In this document: piece after piece, positions 1-64,000 of the stretch
How positions within the stretch are numbered: the stretch's first letter is position 1
Layout of the letters: the number at the start of each line of letters is the position of its first letter
DNA from: Amaricoccus sp.
Lineage (GTDB): Bacteria > Pseudomonadota > Alphaproteobacteria > Rhodobacterales > Rhodobacteraceae
Direction: 5' to 3'
Assembly: GCF_017993425.1 (NCBI RefSeq)
Contig: NZ_JAGOMQ010000001.1
Span: 153,755-217,754, forward strand
DNA length: 64,000 bases
The notes under the pieces: generated by a model
What the model was told of the DNA's origin: nothing
The model's input: the letters and a program-made list of their open reading frames with translations, nothing else
Database searches by the model: none
Translations under genes and position numbers: made by a program

Positions 1-2517
1 CGCGTCGTCCACCGCCGTGACCCCGGTCAGCGTCGTGTTGCCGGTGTTCGTCACCACGTAGGTGTAGACGATCTGCTGACCGGCCTGCGTCACCTCCGTC
101 ACGTTCGCCGTCTTCACCACGTCGAGCGCCGGCCTGCCGCCGAAGTAGTAGCTCGTGTCATCGTCGATCGGCTTGTCCACGCCGGCCACCGTGGCGCCGC
201 CCGCGTAGGACGGGGTGCCGGTCACGGTGACGGTGTTGGAGTACTGGCCCTCAATGGCGGTTCCGATCGCCTGGTAGACCCAGACCTCGCCGTATTCGAG
301 GATGCCGTTGCCGTTGTCGCCGCTCACGTAACCCGGGGCGAAGTCGTCCGCCGTATTCCCCGGCGTCCCGTTGTCGTCGGTGACGACGATGTCCTTGAGG
401 AAGGTCGTGCTCGCGCCCGGGTTCGGGATCGAGACGTGGTAGGTCCAGGTCACCTGGCCGCCGGGGGCGATGACCGGACCCGTCGGGCCGTCAACGTCGA
501 CGCCGTTGGTGAACTTCTCGATGTCGATCTTCGCTTCGTAGTTGATCGGCACGCTCGCGTCGAACTTGATCAACGTCTCGCTGCCGACTTTCAGCTCGCC
601 GATGTTGAGGACGCTGGTCGCGCCGTCGGGCAGATCCTCGAAGTCCTTCACCTTGGTCTGGAAGGTGATGAACTGGGTCTCGCCGGCCACGTTGCCGATC
701 TTGGGGAAGAGCGAATCGGTGTTGGTGAAGCCGGCGCCGTCGAGCGGGAAGGGAGTACCCGAGACGCTGTCGGCGATCTGCACCGTCTGGGTAACACCAA
801 GGTTGTCCACGTAGGTGTAATAGGTCGAGCCCAGGACGTAGTCGGACACCTCGAAGATGTTCGCGCCGGTGATCGGGTCGACGATGGTGAAGGCGCCTTC
901 CTTGACGATCACCCGACCGAAGTTCAGGATATTGATGGTCCATTCCAACACGTCGCCGGGATCGACCTTGGCGTCGCCGTCGAGGTCGCCGTCGGGGATG
1001 TCGTCGCCATCGGTGTCGGCGAACCCCACGGACTTGCCGGCGGTGAGCTCGGGCAGCGGCAGGACGGCCGAGCCCATGTCGAGCGAGTTCGGCTGACTGG
1101 TCACCGCCGACGGATCCTGACCCCAGGCGACGGCGATGTCGACCGGGTTGCCGTTCGCGTCGGTCGCCCAGATCATGGCGCCCGACATGTCGTTGTCGTT
1201 CTCGGAGCCGGCCCCGTTGTCGGCGATCTTCACGCCCTGCAGCGCCGTGACCGCGATGGTGCGGTCAGGCAGGCCGTTGCCGTCGAAGTCGATGAAGAGC
1301 GTCGCATTCTGCGTGGCCGTCACCCAGACCACGCTGAAGCTCGACCCGAGCGGGTTGTTCGACGTATTGCCGTAGCCGAGGCCGACCAGGGCCTGCGACG
1401 TGAGCTGGTCGGCCGGGATCAGCGGATGGCCCCAGTCGTAGGTCAGCCCGCCGCTGCCGCCGCCGGAGGTGTCGGTCTGGGTGATGGCGTAGAAATCATC
1501 CCCGTTCGCCGTGTGGAAGCGGGCGCCGGAGTTGTTCGGAACGCCGTTCGACAGCGCCGAACTGTTCGCGGGAATATTGATGGTCTGGAAACTGGCGTTG
1601 CCCGCGACGCCCATCGTCACGGTGATCGCAAAATTGTTGGGGTTATAGAGCCAGACGCGCGTCGGATTGTCACTGCCGTCCCGGGCGAAGACGGGCGTGT
1701 AGTAGTCGTCGCTCCACTGGTCGCGCGGCGAGAGCGCATAGGAGCGCGACTCGTAGCTCGAGTTGACGTCGCCGGTGAAGATGTTGGCCTGCACCGGCTT
1801 CGTGGCGGTGATCTGCTGGCCCTGCAGGATATTGGTGATGCGGATCGACTCGCCGGCGTCGATGGTGCCCTGCGAGACGCCGTTCAGGAAGACCTCGGTG
1901 CCGTCGACCGAGGCCATGACGTGAATCGAGGTCAGCTCGAACGGATCCGTGTCGCCGAAGACGCCGGTGTTCTCGCCGACCGGGGCGACGAAGAGCGTGC
2001 CGTAGCGGTCGGTGGCGAAGACCTCGGTGTCGCCGGCGAGGAGCGAGCCGGGATCGCCATTGGTCTGGCCGTTGTGGGTCGGGTAGGCCGCGCGGACGAC
2101 GGTCACCGGGAAGGAAACGACGATGCGGTCGCCGCCGTCGAAGGTGAAATAGCCGGTGTCGCCGACAAGCTGGAGGTTGACCGAGTTCTCGAGGATGAGC
2201 GACTCGCCGCCGTCGAAGACGTCGTCGCCGGGCAGGCCGCTCACGAAGCCCGAGAGGCCGGAGACAGGGAAATTGTTCGTCAGGTCGCCATCGCCCCAGA
2301 CCGAGGTCGTCGAGCCGAGAGGCAGGGCGTTGTAGTCGGTCTCGTAGCCGTCCTCCCAGTGGTCGTACCAGATCACCGTGCCGGGCGCCGCCACCGCGAT
2401 CGCGAGCAGCGTCCGGATGTAGCCGTTCTGATTGACGCCGGAGTTGATCTCATCGAAATCGAGGATGAGATCGAGCTCGCGCATCGGCACGTAGTAGGTC
2501 TGGATCGGCGTAGCCAT
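1..2517 (-). CDS. Large repeat-containing surface protein, N-terminal 839 residues (gene continues past the left edge)
   Basis: The open frame runs from an ATG at 2517 to base 1 without a stop. The start is preceded by GAGGGG about 9 bases upstream. No signal peptide is visible. The first 60 residues (ATPIQTYYVPMRELDLILDF...) lead into a region around residues 150-260 that resembles IgGFc-binding-type domains (VDGTEVFLNG, AGESIRI, ATKPVQANIF). Further on are several stretches of the DUF11 / conserved-repeat type found in cell-surface proteins (for example VVKTANVTEVTQAGQQIVYT followed by VTNTGNTTLTGV). The composition is rich in D, G, N and T, as in secreted adhesins of type I secretion systems. 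Function beyond surface or matrix location cannot be stated; the C-terminus, where a secretion or anchor signal would be, is missing from this window. Confidence 0.8.
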   Translation of the reverse strand, partial: MATPIQTYYVPMRELDLILDFDEINSGVNQNGYIRTLLAIAVAAPGTVIWYDHWEDGYETDYNALPLGSTTSVWGDGDLTNNFPVSGLSGFVSGLPGDDVFDGGESLILENSVNLQLVGDTGYFTFDGGDRIVVSFPVTVVRAAYPTHNGQTNGDPGSLLAGDTEVFATDRYGTLFVAPVGENTGVFGDTDPFELTSIHVMASVDGTEVFLNGVSQGTIDAGESIRITNILQGQQITATKPVQANIFTGDVNSSYESRSYALSPRDQWSDDYYTPVFARDGSDNPTRVWLYNPNNFAITVTMGVAGNASFQTINIPANSSALSNGVPNNSGARFHTANGDDFYAITQTDTSGGGSGGLTYDWGHPLIPADQLTSQALVGLGYGNTSNNPLGSSFSVVWVTATQNATLFIDFDGNGLPDRTIAVTALQGVKIADNGAGSENDNDMSGAMIWATDANGNPVDIAVAWGQDPSAVTSQPNSLDMGSAVLPLPELTAGKSVGFADTDGDDIPDGDLDGDAKVDPGDVLEWTINILNFGRVIVKEGAFTIVDPITGANIFEVSDYVLGSTYYTYVDNLGVTQTVQIADSVSGTPFPLDGAGFTNTDSLFPKIGNVAGETQFITFQTKVKDFEDLPDGATSVLNIGELKVGSETLIKFDASVPINYEAKIDIEKFTNGVDVDGPTGPVIAPGGQVTWTYHVSIPNPGASTTFLKDIVVTDDNGTPGNTADDFAPGYVSGDNGNGILEYGEVWVYQAIGTAIEGQYSNTVTVTGTPSYAGGATVAGVDKPIDDDTSYYFGGRPALDVVKTANVTEVTQAGQQIVYTYVVTNTGNTTLTGVTAVDDA

Positions 2518-2812
2518 GAACGGTTCCCCTCGGACCAATATTTCCCTGTCGGCGCACCTCGCAGCGTGCGCACGGCGTTACTCTTGTGGCCGCCGCCTGC
2601 GCCCGACCAAAGCATGTCGGACGCCAGGAGCGGCGTTGCGGACGTGAGGAGGCTTTCTGTTAACTTATTTGTGTTCCACCCCTGCGCCGGAGGATGGGGC
2701 CAGCGCAATAAGCTGTCAATGGCGTTTTTTTAATCACTTTTTAGTTGAGTTTATTGCGGCGCCGGCAATCGCTAAGGCCGCAATCCAGCGGCAGGCGGGG
2801 CGAACATAGCGC

Positions 2813-2841
2813 TTGCATATCATAATCCAAGTTATTATATC
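2813..2841 (+). promoter_or_regulatory. Candidate promoter and operator in front of the MarR-emrAB operon
   Basis: An AT-rich imperfect inverted repeat, ATATCATAA (2817-2825) and TTATTATAT (2832-2840), matches 8 of 9 positions around a 6-base centre. It overlaps a possible promoter (TTGCAT at 2813, TATATC at 2836, 17-base spacing) and lies just before the MarR start at 2848. MarR proteins commonly bind such palindromes over their own promoters, so autoregulation is a reasonable inference. The rest of the 330-base gap (2518-2847) holds the start region of the divergent surface gene and T-rich stretches near 2725-2750, and nothing else I can name. Confidence 0.5.
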
Positions 2842-2847
2842 GCTCGC

Positions 2848-3330
2848 ATGAACCAGATGCCCGCCCCCCTCGGCTTTCTCCTGACGGACGCGACCCGGCT
2901 GCTGCGCCGGCGCTTCGAGCAGGCGAGCCGCGACCTTCCCATGACCATGGCGCAGCTGCAGATCCTCGGCCGCCTCTCCAAGGCGGAGGGGATCGGCCAG
3001 GCGGCGCTCGCCTCGCTGCTCGAGCTCGAGCCGATGACGGTGAGCCGCCATGTCGACCGCATGGAGGCGGCCGGCCTCGTCGAGCGGCGCTCCGACCCGC
3101 GCGACCGGAGGGCCCGGCGGCTCTACACCACGGAGAAGAGCCGGGCGATGATGGCGCCGATGCGCGAGCGGGCGGCGGCGATCTACGACCAGGCGCTCGC
3201 GGGGCTCACGGAGGCCGAGCGCGCGGCGCTGCGGGTCGCTCTCGAGACCATGGTCAGCAACCTCACCGGGGCCGAGGACTGCCCCGGCGCCGAGACCGCC
3301 GGCGGCCGTGCGGCGGAGAGGATCGCATGA
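2848..3330 (+). CDS. MarR-family transcriptional regulator of an efflux operon
   Basis: 160 residues with the winged helix-turn-helix of MarR proteins: the recognition region LASLLELEPMTVSRHVDRME is followed by the wing RRSDPRDRRARRLYTT. The stop overlaps the start of the HlyD-type gene by 4 bases (ATGA), so the two are translationally coupled. In MarR-emrAB operons the regulator usually represses the pump genes and is released by small aromatic compounds; this is inferred from the family and context. An inverted repeat directly upstream is a candidate operator. Confidence 0.88.
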   Translation: MNQMPAPLGFLLTDATRLLRRRFEQASRDLPMTMAQLQILGRLSKAEGIGQAALASLLELEPMTVSRHVDRMEAAGLVERRSDPRDRRARRLYTTEKSRAMMAPMRERAAAIYDQALAGLTEAERAALRVALETMVSNLTGAEDCPGAETAGGRAAERIA

Positions 3331-4499
3331 ACGCCCGTCCGGACAGCCGCTCCCTCGCAGAGGCCGTCCCCGCCGGGGACGCGCAGCCGGTCGAGCCGCC
3401 CGCGCCCCCCCGCCCGAGCCTCCTGCGCCGCAACCTGCTGATCGCGGCGCTGCCGCTCGCGCTCGCGCTCGGGGGCGGCTACGTGTGGGTGACCGGCGGG
3501 CGCTTCGTCTCGACCGAGGACGCCTACGTCAAGCAGGACCGCATCTCGGTGCTGCCGCAGGTCAGCGGGCAGATCGCCGAGGCGCTGGTCGCCGAGAACG
3601 AGGCCGTCGCGGCCGGGCAGACGCTCTTCGTCATCGACGACGCGACCTATCGCAACGCCGTCGAGGAGGACCGAGCCAGGCTGGAGACGGCGCGGCTCGA
3701 GGTGGAGAAGCTGAAGGCCGCCTTCGCGCAGGCGAGCTCCGAGGCGGACACCGCCCGCGACGCGCTCGCCACCGCGCAGACGCGCGACGACCGGCAGCAG
3801 GCGCTGCTGAGGTCGGGCGTGATCAGCCAGGCCGCGTCGGACGAGAGCGCGCTGACGCTGCAGGAGGCGCGGGGGGCGCTGGCCGAGGCGGAGAGCCGGG
3901 TGCTGAGCGCGCGCGCGGCGCTGGCGGGCGATCCCGACATCCCGACCGACGAGCACCCGGCGGTGCTGCAGGCGATCGCGGCGCTGCACGGGGCGGAGCT
4001 CGACCTCGCCCATACCGTCGTCACCGCGCCGGGCGCGGGCGTGGTCGCGCAGACGACCCGGCTGCAGCCGGGCCAGTACGTCACGCCGACGACCGCCGTG
4101 ATGGCGCTGGTCGCGACCGACCACACCTGGATCGAGGCGAACTTCAAGGAGACCGACCTCGCCCATATCGTGCCGGGCCAGCCGGTCGAGGTGCGCGTCG
4201 ACGCGTGGCCGGGCAAGGCGATCCGCGGCAAGGTCGACTCGATCGGCGCCGGCACCGGGTCCGAGTTCGCGCTGATCCCGGCGCAGAACGCCAGCGGCAA
4301 CTGGGTCAAGGTCGTGCAGCGGGTGCCGCTGCGCATCCGGCTCGAGCCGGGGCAGGACGTGCCGCAGCTCCGCGCCGGGATGAGCGCGCTGGTCGAGGTC
4401 GACACCGGCCATGCCCGCGGGCTGCCCTCTCCCGTCCGCTCCGTCCTCGCGGCCGTCGGGCTCGCGGAGGCGCCGGCGCAGGCGGCGGAGGCGAGATGA
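3327..4499 (+). CDS. emrA: HlyD/EmrA-type membrane fusion protein of a multidrug efflux pump
   Basis: 390 residues. A proline-rich cytoplasmic N-terminus (1-30) precedes one transmembrane segment (about 34-52, LLIAALPLALALGGGYVWV). A biotinyl-lipoyl-like domain follows (VSTEDAYVKQDRISVLPQV), then a long alpha-helical hairpin region (about 105-200, rich in A, E, L and R) and the beta-barrel part (TWIEANFKETDLAHI, PGQPVEVRVDAWPG). This is the standard EmrA layout and length. It would connect the MFS pump encoded next to an outer-membrane channel. It overlaps its neighbours by 4 bases on both sides. Substrate specificity cannot be read from the sequence. Confidence 0.9.
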   Translation: MNARPDSRSLAEAVPAGDAQPVEPPAPPRPSLLRRNLLIAALPLALALGGGYVWVTGGRFVSTEDAYVKQDRISVLPQVSGQIAEALVAENEAVAAGQTLFVIDDATYRNAVEEDRARLETARLEVEKLKAAFAQASSEADTARDALATAQTRDDRQQALLRSGVISQAASDESALTLQEARGALAEAESRVLSARAALAGDPDIPTDEHPAVLQAIAALHGAELDLAHTVVTAPGAGVVAQTTRLQPGQYVTPTTAVMALVATDHTWIEANFKETDLAHIVPGQPVEVRVDAWPGKAIRGKVDSIGAGTGSEFALIPAQNASGNWVKVVQRVPLRIRLEPGQDVPQLRAGMSALVEVDTGHARGLPSPVRSVLAAVGLAEAPAQAAEAR

Positions 4500-6034
4500 G
4501 CGCCGCGGCGGCGAGCCCCGCCGCCGGGGGCAAGGTCGCGCACAAGGGGCTGATCACCGTCTCGATCATGCTCGCGACGATCATGCAGGTGCTCGACACC
4601 ACGATCGCCAACGTGGCGCTGCCCTCGATGCAGGGCTCGCTCGGCGCGGCGCAGGACCAGATCACCTGGGTCCTCACCTCGTATATCGTCGCGGCGGCGA
4701 TCATGACCCCGGTGACCGGCTGGCTCTCCGACCGCATCGGGCTGCGGGAGCTCTTCATCGTCTCGACGGCGGGGTTCGTCGTCACCTCGATGGCCTGCGG
4801 GCTCGCCACGAGCCTCGGGGAGATGATCCTGTTCCGGGTGCTGCAGGGCGTGTTCGGCGCGGCGCTGGTGCCGCTGTCGCAGACGGTGCTCCTCAACATC
4901 AACACGCGCGAGGAGCATGGCCGCGCCATGGCGATCTGGGGCGCGGGGATCATGGTCGGCCCGATCATCGGCCCGACGCTGGGCGGGTGGCTGACCGACA
5001 GCTTCAACTGGCGGTTCGTCTTCTACGTCAACCTGCCGGTGGGCATCGTCGCGCTGACGGGGCTCGTCATGTTCCTGCCGCGCTCGGAGCGGCGGCTGCG
5101 GAGCTTCGACTTCTTCGGCTTCGCCATGCTGACGGTCGCGATCGGGGCGCTCCAGCTGATGCTCGACCGGGGCGAGCAGGTGGCGTGGTTCGAGAGCCCG
5201 GAGACGTGGATCTACCTCGGGTTGACGATCTCCGGCCTCTGGGCCTTCGTCATCCACGTCACGGGGCGGGAGCACGCCTTCATAGACCCGCATATCTTCC
5301 GCGACCCGAACTTCGTGATGGCGCTCGTCATGATCTTCATGGTGGGGGTGATCCTGCTCGCCGGGCTGGCGCTGCTGCCGCCGCTGCTGCAGGGGGTGAT
5401 GGGGTATCCGGTGGTGACGACCGGGATGGTGCTCGCGCCGCGGGGCGTCGGCACGATGATCTCGATGATGGTGGTCGGGCGCATCGTCGGCAAGGTCGAC
5501 GCGCGGCTCCTGATCCTCGCCGGGCTGTCGCTGACCGCGTTCTCGCTCTGGCAGATGACGCAGTTCTCGCCGCTGATGGACGCGACGCCGATCGTCGTCT
5601 CCGGCGTGGTGCAGGGGCTGGGGCTCGGGCTCGTCTTCGTGCCGCTCTCGACGATCGCCTTCGCGACGCTGGAGCCGCGGTTCCGGGCGGATGCGGCGGC
5701 GCTGTTCAGCCTCGTGCGCAACATCGGCTCGTCGGTCGGGATCTCGATCGTCGCGGCGGAGCTGTCGCACAACATCATCGTGAACCGCGCCGAGATGACC
5801 GCGAAGCTGACCGAGTTCGGGCCGGCGATGGACCAGGTGCTGGCGCTCGGCCTCGACCCGGCGACGATGATCGCGCTCGTCAACAGCCGCATCCAGGCGC
5901 AGGCGACCTTCGTGGCCAACATCGACGACTTCAAGCTGATGATGTGGGTGACGCTGGCGGTGATCCCGCTCCTCGCCTTCATGCGCAAGCCCGGCCGGCC
6001 GCCCGCCCCGGGGTCCGCGCCGGCGATGGAGTAG
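4496..6034 (+). CDS. emrB: DHA2-family MFS multidrug transporter (EmrB type)
   Basis: 512 residues. The ATG at 4496 overlaps the emrA stop (ATGA). An N-terminal hydrophobic segment carries the DHA2 signature LDTTIANVALPSMQG, followed by WVLTSYIVAAAIMTPVTGWL and the motif-A region SDRIGLRELF. About 14 hydrophobic segments can be counted, as expected for drug:proton antiporters of this subfamily. The C-terminus ends in a proline-rich tail. With EmrA and an outer-membrane factor encoded elsewhere it would extrude hydrophobic compounds using the proton gradient. The operon ends here, and a repeat cluster follows. Confidence 0.92.
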   Translation: MSAAAASPAAGGKVAHKGLITVSIMLATIMQVLDTTIANVALPSMQGSLGAAQDQITWVLTSYIVAAAIMTPVTGWLSDRIGLRELFIVSTAGFVVTSMACGLATSLGEMILFRVLQGVFGAALVPLSQTVLLNINTREEHGRAMAIWGAGIMVGPIIGPTLGGWLTDSFNWRFVFYVNLPVGIVALTGLVMFLPRSERRLRSFDFFGFAMLTVAIGALQLMLDRGEQVAWFESPETWIYLGLTISGLWAFVIHVTGREHAFIDPHIFRDPNFVMALVMIFMVGVILLAGLALLPPLLQGVMGYPVVTTGMVLAPRGVGTMISMMVVGRIVGKVDARLLILAGLSLTAFSLWQMTQFSPLMDATPIVVSGVVQGLGLGLVFVPLSTIAFATLEPRFRADAAALFSLVRNIGSSVGISIVAAELSHNIIVNRAEMTAKLTEFGPAMDQVLALGLDPATMIALVNSRIQAQATFVANIDDFKLMMWVTLAVIPLLAFMRKPGRPPAPGSAPAME

Positions 6035-6092
6035 CGCCGCCCGCGCGCCGGCCGCGCGCCGGCGCGCGCCGGGGAACGCCCAGACTGCGCTG

Positions 6093-6124
6093 TTCACGCG
6101 TGAATATTCGCTAAGTCATTGATT
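6093..6124 (+). repeat. Short palindrome repeat, copy 1 of 5
   Basis: The perfect palindrome TTCACGCGTGAA (6093-6104) is followed by the conserved tail TATTCGCTAAGTCATTGATT. The same unit occurs at 19318 (reversed), 25198, 25319 and 58541. This copy lies 59 bases after the emrB stop and about 30 bases before a MITE copy. Role unknown: a protein binding site or a small dispersed repeat are both possible. Confidence 0.8.
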
Positions 6125-6149
6125 CCACGTGATCCGACCCTGGCGAGAT

Positions 6150-6490
6150 CCCGACGCGCCACGACACGACAGGAGCCGGTCGCCGCCCGAGGCTGCGGCG
6201 CTCGCCCCGACCGAAGCGGGCTCTGCCCGCGAGGCTACGGCGCGACGAGCGAAAGCACGGCTTTCGCCGCGCCGACGGCCGGAGCGCATTGGCGCGGAGG
6301 CCGTGGGGGGTCCAGATTTCCACGCACCGCGCCATCCGGCCGTGATCGCCCCGGCGAGCGCGGAATCGCGCTCGCCCCCCGCAGGGGCGATCGCGGACGG
6401 ATTTGCCACGGGTCAAATCCGTCTGGCTTCACCGTCCCGCACCCTCCCGACCGATATTTCTCTCCACTGTCGTGTAGTGTGCCCGACGCG
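6150..6490 (-). mobile_element. MITE-like element, copy 1 (reverse orientation), with 9-bp target duplication
   Basis: The element itself spans 6159-6481 (323 bp) and is flanked by CCCGACGCG on both sides (6150-6158 and 6482-6490). Its right end reads CTGTCGTGTAGTGTG, the inverted repeat of the family; its left end (CCACGACACGACAGG) is slightly diverged. Inside, from right to left, are the family hairpins: GACGGATTTG with CAAATCCGTC, GGCGAGCGCG with CGCGCTCGCC, GCGAAAGC with GCTTTCGC, and GCGGGC with GCCCGC. There is no believable reading frame. The identity of the two flanks continues about 13 bases past the 9-bp duplication into sequence like the element end, so a second partial end may abut it. 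Confidence 0.85.
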
Positions 6491-6511
6491 CCACGACACG
6501 ACACCAACGCC

Positions 6512-6715
6512 GTGCCCCCTCATGGCCAGTCGCCCGTGATGCTGCCGGACGAGCCTGAGAAGATGCGAACGGGCGACATCTCGATCATGCTTGTTTGCAC
6601 GCAAATATAATTCGAAATATATTTGCAAATATTTTGAATATAACGGTGAAAATCATTGCACATTCATCAGCGCCGCATGCATTTCGCGGCGCCGTTCGAT
6701 TCACTTGAAGCTTGC
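6512..6715. repeat. AT-rich palindromic repeat, copy 1 of 3
   Basis: About 204 bp, closely similar to 58971-59170; its right half also resembles 31041-31144. It contains an AT-rich core (CAAATATAATTCGAAATATA) and a hairpin-forming GC motif (CGCCGC ... GCGGCG at about 6670-6695) and ends with CTTGAAGCTTGC. In all three places it lies downstream of a minus-strand gene (here DUF1178, stop at 6865). It may be a 3'-end or terminator-related element, or the remnant of an insertion. Confidence 0.75.
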
Positions 6716-6745
6716 ACGCTTCCTGCCCCGACCGCTCCGCGGCGA

Positions 6746-6773
6746 GCAGGTTGACATGCGCATGTCAACCTGC
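6746..6773. repeat. Perfect 28-bp palindrome without a loop
   Basis: Half-site GCAGGTTGACATGC at 6746-6759 is followed directly by its exact reverse complement at 6760-6773. The centre TTGACATGCGCATGTCAA looks like an operator for a dimeric regulator, but no gene starts nearby: the closest coding end is the DUF1178 stop at 6865. The stretch 6774-6864 also contains CCGTCGTGTAGCGTG (about 6824-6838), which resembles the end of the MITE family. Confidence 0.7.
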
Positions 6774-6864
6774 GGGAGGCGTCGCGAGGCGAGACGTCGC
6801 CGCGGGTCGACCCTTGCCGCCTCCGTCGTGTAGCGTGCCTGACGCGACAGGCCGCGCTCGCCGC

Positions 6865-7275
6865 TCAATCCGTGCGGCGGCGGGACGTCCAGGGCAGGGG
6901 CGCGACGGGGACGCCCTCCTCGACGAGGGCGCGGGCCTCGGAGGGGCGGGCCTCGCCGATGATCGGGCGGGCCTCGGCCTCGCCGGCGTGGATGCGGCGC
7001 GCCTCCGCCGCGAAGTCGCGGCCGACGTCCTCGCTGACCGCCTCCACGCGGCGGCGGAACTCGGCCAGCGCCTGCTCGGCCGGCGAGGCGGGGGCGGAAA
7101 GCGTGTCGCCGCCCGGCCGCACCTGCGGCGCCATCAGCTCCTTCTCGACGCGCGAGCCGCCGCAGACCGCGCAGGTGAGCAGCGCGGCCGCGTGCAGCCG
7201 GTCGTACTCGTCTCCCGAGGCGAACCAGCTGTCGAAGCTGTGGCCGTCGGCGCAGCGGAGGGCGTAGCGGATCAT
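6865..7275 (-). CDS. DUF1178 family protein
   Basis: 136 residues. The N-terminus MIRYALRCADGHSFDSWF followed by a CAVCG motif is typical of DUF1178 proteins of alpha- and betaproteobacteria. The cysteines (RCADGH and CAVCG) suggest a small zinc-ribbon-like fold. The middle and C-terminal part are rich in A, E and R and probably helical. The function is unknown. In related bacteria the gene often sits near the grx/nitrilase genes, which here are 16 kb away. Confidence 0.85.
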   Translation of the reverse strand: MIRYALRCADGHSFDSWFASGDEYDRLHAAALLTCAVCGGSRVEKELMAPQVRPGGDTLSAPASPAEQALAEFRRRVEAVSEDVGRDFAAEARRIHAGEAEARPIIGEARPSEARALVEEGVPVAPLPWTSRRRTD

Positions 7276-7376
7276 CCCTCCATAGGTAGGCGCCGCCCCG
7301 GGCGACGCAATGCCGCTTCCGGCCCGGACGGGCGGCTGGTATGGCTGCGCCGCCCTGCCCGCCTGCCGGAGGTGAC

Positions 7377-8657
7377 ATGCCGACCTGGCGCGATCTCGGG
7401 ATCGCCGCGGCCGTCGTCGGCGGAACCGCCGCCCTCGCCGTCGGCCTCGCCCTGCCGGCGCTCGCCGCGCTCGTGCTCGGCGGCGCGGCGGGCATCGCGC
7501 TGGCCGTGGCGACGGGCGGCGCGCGGGCCGGCGGCGAGGCCGTCGCGCCGGCGGGCGCGCACGCCGCGCCGCCCGGCGCGACGGGATCGCCGGCGGGCGC
7601 GACGGGATCGCCGCCGGGAGGGCTGATCGCGCGGATCCCCTCGCCGCTGCTGGTGATCGGGCCGACGGGGCGCATCGCCTACGCCAATCCCGCGGCGCTC
7701 CGCACCCTGCCGCGGCTGCAGGAGGGCGCGCATTTCGCCAGCCTGATCCGCGCGCCGGCCTTCGTCGAGGCGGTGAGCGCCACCCTCGTCGACAGCGGCG
7801 AGCGCAGCCTCGAGTTCGCCACGCGGGAGGGCGCCGCGGAGCGGGTCTTCGACGCGCGGGTCGGGCTCCTGCCGCCGGACGCGGGCTTCGGCCGCGAGGG
7901 CCATGCGCTCGTCCTGATCGAGGACCGCACCGAGGCCCGGCGCGTCGAGCAGCTGCGCACCGACTTCATCGCCAACGCCAGCCACGAGCTGCGCACCCCG
8001 CTCGCCTCGGTGCTCGGCTACATCGAGACGCTGCAGAACCACGCGAAGGACGATCCCGCGGCGCGCGAGCGCTTCCTCGCCATCATGGCCCGCGAGGCCG
8101 GGCGGATGCGCCGGCTCGTCGACGACCTGATGTCGCTGTCGCGCATCGAGATGAGCGAGCACCTGCGCCCGGCGGCGGCGGTCTCGCTCAACGCCATCGC
8201 GGCGGAGACCGCCGCCGCGGCGGCGCCGCTCGCGGAGAGGGAGGGCGTGACGCTGCGGGTCGAGCTCGCGCCCGAGGGCGCGACCGTGCTCGGCGACCGC
8301 GACCAGCTGGCGCAGGTCTTCGCCAACCTCGTCGACAACGCGGTGAAGTACGCCGGCCCGGGCAGCACGGTGCGCGTGCTCGCCGCCGAGGCGAGCCCCG
8401 CCCAGCCGGGCCGCCACGGGGTCTGCGTCGCCGACGACGGTCCCGGCATCCCGCGCGAGCACCTGCAGCGGCTGACGGAGCGGTTCTACCGGGTGAACGC
8501 CGCGGCAAGCCGCGCCAAAGGCGGCACCGGGCTCGGCCTCGCCATCGTCAAGCACATCCTGAACCGCCACCAGGGCCGCATCGAGATCGCCTCGACCCCG
8601 GGCAAGGGGGCGGCGTTCACCGTCTGGCTGCCGCGCGCCGAGACTGCCGCGGACTGA
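7377..8657 (+). CDS. phoR: PhoR-type sensor histidine kinase
   Basis: 426 residues from the ATG at 7377, chosen over one at 7341 because GGAGG stands directly upstream. Two hydrophobic segments at residues 8-45 anchor it in the membrane with no sizeable periplasmic domain, as in PhoR. A low-complexity linker follows (GATGSPAGATGSPPGG). Then come a PAS-like domain (about 85-180), a HisKA domain with the phosphorylated H203 in NASHELRTPL, and an ATPase domain (NLVDNAVKYA, DDGPGIP, GGTGLGLAIV). It would phosphorylate PhoB when phosphate is scarce. PhoU and PhoB follow after a repeat element. The pstSCAB genes, which usually lie between phoR and phoU in this group, are absent here. Confidence 0.88.
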   Translation: MPTWRDLGIAAAVVGGTAALAVGLALPALAALVLGGAAGIALAVATGGARAGGEAVAPAGAHAAPPGATGSPAGATGSPPGGLIARIPSPLLVIGPTGRIAYANPAALRTLPRLQEGAHFASLIRAPAFVEAVSATLVDSGERSLEFATREGAAERVFDARVGLLPPDAGFGREGHALVLIEDRTEARRVEQLRTDFIANASHELRTPLASVLGYIETLQNHAKDDPAARERFLAIMAREAGRMRRLVDDLMSLSRIEMSEHLRPAAAVSLNAIAAETAAAAAPLAEREGVTLRVELAPEGATVLGDRDQLAQVFANLVDNAVKYAGPGSTVRVLAAEASPAQPGRHGVCVADDGPGIPREHLQRLTERFYRVNAAASRAKGGTGLGLAIVKHILNRHQGRIEIASTPGKGAAFTVWLPRAETAAD

Positions 8658-8664
8658 GGGGGGC

Positions 8665-8986
8665 GCACAGGGCCTTGCGACGGGGAAGCGAGCGCCGCGC
8701 CCGTGGCAGGCCGCGACGGCGCCGCCAGACGGATTTGACCCGTGGCAAATCCGTCCGCGCTCGCCCCTCGGGGGGCGAGCGCGTTGCCGCGCTCGCCGGG
8801 GCGATCACGGACGGATTGCGCGCTCCCGGAGAAATCTGCGCTCCTCACGGCCTCCGCGCGCAACCGCGCTCCAGCCGTCGGCGCGGCGAAAGCAGGGCTT
8901 TCGCTTGTCGCGCCGTGGCCTCGCGGGCAAGCCCGCTTCGGTCGATCGGAGGCCCCTCCGGGCGCGCGGGCGTCGTCCGGGGCACG
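8665..8986 (+). mobile_element. MITE-like element, copy 2 (forward), diverged ends
   Basis: The conserved core runs from GCCAGACGGATTTGACCCG (8724) to GCCCGCTTCGGTCG (8944) and has all internal hairpins of the family. The ends (near GCACAGGG and CGTCGTCCGGGGCACG) are only weakly recognisable, and no clear target duplication remains, so this looks like an old copy. It fills most of the 443-base gap between phoR and phoU. Confidence 0.7.
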
Positions 8987-9100
8987 CGGCCCCGCGAGGT
9001 TCACAAAACCGTCGCATCCCTGCAATAATCGTGTCGCCGGCCGGGATATACTCGCGGCCCAGGCAACAGGGAGGACCGCGGCGCGCCGCGGTCGGACGCG

Positions 9101-9802
9101 ATGGCGCATATCGTCTCCAGCTTCGACGAGGATCTCGTCCAGGTGCAGGCGCGGATCTCCGAGATGGGCGGGCTCTGCGAGGAGCTGCTCTCCAAGGCGC
9201 TCGAATCCGTGCAGAACCGCGACGCCCGCCTCGCGCGGGAGGTGATCGAGCGCGACCGGGCGCTCGACGCGCTCGAATCCGCGCTCGAGGAGCAGGTGGT
9301 CAAGGTGATCGCGCTGCGCCAGCCGATGGCGGCGGACCTGCGCGTGCTGATCTCGGCGATGAAGATCGCCAACACGCTGGAGCGGATCGGCGACCTCGCC
9401 AAGAACATCGCCAAGCGGGCGATCCCGCTCTCCTCCTCGCGCACGGTGAAGCTCACCAACTCGATCGTGCGTATGGGGCGGGCGACGCTGGCGCAGCTCT
9501 CCGACGTGCTGAACGCCCATGCCTCGCGCGACGTCGACCTCGCGGTGCAGATCTGGAACCAGGACTACGAGATCGACGAGATGTACAACGCGATCTTCCG
9601 CGAGCTCGTCACCTACATGGTCGAGGACAGCCGGCTGATCGGCGTCGGCGCGCACCTGCTGTTCCTCGCCAAGAACCTCGAGCGGATCGGCGACCACACC
9701 ACGCACATCTCGGAGATGGTCTACTATATAGTGACGGGCCAGCGCCTCGGCGACGACCGCCCCAAGGGCGAGCCGAGCGGCATCGAGTTCGTCGGCGAGT
9801 AA
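9101..9802 (+). CDS. phoU: Phosphate signalling regulator PhoU
   Basis: 233 residues with the two tandem three-helix PhoU domains. The repeated motif is visible twice: MKIANTLERIGDLAKNIAKR and LFLAKNLERIGDHTTHISEM. The length is normal. PhoU links the Pst transporter to the PhoR kinase and keeps the Pho regulon off when phosphate is plentiful. It is followed after 12 bases by phoB. The upstream region has TTCACAAAACCGTCGCA near 8999-9015, at best a weak match to a Pho box. Confidence 0.93.
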   Translation: MAHIVSSFDEDLVQVQARISEMGGLCEELLSKALESVQNRDARLAREVIERDRALDALESALEEQVVKVIALRQPMAADLRVLISAMKIANTLERIGDLAKNIAKRAIPLSSSRTVKLTNSIVRMGRATLAQLSDVLNAHASRDVDLAVQIWNQDYEIDEMYNAIFRELVTYMVEDSRLIGVGAHLLFLAKNLERIGDHTTHISEMVYYIVTGQRLGDDRPKGEPSGIEFVGE

Positions 9803-9814
9803 GGGGGCGGGGCG

Positions 9815-10510
9815 ATGTGCGCCAAGGTGCTGGTGGTCGAGGACGAGGAGGCGATCAGCCACCTCCTCGCCTACAACCTCGAGAAGGAGGGCTTCTCGGT
9901 CGCGACCTGCGCCGACGGCGACGACGCGCTGACCGCGGTCGACGAGGAGAAGCCCGACCTCGTGCTGATGGACTGGATGCTGCCGAACGTCTCGGGGGTC
10001 GAGCTGTGCCGGCGGATGCGGATGGGCGCGGAGACCCGCGAGATCCCGGTGATCCTGCTGACCGCGCGGGGCGAGGAGGAGGACCGGGTGCGCGGGCTCG
10101 ACGTCGGCGCCGACGACTACGTGACGAAGCCGTTCTCGATGTCGGAGCTGGTGGCGCGGGTGCGCGCGGTGCTGCGGCGGACCGCGCCGGCGCTCGCGGG
10201 CGACGTGGCGAGCTTCGCCGACCTCGTGCTCGACCGGCAGAACTGCCGGGTGCGGCGGGGCAAGCGCGACGTGCATCTCGGGCCGACCGAGTTCCGCCTG
10301 CTCGACGTGCTGTTGCAGCGGCCGGGCCGGGTCTACTCGCGGGAGCAGCTGCTCGACCGGGTCTGGGGGCAGGACGTCTACGTGGAGATCCGCACGGTGG
10401 ACGTGCATATCGGCCGGCTGCGCAAGGCGCTCAACCGGGGCGGCGATCGCGACCCGATCCGCACGGTGCGCGCGACGGGCTATGCGCTGGACGAGACCTA
10501 CGCCGGCTGA
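9815..10510 (+). CDS. phoB: Phosphate regulon response regulator PhoB
   Basis: 231 residues: a receiver domain (1-120) with acidic residues VEDEE, the phosphoacceptor D53 in LVLMDWMLPN, T in LLTARG and K in VTKPFS, and an OmpR/PhoB winged-helix output domain (about 130-230, LGPTEFRLLDVLLQRPGRV and VDVHIGRLRKAL). It activates phosphate-starvation genes. It is the last gene of the phoU-phoB unit and is followed by a strong hairpin. Confidence 0.94.
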   Translation: MCAKVLVVEDEEAISHLLAYNLEKEGFSVATCADGDDALTAVDEEKPDLVLMDWMLPNVSGVELCRRMRMGAETREIPVILLTARGEEEDRVRGLDVGADDYVTKPFSMSELVARVRAVLRRTAPALAGDVASFADLVLDRQNCRVRRGKRDVHLGPTEFRLLDVLLQRPGRVYSREQLLDRVWGQDVYVEIRTVDVHIGRLRKALNRGGDRDPIRTVRATGYALDETYAG

Positions 10511-10529
10511 TCGCCCGGGGGACGAATAA

Positions 10530-10559
10530 CCCCCGGCCGATTGTCGCCTCGGCCGGGGG
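10530..10559 (+). terminator. Hairpin after phoB
   Basis: CCCCCGGCCGA (10530-10540) pairs perfectly with TCGGCCGGGGG (10549-10559) over 11 bp with an 8-base loop, 20 bases after the phoB stop. No T-run follows, as is common in GC-rich genomes. The remaining gap to gcrA (to 10753) shows a few small GC-rich repeats and no gene. Confidence 0.65.
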
Positions 10560-10753
10560 CACCTCGCCGGTATGGTTCGCAGTTCAATAAAATCTTATCA
10601 ACAATGTATCTGGACCGGAGCACGAGCCGGGGCGAGTCGCATCCACCATTTGATGTATGCCGCGCATCATTCTTGCGCGGCGGCGGGTCTCAACCGCGAG
10701 GCGATCGCCCGGGGGGAGCGTCCCGGGGGGCAAGGCGATCGCGCGGGGGCCGG

Positions 10754-11341
10754 TCAGCGGCCTCCGGCGCGGCGGTCGCGGCGGGCGGACATCGGCTGGA
10801 AGGCGACCGCGACATGGGTCTCGCAATAGGGCTTGCCGGCGACGCAGGGCAGGCCGCAGAACCAGAAATCGTCGGTGGCCGGGTCGCCGATCGGCCATTT
10901 GCAGGTGCGCTCGGTCAGCTGCATCAGGGTGAGGCGGCGGGCCTTCTTGGCGACCTCGGCGAGGTTCGCGAGCGCCTCCGGGCTGATCTCCGAGCCGGCG
11001 GGCGGCAGCGGCTGGCCGTTGACGGCGACGGGCGGCTTCGGCCGGGCGGGGCTCGCCAGCGGCTCGCGGGCGCGGGGCTGGGCGGCCTCGAGGGGGACGG
11101 CCTCGACGGCGGCTTCCGTCTCGGCGGCGGGCGCGGCGGCGGCCTCGGCGGCGTGGCCGGGGGCGTCGCCGTCCTCGAGGCGCTCGCCGTTCGGGCCGCG
11201 GTTCGACAGGCCGAGCCGGTGGACCTTGCCGATGACGGCGTTGCGGGTGACGCCGCCGAGCTCGCGGGCGATCTGGCTCGCGCTCTTTCCCTCGGCCCAC
11301 ATGGCCTTCAGCGTCTCGACGCGTTCGTCGGTCCAGGACAT
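10754..11341 (-). CDS. gcrA: Cell-cycle regulator GcrA
   Basis: 195 residues from the ATG at 11341 (a GTG lies one codon upstream). The N-terminus MSWTDERVETLKAMWAEGKS and the helix-turn-helix SQIARELGGVTRNAVIGKVH are diagnostic for GcrA. A low-complexity A/E/P-rich linker (about 70-120) precedes the conserved C-terminal region with CKWPIGDPATDDFWFCG and CETH, which binds the sigma-70 domain 2 of RNA polymerase. GcrA acts with GANTC methylation by CcrM to time cell-cycle transcription in alphaproteobacteria. It is transcribed alone, convergent with phoB. Confidence 0.95.
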   Translation of the reverse strand: MSWTDERVETLKAMWAEGKSASQIARELGGVTRNAVIGKVHRLGLSNRGPNGERLEDGDAPGHAAEAAAAPAAETEAAVEAVPLEAAQPRAREPLASPARPKPPVAVNGQPLPPAGSEISPEALANLAEVAKKARRLTLMQLTERTCKWPIGDPATDDFWFCGLPCVAGKPYCETHVAVAFQPMSARRDRRAGGR

Positions 11342-11610
11342 CACGGCGGGCTCCCTCGCTCATCGGCACGAAACCCGGGCGGAGGGCCAGGTCCCGAAGG
11401 TCGCTCATTCTAGCCGCCGGGGCGGCGGACACAACCCGGGCTGCTGCGCGGCCTCGGCGGCCCTTGTCCCGAAACGACACGCCGACCGGAAAACGACGCC
11501 TGTTCTGACGGGGACGGACGCGCGCCGCGGCGATTCCGCGGGGATCATCGCCGCGGGGCGCGGCGGGACGCGGGGCGGGAAACGCCGGGGCCGGCGCAAG
11601 GGGGGACGGG

Positions 11611-14600
11611 ATGGCCACTTTCATCGTGACGAACAATGCCGACAGCGGCGCGGGATCGCTCCGGCAGGCGGCGCTCGACGCGAACGCCAGCGGCGGCGCG
11701 GACACGATCAGCTTCGACGCGGGCTTCTTCGACGGCGAGGCGGCGGACGTGATCCGGCTGACCGGCGGCCCGATCAACGTAAGCGGGGAGCTGACCATCG
11801 ACGGCGGCGCGGCGCGCGTCGTCATCACCGGCGACGCGAACGGCGACGACGTGGTCGGCGCCGACGGGATAACGGACGTCGACGCCTCCGGCGCGGCGCT
11901 CCTCGACGACAACAGCCGCATCTTCGAGGGCGCCGCGACGCTGACGCTCGACGGCCTCACGCTGACCGGCGGCCGGACGACGGCGGACACCAGCCATGGC
12001 GGCGCGGTCGCCGTGAACGTGGTGACGCTGGTCAATTCCACGATCGCGGGCAACAGCACCGCCGGCGATTTCTCGCGCGGCGGCGGGATCGTCGCCTACG
12101 TGCTGCATGTGGAGAACAGCGAGATCCGCGACAACCGGACGTCGGGCTTCGCAGCGAACGGCGGGGGCGCGTTCGTGTTCACCTCGGCCGAGATCGTCGG
12201 CAGCACGATCAGCGGCAATGCGGCGACCGGATACGTCGCCTATGGCGGCGGCCTCTACGCGGTGACGGCGACCCTCGCCAACAGCACGGTGAGCGGCAAC
12301 CGCGTGACGGGCGCGCTCGGCTTAGGCGGCGGGATCGCCGGCGACTTCGCCGAGCTGACCAGCACCACGGTGACCGGCAACGCCGCCACCGGAGCCAATA
12401 GCGCGGCCGGGGGCATCTTCGTCGCGAACTTCGAGCTGACCGACAGCATCGTGCTCGGCAACGTCGCGACGAACGTCGCGTCCAGCGAGATCGGCGGCAA
12501 TGCGACCCTCGCCGGCGGCAACATCGTCGGCACGAACCTCTTCGACGGGACGGACGACGTGGGCGACGTGACCGCGGCCGACGTCTACGCCGAGACGGCG
12601 GCGATCGCGCCCGGGGTGCTGGCGGGCGTCCTCGCCGACAACGGCGGGCCGACGCGGACGGTGCTGATCCGCGCCGGCGGCGCGGCGGTGGATGCGGGCG
12701 GGACGACGGCGCTCGCGACCGACCAGCGCGGCGAGGCGCGGGTCTCGGGCGACGCGGCCGACCTCGGGGCGGTCGAGCTGCAGCGCGAGGCGGGCGGCCT
12801 CGTGGTGACGACGGCCGCGGACGTGGTGGACGCCTTCGACGGGCTGACCTCGCTGCGCGAGGCGGTGGCCTTCGCCGACGCGCAGGCGGGGGCGGACACG
12901 ATCACCTTCGACGCCTCGGTCTTCGACGGCGAGGCTGCGGACGTCATCCGGTTGACCGGCGGGCAGATCGGGATCGCCGGGGCGCTGACCATCGACGGCG
13001 GGGCTGCGCGGGTGGTGATCACCAGCGACGCGGGCGGGAACGACGTGGTCGACGCGCGGGGGATCACCGACGTCGACGCGAGCCTCGCGGCGGGGGGCAT
13101 GGACGACAACGGGCGGATCTTCGCCGCGACGGCGGCGCTGACGCTCGACGGGCTGGTCCTGACCGGCGGGCGGGCGTTCGGGCAGGGCGGCGCGGCGATC
13201 GGCCGCGGCGGCGCGATCCACGGCACGGACGTGACGCTGATCGACAGCGAGATCGCGGGGAACGTCGTGACGGCCTATATCGGGTCGGGCGGCGCCGTTT
13301 ACGCCACCGGAACGCTGCGGCTCACCGGCAGCACGGTGAGCGGCAACGCCGTCATCGGCGCCTACGCCGGCGGCGGCGGCGCCTTCGCCGACAGCGCCAT
13401 CCTCGTCAACTCGACGATCAGCGGCAACCGCGCGACGGGAGGCGACGGGGGCTACGGCGGGGGCGTCCTCACGCGGAACTCGCTCTCGGCGCAGAACGTC
13501 ACGGTCACCGGCAACAGCGTCGAGGGCGACACCGCGATCGGGGCGGGGCTTCTGGCCAGCGGGACGCTGACGCTCGCCGACAGCATCGTGCTTGGCAACC
13601 ACGGGGCCGACGGGGCCTTCGGGTTCGGGTCGACGGCGCTCGTCGGCGGCAACATCCTCGACGGCGACCTCCTCGACGGATCGACCGACGTGGGCGACGT
13701 GACCGCCGCGGCGGTGTTCGCCCAGACGGCGGAGATCGCGCCCGGGGTGCTGGCGGGCGTGCTGGCCGACAATGGCGGGCCGACGCGGACGGTGGCGATC
13801 CTCGCGGACGGGCCGGCGGCGGGGGCGGCGGATCCGGCGAGCGCGACGGCCGCGGACCAGCGCGGGGAGGCCCGCGACGCGGCGCCGGACCTCGGGGCCT
13901 ACGAGGCGGCGCAGCCGGATCTGGAGAAGGCGGGCACGATCGGCTTCGCGCTGCTGCAGATCGACACCAACGGCAAGGCGAAGGGCGGCGCGATCAACGC
14001 GCCGGCGCCGGCGGAGCTGAACGACATCGACCCGGCCTGGGTGCGCCCGGCGTCGAAGGGCCTCGCGTTCCGCCAGCTCGTCGCGCTCGTCGACGACGAC
14101 GGCGATCCGGGGACGGGCGCGGCGGCGCTGAAGGGCTTCGACGCGGCGATGAACCTCTCGGACGCGGGCAAGGCCGGGCGGGTGACCTCGCTCGCCGTCG
14201 ACAACGGCGGCGACGATCCGGTGCTGGTGCGGGGCTGGGGCCGGATCGCCCGCGACGACGCGGGCGACCTGACCGACGCGGTGCGCTTCGACGCCGGGCG
14301 CGGCTTCGGGCTCGACAACGCCCGCGACGGCTCGACCATGGCGCGCTGGCTCAACAATGGGGACTCGCTCGACTTCGCGCTGGCCGACGCCGAGATCGCC
14401 GCGGCGCGCTTCACCGTCGCGGTCCGCAACGCCGACGGGCGGAGCGCCACCCGCGAGACCGCGACGCTCGCGCTCGACTTCGACGGCGACGCCATCGTCG
14501 AGCGGAGCGGCCGCGGCTTCGACACCGACGCGCTCGTGCTGATCGGCGTCCACAACCGCGAGACGGTGGAGATCGACTTCCTGGCCGAGGAGATCCGGGT

Positions 14601-14742
14601 GGCCGGCGCGCTGGTGGGCGGGGTCGGCGCGGGGTTCTGGGACGCCTTCGCGGCCGAGGGCTCGGACAACCTGACGATCGGCACGCGCGCCGACGACCGG
14701 GTGGGGCTGGCGCTGTCGGGGCTGGAGCTCGACTATGTCTGA
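11611..14742 (+). CDS. Large beta-helix protein with internal duplication, probably secreted
   Basis: 1043 residues with no signal peptide. Two long homologous halves (about 1-390 and 395-780) share the same blocks: [58 protein letters not shown], and [19 protein letters not shown]. Each half contains short N.T..GN steps typical of right-handed parallel beta-helices (choice-of-anchor Q type proteins). The last 260 residues are different, rich in D, A and G, and match nothing I know. Such proteins are usually exported surface or extracellular molecules; the absence of an N-terminal signal suggests a type I route, which is an inference. It stands alone, with about 270 bases before it that hold nothing recognisable. 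Confidence 0.8.
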
Positions 14743-14771
14743 CGCCGCCGTCTGACGCGGGGGAAGCGCGT

Positions 14772-15479
14772 TCAGAGCGCCGCCAGCGCCGCGAGCATCC
14801 CGGCGCGGTCGGGCCGCGGCGCGATCACCCGGCGGAGCGGCTCCGGCGCGGCGTGGGCCGCGTCGGCGGCGGCGCTGAGCGAGACGAGCGTCACCCCGCC
14901 GAGCGGCCAGCCCGCCGCCCGCGCCGCCGCCGCGAAGAGCGCCGCCGAGCGCGGCGAGAACGCCGTGGCCACCGAGACGCCGCCGGCGGCGAGGAGCGCC
15001 GCCGCGTCGGGCGGCGGGGGCACGGCGACCTGCTCGTAGAGCTCGAGCGCCCGCGCCGCCGCGCCGGCCGCGCGCAGCCGCCCGACCAGGTCGCCCGCGG
15101 CATGGACGCCGCGCACATGCACGAGATCGCCCGCCCCCGGCCGCGCCCGGGCCAGCGCCAGCCGGGCCAGCGCCTCGACGTCGCCGCCGGCCGATTCCGC
15201 CGCGAGCCCCGCCGCCCGCGCCGCCTCGGCGGTCATGTCGCCGACGCAGAGCGCCGGCAGGCCCCGCTCGGCGCTCGCCGCGGCGAAGGCCTCGACCCCG
15301 TTCGCCGAGGAGAACAGCAGCGCCTGCGCGCCCGCGAGATCGACCGGCGCCGTCCGCGGCGCGATGGCGAGGAGCGGCGCGAGCACCGGCGCGAACCGCC
15401 CGGGCAGCGCCGCCTCGACCGCCGCCGCGAAGGCCTCCGCCTGCGGGCGCGGCCGGGTGATCAGCAACCTCCGCGCCAT
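14772..15479 (-). CDS. hemD: Uroporphyrinogen-III synthase
   Basis: 235 residues. The N-terminus [20 protein letters not shown], the central [13 protein letters not shown] and the C-terminal half with [11 protein letters not shown] and [10 protein letters not shown] fit the two-lobed HemD fold. HemD cyclises hydroxymethylbilane to uroporphyrinogen III in haem, chlorophyll and cobalamin synthesis. It starts 57 bases from the divergent tsaD, the usual arrangement in Rhodobacterales. The sequence family is weakly conserved, so the call rests partly on gene order. Confidence 0.85.
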
Positions 15480-15536
15480 GCCCGGCCCCTCCCCTCGCTT
15501 GCGCTCGCCGCGGCCCGGGTGCTACGCCCGACCCCT

Positions 15537-16718
15537 GTGCCACGCAACCGCGGAGTCCGCCCCCTGGCGCGCGACATCATCCAGATCGAGGAGGACGCGC
15601 CCGCGAGAACGCAGGGCGGGCGGGAGATCGTCCTCCTCGGGCTCGAGAGCACCTGCGACGACACCGCCGCCGCGCTGGTCCGCGCCCGCCCCGGCGCGCC
15701 CATGGGCGAGATCCTCGGCCGCGCCGCCCGCGGCCAGCGCGAGCTGCACGCGGCCTTCGGCGGCGTCGTCCCCGAGATCGCCGCCCGCGCCCATGCCGAG
15801 CGGCTCGACACGGTGACGGCCGAGGCGCTGGCCGACGCCGGCCTCGGCCTCGACGCGGTGGACGCCGTCGCCGTCGCCGCCGGGCCGGGGCTGATCGGCG
15901 GCGTGCTGGCCGGGGTGATGTTCGCCAAGGGCCTCGCCGCCGCGCGCAGCCTGCCGCTCGTCGGGGTCAACCACCTCGCCGGCCATGCGCTGACCCCGCG
16001 CCTCGTCGCCGACCTCGGCTTCCCCTACCTCGTGCTGCTCGTCTCCGGCGGCCATTGCCAGTTCCTCGCCGTCGACGGGCCGGAGCGCTTCCGCCGCCTC
16101 GGTGGCACCATCGACGACGCGCCGGGCGAGGCTTTCGACAAGGTGGCGAAGCTCCTCGGCCTGCCGCAGCCCGGCGGGCCCGAGGTCGAGGCCGCGGCGG
16201 CCGCCGGCGACCCCGGCCGCTTCGACCTGCCCCGGCCGCTCCTCGACCGCGAGGGCTGCGACCTGTCGTTCTCCGGGCTCAAGACCGCCGCGCGTCGCGC
16301 CCGCGACCGCCTGACCGAGACGCAGGGCGGCCTTACCCGCGCCGACCGCGCCGACCTCTGCGCCAGCTTCCAGGCCGCGGTCGCCGACACCCTCGCCGAA
16401 AAGTCGCGCCGGGCGCTCGCCGCCTTCGCCGCCGAGCGGCCCGGCGCGCCGCTCGCCTTCGCCGTCGCCGGCGGGGTCGCCGCCAACGCGGCGATCCGCG
16501 CCGCGCTCGCCCGGGTCGCCGACGACGCCGGCGCCCGCTTCCTCGCGCCGCCGCTGGCGCTCTGCGGCGACAACGGCGCCATCGTCGCCTGGGCGGCCGC
16601 CGAGCGCCTCGCCGTCCGCGGCCCCGACGACATGAGCCTCGCCGCCCGCCCGCGCTGGCCGCTCGACACGAAGGCCGCCCCGATGCTCGGCGCCGGCCGC
16701 AAGGGCGCCAAGGCATGA
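15537..16718 (+). CDS. tsaD: tRNA threonylcarbamoyladenosine transferase TsaD
   Basis: 393 residues from a GTG at 15537, the only plausible start before the conserved part; this gives about 30 extra N-terminal residues. Key motifs are [15 protein letters not shown], the metal-binding [41 protein letters not shown] and [12 protein letters not shown]. TsaD transfers the threonylcarbamoyl group to A37 of ANN-decoding tRNAs together with TsaB and TsaE. The next gene of the conserved cluster, gpsA, is separated by a MITE-like element. Confidence 0.95.
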
Positions 16719-16724
16719 GGGGCG

Positions 16725-17033
16725 CCACGGGACCGGGGAGCCCACGTCCGGTCCGGGACAGGTCGCGCCGTCGAAGCCCGACGGATTTGACCCGCGGCAA
16801 ATCCGTCCGCGCTCGCCCCTGCGGGGGGCGAGCGCGTCGCCGCGCTCGCCGGGGCGCTCACGGACGGATTGCGCGCTACGGGGAAATCTGCGCCCCTGAC
16901 GGCCTCCGCGCCAACGCGCTCCGGCCGTCGGCGCGGCGAAAGCAGTGCTTTCGCCTGTCGCGCCGTAACCTCGCGGGCAAGGCCCGCTTCGGACGTTCGG
17001 CGCCACCCGGCTCCAGCACGGACGCCCCGTGCC
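16725..17033 (+). mobile_element. MITE-like element, copy 3 (forward), diverged ends
   Basis: The core from GCCCGACGGATTTGACCCG (16776) to GCCCGCTTCGGACG (16994) matches the family closely, including the hairpin around GACGGATTTG and the GGCGAGCGCG palindrome. Ends are degenerate (CACGGGACCGGGGAG on the left, GACGCCCCGTGCC on the right) and no target duplication is clear. It occupies the 379-base gap between tsaD and gpsA, which normally are close together. Confidence 0.7.
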
Positions 17034-17097
17034 GGGCGGCGCGCATGCACCCGCCGCACGCCTCCCCCCGCCCGGCCTGCCCCCGGGAGCCCCGCGC

Positions 17098-18003
17098 ATG
17101 ATCGGCGTCGTCGGCGCCGGGGCCTTCGGCTCCGCCCTCGCCGCGGTCGAGGCCGCCGCCGGCCGCGAGGTGCGCCTCTGGGGTCGCCGCCCGCCCGAGC
17201 CGCCCGCCGGCGTCGAGGCGGTCGGCGACCTCGCCGCGCTCGCCGGCGCCGAGGCGATCCTGCTCGTCGTCCCGGCCCAGGCCACCGGACCCTTCCTCTC
17301 CGCGTACGGGGCCGCGCTACCCGACGGCCCGCTCGTCCTCTGCGCCAAGGGCGTCGACGCCCGCTCCTTCCGCCTCCAGACCGAGATCGCCGCCGCCGCG
17401 CTGCCCGACCGGCCGCTCGCGGTGCTGACCGGCCCGGGCTTCGCCGCCGAGATCGCCCGGGGCCTGCCCACCGCGCTGACGCTCGCCTGCGCCGACCCCG
17501 AGCTCGGCCCGGCCCTCCAGCACGCGCTCTCCACCCCGCGGCTGCGCCTCTACCTGACCGACGACGTCGTCGGCGCCCAGCTCGGCGGCGCGATCAAGAA
17601 CGTCGTCGCCATCGGCTGCGGCCTGATCGAGGGCGCGGGCCTCGGCCAGTCCGCCCGCGCCGCGCTGATGACCCGCGGCTTCGCCGAGATGACCCGCCTC
17701 GCCACGGCGCTCGGCGGCCGGCCCGAGACGATCGCCGGGCTCTCCGGCCTCGGCGACCTCGCGCTGACCTGCGGCTCGGCGATGTCGCGCAACTTCGCCC
17801 TCGGCCGCGCCCTCGGGGCCGGGCTGCCGATGCCGGAGGGCACCGTCGAGGGCGTCGCGACCGCGCGCGCCGCCTGCGAGCTCGGGGCCCGCCACGGCGT
17901 CGAGCTGCCGATCGCCGCCGCCGTCGCCGACGTCCTCGACCGCCGCGCCACGCTCGCCGAGGCGATGGAGGCCCTGCTCGCCCGCCCGCTCAAGGAGGAA
18001 TGA
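17098..18003 (+). CDS. gpsA: Glycerol-3-phosphate dehydrogenase (NAD(P)+)
   Basis: 301 residues from the ATG at 17098, where the Rossmann motif begins at once (MIGVVGAGAFGSALA). Other family signatures are LTGPGFAAEIARGLPTALTLA, GGAIKNVVAIGCGLIEG (with the catalytic lysine) and GLSGLGDLALTC. It reduces dihydroxyacetone phosphate to sn-glycerol 3-phosphate for phospholipid synthesis. The stop is directly followed by the start of the YciI gene. It is somewhat shorter than the E. coli enzyme (339) but within the alphaproteobacterial range. Confidence 0.94.
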   Translation: MIGVVGAGAFGSALAAVEAAAGREVRLWGRRPPEPPAGVEAVGDLAALAGAEAILLVVPAQATGPFLSAYGAALPDGPLVLCAKGVDARSFRLQTEIAAAALPDRPLAVLTGPGFAAEIARGLPTALTLACADPELGPALQHALSTPRLRLYLTDDVVGAQLGGAIKNVVAIGCGLIEGAGLGQSARAALMTRGFAEMTRLATALGGRPETIAGLSGLGDLALTCGSAMSRNFALGRALGAGLPMPEGTVEGVATARAACELGARHGVELPIAAAVADVLDRRATLAEAMEALLARPLKEE

Positions 18004-18279
18004 ATGCCGCTCTATGCGCTGATCTGCGACGACAAGCCCGGCGGCCAGGAGATCCGCGCCGCCAACCGCGCCGCCCATCTCGACTACCTGCGGGACACCG
18101 GGGTCGTCGTCCTCGCCGGCCCGTTCCAGGACGACGCCGGCGGCATGACCGGCTCGCTCCTCGTCCTCGACGTCGCCGACCGCGCCGCCGCCGAGGCCTG
18201 GGCCGCCGCCGATCCCTACGCCCGCGCCGGGCTCTTCGCCAGCGTGGCGATCCGCCCGTGGAAGAAGGTGGTCGGGTAA
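18004..18279 (+). CDS. YciI family protein
   Basis: 91 residues with the small ferredoxin-like fold of YciI: PLYALICDDKPGG at the start, then NRAAHLDYLRDTGVVVLAGP with the conserved H and D. Its start codon follows the gpsA stop without a gap, so it is in the same operon. The enzymatic role of most YciI proteins is unknown; in this gene neighbourhood it is a standard companion of gpsA and the EVE protein. Confidence 0.88.
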   Translation: MPLYALICDDKPGGQEIRAANRAAHLDYLRDTGVVVLAGPFQDDAGGMTGSLLVLDVADRAAAEAWAAADPYARAGLFASVAIRPWKKVVG

Positions 18280-18401
18280 GCCTCGCCGCGCTGGCGCCCT
18301 TGCCGCGGAGCAGCCGCTTCGCCGGGCCCAGCCGCGTGGAGGCTTGCGCCGGTCAGCCGGCGCTGCGAGCCTCGCGGTTCCGAACGAGGAGGGAGGCCGC
18401 C

Positions 18402-18821
18402 ATGGCGCACTGGTTGTTCAAGTCCGAGCCCGACACCTGGTCGTGGGACATGCAGGTCGCGAAGGGCGACGCCGGGCAGGAATGGGACGGGGTGCGCAAC
18501 TTCCAGGCCCGCAACAACATGAAGGCGATGCAGAAGGGCGACCTCGGGTTCTTCTACCATTCCGGCGACGAGCGGGCCGTGGTCGGGGTCGTCGAGGTGA
18601 TCGCCGAGGCCCATGCCGACTCCACCGCGGAGGACGGCCGCTGGCAATGCGTCGACCTCCGCGCGGTCGCGCCCTTCCCGGCCCCCGTCACCCTCGACGC
18701 CTGCAAGGCCGAGCCGCGCCTCGCCGACATGGTGCTGGTGCGGAACTCCCGCCTCTCGGTCCAGCCCGTCGCCGACGCGGAATGGGCGGTAGTCTGCGAG
18801 ATGGGCGGCTACCGCGGGTGA
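18402..18821 (+). CDS. EVE domain-containing protein
   Basis: 139 residues. MAHWLFKSEPDTWSWD, WDGVRNFQARNNM, KGDLGFFYHSG and VVGVVEV are characteristic of EVE (PUA-like) domains related to human Thy28. The start ATG at 18402 has GAGGGAGG upstream. EVE domains bind modified bases in nucleic acids, and bacterial stand-alone members have been linked to RNA modification reading. It completes the tsaD-gpsA-yciI-EVE block. Confidence 0.92.
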   Translation: MAHWLFKSEPDTWSWDMQVAKGDAGQEWDGVRNFQARNNMKAMQKGDLGFFYHSGDERAVVGVVEVIAEAHADSTAEDGRWQCVDLRAVAPFPAPVTLDACKAEPRLADMVLVRNSRLSVQPVADAEWAVVCEMGGYRG

Positions 18822-18924
18822 TACGCTCGCCGGGCGCCTCCATCCCTGCCGATGCTGCCTTGAGATGTCGGCGGGTCAGGGCGAAGGGAGGCCTGGCGCG
18901 CCGGAGCGCGCCCCGGGCCGGGCG

Positions 18925-19263
18925 CCACGCCGCATGACGCCTGCTTGCCCTGCCCGAGGACGGACGCGCACGCCGGGCGACCGAAGCGGGCTTGCCCGCG
19001 AGGCTACGGCGCGACAAGCGAAAGCCCGGCTTTCGCCGCGCCGACGGCTGGAGCGCGGTTGCGCGCGGAAGCCGTGAGGGGCGCCGATTTCTGCGGAAGC
19101 GCGCCATCCGTCCGTGAGCGCCCCGGCGAGCGCGGCAACGCGCTCGCCCCCCGCAGGGGCGATCGCGGACGGATTTGCCGCGGGTCAAATCCGTCTGGCG
19201 TCCCCGTCGCGGCCTGCTTCCGGCCAGGTTTTCTCTCCACTGGGGTTGCGTGTGCCATGCCGC
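18925..19263 (-). mobile_element. MITE-like element, copy 4 (reverse), near-perfect 9-bp target duplication
   Basis: The element spans 18934-19254 (321 bp). Flanks are CCACGCCGC (18925-18933) and CCATGCCGC (19255-19263), 8 of 9 identical. The right end reads CTCTCCACTGGGGTTGCGTGTG, close to the family end; the left end is decayed. The core has GCCCGCGAGGC, GCGAAAGCCCGGCTTTCGC and the CAAATCCGTCTGGC hairpin arm. It lies in the 567-base gap between the EVE gene and the permease. Confidence 0.8.
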
Positions 19264-19296
19264 CACGGCCGGCAAGGTCCCCTTCACGATTACGCA

Positions 19297-19329
19297 GAAT
19301 CAATGGCTTAGCGAATTTTCACGCGTGAA
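19297..19329 (-). repeat. Short palindrome repeat, copy 2 of 5 (reversed)
   Basis: TTCACGCGTGAA at 19318-19329 is preceded by AGAATCAATGGCTTAGCGAA, the reverse complement of the tail found at the other copies. It lies 59 bases before the permease start codon, so it could be read as an upstream site, and about 40 bases from a MITE copy. Confidence 0.8.
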
Positions 19330-19388
19330 CACACCCCCCGCGCCGCAGCGGCTGGCGCGGGCGGCGGGCGCGTGCTAGAGGCCCGGGC

Positions 19389-20453
19389 GTGCGTGACAGC
19401 TTCACCCATTTCGTGCTCGGCGTCCTGCTCGCGCTCATGCTGGGCTGGGTGCTGGCGGTCGGGCGGCCGGTGCTGCTGCCGCTCGTCTCCGGGCTGATCC
19501 TCGCCTATATCGTGCTCGGCCTCGCCGACCTCGTCGGGCGCGCGCCCGGGCTCGGCCGGCTGCCGCGGATCGTGCGCTACGTGCTCTCGCTCGGGCTGAT
19601 CGCCGGGGCGGTGGGATTGCTGGTCTGGATCGTCGTCGGGGCGGCCGGGCAGATCGCCGCCGCGGCGCCGCAGTACCAGGGCCGCCTGCTCGCCGAGATC
19701 CAGGCCTGGGCCGTCCGCTTCGGGGTCGAGACCGAGCCGACGTGGCAGACCATCCGCGACGACCTGCTGCGCCTCATCAACCTCCAGCGCCTGATCGGCC
19801 TCGCCTTCGCCTCCGCAACCGCGCTGGTGGCGACCGCCGCGATCGTGGTGATCTACGCGGCCTTCATGGTCGCCGAGAAGGACGCCTTCGCCGGCAAGAT
19901 CGCCCGCCTCTCCGACGACCCCGAGCAGATCGCCCGCATCCACGGCGTCATCGCCGACGTCAACGCAAGGATCGGCGCCTACCTGGTGCTGAAGACCCTG
20001 ATCAACATCCTGCTCGGCACGCTCAGCTACGCCATCCTCCACGTCGCGGGGGTGGATTTCGCCGGGTTCTGGGCGATCCTGATCGGCCTCGTGAACTACA
20101 TCCCCTATCTCGGCTCGTTCATCGGGGTGTTCTTCCCCACCGCCATGGCGATCGTCCAGTTCGCCGCCTTCGGCCCGGTCGCCGTCCTCGTCGCCGCCCT
20201 CTCCGCCGCGCAGGCCCTCGTCGGCAATTTCATCGAGCCCTGGGTGATGGGAAGCTCGCTCAACCTCAGCCCGCTCGTCATCCTCGTCAGCCTCGTCGTC
20301 TGGACCGCCCTCTGGGGCGTGCCGGGCGCCATCCTCTCGGTGCCGATGATGGCGATCCTCGTCATCGTCCTCTCGGAGTTCCGCGGCGCCCGCCCCCTCG
20401 CCGTCCTGCTCTCCCGCGACGGCGACATCGGCCCCCACCGCCGCGAGGCGTGA
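19389..20453 (+). CDS. AI-2E family (PerM-type) membrane transporter
   Basis: 354 residues from a GTG at 19389. About eight hydrophobic segments with the family's central amphipathic part; conserved pieces are LPLVSGLILAYIVLGLADLV, the soluble stretch around residues 90-145, INILLGTLSYAILHVAGVDF, LVNYIPYLGSFIGVFFP and NFIEPWVMG. The family includes transporters of unknown substrate and sodium/proton antiporters; the autoinducer-2 name is historical. It appears to be transcribed alone. Confidence 0.88.
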   Translation: MRDSFTHFVLGVLLALMLGWVLAVGRPVLLPLVSGLILAYIVLGLADLVGRAPGLGRLPRIVRYVLSLGLIAGAVGLLVWIVVGAAGQIAAAAPQYQGRLLAEIQAWAVRFGVETEPTWQTIRDDLLRLINLQRLIGLAFASATALVATAAIVVIYAAFMVAEKDAFAGKIARLSDDPEQIARIHGVIADVNARIGAYLVLKTLINILLGTLSYAILHVAGVDFAGFWAILIGLVNYIPYLGSFIGVFFPTAMAIVQFAAFGPVAVLVAALSAAQALVGNFIEPWVMGSSLNLSPLVILVSLVVWTALWGVPGAILSVPMMAILVIVLSEFRGARPLAVLLSRDGDIGPHRREA

Positions 20454-20581
20454 ATCCCGACCGTGCCATGCACGCCACGGGCATCCTACGAAAGTTGCGA
20501 ACGAGACGTTACGGGATGACAGGCGCCCCGACGGCCGCTATCGTCGAATCAAAACTAAAATGCGGACGCGGGGTCGAAATC

Positions 20582-20779
20582 ATGCTGAGAACCATCCAAG
20601 TCTCGAGCTGTATCTCCGTTCAGGGGGAGATCGTCGAGGTGATGACGGACGGAACCGTCCTCATCCGCGACGGAAATACCCTGTATCGCGGCCGCCCGAT
20701 CGAGCTTCGGCCCGAGGCGCCCGCCGTGGTCCCCCGGGTGCGCGCGAGGGCCGAGCCCAAGGCCGCCGTCACCGCCTGA
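20582..20779 (+). CDS. Small conserved hypothetical protein, 65 residues
   Basis: The ATG at 20582 is preceded by GGGGTCG. An in-frame ATG at 20517 would add 22 residues that look unlike a conserved protein. The central part VQGEIVEVMTDGTVLIRDGN followed by TLYRGRPI predicts a compact beta-barrel-like fold. The tail is basic and proline-rich. Codon use matches the neighbours. Function unknown; it ends 13 bases before the convergent hemH stop. Confidence 0.6.
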   Translation: MLRTIQVSSCISVQGEIVEVMTDGTVLIRDGNTLYRGRPIELRPEAPAVVPRVRARAEPKAAVTA

Positions 20780-20792
20780 CGCGACGCCGCGC

Positions 20793-21878
20793 TCAGATCC
20801 AGCCGGCGAGCTCGCGCTCCAGCACCGCGACCAGCGCATCGACATGCGCCGGCTCCGCGTTGAGGCACGGGATATAGGTGAAGCTCTCGCCGCCGGCGTG
20901 CAGGAAGGCTTCGCGGATCTCCTCGTTGATCTCCTCGAGCGTCTCCACGCAATCGGCCGAGAACGCCGGCGCCATCACCGCGATGTGCCGCCGCCCGGCC
21001 TGCGCCAGCCGCGCCACCTCCTCGACCGTGTAGGGCTTCAGCCACTCCTCCGGCCCGAAGCGCGACTGGAACGCCACCACCACCTCGTCCTCGCCGAAGC
21101 CCAGCCGCTCGCGCAGCAGCCGGGAGGTCTTGCGGCAATGGCAGTGATAGGGGTCGCCCTCGGCCAGATACCGCTCCGGCAGGCCGTGATAGCTCGTCAC
21201 CAGCGCGTCGGGGCGCCGCTCCAGCCCGGCATAGGCCCGCTCCACCGACCGGGCCAGCGCCTCGATGTAGAGGGGCTCGGCGTGGTAGGCCGGCACGGTC
21301 CGCAGGCTCGGCTGCCAGCGCAGCCCCATCAGTGCCCGGAACGCCGCGTCGCAGGCGGTCGCCGTCGTCGCCGCGGCGTATTGCGGGTAGAGCGGGAAGA
21401 AAACGATCCGCTCGCACCCTGCCGCCGCCATCCGCTCGACCACCGACCGGGTCGAGGGGTTGCCGTAGCGCATGGCGAAGTCGACCACCACCCGCCCGCC
21501 ATGCGCCGCGGCCAGCCGCTCGGCCACCGCCGCGGTCTGCTCGCGGGTGATGGTCAGCAGCGGGCTCTCGTTCCGCTCGGTGTTCCAGATGCCGCGATAG
21601 GCCGCGCCGGAGCTGAACGGCCGCTTGCTCAGCACCATCAGCTGCAGGATCGGCTGCCACTTCCAGCGCGGGTAGTCGATGACCCGCTGGTCCGAGAGGA
21701 ACTCGTTCAGGTAGCGCCGCATCGACCAGTAGTCCGTCGCGTCCGGCGTCCCGAGATTGGCGAGGATCACCCCGACCCTCGCCGGCGGAACCGGCGGGTG
21801 GTCGGGCGCCGCATGGGCGAGCCGCCCCTCGCCCGGCAGGTCGAGGCCGTCGGCGGCGATCTTCGGCATCTCGTTCAT
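20793..21878 (-). CDS. hemH: Ferrochelatase
   Basis: 361 residues from the ATG at 21878, with GGAGGG upstream. Motifs: GVILANLGTPDATDYWSMRRYL, FAMRYGNPS, FFPLYPQYAAATT, SYHGLPERYLAEGDPYHCHC (with the catalytic histidine) and the C-terminal PAFSADCVETLEEINEE. It inserts ferrous iron into protoporphyrin IX as the last step of haem synthesis, at the inner face of the membrane. The N-terminal 30 residues are an extension seen in alphaproteobacterial members. Confidence 0.95.
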   Translation of the reverse strand: MNEMPKIAADGLDLPGEGRLAHAAPDHPPVPPARVGVILANLGTPDATDYWSMRRYLNEFLSDQRVIDYPRWKWQPILQLMVLSKRPFSSGAAYRGIWNTERNESPLLTITREQTAAVAERLAAAHGGRVVVDFAMRYGNPSTRSVVERMAAAGCERIVFFPLYPQYAAATTATACDAAFRALMGLRWQPSLRTVPAYHAEPLYIEALARSVERAYAGLERRPDALVTSYHGLPERYLAEGDPYHCHCRKTSRLLRERLGFGEDEVVVAFQSRFGPEEWLKPYTVEEVARLAQAGRRHIAVMAPAFSADCVETLEEINEEIREAFLHAGGESFTYIPCLNAEPAHVDALVAVLERELAGWI

Positions 21879-21928
21879 CGGCTGTCGGCCCTCCGTTTCC
21901 CGCCTACCTATGCGCTTGCGCAGCCGGG

Positions 21929-22804
21929 TCAATCGTCGCGTCGGCCGGGCCCGGCGCGCTCGCCGGCGCTCTGCTCCGCGACGCCGAGCGCGTCGGCGAG
22001 GCGCGCGCCGGCCGACCCGGGGCGCAGCGCCTTCGGCTGGCCCTCGGCCGGCGCCCAGCCGGTGAGGAAGACGATCTCGAACCCCGCCCGCACCCGCCCG
22101 TCCGGCCCGGCGAGGCGATCCTGGCAGAGCGCCGCCGCCCGGGCGATGACGCGGCGCCGGGTCGGCCGGCGCAGGCGCGCCCGCATCACGTTGGTCTCGC
22201 CCATGGCGCGGAGGTCGCGCATCAGCGCCAGCGCGTCGGCGTAGCTCGCCTCGACCCGGAGCGAATCCGCCACCGGCATGGCGAAGCCCGCCCGCTGCAT
22301 CAGCCCGCCGAGGTCGCGGATCTCGCCCATCGGCGCCACCCGCGGGCTGAGGCCGCCGGTCTCCGCAACCTCCGCCTCGGCCAGCGCGGCGCGCAGCTCG
22401 GCGAGCGTCCCGGCGCCGAAGAGCGCGCCGACGAAGAGCCCGTCCGGCGCCAGCGCGCGGCGGCACTGGACGAGCTGGCCCACGGGGTCGTTCGCCCAGT
22501 GCAGCGCCAGGGCGTGGACCACGAGATCGTGCCCGCCGGGCGCGAGGTCGAGGATCTCGGCGTCGGCGGCGGTCCGGGCCGGCGGCGTCTCCGCGGCGCG
22601 CAGGCGTTCCGCCCAGAGCGCGGCCCGCGGGCCGACGATGGCGGGGGCGTGAAACCGCCTGTTAACCGCCGCAAGCCTATCGGCGACCTCGTCGGCCGCC
22701 ACGGCGTGCAGGAAATCCGCCGGGCCGCCGGGAGCGGCCGCCGCCCGCGCCCGCCGCAGGGCGAGCAGGTCGCGGTCGAAGAGGTCCGGGGGCATGTCGC
22801 TCAT
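21929..22804 (-). CDS. SAM-dependent methyltransferase (BioC/NDUFAF5-like)
   Basis: 291 residues from the ATG at 22804 (MSDMPPDLFDRDLLALRRAR). The N-terminal FDR...RRR pattern, the glycine-poor motif region, HALALHWANDPVGQLVQCRRALAPDG and FVGALFGAGTLAELRAAL are typical of the alphaproteobacterial methyltransferases encoded next to comF. The nearest characterised relatives are BioC and mitochondrial NDUFAF5 (complex I assembly), so the substrate is uncertain. It is divergent from comF with a 34-base gap. Confidence 0.8.
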   Translation of the reverse strand: MSDMPPDLFDRDLLALRRARAAAAPGGPADFLHAVAADEVADRLAAVNRRFHAPAIVGPRAALWAERLRAAETPPARTAADAEILDLAPGGHDLVVHALALHWANDPVGQLVQCRRALAPDGLFVGALFGAGTLAELRAALAEAEVAETGGLSPRVAPMGEIRDLGGLMQRAGFAMPVADSLRVEASYADALALMRDLRAMGETNVMRARLRRPTRRRVIARAAALCQDRLAGPDGRVRAGFEIVFLTGWAPAEGQPKALRPGSAGARLADALGVAEQSAGERAGPGRRDD

Positions 22805-22838
22805 GCCGCCCACATAGGCAGGGAAGGAGCAGGACGCC

Positions 22839-23585
22839 ATGCTGTTGCGCGCGATCGGGGCCGGGATCGTCGACATGGTGTTTCCGCCGCGCTGCATCGC
22901 CTGCCCCGAGCCGACGGACGCGCCGCACGGGCTGTGCCCGGCGTGCTGGCGCGACACCCATTTCATCGCCGGCACGGCCTGCCGGCGTTGCGGGTTGCCG
23001 TTGGTCGGCGGGGAGGCCGGCGATGCGGATGTCTGCGACGGCTGCCTGCGCCACCCGCCGGCCTGGGACCGGGGCGCGGCGGCGGTTCTCTATGCCGGGG
23101 CGGCGAAGCGGGTGATCCTCGCGCTGAAGCACGGGGACCGGCTCGACACGGTCGGGCCGCTCGCGGCGTGGATGGCGGCGGCCGGGCGGGAGCTGCTCGC
23201 CGGGGCCGACGTGATCGCGCCGACGCCGCTGCACTGGCGGCGGCTGGCGCGGCGGCGCTACAACCAGTCGGCGGAGCTGGCGAAGCGGCTGGGGCGGCTG
23301 TCGGGCCGGCCGGTGGCCATCGACCTGCTGTCGCGGGTGCGCGCCACGAAGCCGCAGGAGCGGATGGACCGGGCGGCGCGCGCCGCGAACCAGGCGGGGG
23401 CCTTTGCGGTGACGCCGCGGCGGATCGCGGCGGTGGCGGGGCGGTCGGTGCTGCTCGTCGACGACGTGCTGACCTCGGGGGCGACGCTCTCGGCCTGCGC
23501 CGACACGCTGCGGGCCGCCGGGGCGGCGCGGATCGACGTGCTGGTCCTGGCCCGCGTTGCCTTCGACGATTCGGCGAAGCTATGA
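22839..23585 (+). CDS. ComF family protein (phosphoribosyltransferase-like)
   Basis: 248 residues. The N-terminal four-cysteine zinc ribbon (PPRCIAC, LCPACWR, ACRRCGLP, VCDGCL) is followed by a PRTase domain with ALKHGDR, RRYNQSAELAKRL and the PRPP loop VLLVDDVLTSGATL. ComF proteins take part in DNA uptake in naturally competent bacteria, though they are present in many others. It is followed by grxC after 22 bases. Confidence 0.92.
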   Translation: MLLRAIGAGIVDMVFPPRCIACPEPTDAPHGLCPACWRDTHFIAGTACRRCGLPLVGGEAGDADVCDGCLRHPPAWDRGAAAVLYAGAAKRVILALKHGDRLDTVGPLAAWMAAAGRELLAGADVIAPTPLHWRRLARRRYNQSAELAKRLGRLSGRPVAIDLLSRVRATKPQERMDRAARAANQAGAFAVTPRRIAAVAGRSVLLVDDVLTSGATLSACADTLRAAGAARIDVLVLARVAFDDSAKL

Positions 23586-23607
23586 TGGCTCCGTCGCGGA
23601 GGAGCCG

Positions 23608-23865
23608 ATGCCGCCTGTCACCATCTACACCACGCCCTTCTGCGGCTATTGTCACGCCGCCAAGCGGCTGCTCGGCGCCAAGGGCGTCGCGTTCGAGGAG
23701 ATCGACGTCGCCGCCGACCCGAGCCGGCGGGCGGAGATGATCGACCGGGCGCGGGGGCGGCGGACCGTGCCGCAGATCTTCGTCGGCGAGCAGCATGTCG
23801 GCGGGTTCGACGACATCAGCGCGCTCGAGCGCGAGGGGCGGCTCGATCCGCTGCTCGCGGGCTGA
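23608..23865 (+). CDS. grxC: Glutaredoxin 3
   Basis: 85 residues from the ATG at 23608, with GGAGGAG upstream. Redox motif CGYC at residues 11-14 (TTPFCGYCHAAKRLL), cis-proline in RRTVPQIFVG, and glutathione-binding GGFDDISALE. It reduces disulfides and glutathione adducts in the cytoplasm. Active-site CGYC instead of CPYC is a known variant in alphaproteobacteria. The nitrilase gene follows after 5 bases. Confidence 0.94.
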   Translation: MPPVTIYTTPFCGYCHAAKRLLGAKGVAFEEIDVAADPSRRAEMIDRARGRRTVPQIFVGEQHVGGFDDISALEREGRLDPLLAG

Positions 23866-23870
23866 CGGCG

Positions 23871-24710
23871 ATGCGGGTCGGCCTCGTCCAGCTCTGCTCG
23901 GGCGACGACCCGGCGGCGAACCTCGCGGTGACCGAGGCGCTGGTCCGCGAGGCGGCGGCCGGCGGGGCGGAGCTGGCGCTCACGCCGGAATGCACCAACC
24001 TCCTCACCTCGAGCCGCGCGTTGCAGGCCGAGACGTTCCGGGTCGAGGCGGACGACCCGACGCTGGCGCGGCTGCGCGTGGTGGCGGCGGAGCTCGGGGT
24101 CTGGCTGCTGATCGGCAGCCTCGGGCTCGCCAGCGGGGATGCCGACGGGCGGTTCGCCAACCGGAGCCTGCTGGTCGCGCCGGACGGGAGCGTGGCGGCC
24201 CGCTACGACAAGATCCACATGTTCGACGTCGAGCTGGCGGGGGGCGAGAGCTATCGCGAGAGCGCGGCGTTCCGGCCGGGCGACCGGGCGGTGGCGGCGC
24301 AGGCGGGGCCGGCGCGGCTCGGGCTCAGCATCTGCTACGACCTGCGCTTCCCGGGGCTCTACCGGGCGCTGGCGCAGGCGGGGGCGGAGGTGATCACTGT
24401 CCCCGCCGCCTTCACCGTGCCGACCGGGGAGGCGCACTGGCAGGCGCTGCTGCGGGCGCGGGCGATCGAGACCGGGGCCTTCGTGCTCGCGCCGGCGCAG
24501 GCGGGGACCCATCCGGCCCGGACAGGCAAGCCGCGGCGGACCTGGGGACATTCGCTGGCGGTCGGGCCCTGGGGCGAGGTGCTGGCCGACGCCGGCGAGG
24601 CGGTCGGGGTGACCCTCGTCGATCTCGACCTCGGCGCGGTGGCGCGGGCGCGGGCGCAGGTGCCCTCGCTCGGCCACGACCGGCCCTTCGCCGCGCCGGC
24701 CGGGCGATGA
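23871..24710 (+). CDS. Carbon-nitrogen hydrolase (Nit-type amidase, probably deaminated-glutathione amidase)
   Basis: 279 residues with the full nitrilase triad: E40 in LTPECTN, K114 in YDKIHMFDVEL and C155 in LSICYDLRFPGLYR. The segment RARAIETGAFVLAPAQAGTH is typical of the Nit1/YbeM branch, which hydrolyses deaminated glutathione made by transaminase side reactions. Placement directly after a glutaredoxin fits a glutathione-related role. The next gene overlaps by 4 bases. Confidence 0.9.
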   Translation: MRVGLVQLCSGDDPAANLAVTEALVREAAAGGAELALTPECTNLLTSSRALQAETFRVEADDPTLARLRVVAAELGVWLLIGSLGLASGDADGRFANRSLLVAPDGSVAARYDKIHMFDVELAGGESYRESAAFRPGDRAVAAQAGPARLGLSICYDLRFPGLYRALAQAGAEVITVPAAFTVPTGEAHWQALLRARAIETGAFVLAPAQAGTHPARTGKPRRTWGHSLAVGPWGEVLADAGEAVGVTLVDLDLGAVARARAQVPSLGHDRPFAAPAGR

Positions 24711-25189
24711 CCGAGATCCCGAGCCGCGACCCGGTGCTGGTCGCGATCTTCGGGGAGATCGTGGTGATCGAGCAGCTCGCCCGGATGCGGCTGGCGCGGG
24801 CGCTGCCGCGGGGGATGGAGCTGTCGCACTTCATGACGCTGAACCACCTGGCCGGGGCCGGGGGGGAGAAGACGCCGGCGCAGCTCGCGCGGACCTTCCA
24901 CGTCACCAAGGGGGCGATGACCAACACGCTGCGCCGGCTCGACGCCGCGGGATATGTCCATATCCGGCCCGACTGGGACGACGCGCGCCGCAAGTGGGTG
25001 AGCCTCAGCCCCGCCGGGCAGGCGGCCCGCGACCGGGCGGTCACGGCGATCGCCCCGGTCTTCGACGACGTGGCCGCCCGGCTGGGGCAGGAGCGGCTGA
25101 GGGCGTCGCTGCCGCTCCTGCGGGCGATGCGGGCGAGCCTCGCCGAGCCGGCCCCTGCCGGACCGGGGAGCCGCGTGGGCGTCCGCTGA
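24707..25189 (+). CDS. MarR-family transcriptional regulator
   Basis: 160 residues starting in an ATGA overlap with the nitrilase stop. Winged-helix region: KTPAQLARTFHVTKGAMTNTL and RRLDAAGYVHIRPDWDDARR. This regulator closes the comF-grxC-nitrilase operon, a common arrangement in the order. The target genes and ligand are not evident. The C-terminus is proline/glycine-rich and ends 8 bases before a palindromic repeat. Confidence 0.88.
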   Translation: MTEIPSRDPVLVAIFGEIVVIEQLARMRLARALPRGMELSHFMTLNHLAGAGGEKTPAQLARTFHVTKGAMTNTLRRLDAAGYVHIRPDWDDARRKWVSLSPAGQAARDRAVTAIAPVFDDVAARLGQERLRASLPLLRAMRASLAEPAPAGPGSRVGVR

Positions 25190-25373
25190 GCGGGGTGTTC
25201 ACGCGTGAAAATTGTCCAAGTCATTGATTCTTCGTCGGGGCGGCGAGCCTGCCCCGCGTTCGTCGGCGTGGACGCTCGGGTCGGGCAGGGTCGTCTGCAA
25301 GCGGCGCTGAGCGGGGTGTTCACGCGTGAAAATTAGCTAAGCCATTGATTCTTCGTAGATTGACGCCGGAGAC
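25186..25373 (+). repeat. Short palindrome repeat, copies 3 and 4, as a direct repeat
   Basis: TTCACGCGTGAA occurs at 25198-25209 and 25319-25330, 121 bases apart. Both copies carry the same lead (GCTGAGCGGGGTG) and tail (AATT, six variable bases, AGTCATTGATTCTTCGT or AGCCATTGATTCTTCGT), giving about 50 bp of near-identical direct repeat. The segment between them has no reading frame of interest. This is the first part of a 1-kb gene-free stretch (25190-26213). Confidence 0.8.
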
Positions 25374-25384
25374 GCCGCGCGCGC

Positions 25385-25720
25385 CACACTGCACGACGGT
25401 GGAGAGGAAGCCCTGCCCGAAGCAGGTCGCGACGCCGACGCCAGACGGATTTGACCCGTGGCAAATCCGTCCGCGATCGCCCCTGCGGGGGGCGAGCGCG
25501 TTGCCGCGCTCGCCGGGGCGATCACGGACGGATGGCGCGCTTCCGGAGAAATCGGCGCCCCTCACGGCTTCCGCGCGCAACCGCGCTCCAGCCGTCGGCG
25601 CGGCGAAAGCAGGGCTTTCGCCTGTCGCGCCGGGCCTCGCGGGCAAGCCCGCTTCGGTCGGTCGGTCGGCGCGCGCGCGCCCCGTGGATCCAGCAGAGCA
25701 GACAGGTGTCGTGCAGTGTG
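25385..25720 (+). mobile_element. MITE-like element, copy 5 (forward)
   Basis: 336 bp with good inverted ends: CACACTGCACGACGGTGGAG on the left and GTGTCGTGCAGTGTG on the right. The core begins GCCAGACGGATTTGACCCG and ends GCCCGCTTCGGTCG, with all family hairpins. The left flank (CCGCGCGCG) and right flank (CCACGCGCC) agree at 7 of 9 positions, so a decayed target duplication is possible. Copy 6 follows 8 bases downstream in the same orientation. Confidence 0.85.
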
Positions 25721-25728
25721 CCACGCGC

Positions 25729-26051
25729 CACACTGCACGACAGTGGAGAGCAAACCCGTCCGAAGGTAGGTCGCGACGGTGAAGCCAGACGGATTTGACC
25801 CGCGGCAAATCCGTCCGCGATCGCCCCTGTGGGGGGCGAGCGCGATTCCGCGCTCGCCGGGGCGCTCACGGAAGAATGGCGCGCGACGGAGAAATCTTCA
25901 CCCCTCACGGCTTCCGCGCCAACGCGCTCCAGCCGTCGGCGCGGCGAAAGCAATGCTTTCGCTTGTCGCGCCGAGCCTCGCGGGCAAGCCCGCTTCGGTC
26001 GATCGGCGCGGCCCGGCATGGGGCGGCGACGAGTCCGTGTCCTGCAGTGTG
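25729..26051 (+). mobile_element. MITE-like element, copy 6 (forward), in tandem with copy 5
   Basis: 323 bp. Left end CACACTGCACGACAGTGGAG, right end GTGTCCTGCAGTGTG. It is flanked by CCACGCGC on both sides (25721-25728 and 26053-26060), an 8-bp target duplication; adding the adjoining base gives 8 of 9. The right-hand copy of this flank is followed by TACACGACGGAGGCGG, another end-like sequence, so a third, truncated element may follow. Confidence 0.85.
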
Positions 26052-26052
26052 C

Positions 26053-26213
26053 CCACGCGCTACACGACGGAGGCGGCGAGGTCTCGCCTCGTGACGGCTC
26101 CCGATCGGCCATGAGGGCGGCGCGGCCCTGGCGTAGCGTGCCGCGCAGCGCGACGGTCGTCTGCCCTAGGCGCGTCTCGTCGGGCGGGCCGGCGGAGGCC
26201 GGCCCGCAAGGGG
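26053..26213. other. Remainder of the 25.2-26.2 kb gap: fragment related to MITE ends
   Basis: GCTACACGACGGAGGCGGCGAGG (split: GCTACACGACGG at 26059, then AGGCGGCGAGG) resembles the reverse complement of 6815-6838. A matching outer end may be GGCGTAGCGTG near 26130. Neither a full element nor a gene can be made out. It precedes the ccoP stop. Confidence 0.4.
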
Positions 26214-27089
26214 CTACTGGCCGCCGCCGAGGTTGTGGACGTAGACGGCGACCTTGCGGATGTCCTCGGGACGCAGGCGGTCGCCAAGGGAGAAGGACGG
26301 CATGATGCCGTAGCGGGCATTGGTGATCGTCTCGCGGATCGTCGCCGGGTCGCCGCCGTAGAGCCAGATGCCGTCGCGGAGGCTCGGGGCGCCCTGCTCC
26401 TGCATGCCGCCGCCGTCCTCGCCGTGGCAGGAGGAGCAGTTGTCGATGAAGTCCTGATGCGCCGCCTCGGCCATCGCGGCGTCGTGCTCGGCGCCGGAGA
26501 GCGACAGCACGTACTGCGCGAGCCCGTCGATCTGCGCCGGCTCGAGGATCTCGCCGAAGGCAGGCATCTGGCTGAACCGGGTGTCGGGATCGGGCTCGTA
26601 GCGGATGCCGTGCTGCACGGTCTGGTAGATGTCCTCCACCGTGCCGCCCCAGAGCCAGTCGTCGTCGAGGAGGTTCGGGAAGCCGCCGAGCGCCCCCTGC
26701 CCGCCGGCGCCGTGGCACTGGCCGCAATTGTTGCGGAAGACCGCGCCGCCGCCGGCCACCGCGAATTGCAGGAGCTCGGGGTCCTGCTCGATGGCGGGGA
26801 GCTCGGTGGCGAGGATGCGCTGGTCGAGCGCGGCATTGGCGTCGCGCGCCATCGCCAGCTCGTAGGCGACCTCGGCCCGGCTGGAATAGCCGAGGATCCC
26901 GGGCGTCGCGCCGTGGATCAGCGGCCAGGCCGGGAACAGGATCACGTAGACGACGCCCCAGATGATGCAGGCGTAGAACGCCCACAGCCACCAGCGCGGC
27001 ATCGGAGTGTCGAGCTCCTTGATGCCGTCCCAGTCGTGACCGGTCGTCTCGGTCTGGGTGGCCTCGTCGATCTCGCGCCTAGTGGCCAT
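26214..27089 (-). CDS. ccoP: cbb3-type cytochrome c oxidase subunit III (dihaem)
   Basis: 291 residues. An N-terminal cytoplasmic part with DWDGIKELDTPMPRWWLW leads into one membrane anchor (about 32-55). Two c-type haem sites follow: CGQCH in FRNNCGQCHGAGGQGALG and CSSCH in FIDNCSSCHGEDGGGM, each with a downstream methionine ligand (SQMPAF, IMPSF). It passes electrons from soluble cytochrome c to CcoO and CcoN. The start overlaps the ccoQ stop by 11 bases. No ccoG gene follows; the MITE cluster lies there instead. Confidence 0.96.
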   Translation of the reverse strand: MATRREIDEATQTETTGHDWDGIKELDTPMPRWWLWAFYACIIWGVVYVILFPAWPLIHGATPGILGYSSRAEVAYELAMARDANAALDQRILATELPAIEQDPELLQFAVAGGGAVFRNNCGQCHGAGGQGALGGFPNLLDDDWLWGGTVEDIYQTVQHGIRYEPDPDTRFSQMPAFGEILEPAQIDGLAQYVLSLSGAEHDAAMAEAAHQDFIDNCSSCHGEDGGGMQEQGAPSLRDGIWLYGGDPATIRETITNARYGIMPSFSLGDRLRPEDIRKVAVYVHNLGGGQ

Positions 27090-27261
27090 CCCCGTCGTCC
27101 TTCGGCTTGTCTTCGTTGCGGAAGATCTGGTTGGCGGCGTCGTCCTGCTTCTTCCTCGAGCCGGGGCGGAACACCCAGGCCACGATGCCGGCGAAGGCGA
27201 CGAGCATCGCCAGCATCCCCCAGCTGTCGGCCAGCGTGCGCAGGAACCCGTAGCTTTCCAT
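27079..27261 (-). CDS. ccoQ: cbb3-type cytochrome c oxidase subunit CcoQ
   Basis: 60 residues. MESYGFLRTLADSWGMLAML starts a single membrane helix ending near AWVFRPGSRKK, followed by a charged tail, as in CcoQ/FixQ proteins. This small subunit stabilises the complex. It sits between ccoO (11-base gap) and ccoP (11-base overlap). Confidence 0.93.
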   Translation of the reverse strand: MESYGFLRTLADSWGMLAMLVAFAGIVAWVFRPGSRKKQDDAANQIFRNEDKPKDDGDGH

Positions 27262-27272
27262 CGCGGCGCTCC

Positions 27273-28106
27273 TCAGCGGCTCGCCGCGGGAGTGTAGGTC
27301 GAGAAGTCGACGAGCGTGCCCAGCATCTGGAGGTAGGCGATCAGCGCGTCGAGCTCGGTGACCCCCGGCTGGCCGTCGAAGTTGCGCGCGACCGCCTTGG
27401 GATAGCGCGCGAGCAGCCCGTCGACGTCGCCGTTGTCCGGGTCGGCCTGGGCGCGGAAATCGGCCCTGGCCGCCTCGATCATCTCGTCGGTATAGGGCAC
27501 GCCCGCCGTCCGCTGCGCCCGCATGACCTGCTGGATGCGCTCCGAGTCGACATGGTTGCTCGCGAACCACGGGTAGGCCGGCATGACCGATTCCGGCACG
27601 AGGTCGCGCGGGTTCTGGAAATGCGCCACGTGCCAGGCGTCGGAATAGCGGCCGCCGAGGCGGGCGAGGTCCGGGCCGGTGCGCTTGGAGCCCCACTGGA
27701 ACGGGTGGTCGTACATCGATTCGGCCGCGAGGCTGTAATGGCCGTACCGCTCCTGCTCGTCGAGCATGGTGCGGATCATCTGGCTGTGGCAGGTGTAGCA
27801 GCCCTCGCGCACGTAGATGTTGCGCCCGGTCAGCTCGAGCGGCGAGTAGGGCCGCATGCCCTCGACCTTCTCGATGGTGTTGTCGAGGTAGAAGAGCGGC
27901 ACGATCTGCACCAGCCCGCCGATCGACACCACGATGAAGCTCAGCACCAGGAGCAGGAAGGCGTTCTTCTCGACCAGGTGGTGGTTGCGGAGGATCCAGT
28001 TGCCGCGCGGAGCGTGGCTCGGGGCTTCCTCGGGGCGGTCGCCCGCCGAGGGGGCCGCGGGGGCCTTCTCCGGGTCGGCGGTCTTGTCGTTCCTGTCCTC
28101 GGCCAT
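27273..28106 (-). CDS. ccoO: cbb3-type cytochrome c oxidase subunit II (monohaem)
   Basis: 277 residues. A 40-residue polar N-terminus (longer than the minimal family form) precedes the membrane anchor [20 protein letters not shown]. The haem-binding site is [13 protein letters not shown] and the distal methionine lies in [25 protein letters not shown] is strongly conserved in CcoO. It is part of the terminal oxidase used at low oxygen. Confidence 0.96.
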
Positions 28107-28119
28107 GCTGCGGCCTCCC

Positions 28120-29715
28120 TTACTCGGCGGCCACGGGATGCGGGGCGGGCGCGGCCTGCCCGGTCCCGCGAATGGTCTGCCACAGGTTCCAGACCATGAT
28201 CAGCCCGCCGGTGAGGAAGAAGACCCCGCCGAGCGCGCGGATGACGTACATCGGATGCATCGCGGCCACGGTGTCGGCGAAGGAGTTCACCAGGAACCCG
28301 AGGCTGTCGGTCTCGCGCCACATCAGGCCCTGGGTGATGCCGGCGACCCACATCGACGAGGCGTAGAGCACGATGCCGATCGTCGCGAGCCAGAAGTGCC
28401 AGGAGACGAGGCTGAGCGAGTAGAGCCGCTCGCGATGCCAGAGCCGCGGCACGAGGTAGTAGAGCGCGCCGAAGGTGATCATGCCGTTCCAGCCGAGCGC
28501 GCCGGAATGCACGTGGCCGATCGTCCAGTCGGTGTAGTGGCTGAGCGAGTTGACCGAGCGGATCGACATCATCGGCCCCTCGAAGGTCGCCATGCCGTAG
28601 AAGCCGACCGAGATCACCAGCATCCTGAGGACCGGGTCGGTGCGGAGCTTGTCCCAGGCGCCTTGCAGGGTCATCAGGCCGTTGATCATGCCGCCCCAGG
28701 ACGGCATCCACAGGATGATCGACATCACCATGCCGAGGATCTGCGCCCAGTCCGGCAGCGCGGTGTAGTGCAGGTGGTGCGGCCCCGCCCAGATGTAGAG
28801 GAAGATCAGCGCCCAGAAGTGGATGATCGAGAGCTTGTAGGAATAGACCGGCCGCTCGGCCTGCTTGGGGATGAAGTAGTACATCATCCCGAGGAACCCG
28901 GCGGTCAGGAAGAAGCCCACGGCGTTGTGGCCGTACCACCATTGCACCATGGCGCCCTGCACGCCCGGCCAGAGCACGACCGACGACGAGCCCCAGATCG
29001 AGACCGGCACGGCGACGTTGTTGACGACGTGCAGCATCGCGACGGTGACGATGAACCCGAGGAAGAACCAGTTCGCCACGTAGATATGCGGTTCCCGGCG
29101 CTTCACGATCGTGCCGAGATAGATCGCGAGATAGGTGACCCAGACGATGGTCAGCCACAGGTCGACGTACCATTCCGGCTCGGCGTATTCCTTCGACTGG
29201 GTGGAGCCGAGGACGTAGCCGGTCGCCGCGAGCACGATGAAGAGGTTGTAGCCCCAGAACACGAACCAGGCCGCGTTGCCGCCCCAGAGCCGCGCGGCGC
29301 AGGTGCGCTGGACGACGTAGAACGAGGTGGCGATCAGCGCGTTGCCGCCGAAGGCGAAGATCACCGCGGAGGTGTGGAGCGGGCGGAGGCGGCCGAACGA
29401 GGTCCAGGGCAGGCCGAGGTTCAGGTCGGGATAGGCGAGCTGGAAGGCGATCAGCGTGCCCATCAGGAAGCCGACGACGCCCCAGAAGGCGGTGGCGATC
29501 ACCCCGTAGCGGATCGGGCCGTCCATGTAGCTGTCGGCGAGGTCGGCGGGCTGCGGCTGGCCGGCCGCGCGGACGGACCAGACGAAGCCCGCCGTGCAGA
29601 GCGCGGCGAGCAGGACGGCGTGGACCTGGTAGGCGAGGTCGTAGCCCCAGTTGGCCGCCATCGCGAACAGCAGGGCGAGAAGCCCGAACGCCGCGATCTT
29701 CACTACGTCGAGCAT
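28120..29715 (-). CDS. ccoN: cbb3-type cytochrome c oxidase subunit I
   Basis: 531 residues. The ATG at 29715 is preferred over a GTG two codons upstream because GAGGGG is 5 bases before it. Twelve or more membrane helices carry the histidines for the haem b, b3 and CuB sites ([66 protein letters not shown]). It is the catalytic subunit, reducing oxygen to water with proton pumping. It is the first gene of ccoNOQP; a perfect FNR box lies 93 bases upstream of its start. Confidence 0.97.
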
Positions 29716-29807
29716 CGTCACCCCTCGCCGCTACCGCGCATGGCTGTTCTCAGGCAGATCGCCTGATGCGCGCATCGCACCCTTGCAGCGGCAGGGCGCC
29801 ACGATCA

Positions 29808-29821
29808 TTGATTCAAATCAA
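29808..29821 (-). promoter_or_regulatory. FNR/FnrL box upstream of ccoNOQP
   Basis: TTGATTCAAATCAA is a perfect match to TTGAT-N4-ATCAA. It is located 93 bases before the ccoN start codon and 47 bases before the divergent DUF1003 start, so it could serve both. FnrL/FixK activation of cbb3 oxidase genes under low oxygen is well established in alphaproteobacteria. Confidence 0.85.
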
Positions 29822-29867
29822 GCCTGCCGGATCGCTTTTCCGGCGTGGCGAGGATTGGGGGGCGCCC

Positions 29868-30581
29868 GTGGAGACCACCGAGGGGGTCTGCGCCGTCTGT
29901 GGGGGGCGGTTCCGGCGGGCGGCGCTGGGCCGGCTCGCGGCGGAGAGCGACGGCGTGGCGGAGCTCGTCCGGCGCGACCGGCCGGGTCTCGGGCCGGACG
30001 CGCTGATCTGCCGGGACGACCGGGCCCGCTACCGGCGGATGCGGATCGAGCGGCTGCTGGAGGCGGAGCGCGGCGATCTGGGGGCGCTGGAGCGGGAGGT
30101 GCTGGCGAGCCTCGAGGCCGGGGCGCCGGTCGCGGAGGACGTCGAGGGGGTCTATGCGGAGCGGCTGGGCTTCGGGGCGCGGGCGGCGGACGCGGTGGCG
30201 GCGCTCGGGGGGTCGTGGCTCTTCATCGGGGGGTTCTGCGGGCTGTTGCTCATGTGGATGGCGCTGAACGTGACCGGGCTCGCGTTCCGGCCGTTCGATC
30301 CCTATCCGTTCATCCTGCTCAACCTCGTCCTCTCCTGCGTGGCGGCGTTGCAGGCCCCGATCATCATGATGAGCCAGCGGCGGCAGGAGGAGAAGGACCG
30401 GCTGCGGGCGGAGAACGACTACAAGGTGAACCTCAAGGCCGAGCTGGAGATCCGCCACCTGCACGAGAAGATCGACCGGCACCTGGCGAGCCAGTGGGAG
30501 CGGCTGGCGGAGATCCAGCGGGCGCAGATCGAGATGATCGAGGAGCTGGCGGCGCGGGAGGGGCGCGACGGGCGGGGCTAG
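29868..30581 (+). CDS. DUF1003 family membrane protein
   Basis: 237 residues from a GTG at 29868 (preceded by GGGGGG). The N-terminus has a zinc-binding-like CAVCGGRF and LICRDD. Two membrane helices follow at about residues 120-175 (GGSWLFIGGFCGLLLMWMAL and PYPFILLNLVLSCVAALQAP). A long charged helix, probably a coiled coil, comes next (RRQEEKDRLRAENDYKVNLK). This is the DUF1003 layout; function unknown. It shares its upstream region and an FNR box with ccoNOQP. Confidence 0.82.
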   Translation: METTEGVCAVCGGRFRRAALGRLAAESDGVAELVRRDRPGLGPDALICRDDRARYRRMRIERLLEAERGDLGALEREVLASLEAGAPVAEDVEGVYAERLGFGARAADAVAALGGSWLFIGGFCGLLLMWMALNVTGLAFRPFDPYPFILLNLVLSCVAALQAPIIMMSQRRQEEKDRLRAENDYKVNLKAELEIRHLHEKIDRHLASQWERLAEIQRAQIEMIEELAAREGRDGRG

Positions 30582-30638
30582 CCGGGCCGGCTTCGCAAGG
30601 GGTCATGGGAGATTGCAGCCCTGCGCCGGAAGGCGAGA

Positions 30639-30666
30639 CGGCGTCGTCCCCGGAGGGACGACGCCG
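30639..30666 (+). terminator. Strong hairpin after the DUF1003 gene
   Basis: CGGCGTCGTCCC (30639-30650) and GGGACGACGCCG (30655-30666) form a 12-bp perfect stem with the tetraloop CGGA, 57 bases after the stop. No T-run follows. Confidence 0.65.
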
Positions 30667-31040
30667 CCCGCGCGACGATCGGGGCTGCTGCGGGGCGCCG
30701 ATCGTGCGGCTTGGAGCGGTTCCTGGCGTCGATCCTGCCTGCGGGCGAAAGCCCTTCCCGCATGCCTCGAACCGGCGGAACCGCCCCTGATGCCGGATAG
30801 CGCCTTGACGCCGGTCGGCGAGGGACTGCCGCGCGCCTGGCACATAGCCCGGACGGAGAGGAACGCGCCAAGCCGGCGGGGGTTCCCGATCTCGCAGGCC
30901 GTCTGCGGGGCGGGGTTCGGTTCAGGCCGGATTGAGTTGATCTGCTCCGCCGGGGACGGCGGGATGGACGGGCCCGGCGGTCGACGGGAGGAGGCAGGTG
31001 CGGGTGGAGCAAGCAAAGCAGACGCTCCGGGAAGTTCCCA

Positions 31041-31144
31041 AATTTGCGCGCAAATATATTTCGAAATATTTTGAATATAAACGGTGAAAATCATTGCATC
31101 GTTGGCAGCGCCGCATTTCGCGGCGCCGTTCGAATCACTTTGCA
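31041..31144. repeat. AT-rich palindromic repeat, copy 2 of 3
   Basis: It begins with the perfect palindrome ATTTGCGCGCAAAT (31042-31055), then ATATTTCGAAATAT, then AACGGTGAAAATCATTGCAT and the GC hairpin GCGCCGCATTTCGCGGCGCC, ending CGAATCACTTTGCAG. It matches the right half of the copies at 6512 and 58971. It lies about 95 bases downstream of the prs stop (minus strand). The rest of the 650-base gap (30667-31040) shows no gene or repeat that I can name. Confidence 0.75.
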
Positions 31145-31237
31145 GTTCTGCCGTCCCTGCCCCGGACGCTTCGGATCCAGCCGTCGCGGGACGGACCTTG
31201 CCGTTCGGCAGAGGCGAAGTCGCCGGGCGCCGGGCCC

Positions 31238-32257
31238 CTACGCGGCGTTCGGGTAGAGCGCCTCGTAGATCGGGGCGAGGGTCGAGGAATCGAAGAGCGA
31301 CGAGACGCTGGTGCCGTTCGAGATGTTGAGGATCGCCTGGCCGAAGAGCGGCGCCACGGGGACGATGCGGATGTTCGGGGCGGCGCGCACGGCGGCGTTG
31401 GGCTCGATCGAGTCGGTGATGACGAGGCTCTTCATCGGCGAGCCGGCGATTCGGTCGACCGCGGGGCCGGAGAGCACGCCGTGGGTGATGTAGGCGTGGA
31501 CCTCGCGGGCGCCCCTGTCGACGAGGAGCTCGGCCGCCTTCACCAGCGTGCCGGCGGTGTCGCAGATGTCGTCGACGATGATGCAGACCCGGTCCTCGAC
31601 GTCGCCGATCACCGTCATCGAGGCGACCTCGCCCGGGGCGGAGCGGCGCTTGTCGACGACCGCGAGATCGGCCTCGATGCGCTCGGCGAGCTCGCGGGCG
31701 CGGGCGACGCCGCCGACGTCGGGCGAGACGATGGTGACGTCGCGCAGGGACGCGAACTGGTGGCGGATGTCGAGCGCGAAGACCGGCGCGGCGTAGAGGT
31801 TGTCGACGGGGATGTCGAAGAAGCCCTGAATCTGCGCGGCGTGGAGGTCCATGGTCAGGACGCGCTCGATTCCGGCCTCGGTCAGCAGGTTGGCGACGAG
31901 CTTTGCCGAGATCGGGGTGCGGGCCTTGGCGCGGCGGTCCTGGCGGGCGTAGCCGAAATAGGGCATGACCGCGGTGATCCGCGCCGCGGAGGACCGGCGC
32001 AGCGCGTCGGTCATGATCATCAGCTCCATCAGGTTGTCGTTCGCCGGCTTCGACGTCGACTGGATGATGAACATGTCCTCGCCGCGGACGTTCTCGTGGA
32101 CCTCGACGAAGATCTCCTGGTCGTTGAAGCGCTCGACCCGGGTCTTGCAGAGCTCGACATGCTCGCCCCGGTGGATGGAGATGCGCCGGGCGATGCCCTG
32201 CGCCAGCGCGCGGTTGGAGTTGCCGGCGATGAGCTTCGGCTTGAACAGGGGGTTCAT
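31238..32257 (-). CDS. prs: Ribose-phosphate pyrophosphokinase (PRPP synthetase)
   Basis: 339 residues from the ATG at 32257. Class I motifs: [16 protein letters not shown], the metal-binding [36 protein letters not shown], the flexible loop with [11 protein letters not shown], and the PRPP loop [14 protein letters not shown]. It makes PRPP from ribose 5-phosphate and ATP for nucleotide, histidine and tryptophan synthesis. About 20 residues longer than the E. coli enzyme. Confidence 0.96.
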
Positions 32258-32370
32258 GGCGCTCGCTCCGCCCGGGTTCCGCGACGAGCGAGCCCCTAGC
32301 ATCGCCGCCCGCGCTTGCAAAGACCCGCAATCGCGCGAACATGCCGGCTGAACCGCCCGGGAGCCGCGCC

Positions 32371-32967
32371 ATGGCGACGATCGACTACTTCCTGTTCCCG
32401 CTCTCGCCCTATGCCTACCTCGCCGGACAGCGCCTCGAGGAGATCGCGGCGCGGCGGGGCGCGGAGATCGCCTACCGGCCGTTCCAGCTCCCGCAGGTCT
32501 ATGCGGTGGTGGGCACGCCGAACGTCGCCGACCGCCATCCCTCGAAGCAGGCCTACCGGTTGCAGGATCTCGCGCGGGTCGCGCGCGCCGCCGGGCTGCC
32601 GATCAACCTGCGGCCGGCGCACTGGCCGACGAACCCGGCGCCGGCCTCGGCGGCGATCGTGGCGGCGCAGGCGGCGGGCGGGGGCGATCTCGGCGGCTTC
32701 GTGCACGGGGTGCTGAAGGCGGTCTGGGCCGAGGATCGCGACATCGCCGACGACGCGGTGCTGCGCGACCTGCTGGGCGCGCACGGGTTCGACGGCGGGC
32801 TCGCGGACCGGGGGCTGATCTCCGGCATGGCGGCGCTGGAGCGCAACACCGAGGAGGCGCTGCGGCGCGGGGTGTTCGGGGCGCCGAGCTATCTCGTCGG
32901 GGAGGAGATCTTCTGGGGGCAGGACCGGCTGGCGCTGCTCGACGCGCGGCTTGCCGAGGCGGGCTGA
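32371..32967 (+). CDS. 2-hydroxychromene-2-carboxylate isomerase family (DsbA fold)
   Basis: 198 residues from the ATG at 32371. [20 protein letters not shown] at the start with serine in place of a CxxC pair, [11 protein letters not shown], the central [20 protein letters not shown] and the end [20 protein letters not shown] are typical of the kappa-class GST / HCCA isomerase family. The substrate in a non-naphthalene degrader is unknown; a glutathione-dependent role is likely. The following hydrolase starts one base after its stop. Confidence 0.88.
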
Positions 32968-32968
32968 C

Positions 32969-33793
32969 ATGCGCGAGCGGGTGCAGCCCGACGGGCGGCG
33001 GCTCGGCTGGCGCGAGGCCGGACAGGGCGCGCCGGCGCTGTTCCTGCATTGCATGCTGGGCCGCTCGGCGGCGTGGACGGGGGTGATCGCCGAGCTCGGC
33101 GACCGGCTGGCGATCTCGGCCCCGGATCTGCCCGGGCACGGGCGGACGGAGCACGACCCGGCCCGCTCGGTGCAGGAGCAGGCGCTGGCGGATGCGCGCT
33201 CGCTGCTCGGCGGGGCGGGGAGGACGCATGTGGTCGGCCATTCCTTCGGGGGCGCGGTGGCGCTGCGGCTCGCGGTGGAGGCGCCGGAGGCGGTGGCCTC
33301 GCTGACGCTGATCGAGCCGGTGCTGTTCGCGCTGCTGGCCGGGGGCGATCCTGCCGCGCACGCGGCGGAGGCGGCGGCTGCGGCGCCGGCGCGGGCGCGG
33401 ATGGCGGCGGGGGACTGGCCGGGGGCGGCGGAGGCGTTCCTGGCGCGGTGGAGCGCCGTGCCGCTCGGCGGGCTGTCGCCGGAGCGGGCGGCGGAGATGA
33501 TCGCGGGGATGCCGCTGGTCGCGGCCGGAGAGGCGGACATCGTGGAGCCGGCCACGGCGCGGCCGCGGGCCGACGAGATCGCCGCGATCGCGGCGCCGGT
33601 GCTGCTGATCGACGGGGCGTGCTCGCCGCCCTCGATCGCGGCGATCCTCGACCGGCTGGCGGCGCTGCTGCCGGCGGCGCGGCGGGTGACCGTGCCGGGG
33701 GCGGGGCACATGCTGCCGATCACCCATGCCGGCGCAGTCTCAGGCGCGCTGCGCGACTTCCTCGCCGCGGGCGGGGGCGACCGGGTCGGCTGA
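32969..33793 (+). CDS. Alpha/beta-fold hydrolase
   Basis: 274 residues. Oxyanion region LFLHCMLGRS, LPGHGRT, the nucleophile elbow VGHSFGGAVALR (Ser in GHSFG), an acid near VLLIDGACSPPS and the histidine in GAGHMLPITH. The substrate cannot be named. It follows the isomerase directly. The last 25 codons lie in a segment that is duplicated just downstream, where it codes for the end of ltaE on the other strand. Confidence 0.85.
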   Translation: MRERVQPDGRRLGWREAGQGAPALFLHCMLGRSAAWTGVIAELGDRLAISAPDLPGHGRTEHDPARSVQEQALADARSLLGGAGRTHVVGHSFGGAVALRLAVEAPEAVASLTLIEPVLFALLAGGDPAAHAAEAAAAAPARARMAAGDWPGAAEAFLARWSAVPLGGLSPERAAEMIAGMPLVAAGEADIVEPATARPRADEIAAIAAPVLLIDGACSPPSIAAILDRLAALLPAARRVTVPGAGHMLPITHAGAVSGALRDFLAAGGGDRVG

Positions 33794-33914
33794 CCAGTCG
33801 CAGCGCCGCCGATCCCCCACGCCGGCGCAGTGTCAGGCGCGCTGCGCGACTTCCTCGCCGCGGGCGAGCGCCACGAAGCGGTCGATGGCGGCCGGATCGG
33901 CTGACCAGTCGCAG
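33718..33914. repeat. Direct duplication of a convergent gene tail
   Basis: Copy 1 is 33718-33803 (86 bp) and copy 2 is 33811-33914 (104 bp); the main difference is an 18-bp gap. Read on the plus strand both give AGAVSGALRDFLAAG. Read on the minus strand both give CDWSADP...ARGEEVAQRA and a stop. Copy 1 is used by the hydrolase, copy 2 by ltaE. This suggests the two genes once overlapped tail to tail and a tandem duplication separated them. Confidence 0.85.
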
Positions 33915-34915
33915 ACGAGGCGGGCCGGGACGAGGACGTCGTCGGGGCCGTCGAGGGTGGCCGCGGCCGGGTCGTCGAAGGACCAGAGGTAGTATTGCGC
34001 GCCGGCCGCGCGGGCGCGGCGGTGGCCGGCGCGGGGCCAGGCGGCGAAGACCTCGTTGGCCTCGGTCGGGTGCTCGATGCGGGCGCCGGGGATCGCGGCG
34101 ACGCCGGCGGAGAGCCGGGCGGCGGCGGCGTTGGCGCGGCCGGCGAGGTCGAGCCAGAGGCCGTCGGCGAGGTAGGCCTCCATCTGCGCGGCGAGGAAGC
34201 GGTGCTTGGAGAACAGGTGGCCGGCGCGCTTGCGGCGCAGCTCGAGCTCCCAGGCCCTGGCGGGGTCGAAGAGGATGACGGCCTCGACGCCCATCAGGCC
34301 GTTCTTGGTTCCGCCGAAGCTCAGCGCGTCGACGCCGGCCTTCCAGGTCAGCTCGGCCGGGGCGCAGCCGAGGGACGCGACGGCGTTGGCGAAGCGGGCG
34401 CCGTCCATGTGGACGGGCAGGCCGGCGGCGCGGGCGACGGCGGCGAGGCGGGCCACGGCGTCGGGGTCGTAGACGGCGCCGGCCTCGGTGGCGTTGGTCA
34501 GCGTGACGGCGCCGGGCTGGACCTGGTGGACGCTGCCGCCGGCGCGGGCGATGGCGGCGGCGAGCGCGGCGGGGTCGATGCGGCCGTGGGCGCCCTCGAC
34601 CGGGGTGGTGGTGGCGCCGCCGGCGTAGAAGCCCAGCGCGCCGCATTCGTCCTCCTGCACGTGGGCGTGGGTGTGGCAGAACACCGTTCCCCAGGGCGGG
34701 CACAGGCAGGCGAGGGTGAGCACGTTGGCGGCGCTGCCGGTGGCGACGAGGCGGACGGCGGCCTCGGGCGCCTCGAAGATCTCGCGGATGCGGGCGACCA
34801 CGCGGGCGGTGACCGCGTCGTCGCCGTAGCCGGCGGCGTGGCCCGCGTTGGCGCGGGCGAGCGCGTCGAGCACGCTCGGGTGCGCCGGGCCGGCGTTGTC
34901 GGAAAGAAACCACAT
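33833..34915 (-). CDS. ltaE: Low-specificity L-threonine aldolase
   Basis: 360 residues. PLP-dependent fold type I: MWFLSDNAGPAHPSVLDALA, HAHVQEDECGALGFYAGG, PVHMDGARFANAVASLG and the PLP lysine in LSFGGTKNGLMGVEAV. It cleaves threonine or allo-threonine to glycine and acetaldehyde. Its ATG shares one base with the ycgN stop (TGATG). The C-terminal 25 codons lie in copy 2 of a duplicated tail. Confidence 0.92.
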   Translation of the reverse strand: MWFLSDNAGPAHPSVLDALARANAGHAAGYGDDAVTARVVARIREIFEAPEAAVRLVATGSAANVLTLACLCPPWGTVFCHTHAHVQEDECGALGFYAGGATTTPVEGAHGRIDPAALAAAIARAGGSVHQVQPGAVTLTNATEAGAVYDPDAVARLAAVARAAGLPVHMDGARFANAVASLGCAPAELTWKAGVDALSFGGTKNGLMGVEAVILFDPARAWELELRRKRAGHLFSKHRFLAAQMEAYLADGLWLDLAGRANAAAARLSAGVAAIPGARIEHPTEANEVFAAWPRAGHRRARAAGAQYYLWSFDDPAAATLDGPDDVLVPARLVCDWSADPAAIDRFVALARGEEVAQRA

Positions 34916-35427
34916 CAGCCCTGCTCCGCGATCACGTAGTCCTCCCAGTCCTCCTCGTCGACCTCGTATTCCGGCGTCATCCGGCCGCGCAGCGAGACGC
35001 CGGCGCGGTGGACGCTCTCGGGGTCGCCGGTGAGGAGCGGGTGCCAGGCGGGGAGGTCCTCGCCCTCGGCGAGGAGGCGGTAGGCGCAGGTCGAGGGCAG
35101 CCAGTCCCGGGCCGTCTCCAGCGCGTCGGGGTCGAGGGCGATGCAGCCGCGCACCAGCTGGCGGCGCAGCGGGTAGTTGCCGCAGCGGCAGCTGCCGAGG
35201 TCGAGCAGGCGGCAGGCGATCGAGGTGAAGGCGAGGCGGCCGGTGTCCTCGTCCTCGAGCTTGATCAGGCAGCACTTGCCGCAGCCGTCGCAGAGCGCCT
35301 CCCACTCGTCGCGGGGCAGGCTCTCGAGCGGGAAGCGCCGCCAGAACTCGGGGCGGAGGCCGGTGCGGTCGATCGGCGCGGCCGTCTCCTGCGGGGGGCG
35401 GACGGGGCGGGCGTTGGGGCGGGTCAT
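34915..35427 (-). CDS. YcgN family cysteine cluster protein
   Basis: 170 residues. Cysteine pattern CDGCGKCCLIKLED, SIACRLLDLGSCRCGNYPLR, GCIALDP and WLPSTCAYRLL matches YcgN (UPF0260), which probably binds metal or an iron-sulfur centre. Function unknown. Translationally coupled to ltaE. Confidence 0.93.
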   Translation of the reverse strand: MTRPNARPVRPPQETAAPIDRTGLRPEFWRRFPLESLPRDEWEALCDGCGKCCLIKLEDEDTGRLAFTSIACRLLDLGSCRCGNYPLRRQLVRGCIALDPDALETARDWLPSTCAYRLLAEGEDLPAWHPLLTGDPESVHRAGVSLRGRMTPEYEVDEEDWEDYVIAEQG

Positions 35428-35473
35428 GGGGCGCAGTATCTGCCCAAAGCGGCGCGGCCGGAAGGGGTGGGCG

Positions 35474-36421
35474 TCAATAGGCGAGCGTCGCGGCCAGCCG
35501 CTCGCGCGCCTCGGCGACGTCGCGGCGCATCCGGGCGACCAGCGGCTCGGGGCCGTCGAAGCGCAGCTCGGGCCGCAGCCAGGCGACGAGGGCGACCGAG
35601 ATGGTCGCGCCGTAGAGGTCGCCGTCGAAGTCGAGGAGATAGGCCTCGAGGTTGACCTTGCCGCCGCCGAAGGTCGGGCGGTCGCCGACGTTGACCGCGG
35701 CGGGCCAGCGGCCGCGATGCGGGCCGTCGAGCACGTCGACGAGCGCGGCGTAGACGCCGGAGCGCGGCCGGTGCAGGCCGTCGAGGCTCAGGTTGGCGGT
35801 GGGGAAGCCGAGGAGCCGCCCGCGCGCGTCGCCGTGCTCGACGACGCCCTCGACGCGGTGCCAGCCGCCGAGGAGCCGCGCGGCCTCCTCCGGGCGCCCG
35901 GCCTCGAGCGCGGCGCGGATCGCGGTGGAGGACACCTCGTCGCCGCCGGCGTCGAGGAGCGGCGCGGCGACCACGGCGAAGCCGAGCTCCGGCCCCATCC
36001 GGCGCAGCAGCTCGAGGTTGCCGCCGCGGCCGCGGCCGAAGTGGAAGTCGGCGCCGGCGACCAGCGCCCGCACCCCGAGCGCGGCGTGGAGCACGTCGCG
36101 CACGAAGGTCTCGGCCGGCAGCGCCGCCATCGCGGCGTCGAAGGGGAGCTCGTAGAGCTGCTCGACCCCGAGCGCCTCCAGCCGCCGGGCCCGCGCCTCG
36201 GGGCCGGTCAGCCGGAAGGGCGGGCCGTCGGGGTTGAAGAAGGCGCGGGGATGCGGCTCGAAGGTGACGACGCCGAAGGGCGCGCCGAGCGCCGCCGCCT
36301 CGGCGCGGGCCAGCGCCAGCACGGCCTGGTGGCCGCGATGCACCCCGTCGAAATTGCCGATCGCCACCGCGGCGCCCCTGTCCGCCGGCGCGAGGCCGCG
36401 ATAGCCGTGGTGTCGTCGCAT
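35474..36421 (-). CDS. ribF: Bifunctional riboflavin kinase / FAD synthetase
   Basis: 315 residues. The N-terminal nucleotidyl transferase domain has AIGNFDGVHRGHQAVL and VTFEPHPRAFF, and SSTAIRAALEAG. The C-terminal riboflavin kinase domain has GRLLGFPTANLSLDG, GVYAALVDVL and PAAVNVGDRPTF. It makes FMN and then FAD from riboflavin. Length is normal. Confidence 0.95.
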   Translation of the reverse strand: MRRHHGYRGLAPADRGAAVAIGNFDGVHRGHQAVLALARAEAAALGAPFGVVTFEPHPRAFFNPDGPPFRLTGPEARARRLEALGVEQLYELPFDAAMAALPAETFVRDVLHAALGVRALVAGADFHFGRGRGGNLELLRRMGPELGFAVVAAPLLDAGGDEVSSTAIRAALEAGRPEEAARLLGGWHRVEGVVEHGDARGRLLGFPTANLSLDGLHRPRSGVYAALVDVLDGPHRGRWPAAVNVGDRPTFGGGKVNLEAYLLDFDGDLYGATISVALVAWLRPELRFDGPEPLVARMRRDVAEARERLAATLAY

Positions 36422-36451
36422 CGGTCCCTGCGCGGGACCCCTGCCCGCCCG

Positions 36452-36907
36452 TCAGTCGAACTTGCGGCTCGGCGCCAAGACCAGCGCCTCGCCCTTGAGC
36501 ACGACCGTATCGCCCACGCGACAGGCGCAATCAAGCGTGACGCGGCGCCGGGCGTGGTCGATGCCGGCGACGGTGACGACGGCCTCGACCCGGTCGCCGG
36601 GGCGGACGGGAGCGAGGAACTTCAGCGACTGGCCGAGATAGACCGTGCCGTGGCCGGGGAGCTGCTCGCCGATCACCGCCGAGATCAGCGCCGCGGTCAG
36701 CATCCCGTGGGCGATGCGGCCCTGGAAGATGGTGTCCTGCGCGTAGTCGTCGTCGAGATGGACGGGGTTGTGGTCGGTCGAGATCTCGGCGAAGGCGCGG
36801 ATCTCGGCGTCGCCGATCGTCTTCGACACTGACCGGGTCATGCCGATCTCGATGTCCTCGATGCAGATCGTCCCGACCGGCAGATTATGCCCGCGCTCGT
36901 CCAACAT
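36452..36907 (-). CDS. MaoC family dehydratase
   Basis: 151 residues with the hot-dog fold hydratase motif FAEISTDHNPVHLDDDYAQ followed by FQGRIAHGMLTAALISAVIG. R-specific enoyl-CoA hydratases of this size act in fatty-acid or polyhydroxyalkanoate metabolism; the exact substrate is not evident. It is located 30 bases upstream of ribF, in the same direction. Confidence 0.9.
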   Translation of the reverse strand: MLDERGHNLPVGTICIEDIEIGMTRSVSKTIGDAEIRAFAEISTDHNPVHLDDDYAQDTIFQGRIAHGMLTAALISAVIGEQLPGHGTVYLGQSLKFLAPVRPGDRVEAVVTVAGIDHARRRVTLDCACRVGDTVVLKGEALVLAPSRKFD

Positions 36908-37126
36908 GGCCCGCCTTCTCCCGTCTCGCCTGCGGGGACCATAACCGGTTGTGCGGGCGCAGCGCAACTTCATTGCGCAATGATCGTAAAGATTGTCGCA
37001 TGTCCGGGACAGATTGTTCCGTCGCGGATTGCGAGGCGCCGGCCCGGGAAGGCCGGCGCCGTCGAATCGGCTTGCGCGACGGCGGCGGAGCGGGTCGGAA
37101 TGGCGCGGTCGCGGAGGAAGCCCCCG

Positions 37127-37945
37127 ATGAAGATCGCCGTCGCCGCCTATCCGATCGACTGGCACAACCGCTGGAACGAGTATGTCGGCAAGCTGCGGCT
37201 CTGGGTGCGCAGCGCGGCCGAGGCGGGGGCGGAGCTCATTGTCTTTCCCGACCTCGCGGCGCTCGAGATCGCGAGCCTCGCCGGCGAGGACAACGCCGGC
37301 GACCCGCGGCGCGCGACCGACGCGCTGACGGCGCGGATCAAGGACGTGGACGACCTGCATGCGAGCCTCGCCCGCGAGTTCGGCGCGCATATCCTCGCCG
37401 CGGCCGGGCCCCTGCGCCTGCCCGACGGCCGCGTCGTCGACCGGGCGCGGCTGTTCGCGCCCGGGGGCGAGCGCGGCGCGGCGGACCAGGTGGCGCCGGC
37501 GCCGGCGCTGCGCGACGCCTTCGGCCTCGCCAGCGGCGCAGCGGCGACCGCCTTCGACACCGCGCTCGGCCGGATCGGCGTCCTTCTCGGGGCGGACCTG
37601 TTCGAGCCGGAGCTGGCCGCGGGGCTGCGCGACGCCGGGGCGGGGGTGCTGCTCGCCGCCGCCGTGGCGGAAAGCCCTGATGCGGCCGCAGCGTTGCGCG
37701 AGGCCGCCTCCGTGCGGGCCCGCGAGACAGGCCTGCCGGTCGCGCTCGCGGTGGCGATCGGCGACGCGACCTGGACCCCGGCGCTCGGGCGCGCGGTGGG
37801 GGCGGCGGCGGTCTACGGGCCGGACGGCGCCGAGCTGGCGGCGGGCAAGGCCGACACGCCGGGCTGGGTCCACGCCGAGGTCACGCCGGCGCCGGCGGCC
37901 ATCGCCACAGGCTCCGGCTCGGCGGCGCTCGTCGCGCTGGCGTAA
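37127..37945 (+). CDS. Nitrilase-superfamily protein lacking the catalytic triad
   Basis: 272 residues. The N-terminus MKIAVAAYPIDWHNRWNEYV and overall pattern match the carbon-nitrogen hydrolases found in this order. Yet the catalytic glutamate is D42 (VFPDLAALE), the lysine region is absent (GERGAADQVAP around 115-124), and the nucleophile cysteine is replaced by G155 (IGVLLGADLFEP where active members have VLICYDSEFP). The reading frame is intact, so it may be a pseudoenzyme or a decaying gene. The gap upstream (36908-37126) holds no other feature. Confidence 0.8.
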   Translation: MKIAVAAYPIDWHNRWNEYVGKLRLWVRSAAEAGAELIVFPDLAALEIASLAGEDNAGDPRRATDALTARIKDVDDLHASLAREFGAHILAAAGPLRLPDGRVVDRARLFAPGGERGAADQVAPAPALRDAFGLASGAAATAFDTALGRIGVLLGADLFEPELAAGLRDAGAGVLLAAAVAESPDAAAALREAASVRARETGLPVALAVAIGDATWTPALGRAVGAAAVYGPDGAELAAGKADTPGWVHAEVTPAPAAIATGSGSAALVALA

Positions 37946-38051
37946 GCCTCCCGCGGCCGGGGACGGGCGCGTCTCACGGGCATCCTGTCACGCGGAGCCG
38001 CGTGTCCCCTCCGCGCGGGCTAGCGAATTCACACTTCTCCTCCAGCCGCCA

Positions 38052-38353
38052 TGGACCGAACGACAGGAAGCCGATGGCCGACCGACCGACGCGGGCTCCG
38101 CCCGCGAGGCTGCGGCGCGACAAGCGAAAGCACGGCTTTCGCCGCGCCGACGACCGGAGCACGTTGGCGCGGAGGTCGTCAGGGATGAAGATTTCCCCGT
38201 TGCGCGCCATCCGTCCGTGATCGCCCCGGCGAGCGCGGAATCGCGCTCGCCCCCCGAGGGGCGATCGCGGACGGATTTGCCACGGGTCAAATCCGTCTGG
38301 CGTCAGTGTCGCGGCCCATTCCTCCCGATCCGTGGCGTCAGCCGGGATGTGTG
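38052..38353 (-). mobile_element. MITE-like element, copy 7 (reverse), eroded
   Basis: The core (38090-38305) is close to the family: GCGAAAGCACGGCTTTCGC, GGCGAGCGCGGAATCGCGC, and CAAATCCGTCTGGC at the right side. The left end ACCGAACGACAGGAAGCC and right end GGGATGTGTG are diverged, and the flanks do not match. Just left of it (38022-38037) CTAGCGAATTCACAC resembles a broken copy of the 12-bp palindrome unit. The rest of the 458-base gap (37946-38403) has nothing further. Confidence 0.7.
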
Positions 38354-38403
38354 AATGCCGTAGCCGCGCGGGGGGCCGGATCGGACCGCCCTGGCGCGGG
38401 CGG

Positions 38404-39828
38404 TCAGGGGCTGGCCCAGAGCCGCGGGATCTGCTGGGCGAGGGTGAGGAGCGACAGGACGCCGAAGAGCACGAAGGCCCAGACCAGCGTCGCGATGCGG
38501 AACGGCCCCGGCTGGATCTCGGGCACGAGCACCCGGCGGTTCAGGACGATGAGGAGCGCGGAGTAGATGAACATCATCAGCCCGCCGACGCAGGCCGAGA
38601 TGACGAGGAGCACCAGCGGCTGGGCGAGGCCGACCAGCAGGACGACGATGCCGATGGCGACGAGGCCCCAGACGAGGAAGAAGTAGAGCCGGCTCTCGTT
38701 GTGGCCGCGGAGATAGGAGGTCCGCAGCACGTCGGCGGCGAGGCGGCTGGTGTAGTCGACGATGCCCGTCGCCGCGGCGAAGAGCGAGAAGGCGCCGATG
38801 AACCAGAAGAGCACGCCGAACCAGGCCCCGACCTTCTCCTGCAGCACTTCGCCCTCGCGGCGGACGAACTCGATCGAGTTGGCGAGCCCCTCCTGCCCGT
38901 AGACGGTGGAATAGGCGAGGAGCGAGGTGAAGGTGATGGTGACGAAGGTGATCAGCACGAAGGTGAGGAGCTGCTCCTTGTTGGCGAAGCGCCACCAGCG
39001 GTCCCAGCGGGCGAGGTTCTCCGGCGTCGGCTCGAACACGTAGCCGGTGCTCGGCGCCGCCTCGGGCTCGCCGGTGACCGCGCTGGTGATCCGCGGCACG
39101 TACTTGCCCATGCCGAAGCCCTTGTCGCGGATCCAGTTCGACTGGCAGAGGTTCTGCCCGCCCCCCGCCCCGGCGAAGGCGAGCGCGCCGAGCAGCACGG
39201 CGAAGCCGAGCTCCGCCGCGGGGATGCTGGCCCGGGTGACGACCTCGGGGAGGCTCGACCAGGCCTCGGCGGTGATGACGAAGATCGCCGAGATGACGAT
39301 GAGGAGGCCGACGGCGGCGACCTTCACCATCTGCATCCGCTCGAGCATGACGTAGACCACGGGCGCGAGGGTCAGGATCAGGCCGATGACGAGCAGCATC
39401 CCGATGGCGATGTAGGCCGGGTTGCCGCCGACGAGGAAGCTGATCATGGTGGCCGAGCTGGTCGCCCAGCCGGGCCAGAGGTTGGCGAAGTAGGTCATCA
39501 GCGCGAAGACGAGGCCCCAGTGCCGCCAGAAGCGGCTGAAGCCGGTGAGCACGGTCTCGCCGGTGGCGAGCGTGTAGCGCTCGATCTCCATGTTCAGGAA
39601 GAACTGGGTCATCACGCCGACGAGCGCCGCCCAGACGAAGACCAGACCGACCTGGCTCGCGATGTAGGGGTAGAGGATGAACTCGCCCGAGGCGAGCCCG
39701 ACGCCGGCGGCGACGATGCCCGGGCCGATGATCGAGGCGGTGTTCTCCGGCGCGGCCGGGAGGTCGCGCACCTCGGGCCTGCCGAGGATTCGCGTCGGAA
39801 AGCGGTCGGCGGCCGAGCGTGCGAGCAT
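38404..39828 (-). CDS. Nramp-family membrane transporter, atypical metal site
   Basis: 474 residues with about eleven membrane helices. The family resemblance is clear (GPGIVAAGVGLASGEFILYP in helix 1), but the DPGN motif that binds divalent metal in classical Nramp proteins reads GPGI here, and the helix 6 MPH motif is replaced by AGGGQNLCQSNW. Members of such non-canonical clades probably do not transport manganese; the substrate is open. It seems to be a single-gene unit. Confidence 0.8.
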   Translation of the reverse strand: MLARSAADRFPTRILGRPEVRDLPAAPENTASIIGPGIVAAGVGLASGEFILYPYIASQVGLVFVWAALVGVMTQFFLNMEIERYTLATGETVLTGFSRFWRHWGLVFALMTYFANLWPGWATSSATMISFLVGGNPAYIAIGMLLVIGLILTLAPVVYVMLERMQMVKVAAVGLLIVISAIFVITAEAWSSLPEVVTRASIPAAELGFAVLLGALAFAGAGGGQNLCQSNWIRDKGFGMGKYVPRITSAVTGEPEAAPSTGYVFEPTPENLARWDRWWRFANKEQLLTFVLITFVTITFTSLLAYSTVYGQEGLANSIEFVRREGEVLQEKVGAWFGVLFWFIGAFSLFAAATGIVDYTSRLAADVLRTSYLRGHNESRLYFFLVWGLVAIGIVVLLVGLAQPLVLLVISACVGGLMMFIYSALLIVLNRRVLVPEIQPGPFRIATLVWAFVLFGVLSLLTLAQQIPRLWASP

Positions 39829-39952
39829 GAGCGTTTCCCCGATCCCGCGCCGTTCCTCGGCGCCTCGCGGGGAGCCTGCGTCATCCGCCGCCCTCCCGTC
39901 AATCGTGGAGCGCGTGGTTGCGGGAGGCGAAGGGCGCCGGGGCGCGCCCGGA

Positions 39953-39994
39953 ACGACGAAGGGCGCGCCCCGGTCGGCGCGCGCCCTTCGTCGT
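39953..39994 (-). terminator. Hairpin terminator downstream of lon
   Basis: ACGACGAAGGGCGCGC (39953-39968) pairs perfectly with GCGCGCCCTTCGTCGT (39979-39994), 16 bp with a 10-base loop. It lies 27 bases after the lon stop in the direction of lon transcription. Confidence 0.75.
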
Positions 39995-40021
39995 CAGCGG
40001 GCCGTCGTCAGGCGACGGCCG

Positions 40022-42430
40022 TCAGTGCGCCGCGGGCGGGGGCGTCGCCGCGCCCGGGGCGGCCGCCGCGGCGGCCTTCGCCGCCTCGGCCGCCTCGTCC
40101 CACTCGATCGGCTCGGGCAGGCGCGTCAGCGCCACCCGGAGCACGTCGGTCACGTTGGAGACGGGGATCAGCTCGAGCCCGTTCTTCACGTTGTCGGGGA
40201 TCTCGCGCAGGTCCTTCACGTTGTCCGCCGGGATCAGCACCGTCTTGACCCCGCCGCGCAGGGCGGCGAGCAGCTTCTCCTTGAGCCCGCCGATCGGCAG
40301 CACGTTGCCGCGCAGCGTCACCTCGCCGGTCATCGCCACGTCGCGGCGGACCGGGATGCCGGTCAGCACCGACACGATCGAGGTCACCATGGCGACGCCC
40401 GCCGACGGGCCGTCCTTCGGAGTCGCCCCCTCCGGCACGTGGACGTGGATGTCCACCGCCTCGAAGAGCGTCGGCTTCACGCCGAGATCGGGCGCCTTCG
40501 AGCGGACGTAGCTCGACGCCGCCTCGATCGACTCCTTCATCACGTCGCCGAGCTTGCCGGTCGTCTTCATCCGCCCCTTGCCGGGCAGCTTCAGCGCCTC
40601 GATCGAGAGCAGGTCGCCCCCCACCTCGGTCCAGGCGAGACCGGTGACGACGCCGACCTGGTCGGCCTCCTCGGCGAGCCCGTACTTGAAGCGGCGCACC
40701 CCGAGATATTCCTCGAGGTTCTCCGACGTCACCACGACCTTGGCCGCCTTGCCCTTGACGATCTCCGTCACCGCCTTGCGGCAGAGCTTGGCGATCTCGC
40801 GCTCGAGGTTACGAACGCCCGCCTCGCGCGTGTAGTAGCGCACGATGTCGCGCAGCGCCTCGTCGGTCATCTCGAACTCGGCCGGCTTCAGGCCGTGGCC
40901 CTTCTCCTGCTTGGAGATCAGGTGCATCCGGGCGATGCCGACCTTCTCGTCCTCGGTGTAGCCGGAGATCGAGATGATCTCCATCCGGTCGAGCAGCGGC
41001 CGCGGCATGTTGTAGCTGTTGGCCGTGGTGATGAACATCACCTGGGAGAGGTCGTACTCCACCTCCAGGTAGTGGTCCATGAAGGTCGAGTTCTGCTCGG
41101 GGTCGAGCACCTCCAGCATGGCGGACGCCGGATCCCCCCGGAAGTCCTGGCCCATCTTGTCGATCTCGTCGAGCAGGATCAGCGGGTTGACCGTCTTCGC
41201 CTTCTTCATCGACTGGATGATCTTGCCGGGCATCGAGCCGATATAGGTCCGCCGATGGCCGCGGATCTCCGCCTCGTCCCGGACGCCGCCGAGCGAGATG
41301 CGGATGAACTCGCGCCCCGTGGCCCGCGCCACCGACTTGCCGAGCGAGGTCTTGCCGACGCCCGGAGGCCCGACGAGGCAGAGGATCGGCCCCTTGAGCT
41401 TGTCGCTGCGCGACTGCACCGCCAGGAACTCGACGATGCGGTCCTTGACCTTCTCCAGCCCGTAATGGTCGTCGTCGAGGACCTTCTGGGCGTGGCCGAG
41501 ATCCTTCCGGATCTTCGACTTCTTGCCCCAGGGGATCGACAGCATCCACTCCAGGTAGTTCCTGACCACCGTGGCCTCGGCCGACATCGGGCTCATCGAG
41601 CGCAGCTTCTTCAGCTCGCCCAGCGCCTTGTCGCGGGCCTCCTTCGAGAGCTTGGTCTTGGCGATGCGCTCCTCGAACTCCGAGGCGTCGTCCTGGCCCT
41701 CGCCCTCGCCGCCGAGCTCGCGCTGGATCGCCTTCATCTGCTCGTTGAGGTAGTACTCGCGCTGCGTCCGCTCCATCTGGGTCTTGACGCGGGACTTGAT
41801 CTTCTTCTCGACCTTGAGCACGGACATCTCGCCCTGCATCAGGCCGTAGATCAGCTCCAGCCGCTCGCCGACGTCGGGCTCCTCGAGCAGCTTCTGGCGC
41901 TCCTCGAGCTTGACGCCGAGATGGCCGGCGACGGTGTCGGCGAGCTTGCCCGCGGGCATGCTGTCGCTGACCGACGAGGCGGCCTCCTCGGAGATGTTGC
42001 GGTTGAGCTTGGCGTAGCGCTCGAACTCCTCGACCACCGCCCGGCTCAGCGCCTTGACGGCCGCGGGGTCCTTCTCGGTCTCGTCGATCTGCGTCGCCTC
42101 GGCCTCGAAGAAGCTCGGATTGTCGAGGAAGCGGGTGATCGCCACGCGCGACTTGCCCTCGACGAGCACCTTCACGGTGCCGTCGGGCAGCTTGAGGAGC
42201 TGCAGCACGTTGGCGAGCACGCCGGTGCGGTAGATGCTGTCGGGCTTCGGCTCGTCCTCGGAGGCGTCCTTCTGGCTCGACAGCAGGATCTGCCTGTCGT
42301 CCTTCATCACCGCCTCGAGGGCGCGCACGGATTTCTCCCGCCCCACGAACAGCGGCACGATCATGTGCGGAAACACCACGATGTCGCGCAGGGGAAGGAC
42401 GGGGAAGCTCTGGCTGCCTTCAATCGTCAT
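40022..42430 (-). CDS. lon: ATP-dependent protease Lon
   Basis: 802 residues from the ATG at 42430 (AGGA upstream). N-terminal LAN domain ([20 protein letters not shown]), coiled region, AAA+ domain with Walker [10 protein letters not shown] (K360) and Walker [11 protein letters not shown], and the protease domain with the catalytic S676 in [11 protein letters not shown] and the lysine in [10 protein letters not shown]. It degrades misfolded and regulatory proteins (in alphaproteobacteria also CcrM and DnaA). The C-terminal tail is alanine-rich. Confidence 0.97.
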
Positions 42431-42577
42431 GATCTGTCCTTGTATCCTGGCAAAGCCTCCCACCCCGGACGATCCAGCGGCAGGGCGCTTTCCTTGGGCA
42501 TGGAAATGGCCCGCCGCTCTGGGCGTTTCAAGGCGGTCGCATCCTGACCCCGGGCCGGGGGGACGCGCAAGGCCGGC

Positions 42578-43150
42578 TCAGCGCCGGCGACGCGCCCCGC
42601 GGGCGGCGGCGAGCGCGCTGACGCCCGCCACGGCGAGGCCGAGGGCCGGCGGCAGGGGCACCGGGGCGGGGCCGGGAACCGCGGTGAGGCGGACGTTCGA
42701 CATGCTGGCGGCGCTGGTCCAGCCGAGGCTGTCGCAGGCCGCGGTGGCGCAGCTGGCCGTCGTCGAGACGATCGAGCCGCCGAGCATCAGCGCCATCCCG
42801 ACGCCAGTGCCCGGCGCCACCGCCGTCGCGGCCCGCAGGTCGAGCGCGGCGATGGTGTCGAGGTCGTCGCCCCAGACCCCGAGCAGCGACGCCCCGGCGG
42901 CGCTCGCCCTGGTGAAGTTGGTCGAGCCGAAGGTGATGCTGAAGTTGACGAGGTTCGTCTCGTCGAACGTGCCGCCGATGACGATCGTCGGCCGGTTGAT
43001 GGTGACCGTCCCGAAGAGCAGGTCGCCCCGCACCAGCCCGACATTGGCGCAGCTGCCGTCGCAGGCGCCCGTGACGTTGTAGGTGATCGTCTCCGCCGCC
43101 GCCGCCGTGGCCAACATCGTCGCCAGCGCCGCCGCGATCCAGTTCCGCAT
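42578..43150 (-). CDS. Exported protein with VPLPA-CTERM sorting signal (1)
   Basis: 190 residues. Signal peptide MRNWIAAALATMLATAAAAE. The mature part has paired cysteines (GACDGSCANVG, SCATAACDSLG) and a beta-rich composition. The C-terminus PVPLPPALGLAVAGVSALAA followed by RGARRRR is a VPLPA/PEP-CTERM-type signal: motif, hydrophobic helix, basic end. Such proteins are processed by an exosortase-type system and displayed or released with exopolysaccharide. No exosortase gene is in this window. The 147-base gap before lon has nothing notable. Confidence 0.85.
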   Translation of the reverse strand: MRNWIAAALATMLATAAAAETITYNVTGACDGSCANVGLVRGDLLFGTVTINRPTIVIGGTFDETNLVNFSITFGSTNFTRASAAGASLLGVWGDDLDTIAALDLRAATAVAPGTGVGMALMLGGSIVSTTASCATAACDSLGWTSAASMSNVRLTAVPGPAPVPLPPALGLAVAGVSALAAARGARRRR

Positions 43151-43304
43151 GATGACCCTCGCTGCCAGAGTAGCGGACCCAGCCTATCACGGCTTCGCGA
43201 TGCGGGCGACGCCGCCGGAGCCTCGCGGGATCGCGCCGGGCGGTCCGCTTGACACCCCCTGACGCAGGGGCGACAAGGCGGCGCTTCAGCAGGGCGGAGC
43301 CGGG

Positions 43305-44108
43305 ATGGCGACCAAGAGCAAGGCCAAGGGCGGGATCCTCGAGCTCGTCAAGACCATCGTCTACGCGCTCCTCCTCGCCGGCGTCATCCGCACGCTGTTC
43401 TTCCAGCCGTTCTGGATCCCCTCCGGCTCGATGAAGCCGACGCTGCTGATCGGCGACTTCCTGTTCGTCAACAAGATGGCCTACGGCTACAGCCGGCATT
43501 CCTGCCCGTTCTCGCTCTGCCCCTTCACCGGCCGCATCCTCGCCCGCGACCCGCACCGCGGCGACGTCGTGGTGTTCAAGCACCCGACCAACGGCACCGA
43601 CTACATCAAGCGGCTGATCGGGATGCCCGGCGACACGGTGGAGATGCGCGACGGCGTGCTCTTCCTCAACGGCGAGGAGGCGAAGCAGGAGCCGGCCGGG
43701 GTCTTCGTCGAGGAGAACGAGCCGCAGGGCCCGATGCGCGCGCTGCCGCGCTGCATGAACGCCCCCGTCGAGCCGGGCGGCGACTGCGAGAGCGCCATGC
43801 TGTGGGAGACCCTGCCGGGCGGCCCGCGCCACCTCATCCTCAACATCGAGGACGACGGCCCCGGCGACAACGCCGGCCCGTTCACCGTGCCCGAGGGCGA
43901 GTACTTCTTCATGGGCGACAACCGCGACAACTCGCTCGACAGCCGCTTCTCGCGCGGGGCCTTCGGCGTCGGCTCGGTGCCGTTCGAGAACTTCGTCGGC
44001 CGGGCGGACCGGGTGATCTTCTCCTCCGGCGGCGCCTCGATGCTGTTCTTCTGGACCTGGCGGCCCGACCGGTTCTTCGTCCCCGTCCAGGTCGCCTTCG
44101 CCCCATGA
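43305..44108 (+). CDS. lepB: Signal peptidase I
   Basis: 267 residues. One N-terminal membrane helix (13-33), then the nucleophile S42 in [14 protein letters not shown] and the general base K102 in [12 protein letters not shown], and the C-terminal box [14 protein letters not shown]. It cleaves signal peptides of exported proteins. First gene of the lepB-rnc-era-DUF1491-recO block. A four-cysteine-free insertion [10 protein letters not shown] near 65 is common in alphaproteobacterial LepB. Confidence 0.96.
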
Positions 44109-44133
44109 GGGCGCGGGCGGCGAGGCGCGCGCG

Positions 44134-44814
44134 GTGAGGCTGAGCCAGGCGATGGGGGAGGCCTCCGCCCGGCTCGGGCACGCCTTCGCCCGGCCGGAGC
44201 TGCTCGTCGAGGCGCTGACCCATCCCTCGACCGGCGCGCCGGCCCACAACCAGCGGCTGGAGTTCCTCGGCGACCGGGTGCTCGGCCTCGTCATCGCCGA
44301 GGCGCTGCTCGCCGAGGATCCCGGCGCCTCCGAGGGCGCGCTGGCGCCGCGGCTGAACGCGCTCGTCCGCAAGGAGACCTGCGCCGAGGTGGCGCAGGCG
44401 ATCGACCTCGGCGCCGCGATGAAGCTCGGCCGCTCCGAGGCGCTGTCCGGCGGGCGGCGCAAGACGGCGATCCTCGGCGACGCGATGGAGGCGGCGATCG
44501 CCGCCGTCTACCGCGACGCCGGGCTCGACGCCGCCCGGGCGCTCGTCCTCCGCCTCTGGGGCCCGCGCATCGCCGCGGCGAAGGCGCAGGGCCAGGACGC
44601 CAAGACCGCGTTGCAGGAATGGGCGCAGGCCCGCGGCCAGCGGCCGCCGGACTATCTCGACATCGGCCGCGCCGGGCCGGACCACGCCCCGGTCTTCTCC
44701 GTCGAGGCCCGCCTCGAGGACGGCCGCGCCGCCCATGGCGAGGCGGCCTCGAAGCGCGCCGCCCAGCAGGCCGCCGCCGCGGCCCTGCTCGCACGACTGG
44801 AGGGCGAGGCATGA
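44134..44814 (+). CDS. rnc: Ribonuclease III
   Basis: 226 residues from a GTG at 44134. Catalytic signature [20 protein letters not shown], the second acidic site [18 protein letters not shown], and a C-terminal double-stranded RNA-binding domain ([20 protein letters not shown] to [14 protein letters not shown]). It processes rRNA precursors and structured RNAs. The stop overlaps the era start by 4 bases. Confidence 0.96.
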
Positions 44815-45731
44815 CCGGAGCCCCGGAGACCCGCTGCGGCTTCGTGGCGCTGATCGGCGAGCCGAACGCCGGCAAGTCGACGCTGCTGAACGCCATGGTC
44901 GGGGCCAAGGTCTCGATCGTCACCCACAAGGTGCAGACGACGCGCGCCCGCATCCGCGGCATCGCCATGGAGGGCGCGTCGCAGCTCGTCTTCGTCGACA
45001 CGCCCGGCCTCTTCCGGCCGCGGCGGCGGCTCGACCGGGCGATGGTCGCGGCCGCCTGGGGCGGGGCCGCCGACGCCGACGTCATCGTGCTGCTGATCGA
45101 GGCGCATCGCGGCCTGACCGAGGGCGTCGGCGCGATCCTCGCCGGGCTCGGCGAGCACCTGCCGGCGGGGCGCAAGGTCGCGCTCGCCATCAACAAGATC
45201 GACCGGGTGAAGGCCGAGGCGCTGCTCGGGCTCGCCGCCGAGGCGAACGCCGCCCGCGACTTCGCGGCGACGTTCATGATCTCCGCCGAGCGCGGCCACG
45301 GGGTGGCCGACCTCCGGCGCTGGCTCGCCGGCGAGGTTCCGCCCGGCCCCTGGCTCTACCCGGAGGACCAGCTCGCCGACCTGCCGCTGCGCCTCCTCGC
45401 CGCCGAGACGACGCGCGAGAAGCTGACCCTGCGGCTGCACCAGGAGCTTCCCTACGAGCTCACCGTCGAGACGGAGGGCTGGGAGGAGCGCAAGGACGGC
45501 TCGGTCAGGATCGACCAGGTGGTCTACGTCGCCCGCGACGGCCACAAGGGCATCGCGCTCGGGCCGAAGGGCGCGACGATCAAGGCGATCGGCCAGGCGG
45601 CGCGCGAGGAGCTGAAGGCCTTCCTCGGCCGCGAGGTGCATCTGTTCCTGACGGTGAAGGTCCGGCCGAACTGGCTCGACGAGGCCGAGCGCTACGGCGA
45701 GATGGGGCTCGACTTCCCCAAGGAGGGCTGA
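44811..45731 (+). CDS. era: GTPase Era
   Basis: 306 residues. G1 [12 protein letters not shown], effector region [13 protein letters not shown]3 DTPGL, G4 NKID (AINKIDRVK), G5 ISAERG, followed by the KH domain ([20 protein letters not shown]). It binds the 3' end of 16S rRNA during 30S assembly. Starts in an ATGA overlap with rnc. Confidence 0.97.
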
Positions 45732-45736
45732 GCCCC

Positions 45737-46069
45737 GTGGAGCCGCGGCTGACCGCCGGGTTCTGGGTGCAGGCCTACCTGACCCGGCTGCGCCTCGCCG
45801 ACATCCCCGCCTTCGTGGTCGCCCGGGGCGACGCCACCGCGGGGGCGGTGATCGTCAAGGTCGCGACCCTCGACGGGCGCGCGCAGGCGTTCCAGCGCAC
45901 CTTCGATCTCCGCGGCGGCGGCCGGGTCTGGGCCGTGCTCGCCGAGGGCGCGGAGGCGGAGGTCGACGCGGCGCTGGCCCGGCAACGAGGCCACGACCCG
46001 GACCTCTGGGTGATCGAGGTCGAGGACCGGCAGGGGCGCAGCCTCCTCGGGGAGCCGGGGCTGGAGTGA
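45737..46069 (+). CDS. DUF1491 family protein
   Basis: 110 residues from a GTG at 45737. EPRLTAGFWVQAYLTRLRLA at the start and DPDLWVIEVEDRQGRSLL at the end define DUF1491, a family almost limited to alphaproteobacteria and regularly placed between era and recO. Function unknown. Confidence 0.9.
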   Translation: MEPRLTAGFWVQAYLTRLRLADIPAFVVARGDATAGAVIVKVATLDGRAQAFQRTFDLRGGGRVWAVLAEGAEAEVDAALARQRGHDPDLWVIEVEDRQGRSLLGEPGLE

Positions 46070-46108
46070 AGGGAAGAGGCTCGGGACTCACCAGGGAACA
46101 GGGCCCCG

Positions 46109-46276
46109 CCTGCCTGTTCCCCGGAGCCGCCGTCACGCTCCGGACGCCTGGGCCACGGCGGGCGGCTCGTCAAGGACGCCTGCGGCGCCGGCGCCCGCGC
46201 CGGTAAATCCTTGACGACCCGCCCGCCGCGTCCCTTTCCGGCGTCCGCGCGACGGCGGCTCCGGGGAACAGGCAGG
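46109..46276. repeat. 168-bp imperfect inverted repeat between DUF1491 and recO
   Basis: Outer arms: 26 perfectly complementary bases at 46109-46134 and 46251-46276 (beginning CCTGCCTGTTCCCCGGAGCC). Inner arms: TCGTCAAGGA (46167-46176) with TCCTTGACGA (46208-46217), extended by GC-rich pairs. The centre contains GGCGCCGGCGCC. It could fold into one long hairpin in RNA or a cruciform in DNA. No other copy was noticed in the window. Confidence 0.8.
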
Positions 46277-46340
46277 CTCGACGGGGGGCCTTGTCGCCGC
46301 GGGGGCTTGCCGCGGCGGCAGGGCTTGGCGATGAACGGGC

Positions 46341-47072
46341 ATGATCGACTGGCGCGACGAAGGCATCCTGATCTCGGCGCGGCGGCACGGCGAGAGCGCC
46401 GCCATCGTCGAGATCTTCACCGCGGCGCATGGCCGGCACGCCGGCGTGGTGCGCGGCGGCGGCTCGCGGAAGATGGCGCCGGTCCTGCAACCGGGGGCTA
46501 CCCTCGGGGTGGAATGGTCGGCGCGGCTCGAGGAGCATATCGGGCATTTCCGCGTCGATCCGGTCGGCACGCCCATCGCCGCGCTGATCGGCGACGGCGC
46601 CGCGCTGGCGGCGCTCGGCTCGGTGGCGGCGCTGATCGCCGCTTCGCTGCCGGAGCGGGCGGCGCATCCGGCGCTCTACGCGGCGAGCCGCGACCTCGTG
46701 GCGGCGCTCGGGCGCGCCCCCGACTGGCCGGCGCGCTATGCGCGCTGGGAGCTCGGGCTGCTGGCCGAGCTCGGCTTCGGGCTCGATCTCTCGGCCTGCG
46801 CGGTCACCGGCGCGCGCGACGGGCTCGCCTTCGTCTCGCCGCGCAGCGGGCGGGCGGTGACCCGCGCTGGCGCCGGCGACTGGGCCGGGCGGCTGCTGCC
46901 GCTGCCGGCGTTCCTGCGCGACGGCGGCCCGGCCGGGCCCGGCGAGATGGCCGCGGCGCTGGCGCTGACCGGGCATTTCCTCGAGGCCCGGCTCGCGCCG
47001 ACGCTGGCGCGCGAGGCGCTGCCGGCGGCGCGGGAGCGGGCGGCGGCGGCGATCCTCAGGGTCTCGGCATGA
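46341..47072 (+). CDS. recO: DNA repair protein RecO
   Basis: 243 residues. N-terminal OB-fold part (WRDEGILISARRHGESAAIVEIFTA, split here: WRDEGILISARRHGESAAIV) and KMAPVLQPGATLGVEWSARL; C-terminal helical domain with YARWELGLLAELGFGLDLSACAV (ends in ELGFGLDLSACAV). RecO loads RecA on SSB-coated single strands. The last member of the lepB-recO block. Confidence 0.94.
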   Translation: MIDWRDEGILISARRHGESAAIVEIFTAAHGRHAGVVRGGGSRKMAPVLQPGATLGVEWSARLEEHIGHFRVDPVGTPIAALIGDGAALAALGSVAALIAASLPERAAHPALYAASRDLVAALGRAPDWPARYARWELGLLAELGFGLDLSACAVTGARDGLAFVSPRSGRAVTRAGAGDWAGRLLPLPAFLRDGGPAGPGEMAAALALTGHFLEARLAPTLAREALPAARERAAAAILRVSA

Positions 47073-47806
47073 CCCCGGACTGGCTGCTGATCGGCGCGGT
47101 CTTCGTCCTCGGCGGCGTGGTCAAGGGCGTCACCGGCATGGGGCTGCCCACCGTGGCGATGGGGCTCCTCGGCGCGCTGATGTCGCCGCTCGCCGCGGCG
47201 ACGCTGCTGATCGTGCCCTCCTTCGTGACCAATGTCTGGCAGCTCCTCGCCGGGCCGGACTTCCGCGTTCTGGCGCGGCGGCTCTGGCCGATGATGGCGG
47301 CGATCCTCGTCGCCACCATCCTCGGCGGCTCGGTCCTCGCCGCGGGCGACACGCGCGCGACCACCGCCGCCCTCGGGGCCGCGCTCGTCCTCTATGCCGG
47401 GCATGCGCTCGTCGCGCGCCCGCTCGCCGTCCCGGCGCGGCTGGAGCCCTGGCTGTCGCCGGCGGTCGGGGCCGCGACCGGCCTCGTCACCGGCGGGACC
47501 GGGGTCTTCGTCATCCCGGCGGTGCCCTATCTCCAGGCGCTCGGGCTCGGCAAGGACGACCTCGTGCAGGCGCTCGGCCTCTCCTTCACCGTCTCGACGC
47601 TGGCGCTCGCCGTCGGGCTCGGCGGGCGCGGCGCGGTCGGGACCGGCAGCCTCTGGGCCTCGGCGCTCGCCGTCCTGCCCGCCCTCGCCGGCATGGCGCT
47701 CGGCCAGGCGGTGCGGGCGCGGATCAGCCCGGCGCGCTTCCGCCGCTGGTTCCTCGTCTGCCTGCTCCTCCTCGGCGCCGAGATGCTGTCGCGGCCGTTC
47801 CGCTGA
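47069..47806 (+). CDS. Sulfite exporter TauE/SafE family protein
   Basis: 245 residues. The start overlaps the recO stop by 4 bases (ATGA). Two homologous halves of membrane helices with GGVVKGVTGMGLPTVAMGLL in the first and GAATGLVTGGTGVFVIPAVP in the second are typical. Members export sulfite, sulfoacetate or related anions; the substrate here is unknown. Confidence 0.88.
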   Translation: MTPDWLLIGAVFVLGGVVKGVTGMGLPTVAMGLLGALMSPLAAATLLIVPSFVTNVWQLLAGPDFRVLARRLWPMMAAILVATILGGSVLAAGDTRATTAALGAALVLYAGHALVARPLAVPARLEPWLSPAVGAATGLVTGGTGVFVIPAVPYLQALGLGKDDLVQALGLSFTVSTLALAVGLGGRGAVGTGSLWASALAVLPALAGMALGQAVRARISPARFRRWFLVCLLLLGAEMLSRPFR

Positions 47807-47890
47807 GGGCAGCGTCCGACCTGAGGGGAACGTCCGGCGGGATTGCGATCCGGAGCGGACCGCCCGGCGCAGCGCGACCCCGCCCGTCCG

Positions 47891-48154
47891 TCAGCCGCTG
47901 CCGCTCATCAGCGCCGCCGCCGCGATGCCGGTGAGCGCGATCAGCGCGAGCCCCGCCACGACTCCGCCGGCCGCCATGCCGAGCGCCACCTTGCCCCCCG
48001 TCGACACGTGCTCCGGATCCGGGTCGACCTTGCGCGGCGGCGCCACCGCCGGCCCGTCCGCCGGCGCCGTCGCGACCGCCGGCGCGTGCGGCCCCTGCGC
48101 GGCGCAGGCCGGCACGAGTGCAAGGGCGAGGAGCAGCAGGGCGCGCAGCAGCAT
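47891..48154 (-). CDS. Small putative lipoprotein
   Basis: 87 residues from the ATG at 48154 (an in-frame start 30 bases upstream would bury the signal). MLLRALLLLALALVPACAAQ is a lipoprotein signal with the cleavage site before the cysteine at 17. A proline/alanine linker follows and then a second hydrophobic stretch (GGKVALGMAAGGVVAGLALI and on). No family recognised. Codon use agrees with a real gene. Confidence 0.6.
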   Translation of the reverse strand: MLLRALLLLALALVPACAAQGPHAPAVATAPADGPAVAPPRKVDPDPEHVSTGGKVALGMAAGGVVAGLALIALTGIAAAALMSGSG

Positions 48155-48267
48155 GATCGGCCTCCGGAGCAGCGACGCCGACACTACCGCACGCCGCCGC
48201 GCCTCGCCTCCACCGTTTGGTGGATGCGCCGTTTGCCCCGCCGCCGCCGCATGCTAAGCCCCGGCCC

Positions 48268-50517
48268 ATGAAGGACCTCCCCTCCCGCGAGGCGATCATC
48301 GCCTTTCTCCGCGACAACCCCGGCGCCGCCGGCAAGCGCGAGATCGCCCGCGCCTTCGGCCTCCGCGGCCCCGCCAAGGTCGAGCTCAAGGCCCTCCTCG
48401 CCGAGATGAAGCGCGACGGCCTGATCGAGGGCGCCCGCAAGCGCGCCCGCCCCGCGGGCGAGTTCCCCCCCGTCCTCGTCCTGCGCGTCACCGGCCCCGA
48501 CACGATGGGCGACCTCTGGGCCGAGCCCGTCGAATGGGAGGCCGACGCCCCCGCGCCGCGGATCCTCGTCCTCTCCCGCCGCGACGACCCCGCCCTCGGC
48601 GCCGGCGACCGCCTGCTCGGCCGCCTCGTCCCGTCCGACGCCCCCGACGCGCCCCTCGCCGCCCGCGTCATCCGCCGCATCGGCATGGGCCCGCGCCGGG
48701 TGATCGGCATCTACCACCACGGCGAGACCGGCGGCCGCATCGCCTCGATCGACAAGCGCGCCGACCGCGACTGGATCGTCACGGAGTCCGACCGCGCCGG
48801 CGCCCGCGAGGGCGAGCTGGTCGAGGCCGAGCAGACCGGCCCCGCCCGCGCCCACGGCCTGCCCCGCGCCCGCATCATCGAGCGCCTCGGCGACCCGCAC
48901 GCCCCGAGATCCGTCTCGCTCATCGCCATCCACGAGCATGGCATCCCCGACGAGTTCCCGCCCCAGGCCCTCGCCGAGGCCGCCGCCGCCGCGCCCGCGA
49001 CCCTCGCCGGCCGCGAGGACCTGCGCGCCCTCCCCCTCGTCACCATCGACCCCGCCGACGCCCGCGACCACGACGACGCCGTCGCCGCCCACCCCGACGA
49101 CGACCCGGCGAACCCCGGCGGCCACGTCGTCTGGGTCGCCATCGCCGACGTCGCCCATTACGTCCGCCCCGGCTCCGCCCTCGACCGCGAGGCGCTCCGC
49201 CGCGGCAACTCCACCTACTTCCCCGACCGCGTCGTCCCGATGCTGCCCGAGGCGCTCTCCGGCGGCCTCGCCTCCCTCCACGAGGGCGAGGACCGCCCGG
49301 TGATCGCCGTCCGCCTCACCCTCGGCGCCGACGGGGTCAAGCGCGGCCACAGCTTCCACCGCGGCCTGATGCGCTCGCGCGCCTCGCTGACCTACCAGCA
49401 GGCCCAGACCGCCGCCGACGGCGCCCCCGACGCGACCACCCTCCCCCTCCTCGACGCGGTCATCCGCCCGCTCTGGGCCGCCCACGAAGCCGCCGCCCGC
49501 GCCCGCGACGACCGCGCGCCGCTGAACCTCGACCTCCCCGAGCGCCGCATCCTGCTCTCCGACGAGGGCCGCGTCCTCTCCGTCGCCTTCCGCGAGCGCC
49601 TCGCCGCCCACCGCCTGATCGAGGACTTCATGATCCTCGCCAACGTCGCCGCCGCCGAGACGCTGGAGGAGAAGAAGCTCCGCCTCCTCTACCGCGTCCA
49701 CGAGGAGCCGAGCCCCGAGAAGCTCGAGGCCCTCCGCGAGGTGGTCGCCTCCGTCGGCCTCACGCTGGCCAAGGGCCAGGTCCTGAAGACCTCCCAGCTC
49801 AACCGCCTCCTCGACGGCGTCGCCGGGACCGAGCACGCCGAGATGGTCAACATCAGCGTCCTCCGCACCATGACCCAGGCCTACTACGCGCCGGAGAACC
49901 TCGGCCATTTCGGCCTCAACCTGCGCCGCTACGGCCACTTCACCTCGCCGATCCGCCGCTACGCCGACCTGATCGTCCACCGCGCGCTGATCCGCGCCCA
50001 CCGCTGGGGCGACTGGGCCGCCGAGGGCCTGACCCCGGCCGACGAGGACCGCCTCCCCGAGACCGGCGAGCACGTCTCGATGACCGAGCGCCGCTCGATG
50101 ATGGCCGAGCGCGACACGACGGACCGCTACCTCGCCGCCTGGCTCTCCGAACGCGTCGGCTCCGAGTTCGAGGGGGTGATCTCCGGCGTCGCCCGCTTCG
50201 GCCTCTTCGTGAAGCTCGACGAGACGGGCGCCGACGGCCTCGTCCCGATCTCGACGTTGGGCCGCGAGTACTTCGCCTACGACCCCGACACGGCGACCCT
50301 GACCGGCGACGTCTCCCGCCGCGTGATAGGCCTCGGCCAGCGCGCCACGGTGCGTCTGGCCGAGGCGGCGCCGATCACCGGGGGGCTGCTGTTCGAGCTG
50401 CTGGCTGTGGAGGGGCGGACCCTGCCGACGCCGCGGCGGGGGGCGGCGAAGGGCGGGGGGAGGCGGAAGCTGTCGCGGGCGAGGGGGAAGTCGCGAGAGA
50501 CGAATCGGAATCGATAG
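48268..50517 (+). CDS. rnr: Ribonuclease R
   Basis: 749 residues from the ATG at 48268. N-terminal helix-turn-helix (GKREIARAFGLRGPAKVELK), cold-shock domains, the RNB catalytic domain with the magnesium-binding aspartates in TIDPADARDHDDAVAA, SALDREALRRGNSTYFPDRV and RYGHFTSPIRRYADLIVHRA, and a C-terminal S1 domain (FEGVISGVARFGLFVKLDE). A basic tail of lysine and arginine ends the protein. It degrades structured RNA 3' to 5'. Immediately downstream begins the AT-richer restriction-modification island. Confidence 0.96.
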   Translation: MKDLPSREAIIAFLRDNPGAAGKREIARAFGLRGPAKVELKALLAEMKRDGLIEGARKRARPAGEFPPVLVLRVTGPDTMGDLWAEPVEWEADAPAPRILVLSRRDDPALGAGDRLLGRLVPSDAPDAPLAARVIRRIGMGPRRVIGIYHHGETGGRIASIDKRADRDWIVTESDRAGAREGELVEAEQTGPARAHGLPRARIIERLGDPHAPRSVSLIAIHEHGIPDEFPPQALAEAAAAAPATLAGREDLRALPLVTIDPADARDHDDAVAAHPDDDPANPGGHVVWVAIADVAHYVRPGSALDREALRRGNSTYFPDRVVPMLPEALSGGLASLHEGEDRPVIAVRLTLGADGVKRGHSFHRGLMRSRASLTYQQAQTAADGAPDATTLPLLDAVIRPLWAAHEAAARARDDRAPLNLDLPERRILLSDEGRVLSVAFRERLAAHRLIEDFMILANVAAAETLEEKKLRLLYRVHEEPSPEKLEALREVVASVGLTLAKGQVLKTSQLNRLLDGVAGTEHAEMVNISVLRTMTQAYYAPENLGHFGLNLRRYGHFTSPIRRYADLIVHRALIRAHRWGDWAAEGLTPADEDRLPETGEHVSMTERRSMMAERDTTDRYLAAWLSERVGSEFEGVISGVARFGLFVKLDETGADGLVPISTLGREYFAYDPDTATLTGDVSRRVIGLGQRATVRLAEAAPITGGLLFELLAVEGRTLPTPRRGAAKGGGRRKLSRARGKSRETNRNR

Positions 50518-50523
50518 CATATC

Positions 50524-50581
50524 TTGATATATGTCTGAAAATATGCATTAATGCGCGCAAGAAAGATCTTTCAAAAGATCT
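50524..50581 (+). promoter_or_regulatory. Promoter region of the methyltransferase gene with two AGATCT sites
   Basis: A possible promoter is TTGATA (50524) with ATTAAT (50547), 17-base spacing. Between it and the ATG at 50604 lie GAAAGATCTTTC, a perfect 12-bp palindrome (50561-50572), and AAAAGATCTGAA (50573-50584). Both contain AGATCT, at 50564-50569 and 50576-50581. The region is far richer in A+T than the rnr gene before it. The sites are placed where a repressor would block transcription, so feedback by the methyltransferase (through methylation or its C-terminal helix-turn-helix) is a plausible inference. Confidence 0.55.
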
Positions 50582-50603
50582 GAATTTGACGCAGACTGTT
50601 TGC

Positions 50604-51443
50604 ATGAGCGAATCAGTCCTGCCGCTGCGCCCCGACACCGAATTGTCTCCGCTGCCGAGCGTGGTGGGCGGGTTCTCCACCGTTCTGGCCGACCCTCCGT
50701 GGCGCTTCTCAAATCGGACAGGAAAGGTTGCGCCAGAGCATCGCAGACTCGATCGATACTCGACGATGCCGCTGGATGTGATCAAGAGGATCCCTGTGAG
50801 CCGCGCGGCGGCTTTGAACTCGCATCTCTATCTCTGGGTGCCGAACGCGCTTCTTCCCGAGGGGATCGAGGTGATGAACGCTTGGGGTTTTCGCTATGTT
50901 TCAAATATAATTTGGGCAAAACGCAGAAAAGACGGAGGCCCAGATGGAAGGGGTGTTGGATTTTACTTTAGAAATGTTACAGAAATACTTCTGTTTGGTG
51001 TTAGAGGCTCTATGAGAACTCTTTCGCACGCGCGATCTCAGGTGAATATGATCGAGACACGTAAGCGTGAGCACTCGAGAAAGCCCGATGAGCAGTATGC
51101 CTTTATTAGATCATGCTCGCCCGGCCCATACCTTGAGCTCTTTGCTCGCCATCCTCACGATGGCTGGGTGTCTTGGGGAGATGAGGCGTCGGACGAAATT
51201 ATTCCGCGAGGACGTATCCACAAGGGCTATGGAGGCGCACACGCTCTACCCGCGCTGCAATCTAACGTTCGCGTGCCGGAGCGCCTCGCCGCGACCTTGA
51301 GCCAGGAGTTGCGTAAGCGATACGAGGATGGCGCAAGCGTCCGAGAAATATCGGAGAGTTCAGGCTACTCGATACAGAGAGTTCGGTCGCTGTTAAGTCT
51401 CGCCGACACCATGATGCGTCCGAGAGGTCGGCGAGCCAGCTAG
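50604..51443 (+). CDS. MT-A70 family adenine DNA methyltransferase (type II modification enzyme)
   Basis: 279 residues. The catalytic motif DPPW is at residues 30-33 (FSTVLADPPWRFSNRTG), followed by SHLYLWVPNALLPEGIEVMN, VSNIIWAKRRKDG and FYFRNVTEILLFGVRG, and the C-terminal SAM-region YLELFARHPHDGWVSWGDE. This is the MT-A70 (IME4/M.MunI-like) family, which makes N6-methyladenine. An extra C-terminal part (about 236-272, YEDGASVREISESSGYSIQR) looks like a helix-turn-helix. The gene is clearly AT-richer than its surroundings and ends in a 4-base CTAG overlap with the convergent endonuclease gene. Confidence 0.88.
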   Translation: MSESVLPLRPDTELSPLPSVVGGFSTVLADPPWRFSNRTGKVAPEHRRLDRYSTMPLDVIKRIPVSRAAALNSHLYLWVPNALLPEGIEVMNAWGFRYVSNIIWAKRRKDGGPDGRGVGFYFRNVTEILLFGVRGSMRTLSHARSQVNMIETRKREHSRKPDEQYAFIRSCSPGPYLELFARHPHDGWVSWGDEASDEIIPRGRIHKGYGGAHALPALQSNVRVPERLAATLSQELRKRYEDGASVREISESSGYSIQRVRSLLSLADTMMRPRGRRAS

Positions 51444-52204
51444 ACATAGGGATTTCCATTCCAAGTTTGTTCGGTGGCGGCAACAATCAGGACTGGGCAC
51501 GATCCCATAACACCCCTTCTTAACCGCATCTGGGCCTTATCAAATGAGGTTACCGTAGATGTTACAAGATCGATAGGCAATTTAAAGTTTCTTGCCGCCT
51601 CCGGCAGGTTATTCTGATATTCCTTCCATAGCTTGCGAGCTAGAGAAAGAAGAGATAGCCGATCTTTGGTTATAATCACTCCAGCCGAGATAACGCCAGC
51701 TTCGTACCATGAGCGGTAGGAGGCCAAATCTCTATCTAAATTACCGTCCTTCGCATTCCATTCTACGTCAAGCACTATGCGATTCTTAAGATTATCTACG
51801 AGATACCCCTCCTGATACACTTCGGGCAACTCACCAACTTTCTTGTTGTCCGCGGAGAACAGTATCCCCTTCGTGGACAGGTCCAATCTAGCCTCTCGCC
51901 ACCCTCTGGCGTGAAATTCGCTATCTATCTGTGAAGCAATGTCGCCTCTATTGCCGCCAGCCTTCAGCCACGATTTGGGATCAAGTCGATATCTTGATAA
52001 TACTTCCACAATATCTTCCCATTCGTTTGGACAAACGGCCTTCATTATCGCGGAGGCGGAATTTGATTCCATGTACGACCAATGGTCTCTGGCCGTCCTT
52101 GGAAGGACGTTGGGGTCATCGTAAGTTCTCGTCTCAAACACTCGAACATTCCGGAAAAATTCAGTGTCAACCGCACTTTGCGGAAGCACTGCCTTCCGGG
52201 TCAA
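51440..52204 (-). CDS. BglII/BstYI-like type II restriction endonuclease
   Basis: 254 residues from a TTG at 52204; a GTG at 52189 is an alternative start, and neither has a good ribosome site. The pattern resembles BstYI and BglII: WEDIVEVL, then FHARGWREARLDLST, then VDNLKNRIVLDVEWNAKDGN and ASYRSWYEAGVISAGVIITK. D137, D146 and E148 (D-x8-D-x-E) align with D84, E93 and Q95 of BglII, the catalytic site. The family cuts sites with a GATC core (AGATCT or RGATCY). Low G+C and pairing with an MT-A70 methyltransferase mark a horizontally acquired system. The cut specificity is an inference. Confidence 0.75.
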   Translation of the reverse strand: MTRKAVLPQSAVDTEFFRNVRVFETRTYDDPNVLPRTARDHWSYMESNSASAIMKAVCPNEWEDIVEVLSRYRLDPKSWLKAGGNRGDIASQIDSEFHARGWREARLDLSTKGILFSADNKKVGELPEVYQEGYLVDNLKNRIVLDVEWNAKDGNLDRDLASYRSWYEAGVISAGVIITKDRLSLLSLARKLWKEYQNNLPEAARNFKLPIDLVTSTVTSFDKAQMRLRRGVMGSCPVLIVAATEQTWNGNPYV

Positions 52205-52243
52205 GCACCAACGTTGCTTGTTCTTAAGCCTCGCTTGCCAGAC

Positions 52244-52639
52244 CTAAGGCCGATACGTCCCAAAACTCCACAAATGCCCCTCCGGGTCGCGGGCCGTGTA
52301 CTCCCGCGCCCCGTAGTCCGTGTCCGCCAGCGGCCGCAGGATCTCCGCGCCGGCGGCGACGGCGCGGGCGTAGTGGGCGTCGATGTCGTCCACCGCGACG
52401 TAGACGCCCTCCCCCTCGGTCCAGGGGTTGGCCGGCTCAGTGAGGCGGGCGGAGCCGAACATCACCATGCCGTTGCCGTAGCGCAGCTCGGCATGGGCGA
52501 CGCTACCGTCCGGCCCCTCGTGGACCGCGTGCCGGGCGAAGCCGAAGGCGCGCTCCAGCCAGTCGGCCGCGCCGGGCGCGTCGCGGTAGCGCAGCGCCGG
52601 GAACAGGCTCGCCGTCACGCCGCTCTTCGCATCGCCCAT
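52244..52639 (-). CDS. VOC family (glyoxalase-like) protein
   Basis: 131 residues from the ATG at 52639. LFPALRYRDAPGAADWLERA, FGFARHAVHEGPDG, VDDIDAHYARAVAAGAEILR and YTARDPEGHLWSFGTY are typical of the bleomycin-resistance/glyoxalase fold (YxxRDPEGHLWSF). Enzymatic role unknown. High G+C returns here, giving the right boundary of the restriction-modification island. Confidence 0.9.
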   Translation of the reverse strand: MGDAKSGVTASLFPALRYRDAPGAADWLERAFGFARHAVHEGPDGSVAHAELRYGNGMVMFGSARLTEPANPWTEGEGVYVAVDDIDAHYARAVAAGAEILRPLADTDYGAREYTARDPEGHLWSFGTYRP

Positions 52640-52698
52640 CGCTCGCCTCCCGTGCTCGCCGGCGTTAACACCTAACGCCCGGTAAAAAAGTGGCAAGC

Positions 52699-52731
52699 CG
52701 GATTCCAGCCGCATTCCAGCCCGATTCCAGC
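52699..52731. repeat. Three tandem 11-bp units
   Basis: CGGATTCCAGC, CGCATTCCAGC and CCGATTCCAGC stand in direct tandem between the VOC gene and hutF. Too short to interpret; possibly slippage-derived. Confidence 0.6.
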
Positions 52732-52783
52732 CTCAACAGATCGCCGTAAACCATTGCCCCGCCGCCGCTCCGTCCCGGGGCCG

Positions 52784-54142
52784 TCACAACAGCGCCGCCA
52801 GCCGCCCCATCCGAGTCCGATACCGCGCCTCGACCCGCTCCCGCGCCACGTGCCGCCCGTCGCACACGCTGTGCCGCCCGGCCGACCACACATCGCGGAT
52901 CGCCCCGTCCGAGGGGCCAAAGACCAGCGAATCCAGCCACATATCCGGCCCGATCCCGGCGAGGGCGAGGTGCTCCGCATCCAGCCCCACGAGGTCGGCC
53001 AGCGCCCCTACCCGGATCGCCCCCGCCTCCCGCCCGAGCGCCCGGCAGCCTCCCTCGAGCGCCCCCGCCCACAAGAGCGCTCCGCTCGACCCCGGCGCCG
53101 CCAGCAGCGCGTTCCGCGCCCCGTCCCGCAGCCGCTGCCCGTATTCCAGCAGGCGAAGCTCCTCCCGCAAGTCTATGCGAACATTGGAATCCGTCCCGAT
53201 CCCGAACACTCCTCCCGCGGCGAGAAACCGCGCCCCGTCAAACACCCCGTCCCCCAGATTCCCCTCCGTAACCGGACAAAGCCCCGCCACCGCCCCGGAC
53301 CTCGCCAGCCCCGCCGTCTCCTCCGGCGTCATGTGCGTGGCGTGGATCAGGCACCAACGCGCGTCAACCCCTTGATCCAGCAGCCATTCCACCGGCCGCG
53401 CCCCTAAGCGCGCCACGACCTCCCGCACCTCCGCCGGCTGCTCCGCCGCATGGATATGCACCGGACCCACGGGGTGCGCCGCCGCCACCCCGGCGAGCAT
53501 CTCCGGCCCCACCGCCCGCAACGAATGCGGCGCCACGCCCATCCGCGCATCCCCCGGCAGCCCGGCGAGATGCCGCGCGGCGCCCTCATGCAGGCGCTCG
53601 AACCCGTTGAGATCGCAGCCGAACCTGAGCTGCCCCCCGGCGAGCGGCCTGCCGTCCGCGCCGCCGAAGGCGTAGAGGACCGGCAGCAGCGTCAGCCCGA
53701 TCCCGGTCTCCGCCGCCGCCGCGCAGATGCGGGCGGAGAGCTCCGCCGGATCGGCGTAGGGCACGCCCCCCGGGCCGTGGTGGAGGTAGTGGAACTCCGC
53801 CGCCGCGGCGAACCCCGCCTCCTGCATCTCGACGAAGGCGAGCGCCGCGATCGCCTCGACGTCGTCGGGGTCGAGCGCCTCAAGGAAGCGGTACATCAGC
53901 GCCCGCCAGGTCCAGAAGCTGTCCGCCTCCGGCCCCCGCCGCTCGGTCCGGCCGGCCATGGCGCGCTGGAAGGTGTGCGAGTGCAGGTTGGACGGCGCCG
54001 GCAGCAGCGCCCGCGGCGGTCCGCCCGGGTCGCGGGCGCCGGGCGTGACCGCGGCGATGCGGCCGTCGGCGCCGATCTCCACGGCGACGTCGGCGGTCCA
54101 GCCTTCGGGCAGGAGGGCGTGGCGGGCGAAGATGGTCGGCAT
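52784..54142 (-). CDS. hutF: Formimidoylglutamate deiminase
   Basis: 452 residues of the amidohydrolase superfamily: metal-site [72 protein letters not shown] and [20 protein letters not shown]. It converts N-formimidoyl-glutamate to N-formylglutamate and ammonia, the first step of the two-step (HutF/HutG) branch of histidine degradation. Divergent from hutI with 66 bases between the starts. Confidence 0.93.
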
Positions 54143-54208
54143 CGGGCCTCCGCGCTGGCGGGACGGCCATCCTCTCGCATAGGATGGGGAGAACGCCAGA
54201 GGGAACCC

Positions 54209-55411
54209 GTGGACCGGCTGCTGACCAACGCGACGGTGGCGACGATGGCGCGCGGCGGCGCGCCCTACGAGCTGATCGAGCGCGGCGCCGTGGCGCTCCG
54301 CGACGGCCGCGTCGCCTGGGTCGGCCCGGCGGCGGAGGCGCCGGGCGGCGTGACGGCGGAGGACCTCGGCGGGCGGCTGGTCACCCCGGGACTGATCGAC
54401 TGCCACACGCATCTCGTCTTCGGCGGCGACCGGGCGCGCGAGTTCGAGATGCGGCTGCAGGGCGCGAGCTACGAGGAGGTGGCGCGCGCCGGCGGCGGCA
54501 TCGTCTCGACGGTGCGGGCGACGCGGGCGGCGCCGGAGGCGGCGCTCCTCGCCGGCGCGCTGGCGCGGGCGGACGCGCTGGTCGCCGAGGGGGTGACGGC
54601 GATCGAGATCAAGTCGGGCTACGGGCTCGACGTCGCGACCGAGCTGCGCCTGCTGCGGGTCGCGCGCGAGGTCGGGCAGACGCGGCGGCTGCGCGTGCGG
54701 GCGACCTTCCTCGGGGCCCATGCCGTGCCGCCGGAGTTCGCGGGCGATCCGGACGGCTACCTGGAGGCCGCCTGCCTGCCGGCGCTGGGGCAGGCGGCGG
54801 CGGCGGGGCTGGTCGATGCGGTGGACGGGTTCTGCGAGGGGATCGCCTTCTCGCCGGCGCAGATCGCGCGGGTCTTCGACCGGGCGCGGGCGCTCGGCCT
54901 GCCGGTGAAGCTGCACGCGGAGCAGCTCTCGAACCTCGGCGGCGCGGCGCTGGCGGCGGGCTACGGGGCGCTGTCGGCGGACCACCTCGAATGGCTCGAC
55001 GCGGTAGGCGTGGCGGCGATGGCGGCGGCCGGGACGGTCGCGGTGCTGCTGCCCGGCGCGTTCTACACGCTGCGCGAGACGCGGGTCCCGCCGGTCGAGG
55101 CGCTGCGGGCCGCGGGGGTCGAGATGGCGGTCGCCACGGACTGCAACCCGGGATCGTCGCCGATGGCCTCGCTCCTCCTCGCGATGAACATGGCCTGCAC
55201 GCTCTTCCGGCTCACCCCGGAGGAGGCGCTGGCTGGCGCGACGCGGGCCGCGGCGCGGGCGCTCGGCTACGACGATTGCGGGGTGATCGCGCCGGGCATG
55301 CGGGCGGATCTGGCGGTCTGGGATGCGGGCCACCCGGCCGAGCTCGCCTACCGCATCGGCTGGAACCCGCTGGCGTGGCGGATCTTCGAGGGGGTGGACG
55401 ATGGAGGCTGA
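54209..55411 (+). CDS. hutI: Imidazolonepropionase
   Basis: 400 residues from a GTG at 54209. Metal-binding [83 protein letters not shown] and [12 protein letters not shown]. It hydrolyses imidazolone-5-propionate to formimidoyl-glutamate. The 3' end overlaps the hutU start by 11 bases. Confidence 0.96.
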
Positions 55412-57077
55412 CCCGAGGGTGAACCGGCGCGACGTCTTCCCGCCGACCGGGCCGGAGATCAGCGCGCGGTCCTGGCTGACCGAGGCGCCGCTCCGGATGC
55501 TGATGAACAACCTGCACCCGGATGTGGCAGAGAACCCGCACGAGCTCGTCGTCTATGGCGGGATCGGCCGGGCGGCGCGCACCTGGGCGGACTTCGACCG
55601 CATCGTCGCGACGTTGCGCGACCTCGGGCCGGAGGAGACGCTGCTCGTGCAGTCGGGCAAGCCGGTCGGGGTGTTCCGCACCCAGACGGACGCGCCGCGG
55701 GTGCTGATCGCCAACTCGAACCTCGTGCCCCGCTGGGCGACCTGGGACAAGTTCCACGAGCTCGATCGCGCCGGGCTGATGATGTACGGCCAGATGACCG
55801 CGGGGTCGTGGATCTACATCGGCACGCAGGGCATCGTGCAGGGGACCTTCGAGACCTTCGCCGAGGCCGGGCGGCGGCATTACGGCGGCGACCTGACGGG
55901 GCGCTGGATCCTGACGGGCGGGCTCGGCGGCATGGGGGGCGCGCAGCCGCTGGCCGCGGTGTTCGCCGGGGCCAGCTGTCTCGCGGTGGAATGCGACGAG
56001 ACCCGCATCGATTTCCGCCTGCGCACCCGCTACCTCGACGAGAAGGCGACCTCGATCGACGAGGCGCTGGCCATGATCGATCGCTGGACCGCGGCGGGCG
56101 AGGCGAGGTCGGTCGGGCTCCTCGGCAATGCGGCCGAGGTGTTCCCGGAGCTGGTCCGCCGCGGGGTGCGGCCGGACATCGTCACCGACCAGACCAGCGC
56201 CCACGACCCGGTGAACGGCTACCTGCCGGCAGGCTGGACGGTGGGGGAGTGGCGGGCGCGGCGGGAGAGCGACCCGAAGGGCGTCGAGCGGGCGGCGCGG
56301 GCCTCGATGCGGACGCAGGTCGAGGCGATGGTGGCGTGGTGGAACGCCGGGCTGCCGGTGCTCGACTACGGCAACAACATCCGCCAGATGGCGCTGGAGG
56401 AGGGGCTGGCCGACGCCTTCGCCTTCCCGGGCTTCGTGCCGGCCTACATCCGGCCGCTGTTCTGCCGGGGGATCGGGCCGTTCCGCTGGTGCGCCCTCTC
56501 CGGCGACCCCGAGGACATCCGCCGCACCGACGCGCGGGTGAAGGAGCTGATGCCGGACGACGCCCACCTGCACCGCTGGCTCGACATGGCGGCGGAGCGG
56601 ATCGCCTTCCAGGGGCTGCCGGCGCGGATCTGCTGGGTCGGGCTCGGCGACCGCCACCGGCTGGGGCTCGCGTTCAACGAGATGGTGGCGTCGGGCGAGC
56701 TGAAGGCGCCGATCGTCATCGGGCGGGACCACCTCGACAGCGGCTCGGTGGCGAGCCCGAACCGCGAGACCGAGGCGATGCGCGACGGCTCGGACGCGGT
56801 CAGCGACTGGCCGCTCCTGAACGCGCTGCTCAACTGCGCGTCCGGCGCGACCTGGGTGTCGCTCCATCACGGCGGCGGCGTGGGCATGGGGTTCAGCCAG
56901 CACGCCGGCATGGTGATCGTCGCCGACGGCACGCCGGAGGCGGCGCGGCGGCTGGAGCGGGTGCTGTGGAACGACCCGGCGACCGGGGTGATGCGCCATG
57001 CCGACGCCGGCTACGAGATCGCGCTCGACTGCGCGCGCGAGAAGGGGTTGCGGCTGCCCGGCATCCTCGGAAACTGA
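55401..57077 (+). CDS. hutU: Urocanate hydratase
   Basis: 558 residues of the normal length. [73 protein letters not shown] (the NAD-binding glycine region), [36 protein letters not shown] (with the active-site cysteine) and [20 protein letters not shown]. It hydrates urocanate with a tightly bound NAD+. hutH and hutG, usually nearby, are not in this window; gnd follows after 27 bases. Confidence 0.97.
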
Positions 57078-57104
57078 GGGCACGGGGCCGAAGGGGGAGA
57101 GACG

Positions 57105-58505
57105 ATGAGCGAGAGCCGGATCGGACTGGTCGGACTGGGCACGATGGGCGGGGCGCTGGCGCTCAACATCGCCGAGAAGGGCTTCGACATCGCGGTCTGG
57201 AACCGGACGACCGAGGTCGCCCGGCGCTTCCACGCCGAGGCGGGCGATCTCGCGGCCCGGATCACCCCCACCGAGACGCTGGAGGCGCTGGTGGCGGCGC
57301 TCGCGCGGCCGCGGGCGATCATCCTGATGGTGCCGGCCGGCAAGGCGGTGGACGAGCAGATCGCGGCGCTGCGGCCGTTGCTGGAGCCCGAGGACCTCAT
57401 CATCGACGCCGGCAACGCCAATTTCCACGACACCAACCGGCGGTCGCGGGCGGGCGGCGGGGCCTTCCTCGGCATGGGCGTCTCGGGCGGCGAGGAGGGG
57501 GCGCGGCACGGGCCGTCGATCATGGGCGGCGGCCGGCGCGCCGACTGGGACCGGGTGGCGCCGGTCCTCGAGGCGATCGCCGCGAAGCACAAGGGCGAGC
57601 CCTGCGCGGCGTGGCTCGGCGAGGAGGGCGCCGGGCACTTCGTCAAGACCGTCCACAACGGCATCGAATACGCCGACATGCAGATGATCGCCGAGATCTA
57701 CGGCGTGCTGCGCGACGGGCTGGGGCGGAGCGCGGCGGAGATCGGGGCGACCTTCGACGGCTGGAACCGCGGGCGGCTGCAATCCTATCTCGTCGAGATC
57801 ACCGGCAAGGTGGCGGGGACGCTCGACCCGCAGAGCGGCCTGCCGATCCTCGACGTCATCGTCGACGCGGCGGGGCAGAAGGGCACGGGGCGCTGGACGG
57901 CGATCGAGGCGCAGCATCTCGCGGTGCCGGTGCCGGCGATCGAGGCGGCGGTGGCGGCGCGGAACCTGTCCGCGGCGCGGGCGGCGCGGCGGGAGGCGGA
58001 GGCGATCTTCGGCGCCGGGCCGCGGCCCCTGCCCGCGGGCGCGCTCGACGAGGCGACGCTGGAGCGGGCGCTCGTCTGCGGCAAGGCGCTCTGCTACGCG
58101 CAGGGCTTCGAGATGATCGCCGCCGCCTCGCGCGAGTTCGGCTGGACGCTGCCGCTGCCGCTGATCGCGCGGATCTGGCGGGCGGGCTGCATCATCCGCT
58201 CGGCGATGCTCGACGACATGGCCTCGGCGCTGGCGGAGGCCCCGGACCGCAACCTGATCTTCGCGCCGTTCTTCGCGGAGCTGGTGAGGGAGACCCACGG
58301 GGCGCTGCGCGAGGTGGTGGCGGCGGCGGCGCTCCACGGGATCGCCACGCCGGCGCTCGCCTCGGGCGTCGCCTATTTCGACGCGCTGCGCACGGCGCGG
58401 GGGACCGCCAACATGATCCAGGGCCAGCGCGACTTCTTCGGCCTGCACGGATTCGAGCGGCTCGACGACGGGCGGAAGGGCCAGCACGGGCCGTGGGCGA
58501 GGTGA
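57105..58505 (+). CDS. gnd: 6-phosphogluconate dehydrogenase, decarboxylating
   Basis: 466 residues with the N-terminal Rossmann motif GLVGLGTMGGALALNIAEKG, the substrate-binding GMGVSGGEEGARHGPSIMGG and the active lysine region FVKTVHNGIEYADMQMIAE, and the C-terminal RDFFGLHGFERLD. It converts 6-phosphogluconate to ribulose 5-phosphate with NADP+. GGGGGAG lies just upstream of the ATG. Only 27 bases separate it from hutU, so read-through from the hut unit is possible. Confidence 0.97.
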   Translation: MSESRIGLVGLGTMGGALALNIAEKGFDIAVWNRTTEVARRFHAEAGDLAARITPTETLEALVAALARPRAIILMVPAGKAVDEQIAALRPLLEPEDLIIDAGNANFHDTNRRSRAGGGAFLGMGVSGGEEGARHGPSIMGGGRRADWDRVAPVLEAIAAKHKGEPCAAWLGEEGAGHFVKTVHNGIEYADMQMIAEIYGVLRDGLGRSAAEIGATFDGWNRGRLQSYLVEITGKVAGTLDPQSGLPILDVIVDAAGQKGTGRWTAIEAQHLAVPVPAIEAAVAARNLSAARAARREAEAIFGAGPRPLPAGALDEATLERALVCGKALCYAQGFEMIAAASREFGWTLPLPLIARIWRAGCIIRSAMLDDMASALAEAPDRNLIFAPFFAELVRETHGALREVVAAAALHGIATPALASGVAYFDALRTARGTANMIQGQRDFFGLHGFERLDDGRKGQHGPWAR

Positions 58506-58540
58506 GGCCGGGGCGCTGTCCATCCGGCGGCCCGACGCTG

Positions 58541-58573
58541 TTCACGCGTGAATATTCGGCAAGCCATTGATTT
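58541..58573 (+). repeat. Short palindrome repeat, copy 5 of 5
   Basis: TTCACGCGTGAA at 58541-58552, followed by TATTCGGCAAGCCATTGATT. It is located 36 bases after the gnd stop and 55 bases before a MITE copy, as at 6093. Confidence 0.8.
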
Positions 58574-58597
58574 TATTTGGTCTGGTTTTGTGAACAG

Positions 58598-58939
58598 CGA
58601 GGCCCGCACACTACACGACAGTGGAGAGAAATATCGGTCGGGAGGGTGCGGGACGGTGAAGCCAGACGGATTTGACCCGTGGCGAATCCGTCTGCGATCG
58701 CCCCTGCGGGGGGCGAGCGCGATTCCGCGCTCGCCGGGGCGATCACGGCCGGATTGCGCGGTGCGTGGAAATCTGGACCCCCCACGGCCTCCGCGCCAAT
58801 GCGCTCCGGCCGTCGGCGCGGCGAAAGCCGGGCTTTCGCTTGTCGCGCCGCAGCCTCGCGGGCAGAGCCCGCTTCGGTCGGGGCGAGCGCCGCAGCCTCG
58901 GGCGGCGACCGGCTCCTGTCGTGTAGTGTGCGAGGCCCG
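58598..58939 (+). mobile_element. MITE-like element, copy 8 (forward), best preserved, perfect 9-bp target duplication
   Basis: The element spans 58607-58930 (324 bp). It starts CACACTACACGACAG and ends CTGTCGTGTAGTGTG, a perfect 15-bp terminal inverted repeat. CGAGGCCCG flanks it at 58598-58606 and 58931-58939. Inside: GCCAGACGGATTTGACCCG, hairpins at GGCGAGCGCGATTCCGCGC and GCGAAAGCCGGGCTTTCGC, and GCCCGCTTCGGTCG. Relative to the neighbouring repeats its orientation is opposite to that of copy 1, which sits between the same two repeat types. Confidence 0.92.
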
Positions 58940-58970
58940 ACCGCGCTTCGCGACTCTTGCCTTGCCCCGC

Positions 58971-59170
58971 GTGCCCCTCATGGCCCATCGCCCGCGATGC
59001 GCGCCGGACGGGCCCGAGCAAATGCGAACGGGCGACATCTTGACCATGTTTATTTGCGCGCAAATATAATTCGAAATATATTTGCAGATATTTTGAATAT
59101 AATGGCAAAAATTATTGCACATTCATCAGCACCGCATTTCGCGGCGCCGCTCGATTCACTTGAAGCTTGC
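58971..59170. repeat. AT-rich palindromic repeat, copy 3 of 3
   Basis: 200 bp, closely similar to 6512-6715 from GTGCCCCTCATGGCC to CTTGAAGCTTGC. It contains the perfect palindrome TATTTGCGCGCAAATA (59051-59066), the core AATTCGAAATATATTTGC and the GC hairpin around CCGCATTTCGCGG. It lies about 90 bases downstream of the VPLPA gene stop (minus strand). With the palindrome unit and the MITE it fills the 757-base gap between gnd and that gene. Confidence 0.8.
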
Positions 59171-59262
59171 GCCAAGGCCGACCGCCCCCCAGAACGGCGC
59201 GGCCCCGGGGAGGCGCGGAGCCTTCCCGGGGCCGGCAGGTCGTCGCTCGATGCGCTGGGGGG

Positions 59263-59859
59263 TCAGGCCGCCTTGGCGGCCGTCTTGCGGCGGGCGACGG
59301 CGCCGAGGCCGCCGAGACCGCCGAGGAGGAGCCAGGCGGCCGCAGGCAGCGGCACGGGGGCGACGTCCATCCGAACGACGAGGTCGTCATAGTCGGTGTC
59401 GGAGGTCGCGCTGTCGTTGAAGAGCGCGTAGACGGTAGACGGCGACTTCTGGAAGAGCGCGATGCTCTTGTAGAAGCCCGAGGAGGCGCCGTTCGCCACC
59501 GTGCCGGCCGGCGAGGCGGTGCTGAACGAGAACGGCACGTCGCCGGCGCCGAGCTTCAGCGAGAAGCTGTCGTTGCTCCCGCTCTTGTTGTCGAAGCCGT
59601 CGACGCCGTCGACCTTGAACGTGTTGTGGTAGTCGGCCTCCGTGCCGAAATAGGTGAAGGTGACCTTGCCCGCCTTGTCGAGCGCGAGCGTCGCGTTGCG
59701 CTGCACCTGGACGCCCGGAGCGAGATCGCCTTGCGGGACATTGGTGCCGAAGTTGGTCGGCAGCCAGAACGCATCGCCGCCGCCGACGGAGAAGGTCGCC
59801 GCCTCGGCGGCAGCGGTGAAACCGAAGGCCGCGACGGCGGCGATGGCGAGGAATTTCAT
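59263..59859 (-). CDS. Exported protein with VPLPA-CTERM sorting signal (2)
   Basis: 198 residues from the ATG at 59859. Signal peptide MKFLAIAAVAAFGFTAAAEA. The mature part is beta-rich, with GKVTFTYFGTEADYHNTFKV and a calcium-binding-like DTDYDDLVVRMDV. The C-terminus is a textbook VPLPA-CTERM: APVPLPAAAWLLLGGLGGLG followed by ARRKTAAKAA. Probably displayed or released through an exosortase-like system. Expressed from its own promoter in the 120-base gap before the MarR gene. Confidence 0.9.
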   Translation of the reverse strand: MKFLAIAAVAAFGFTAAAEAATFSVGGGDAFWLPTNFGTNVPQGDLAPGVQVQRNATLALDKAGKVTFTYFGTEADYHNTFKVDGVDGFDNKSGSNDSFSLKLGAGDVPFSFSTASPAGTVANGASSGFYKSIALFQKSPSTVYALFNDSATSDTDYDDLVVRMDVAPVPLPAAAWLLLGGLGGLGAVARRKTAAKAA

Positions 59860-59980
59860 GATCGTTACTCCCTGGAACACACCCCGGGAGCACCATCGGT
59901 TTTCCTCGAATTCTTTTCAATCGCGACGCGACATTCTGGTTAATCCGCGATCGCCCTGCGGTCGCGCGGGCGTCGCCGCC

Positions 59981-60436
59981 TCAGCCGTCGTCGGACGAGG
60001 GGCCGGCGAAGTCCTCCATCAGGACGGCGAGGGCGGATTCGAGGGCTGCGAGGCGGTCGGCGCCGAGGCGGGCGAGGAGCGCGGCCTGGTGCTCGCGGGC
60101 GAGCTCGGCGAGCTCGGCCAGCGCCTGCCGGCCGTCCGCGGTCAGGTCGAGGCGCTCGATGCGGCGGTCGCCGGCGTCGGTCGCGCGGCGGAGCCAGCCG
60201 CGGCGCTCCAGCCCGGCGACGGCGCGGCTGACCTTGGTCTTGTGCATCCCCGAGCGGCGGACGATCTGCGCGGCGGTGAGCTCGTCGGCGCGCCCGAGCA
60301 GCGCGAGGACGCGCCATTCGGGGCGGGTCATGTGGTGGCGGGCCCGATAGCGCACCGCGAAGCCGGCGCTGGCCGCGTCCGCCGCCCGGTTGAGGCGATA
60401 GGGCAGGAAACCCTCGAGGTCGAAAGCGGCGTCCAT
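59981..60436 (-). CDS. MarR-family transcriptional regulator
   Basis: 151 residues from the ATG at 60436. LTAAQIVRRSGMHKTKVSRA and LERRGWLRRATDAGDRRIER form the winged helix. It stands alone; target unknown. Confidence 0.88.
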   Translation of the reverse strand: MDAAFDLEGFLPYRLNRAADAASAGFAVRYRARHHMTRPEWRVLALLGRADELTAAQIVRRSGMHKTKVSRAVAGLERRGWLRRATDAGDRRIERLDLTADGRQALAELAELAREHQAALLARLGADRLAALESALAVLMEDFAGPSSDDG

Positions 60437-60592
60437 CGTCCATCCTTCGATGCCGACGGGCCGATGGTTACGGCCGGCGCCGGCCTTCGGCAAGTGCGGG
60501 CGCCGCGGGCGCGCCGCGGATGCGTAAAGCTTCGCCGATGCGGAACCGGCGCGCCGGCGCTGCGTTACCGCCCGCCAGCGAGGATGAGGGAC

Positions 60593-61645
60593 ATGCGCGT
60601 TTTCACCTGCCGCACCTGCGGACAGCTCGTCTATTTCGAGAACGGCCGCTGCGAGCGCTGCGGCTCGGAGCTCGGCTTCCTGCCGGAGACGCTGCGGCTG
60701 GAGACGCTCGTCCCGGCGGCGGACGGCGGGGGTCTGGAGACCGTCGGGCCGAACCCGGCGGCGGCGCAGCGCTGCGCCAATTTCGAGAGCGCGGGCTGCA
60801 ACTGGCTGACGCCGGTCGGGCCGTCGACGCTCTGCGTCTCCTGCGCGCTCGGGCGGCGGATCCCCGACCTCGGGGCGCCGGAGAACGTGACGTTCTGGCG
60901 CGAGGCCGAGGCGGCGAAGCGGCGGCTGGTCTATGCGCTGCTGCGGCTCCGGCTGCCGCTCGCCATGCCGACGGGCGCGCCGCTGGTCTTCGACATCCTG
61001 TCGGACGCGGGCGAGACCGAGCCGGTGCTGACCGGGCATTCCGACGGGCTCATCACCATCAACCTCGCCGAGGCCGATCCGGCGGAGCGGGAGCGGCGGC
61101 GGGCGGATCTCGGCGAGGCCTACCGGACGCTGCTCGGGCATTTCCGCCACGAGGTAGGGCATTTCTACTGGGACGCGCTGGTTCGGGACGGCGGCAAGGT
61201 CGAGGAGTGCCGGGCGGTCTTCGGGGACGAGAGCGCCGACTACGACACGGCGCTGCAGAGCTACTACGCGAACGGGGCGCCGCCGGACTGGCAGGGGGCC
61301 TATGTCTCGCGTTACGCCACCATGCATCCCTGGGAGGATTTCGCCGAGACCTGGGCGCATTACCTCCACGTCGTGGACGCGCTCGACACGGCGGCGGCGT
61401 TCGGGATGAAGGTCGATCCCGCGGCGGCGCACGAGACCGGGCTCAACGCCGACATCGGCGGGGATTACTACCGGGCGGGGCGGATCGAGGGGCTGGTCGA
61501 GGACTGGCTGCCGCTCGCCTATGCGGTCAACAACCTCAACCGCAGCCTCGGGCAGCCGGACCTCTATCCCTTCGTGCTGTCGCCGTCGGCGATCGCCAAG
61601 CTCGGCTTCGTGCAGGACCTGATCAACGGCGCCCGCGCGGGCTGA
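60593..61645 (+). CDS. Putative zinc-binding metallopeptidase
   Basis: 350 residues from the ATG at 60593. Two N-terminal zinc ribbons (TCRTCGQLVYFENGRCERCG and CANFESAGCNW with LCVSCALGRRIPD) precede a peptidase-like domain with HFRHEVGHFYWDALV (HExxH zinc site) and a downstream glutamate in WEDFAETWAHYLHVVD. The family (DUF2248-like) is widespread in proteobacteria; its substrate is unknown. Confidence 0.87.
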   Translation: MRVFTCRTCGQLVYFENGRCERCGSELGFLPETLRLETLVPAADGGGLETVGPNPAAAQRCANFESAGCNWLTPVGPSTLCVSCALGRRIPDLGAPENVTFWREAEAAKRRLVYALLRLRLPLAMPTGAPLVFDILSDAGETEPVLTGHSDGLITINLAEADPAERERRRADLGEAYRTLLGHFRHEVGHFYWDALVRDGGKVEECRAVFGDESADYDTALQSYYANGAPPDWQGAYVSRYATMHPWEDFAETWAHYLHVVDALDTAAAFGMKVDPAAAHETGLNADIGGDYYRAGRIEGLVEDWLPLAYAVNNLNRSLGQPDLYPFVLSPSAIAKLGFVQDLINGARAG

Positions 61646-61659
61646 GGCCGGGGCGGGGG

Positions 61660-61812
61660 CCCCTTCGCGCGCGCGAAGGGGCGCGGCCGGGCCCTTAGGC
61701 ACTTCGTGGCTTCGATCCGCGCGGCGCCGGCTTCGCGCGCGCGAAGGGGCGCGGGGCCGTCGCCGCCGGCGTCATGCCGCGCCGCCACGGCCGGCTTCGC
61801 TCGCGCGCGAAG
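61660..61812. repeat. Three GC-rich palindromes in a row
   Basis: A 22-bp perfect palindrome at 61660-61681 (half-site CCCCTTCGCGC), CTTCGCGCGCGCGAAG at 61731-61746 and CTTCGCTCGCGCGCGAAG at 61795-61812, each followed by GGGGCGCGG or a variant. The first may terminate the metallopeptidase gene. The remaining part of the 367-base gap to rarD is GC-rich and without a gene. Confidence 0.7.
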
Positions 61813-62012
61813 GGCCATGTCTTTGTGATCCGGCCCGTTCGGGTCGCGAGCGTCCGCAGCCGGCCGGCCCGGAAGAGGGCCGGCCGCGGGCGGCGCGTTG
61901 CCTTGCCGGCGGGGCCGCCCTAAAGGGGGCGGGCGAAGGCGCGGGGAGAGGCGGCGATGCGGAAGAGCGATCCGGCGAGCCTTCCCTGCGGCCACGGCTA
62001 GGCCACGCGGCG

Positions 62013-62930
62013 ATGTCCGAGAGCGCGCGCGGCCTCACGGCCATCGTCGTCGCCTGCGTGATCTGGGGGCTGTCGGGCATCTTCTTCAAGGCGCTGGCCG
62101 AGGTGCCGCCGCTCGAGGTGCTGTCGCACCGGGTGGTGTGGACGGTCATCTTCGTCGGGCTGGCGATCGCCGCGCAGGGGCGGCTCGGCGAGGTGGCGGC
62201 GGCGGCGCGGCGGCCGCGGCTGGTGGCGGCGCTGGCCTGCACCGGCATCCTCGTTGCGGCGAACTGGTTCGGCTTCATCTCGGCGGTGCAGGCGGGGCGG
62301 GCGCTGGAGGCGAGCCTCGGCTACTACGTGTTCCCGCTGATCGCGGTGGCGCTCGGCTTCGTGGCGCTCGGCGAGCGGTTCAGCGCCTTGCAGGGCGCGG
62401 CGATCGCGCTGGCGGCGCTGGCGGTGGCGGTGCTGACCTGGGGCTTCGGCGCGCCGCCGTGGATCGCGCTGATGCTGGGGACGACCTTCGCGCTCTATGG
62501 CCTCGTCAAGAGCCGGCTCGGGGTCGGGCCGGTGATCAGCGTGCTGATCGAGACCGGGCTCCTCGCCGGGCCGGCGCTCCTCTGGCTGGTCGGGTTGCAG
62601 GCCGGGGTGGTCGCGGACCCGGGCGGCCGGCCGGGCGGGTTCTTCGGCTCGGGCTGGCGGGTGACGGCGCTGCTGGCGCTGTCGGGGCCGCTGATGACCG
62701 GGGCGCCGCTGATCCTGTTCTCCTATGCGGCGCGGCGGCTGCGGCTGGCGACGCTGGGGCTGACGCAGTATCTCAACCCGACCTTGCAGTTCCTCGTCGC
62801 CACGCTGGTCTTCGGCGAGGCCTTCACCCGCTGGGACGCCATCGCCTTCCCGATGATCTGGGCGGCGCTGGCGCTCTATTCCTTCGAGGCCTGGCGGCGG
62901 TCGCGGGCCGCGCCCGGGGCGGCGGGATAG
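62013..62930 (+). CDS. rarD: EamA family transporter RarD
   Basis: 305 residues with ten membrane helices. GLTAIVVACVIWGLSGIFFK, LEVLSHRVVWTVIFVG, NWFGFISAVQAGRALEASLG, YYVFPLIAVALGFVALGERF and LTQYLNPTLQFLVATLVFGE are typical of RarD. The substrate is uncertain (the name derives from chloramphenicol sensitivity in Pseudomonas). Confidence 0.92.
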   Translation: MSESARGLTAIVVACVIWGLSGIFFKALAEVPPLEVLSHRVVWTVIFVGLAIAAQGRLGEVAAAARRPRLVAALACTGILVAANWFGFISAVQAGRALEASLGYYVFPLIAVALGFVALGERFSALQGAAIALAALAVAVLTWGFGAPPWIALMLGTTFALYGLVKSRLGVGPVISVLIETGLLAGPALLWLVGLQAGVVADPGGRPGGFFGSGWRVTALLALSGPLMTGAPLILFSYAARRLRLATLGLTQYLNPTLQFLVATLVFGEAFTRWDAIAFPMIWAALALYSFEAWRRSRAAPGAAG

Positions 62931-62933
62931 GGC

Positions 62934-63518
62934 CTAGCCCAGGCGCTGGCGCAGGCGGGCGAGGAGGTCGGGGACCGTGGGGACGACCTCGAGGTAGGTG
63001 AGGAACTCCGGCTCGGCGAAGCCCTCGGCGACGAGGTGGCCGAGGAGCGTGCGGAGCGGGCCCCAGTAGCCGCCGACGTCGAGCAGGAAGGCGGGCTTGG
63101 CGTGGAGGCCGAGCTGGCGCCAGGTCAGCACCTCGAAGAGCTCGTCGAGGGTGCCGGGCCCGCCGGGGAGCGCCACCACGGCGTCGGCGTTCATGAACAT
63201 CACCTTCTTGCGCTCGTGCATGGTCTCGGTGATCACGAGGAGCGACAGGTCGCGCCGGCCGACCTCGCGGTCGGCGAGGTGCTTCGGGATGACGCCGAAG
63301 GTGGGGCCGCCGGCGGCCTGGGCGGCGCGGGCGGTCTCGCCCATCAGGCCGACGTCGCCGGCGCCGTAGACGAGGCGGAAGCCCGCCTCGGCGAGGCCGG
63401 CCCCGAGGGCGCGCGCCGCCTCGGCGTAGGCGGGGTCGGCGCCGTGGCGCGAGCCGCAGAAGACGCAGACCGAGGCGCGGGCGGAGGCGGGGGCGGAAGC
63501 AGGGGCGGCGAGGCTCAT
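62934..63518 (-). CDS. LOG family protein (TIGR00730)
   Basis: 194 residues. The hallmark PGGxGTxxE is in VALPGGPGTLDELFEVLTWR, with VCVFCGSRHGADPAYAEAAR at the start and LVYGAGDVGLMGETARAA. LOG proteins release bases from nucleoside 5'-monophosphates (cytokinin-activating enzymes in plants; the bacterial role is general nucleotide metabolism). Its neighbour is the LysM-type gene, a standing pair in this order. Confidence 0.94.
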   Translation of the reverse strand: MSLAAPASAPASARASVCVFCGSRHGADPAYAEAARALGAGLAEAGFRLVYGAGDVGLMGETARAAQAAGGPTFGVIPKHLADREVGRRDLSLLVITETMHERKKVMFMNADAVVALPGGPGTLDELFEVLTWRQLGLHAKPAFLLDVGGYWGPLRTLLGHLVAEGFAEPEFLTYLEVVPTVPDLLARLRQRLG

Positions 63519-63629
63519 GGACAGGGGCGCCGTTTCTCAGTAGCGTCAGGACGTTGACGTGTTAGCAGGCGTCCGGGTGTTCGGCGAGCCCTGCGGCTCG
63601 CGGCCCGCGCGCGAGGAGCAAGCCGGGTC

Positions 63630-64000
63630 ATGGCGCTGCCGGTCGCCGCCATCGCGATTTCCGTCGCCCTTGCCGCCGCGGCGACCGGCGCCGTGGTGCT
63701 GGTCTCGCGGCGCGCGGCGGAGACCGCGCCGCCGGCCGCGTCGGCGCCTGTCGTCGCCGCCGCCCCTGCCCCTGCCGCCGTCCCGCCGGAGCCGGCCGCG
63801 CCTGTCGGCGCCGCGCCCGCCGCGCCGGAGCCTGCGGCGGTCGCGGATGCGCCGGCGGCGCCGAGCCTCGACGTCGTGCGGGTGACGCCGGAGGGCTCGG
63901 CGGTGGTGGCCGGGCGGGCCGAGCCGGGGGCGACGGTGACGCTCCGGACCGAGGACGGCACGGTGGCCGAGACCGAGGCGGACGCGGCGGGCGAGTTCGT
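63630..64000 (+). CDS. Probable LysM-type peptidoglycan-binding protein, N-terminal 123 residues (cut at the right edge)
   Basis: From the ATG at 63630: a membrane anchor or signal (PVAAIAISVALAAAATGAVV), an alanine/proline-rich linker (about 32-75) and the start of a beta domain (LDVVRVTPEGSAVVAGRAEP, then GATVTLRTEDGTVAE). This matches the first part of the LysM proteins that flank LOG genes in Rhodobacterales; the LysM domain itself would lie beyond the window, so the call depends on context. Confidence 0.65.
   Translation, partial: MALPVAAIAISVALAAAATGAVVLVSRRAAETAPPAASAPVVAAAPAPAAVPPEPAAPVGAAPAAPEPAAVADAPAAPSLDVVRVTPEGSAVVAGRAEPGATVTLRTEDGTVAETEADAAGEF

Follow-up and report, generated by a model that had tools for sequence, protein, structure and literature searches.

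The window, by which we mean the whole 64-kb stretch of DNA that was analysed, comes from a high-GC alphaproteobacterium that carries a swarm of small non-coding transposons. An earlier note on this DNA had described an unnamed family of miniature elements (MITEs) of about 320 bp, with inverted ends and 9-bp target duplications, in eight copies. The copy at 58607-58930 is taken here as the reference; it is 324 bp long, has 15-bp inverted ends (CACACTACACGACAG / CTGTCGTGTAGTGTG) that are both exact and is flanked by a perfect 9-bp duplication, CGAGGCCCG (Table 1). BLAST recovers all eight cores in the window at 88-100% identity, and the duplications which that note gave as perfect at 58598/58931 and 6150/6482 are indeed so, those claimed for the copy at 25729 being only related 8-mers, CCACGCGC in front and CCCACGCG behind. 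Both ends are exact only in the reference copy, those of the copies at 6159, 25385 and 25729 being partly degenerate, and no match to CACACTACACGACAG within 3 mismatches was found at the copies near 8665, 16725, 18934 and 38052.

Next to several copies lies a second feature, hereafter the target unit, that consists of a 12-bp palindrome, a match to the consensus for the host protein IHF and a weaker dyad. Five of the eight copies adjoin such a unit or sit in an array beside one, the exceptions being those at 8665, 16725 and 38052; three of the five (58607, 6159 and 25385) start 66 bp after the palindrome and the copy at 25729 is stacked behind that at 25385. Beyond the element that follows the 6159 copy there is a third 9-mer, CCTGACGCG, slightly altered, at 6838-6846.

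Table 1. Coordinates of the MITE copies, their duplications and the target-unit features in the window
Feature	Position	Strand	Remarks
Reference MITE	58607-58930, core 58654-58881	+	Both terminal inverted repeats exact
9-bp target duplication CGAGGCCCG, left	58598-58606		Flanks reference MITE
9-bp target duplication CGAGGCCCG, right	58931-58939		Flanks reference MITE
Palindrome TTCACGCGTGAA of target unit	58541-58552	+	MITE starts 66 bp from first base of palindrome
Exact IHF consensus AATCAATGGCTTG	58560-58572	-	First T of TTGAT to MITE, 40 bp
MITE copy, 98% identity	6159-6481, core 6207-6434	-	9-mer CCCGACGCG at 6150-6158 and 6482-6490
Palindrome TTCACGCGTGAA	6093-6104	+	First base to MITE at 6159, 66 bp
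Exact IHF consensus AATCAATGACTTA	6112-6124	-	Beside MITE at 6159
Second non-coding element, related ends	6491-6837		Stacked after MITE at 6159
Palindrome TTCACGCGTGAA	25198-25209	+	Exact IHF site 25217-25229 (-); no element end at 66 bp
Palindrome TTCACGCGTGAA	25319-25330	+	Exact IHF site 25338-25350 (-); MITE 66 bp past start
MITE copy, second end type	25385-25720, core 25437-25661	+	First in tandem pair
MITE copy	25729-26051, core 25777-26001	+	Second in tandem pair; 8-bp interval CCACGCGC after first
MITE core, degenerate ends (copy near 18934)	18978-19206	-	
Palindrome TTCACGCGTGAA	19318-19329	-	Exact IHF site 19298-19310 (+); adjacent MITE end degenerate, no inverted-repeat match at 66 bp
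MITE core (copy near 8665)	8724-8944	+	No nearby palindrome or exact IHF site; insert missing in G003
MITE core (copy near 16725)	16773-16995	+	No nearby palindrome or exact IHF site; genes abut in G003
MITE core (copy near 38052)	38082-38305	-	No nearby palindrome or exact IHF site

Two other features were seen in the window. A second non-coding repeat with an AT-rich middle (...TTCGATTCACTTGAAGC...) and related inverted ends stands behind MITEs at 6491-6837 and at about 58940-59165, with part of it found again at 31080-31140, and a long reading frame at 11611-14742 has internal repeats of 41-243 bp.

The MITE family and its IS4-type relative

A BLAST search for genomic copies, which the earlier note had proposed as a check, extends the family well beyond the window: the 4.24-Mb genome (102 contigs) holds at least 50 matches, at least 46 of them 230 bp or longer and four shorter than 70 bp, these counts being lower bounds as 40 of 442 candidates were scored. 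The end CACACTACACGACAG occurs 78+75 times in the genome at up to 2 mismatches against 0+1 for the reversed control, and the MITE ends are therefore present beyond chance. The strong internal folding that the hairpins read from the letters would imply is borne out (z = -8.8 as RNA and -8.0 as DNA). A scan of the contig collection with a pattern for the MITE core gave at least four stretches, and there were no matches to the MITE among plasmids by blastn, nor any in the window to Rfam at the gathering threshold.

The core is also found in the congener G006, in 19 matches of 71-89% identity, and none of the six aligned G006 loci (L031, L039, L043, L046, L049 and L052) has inverted ends at the core. 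When 12 copies from this genome were placed in a hand-chosen alignment with six from G006, 15 of 61 predicted pairs had changes on both sides that keep the pair. The presence of the core in G006 without inverted ends, and with compensatory changes in its hairpins, gives the impression that IS ends have captured an older structured repeat.

A longer element with a MITE-type end is present elsewhere in the genome, where several contigs start or stop inside it. Its left end and 75 transposase codons come from the end of contig 101, and its right end, with the stop codon falling within the inverted repeat, from the start of contig 99; five left junctions were found altogether. Assembly breaks fall within elements of this group: contigs 8, 19, 22, 23 and 99 start about 127 bp into the insertion sequence (IS), contig 101 stops about 310 bp into it, and contigs 5 and 101 each start within a MITE. 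The full IS of this genome is unassembled and its transposase is known only from fragments, of which the 75-aa one, a partial sequence, shares 65% identity with an IS4 family transposase of Cereibacter azotoformans plasmid pORIO4, reaches E 0.061 with the NCBIfam IS4 model, which is under the cutoff, and has no Pfam match. The pORIO4 record contains a complete relative of 1183 bp with ends CACACTACACGAC / CATACTACACGAC and a 9-bp duplication, GCAAATACC; a full-length relative is also present in the congener G007, one of its ends being identical and the other not recognised. Both of these full-length transposases score above cutoff with Pfam DDE_Tnp_1 and with NCBIfam transpos_IS4_2 (NF033591). 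Among plasmids, one housekeeping protein and the transposase fragment find their best matches in Paracoccus and Cereibacter, which makes a lineage within Rhodobacterales likely.

The 9-bp duplications of the MITEs and of the Cereibacter relative fit the length of about 10 bp expected of the IS4 family. In a table of PMC2266710 the subgroup IS4Sa is given ends of the form CA------T, a length of 1150-1750 bp and repeats of 8-10 bp; the CA ends, the 1183 bp of the relative and the 9-bp repeats all agree with this, but base 9 is A and the element is therefore not placed in IS4Sa.

By their sequence, then, the small non-coding elements are a family of MITEs, and an IS4-type insertion sequence has the same inverted ends. 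They are short, at 324 bp, with terminal inverted repeats, their target duplications are of a single length (9 bp, allowing one mismatch, at 23 of 32 loci), and a parent with the same ends is found in the genome, where CACACTACACGAC ends stand beside a transposase fragment at contig ends. The MITEs would be moved in trans by the IS4-type transposase. It had been proposed that no transposase lies in the window and that an IS elsewhere mobilises the copies; tblastn with the Cereibacter transposase, a search for that one family, found none in the window, and the element with the same ends and the IS4-type fragment lie elsewhere in the genome. The MITE reading of the earlier note is supported in these respects; the near-fixed distance of most copies examined from a palindrome-plus-IHF motif, described below, had not been noticed there.

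Elements that are stacked frequently have a 9-mer in common. At 19 of 31 tandem junctions, defined as two end-like sequences (at most 3 mismatches) 7-11 bp apart and possibly including some chance pairs, the sequence between the ends recurs at an outer flank with at least 7 bases the same, and once it recurs inverted. The MITE arrays also contain elements of other types whose ends are related, for example the one at 6491-6837. We read the shared 9-mers as signs of successive insertion into one target, in which case the newest element of an array would be the one nearest the target unit. In the tandem MITE pair at L119:1135-1822 the middle 9-mer is inverted relative to the outer ones.

The target unit and its distance from the elements

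The 12-bp palindrome TTCACGCGTGAA is common to MITE flanks at a constant distance, and exact copies number 110 in the genome and 0 in the reversed control. Sixty distinct sites, some located through MITEs and others through the palindrome, align as TGTTCACGCGTGAAWATT-N4-AAGYCATTGATTT followed by the weaker dyad. Read on the opposite strand, the invariant columns YAANNNNTTGATW give WATCAANNNNTTR, which PMC3281130 quotes as the IHF consensus. The window contains five exact matches to this consensus, all of them in these motifs, compared with a mean of 0.07 and a maximum of 1 in 100 shuffles. A GC3 heuristic for reading frames puts 43 of 59 units directly after a gene that reads towards them and seven near a gene reading away, and leaves nine undecided. 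With its many copies, its palindrome and its place behind stop codons the unit resembles the REP/RIP-like repeats, i.e. short extragenic palindromic repeats; it is probably a host extragenic element and, on the consensus match, a candidate for binding by IHF.

The motif had no exact pattern match in viral contigs and no blastn match among plasmids and phages at E 0.1, and no mention of the string TTCACGCGTGAA was found in the open-access literature searched. A pattern tied to TTCACGCGTGAA gave 0 of 100 in a search of other genomes; a related form nevertheless occurs in the congener G008. That the motif might be one terminus of a larger element finishing in the AT-rich repeat at 59003-59137 was dropped because that repeat follows only some of the 60 sites. 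An IS200/IS605 end, for its TTGAT, is no more than a conjecture.

The distance between unit and element was measured in two ways. For the first, 40 MITE loci, which are the 46 long BLAST matches with six second array members merged, were searched at 36-44 bp from the element end, and 32 of them have an IHF consensus with no more than 2 mismatches (24 exact, seven with one, one with two) whose TTGAT starts 37-41 bp from that end, 28 of these at 40-41 bp. Among 5326 control windows 18 scored, two of these at 0-1 mismatch; this count is per window, whereas a locus has several end-like sites to offer. The MITE stands in either orientation towards the motif (20 loci against 12), and the 9-bp duplication remains intact to within 1 mismatch at 23 of the 32. 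For the second, the first 50 exact palindromes by contig order were searched over 40-115 bp; the IHF half is present in 47 and absent in three, and in 30 of these 47 units an element end (up to 3 mismatches) lies 63-68 bp away, the remaining 17 being without one there, compared with 14 of 400 control windows of 75 bp from the same loci. The two samples, one palindrome-first and one MITE-first and therefore biased in opposite directions, agree on the spacing.

Insertion is positioned, to judge from the copies as they now stand: in most loci examined the gap to the TTGAT of an IHF consensus that follows a palindrome varies little and is usually 40-41 bp; we infer that the insertion point is set by this spacing and not by the 9-bp sequence. 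No IHF site was found by the test in eight of the 40 MITE loci within the 36-44 bp range, of which three (L019, L087 and L090) have a palindrome or a degenerate unit by eye. Two of the five left junctions of the IS itself lie 65-66 bp from a palindrome, and three have no clear unit, namely L104, L105, which abuts a MITE, and L108, which has a 3-mismatch IHF match at 40 bp. Such a unit site is absent at both flanks of the Cereibacter element and at the one G007 flank tested, and the insertion preference is therefore not general in the wider family; it would be peculiar to the present element or to its host.

The reading that we favour, and think probable, is of a MITE family with IS4-type ends whose insertion is spaced by the unit of palindrome and IHF consensus, presumably with IHF taking part. 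IHF would bind the unit and bend the DNA there, perhaps joined by a protein that binds the palindrome, and the IS4-type transposase complex would capture the bent DNA at the right edge of the unit; spacing from the unit, rather than the 9-bp sequence, would then fix the point of insertion.

The main rival is that the transposase is guided by the palindrome, acting through a protein of its own or as a hairpin, and that the IHF site, though part of the unit, is dispensable for insertion. The palindrome is near-invariant in the main class, though most sites were found through it, and it is retained where the IHF match is poor, L095, L009 and L019 still carrying a palindrome of the CACGCGTG type at a similar distance. 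Other palindromes hold the same geometry, as seen by eye and by script, at L096 (also of the CACGCGTG type), at L093 and L107 (GTCCCACAGTGGGAC type) and at L084 (GGGTTGCGCACGCGCAACCC); the palindrome can thus vary in sequence, as at L093 and L084, while the IHF half and the spacing persist, which makes direction by the palindrome the less likely account, at perhaps a minority chance.

A unit of the same plan is found in G008. The sequence CAAGYCATTGATTT occurs there 33 times at up to 1 mismatch, compared with 73 times in this genome and 0 in the reversed controls, and 30 fetched loci (L250 and L257-L285) yielded 25 distinct sites of the form GCCCACGCGTGAAAACC-N4-CAAGYCATTGATTT-N20-CTACCCAAGTGTTAACG, with a different palindrome, the same IHF half and a GTTAACG edge. 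The exact IHF consensus is kept in 23 of the 25. Neither the MITE nor the transposase fragment has a match in G008, and none of the 25 units has a matching inverted end at 40-115 bp, from which the unit appears independent of the transposon. The conserved unit of G008 stops about 40 bp past the start of TTGAT, which is the insertion point in this genome. By the GC3 heuristic 12 of the 25 lie behind a gene reading towards them, ten near one reading away and three are undecided, and there is no clear preference for gene ends. The unit appears to be an extragenic element in its own right, the right edge of which the MITEs appear to use.

The closest congener by the single protein compared (94% identity; it matches 6-phosphogluconate dehydrogenases) is G003, and it is without the inserts at 8665, 16725, 25385-26051 and 58607; the earlier note would have counted an absence of further genomic copies, or copies always at orthologous positions in distant relatives, against a transposon, and neither was found. 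An empty site with a single 9-mer, which it had predicted, is not cleanly seen in G003 because the intergenic DNA is too diverged. At L139 this genome has a unit with no MITE, and comparison with six congeners again gave no clean empty site, the two flanks matching different contigs in each; gene order may be broken there.

At 58541 and 25319 G003 lacks both unit and MITE, and the unit of L139, which is MITE-free in this genome, is absent from G003 too. This would suit a unit and MITE that are two parts of one composite mobile element and have spread together, as would the spacers between them, which by eye form a few look-alike groups. Such an arrangement is nevertheless improbable: the 9-bp duplication, which varies between loci, parts the unit from the MITE, either MITE end can face the unit, other element types and the IS itself take the same position, and no element end stands at that place in 17 of 47 units here or in any of the 25 in G008. 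That MITEs insert at random and survive only in the short 3' intergenic regions that contain units, as the 43 of 59 units just behind a gene reading towards them might suggest, is very improbable, as survival would not bring 28 of 32 loci to 40-41 bp, nor 30 of 47 units to 63-68 bp. The differing flanking genes and 9-mers likewise oppose a spacing that is an artefact of shared locus ancestry.

Target choice in relation to known systems

Positioned insertion and IHF-bent DNA are each familiar from other systems. Tn7 and Tn7-like elements insert at attTn7, a set number of bases away from the sequence that they recognise behind a gene and into variable target bases, using a targeting protein of their own and showing target immunity; the MITEs resemble them in the fixed distance and the variable target bases and differ in that stacked elements share one target. 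In CRISPR adaptation IHF-bent leader DNA positions the integrase at a fixed distance, but the enzyme is a different one and a role for IHF is suggested here by a consensus. The RIP/RIB elements of E. coli are repetitive, IHF-binding, palindromic extragenic elements, and the unit is like them an extragenic repeat that joins a palindrome with an IHF site; unlike them it has one palindrome plus a weak dyad, and a palindrome that differs between species, the likeness drawn here being one of architecture.

Tentatively, and with rather less confidence than we place in the reading favoured above, we propose that IHF is the targeting factor of an IS4-type transposon. Bound to a dispersed palindromic extragenic element, this DNA-bending host protein would position the transposase, and with it the MITEs, some 40 bp off with a precision of one or two base pairs; target immunity would be lacking, so that arrays of non-coding elements grow at gene ends.

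Association of insertion sequences with repeated palindromes has been reported before. According to passages in PMC1525189 and PMC2266710, copies of ISRm22 of Sinorhizobium meliloti (IS4 family, subgroup IS4Sa) lie in REP sequences and enter the axis of the palindrome with 6-bp repeats. The element described here is like ISRm22, as portrayed there, in being of IS4 type and associated with repeated extragenic palindromes, and unlike it in that insertion falls beyond the palindrome, some 60 bp away from the palindrome's centre, with variable 9-bp repeats and mostly of MITEs. Other IS that target REP sequences are listed in PMC1525189, namely ISPsy8, ISPa11, ISPpu9, ISPpu10 and ISRm19, with IS1397 and IS621 also named; strong selectivity for short intergenic repeated palindromes is common to these and to the present element, but they are of the IS3 or IS110 family and the ones detailed in that source insert inside the REP sequence at a fixed base. 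In the open-access literature searched, nothing closer was found on IHF-directed targeting of an IS or MITE, or on a fixed-distance target outside the repeat. Palindrome-seeking IS are already known, and the new variant is a target defined by spacing beside an IHF consensus.

The evidence suggests that a host protein may help to choose the landing sites of MITEs. If this is true, a host architectural protein would be the target selector of a simple transposon, which would explain the piling of non-coding elements behind genes, and the unit together with the MITE would offer a compact and testable natural model for spacing-directed insertion.
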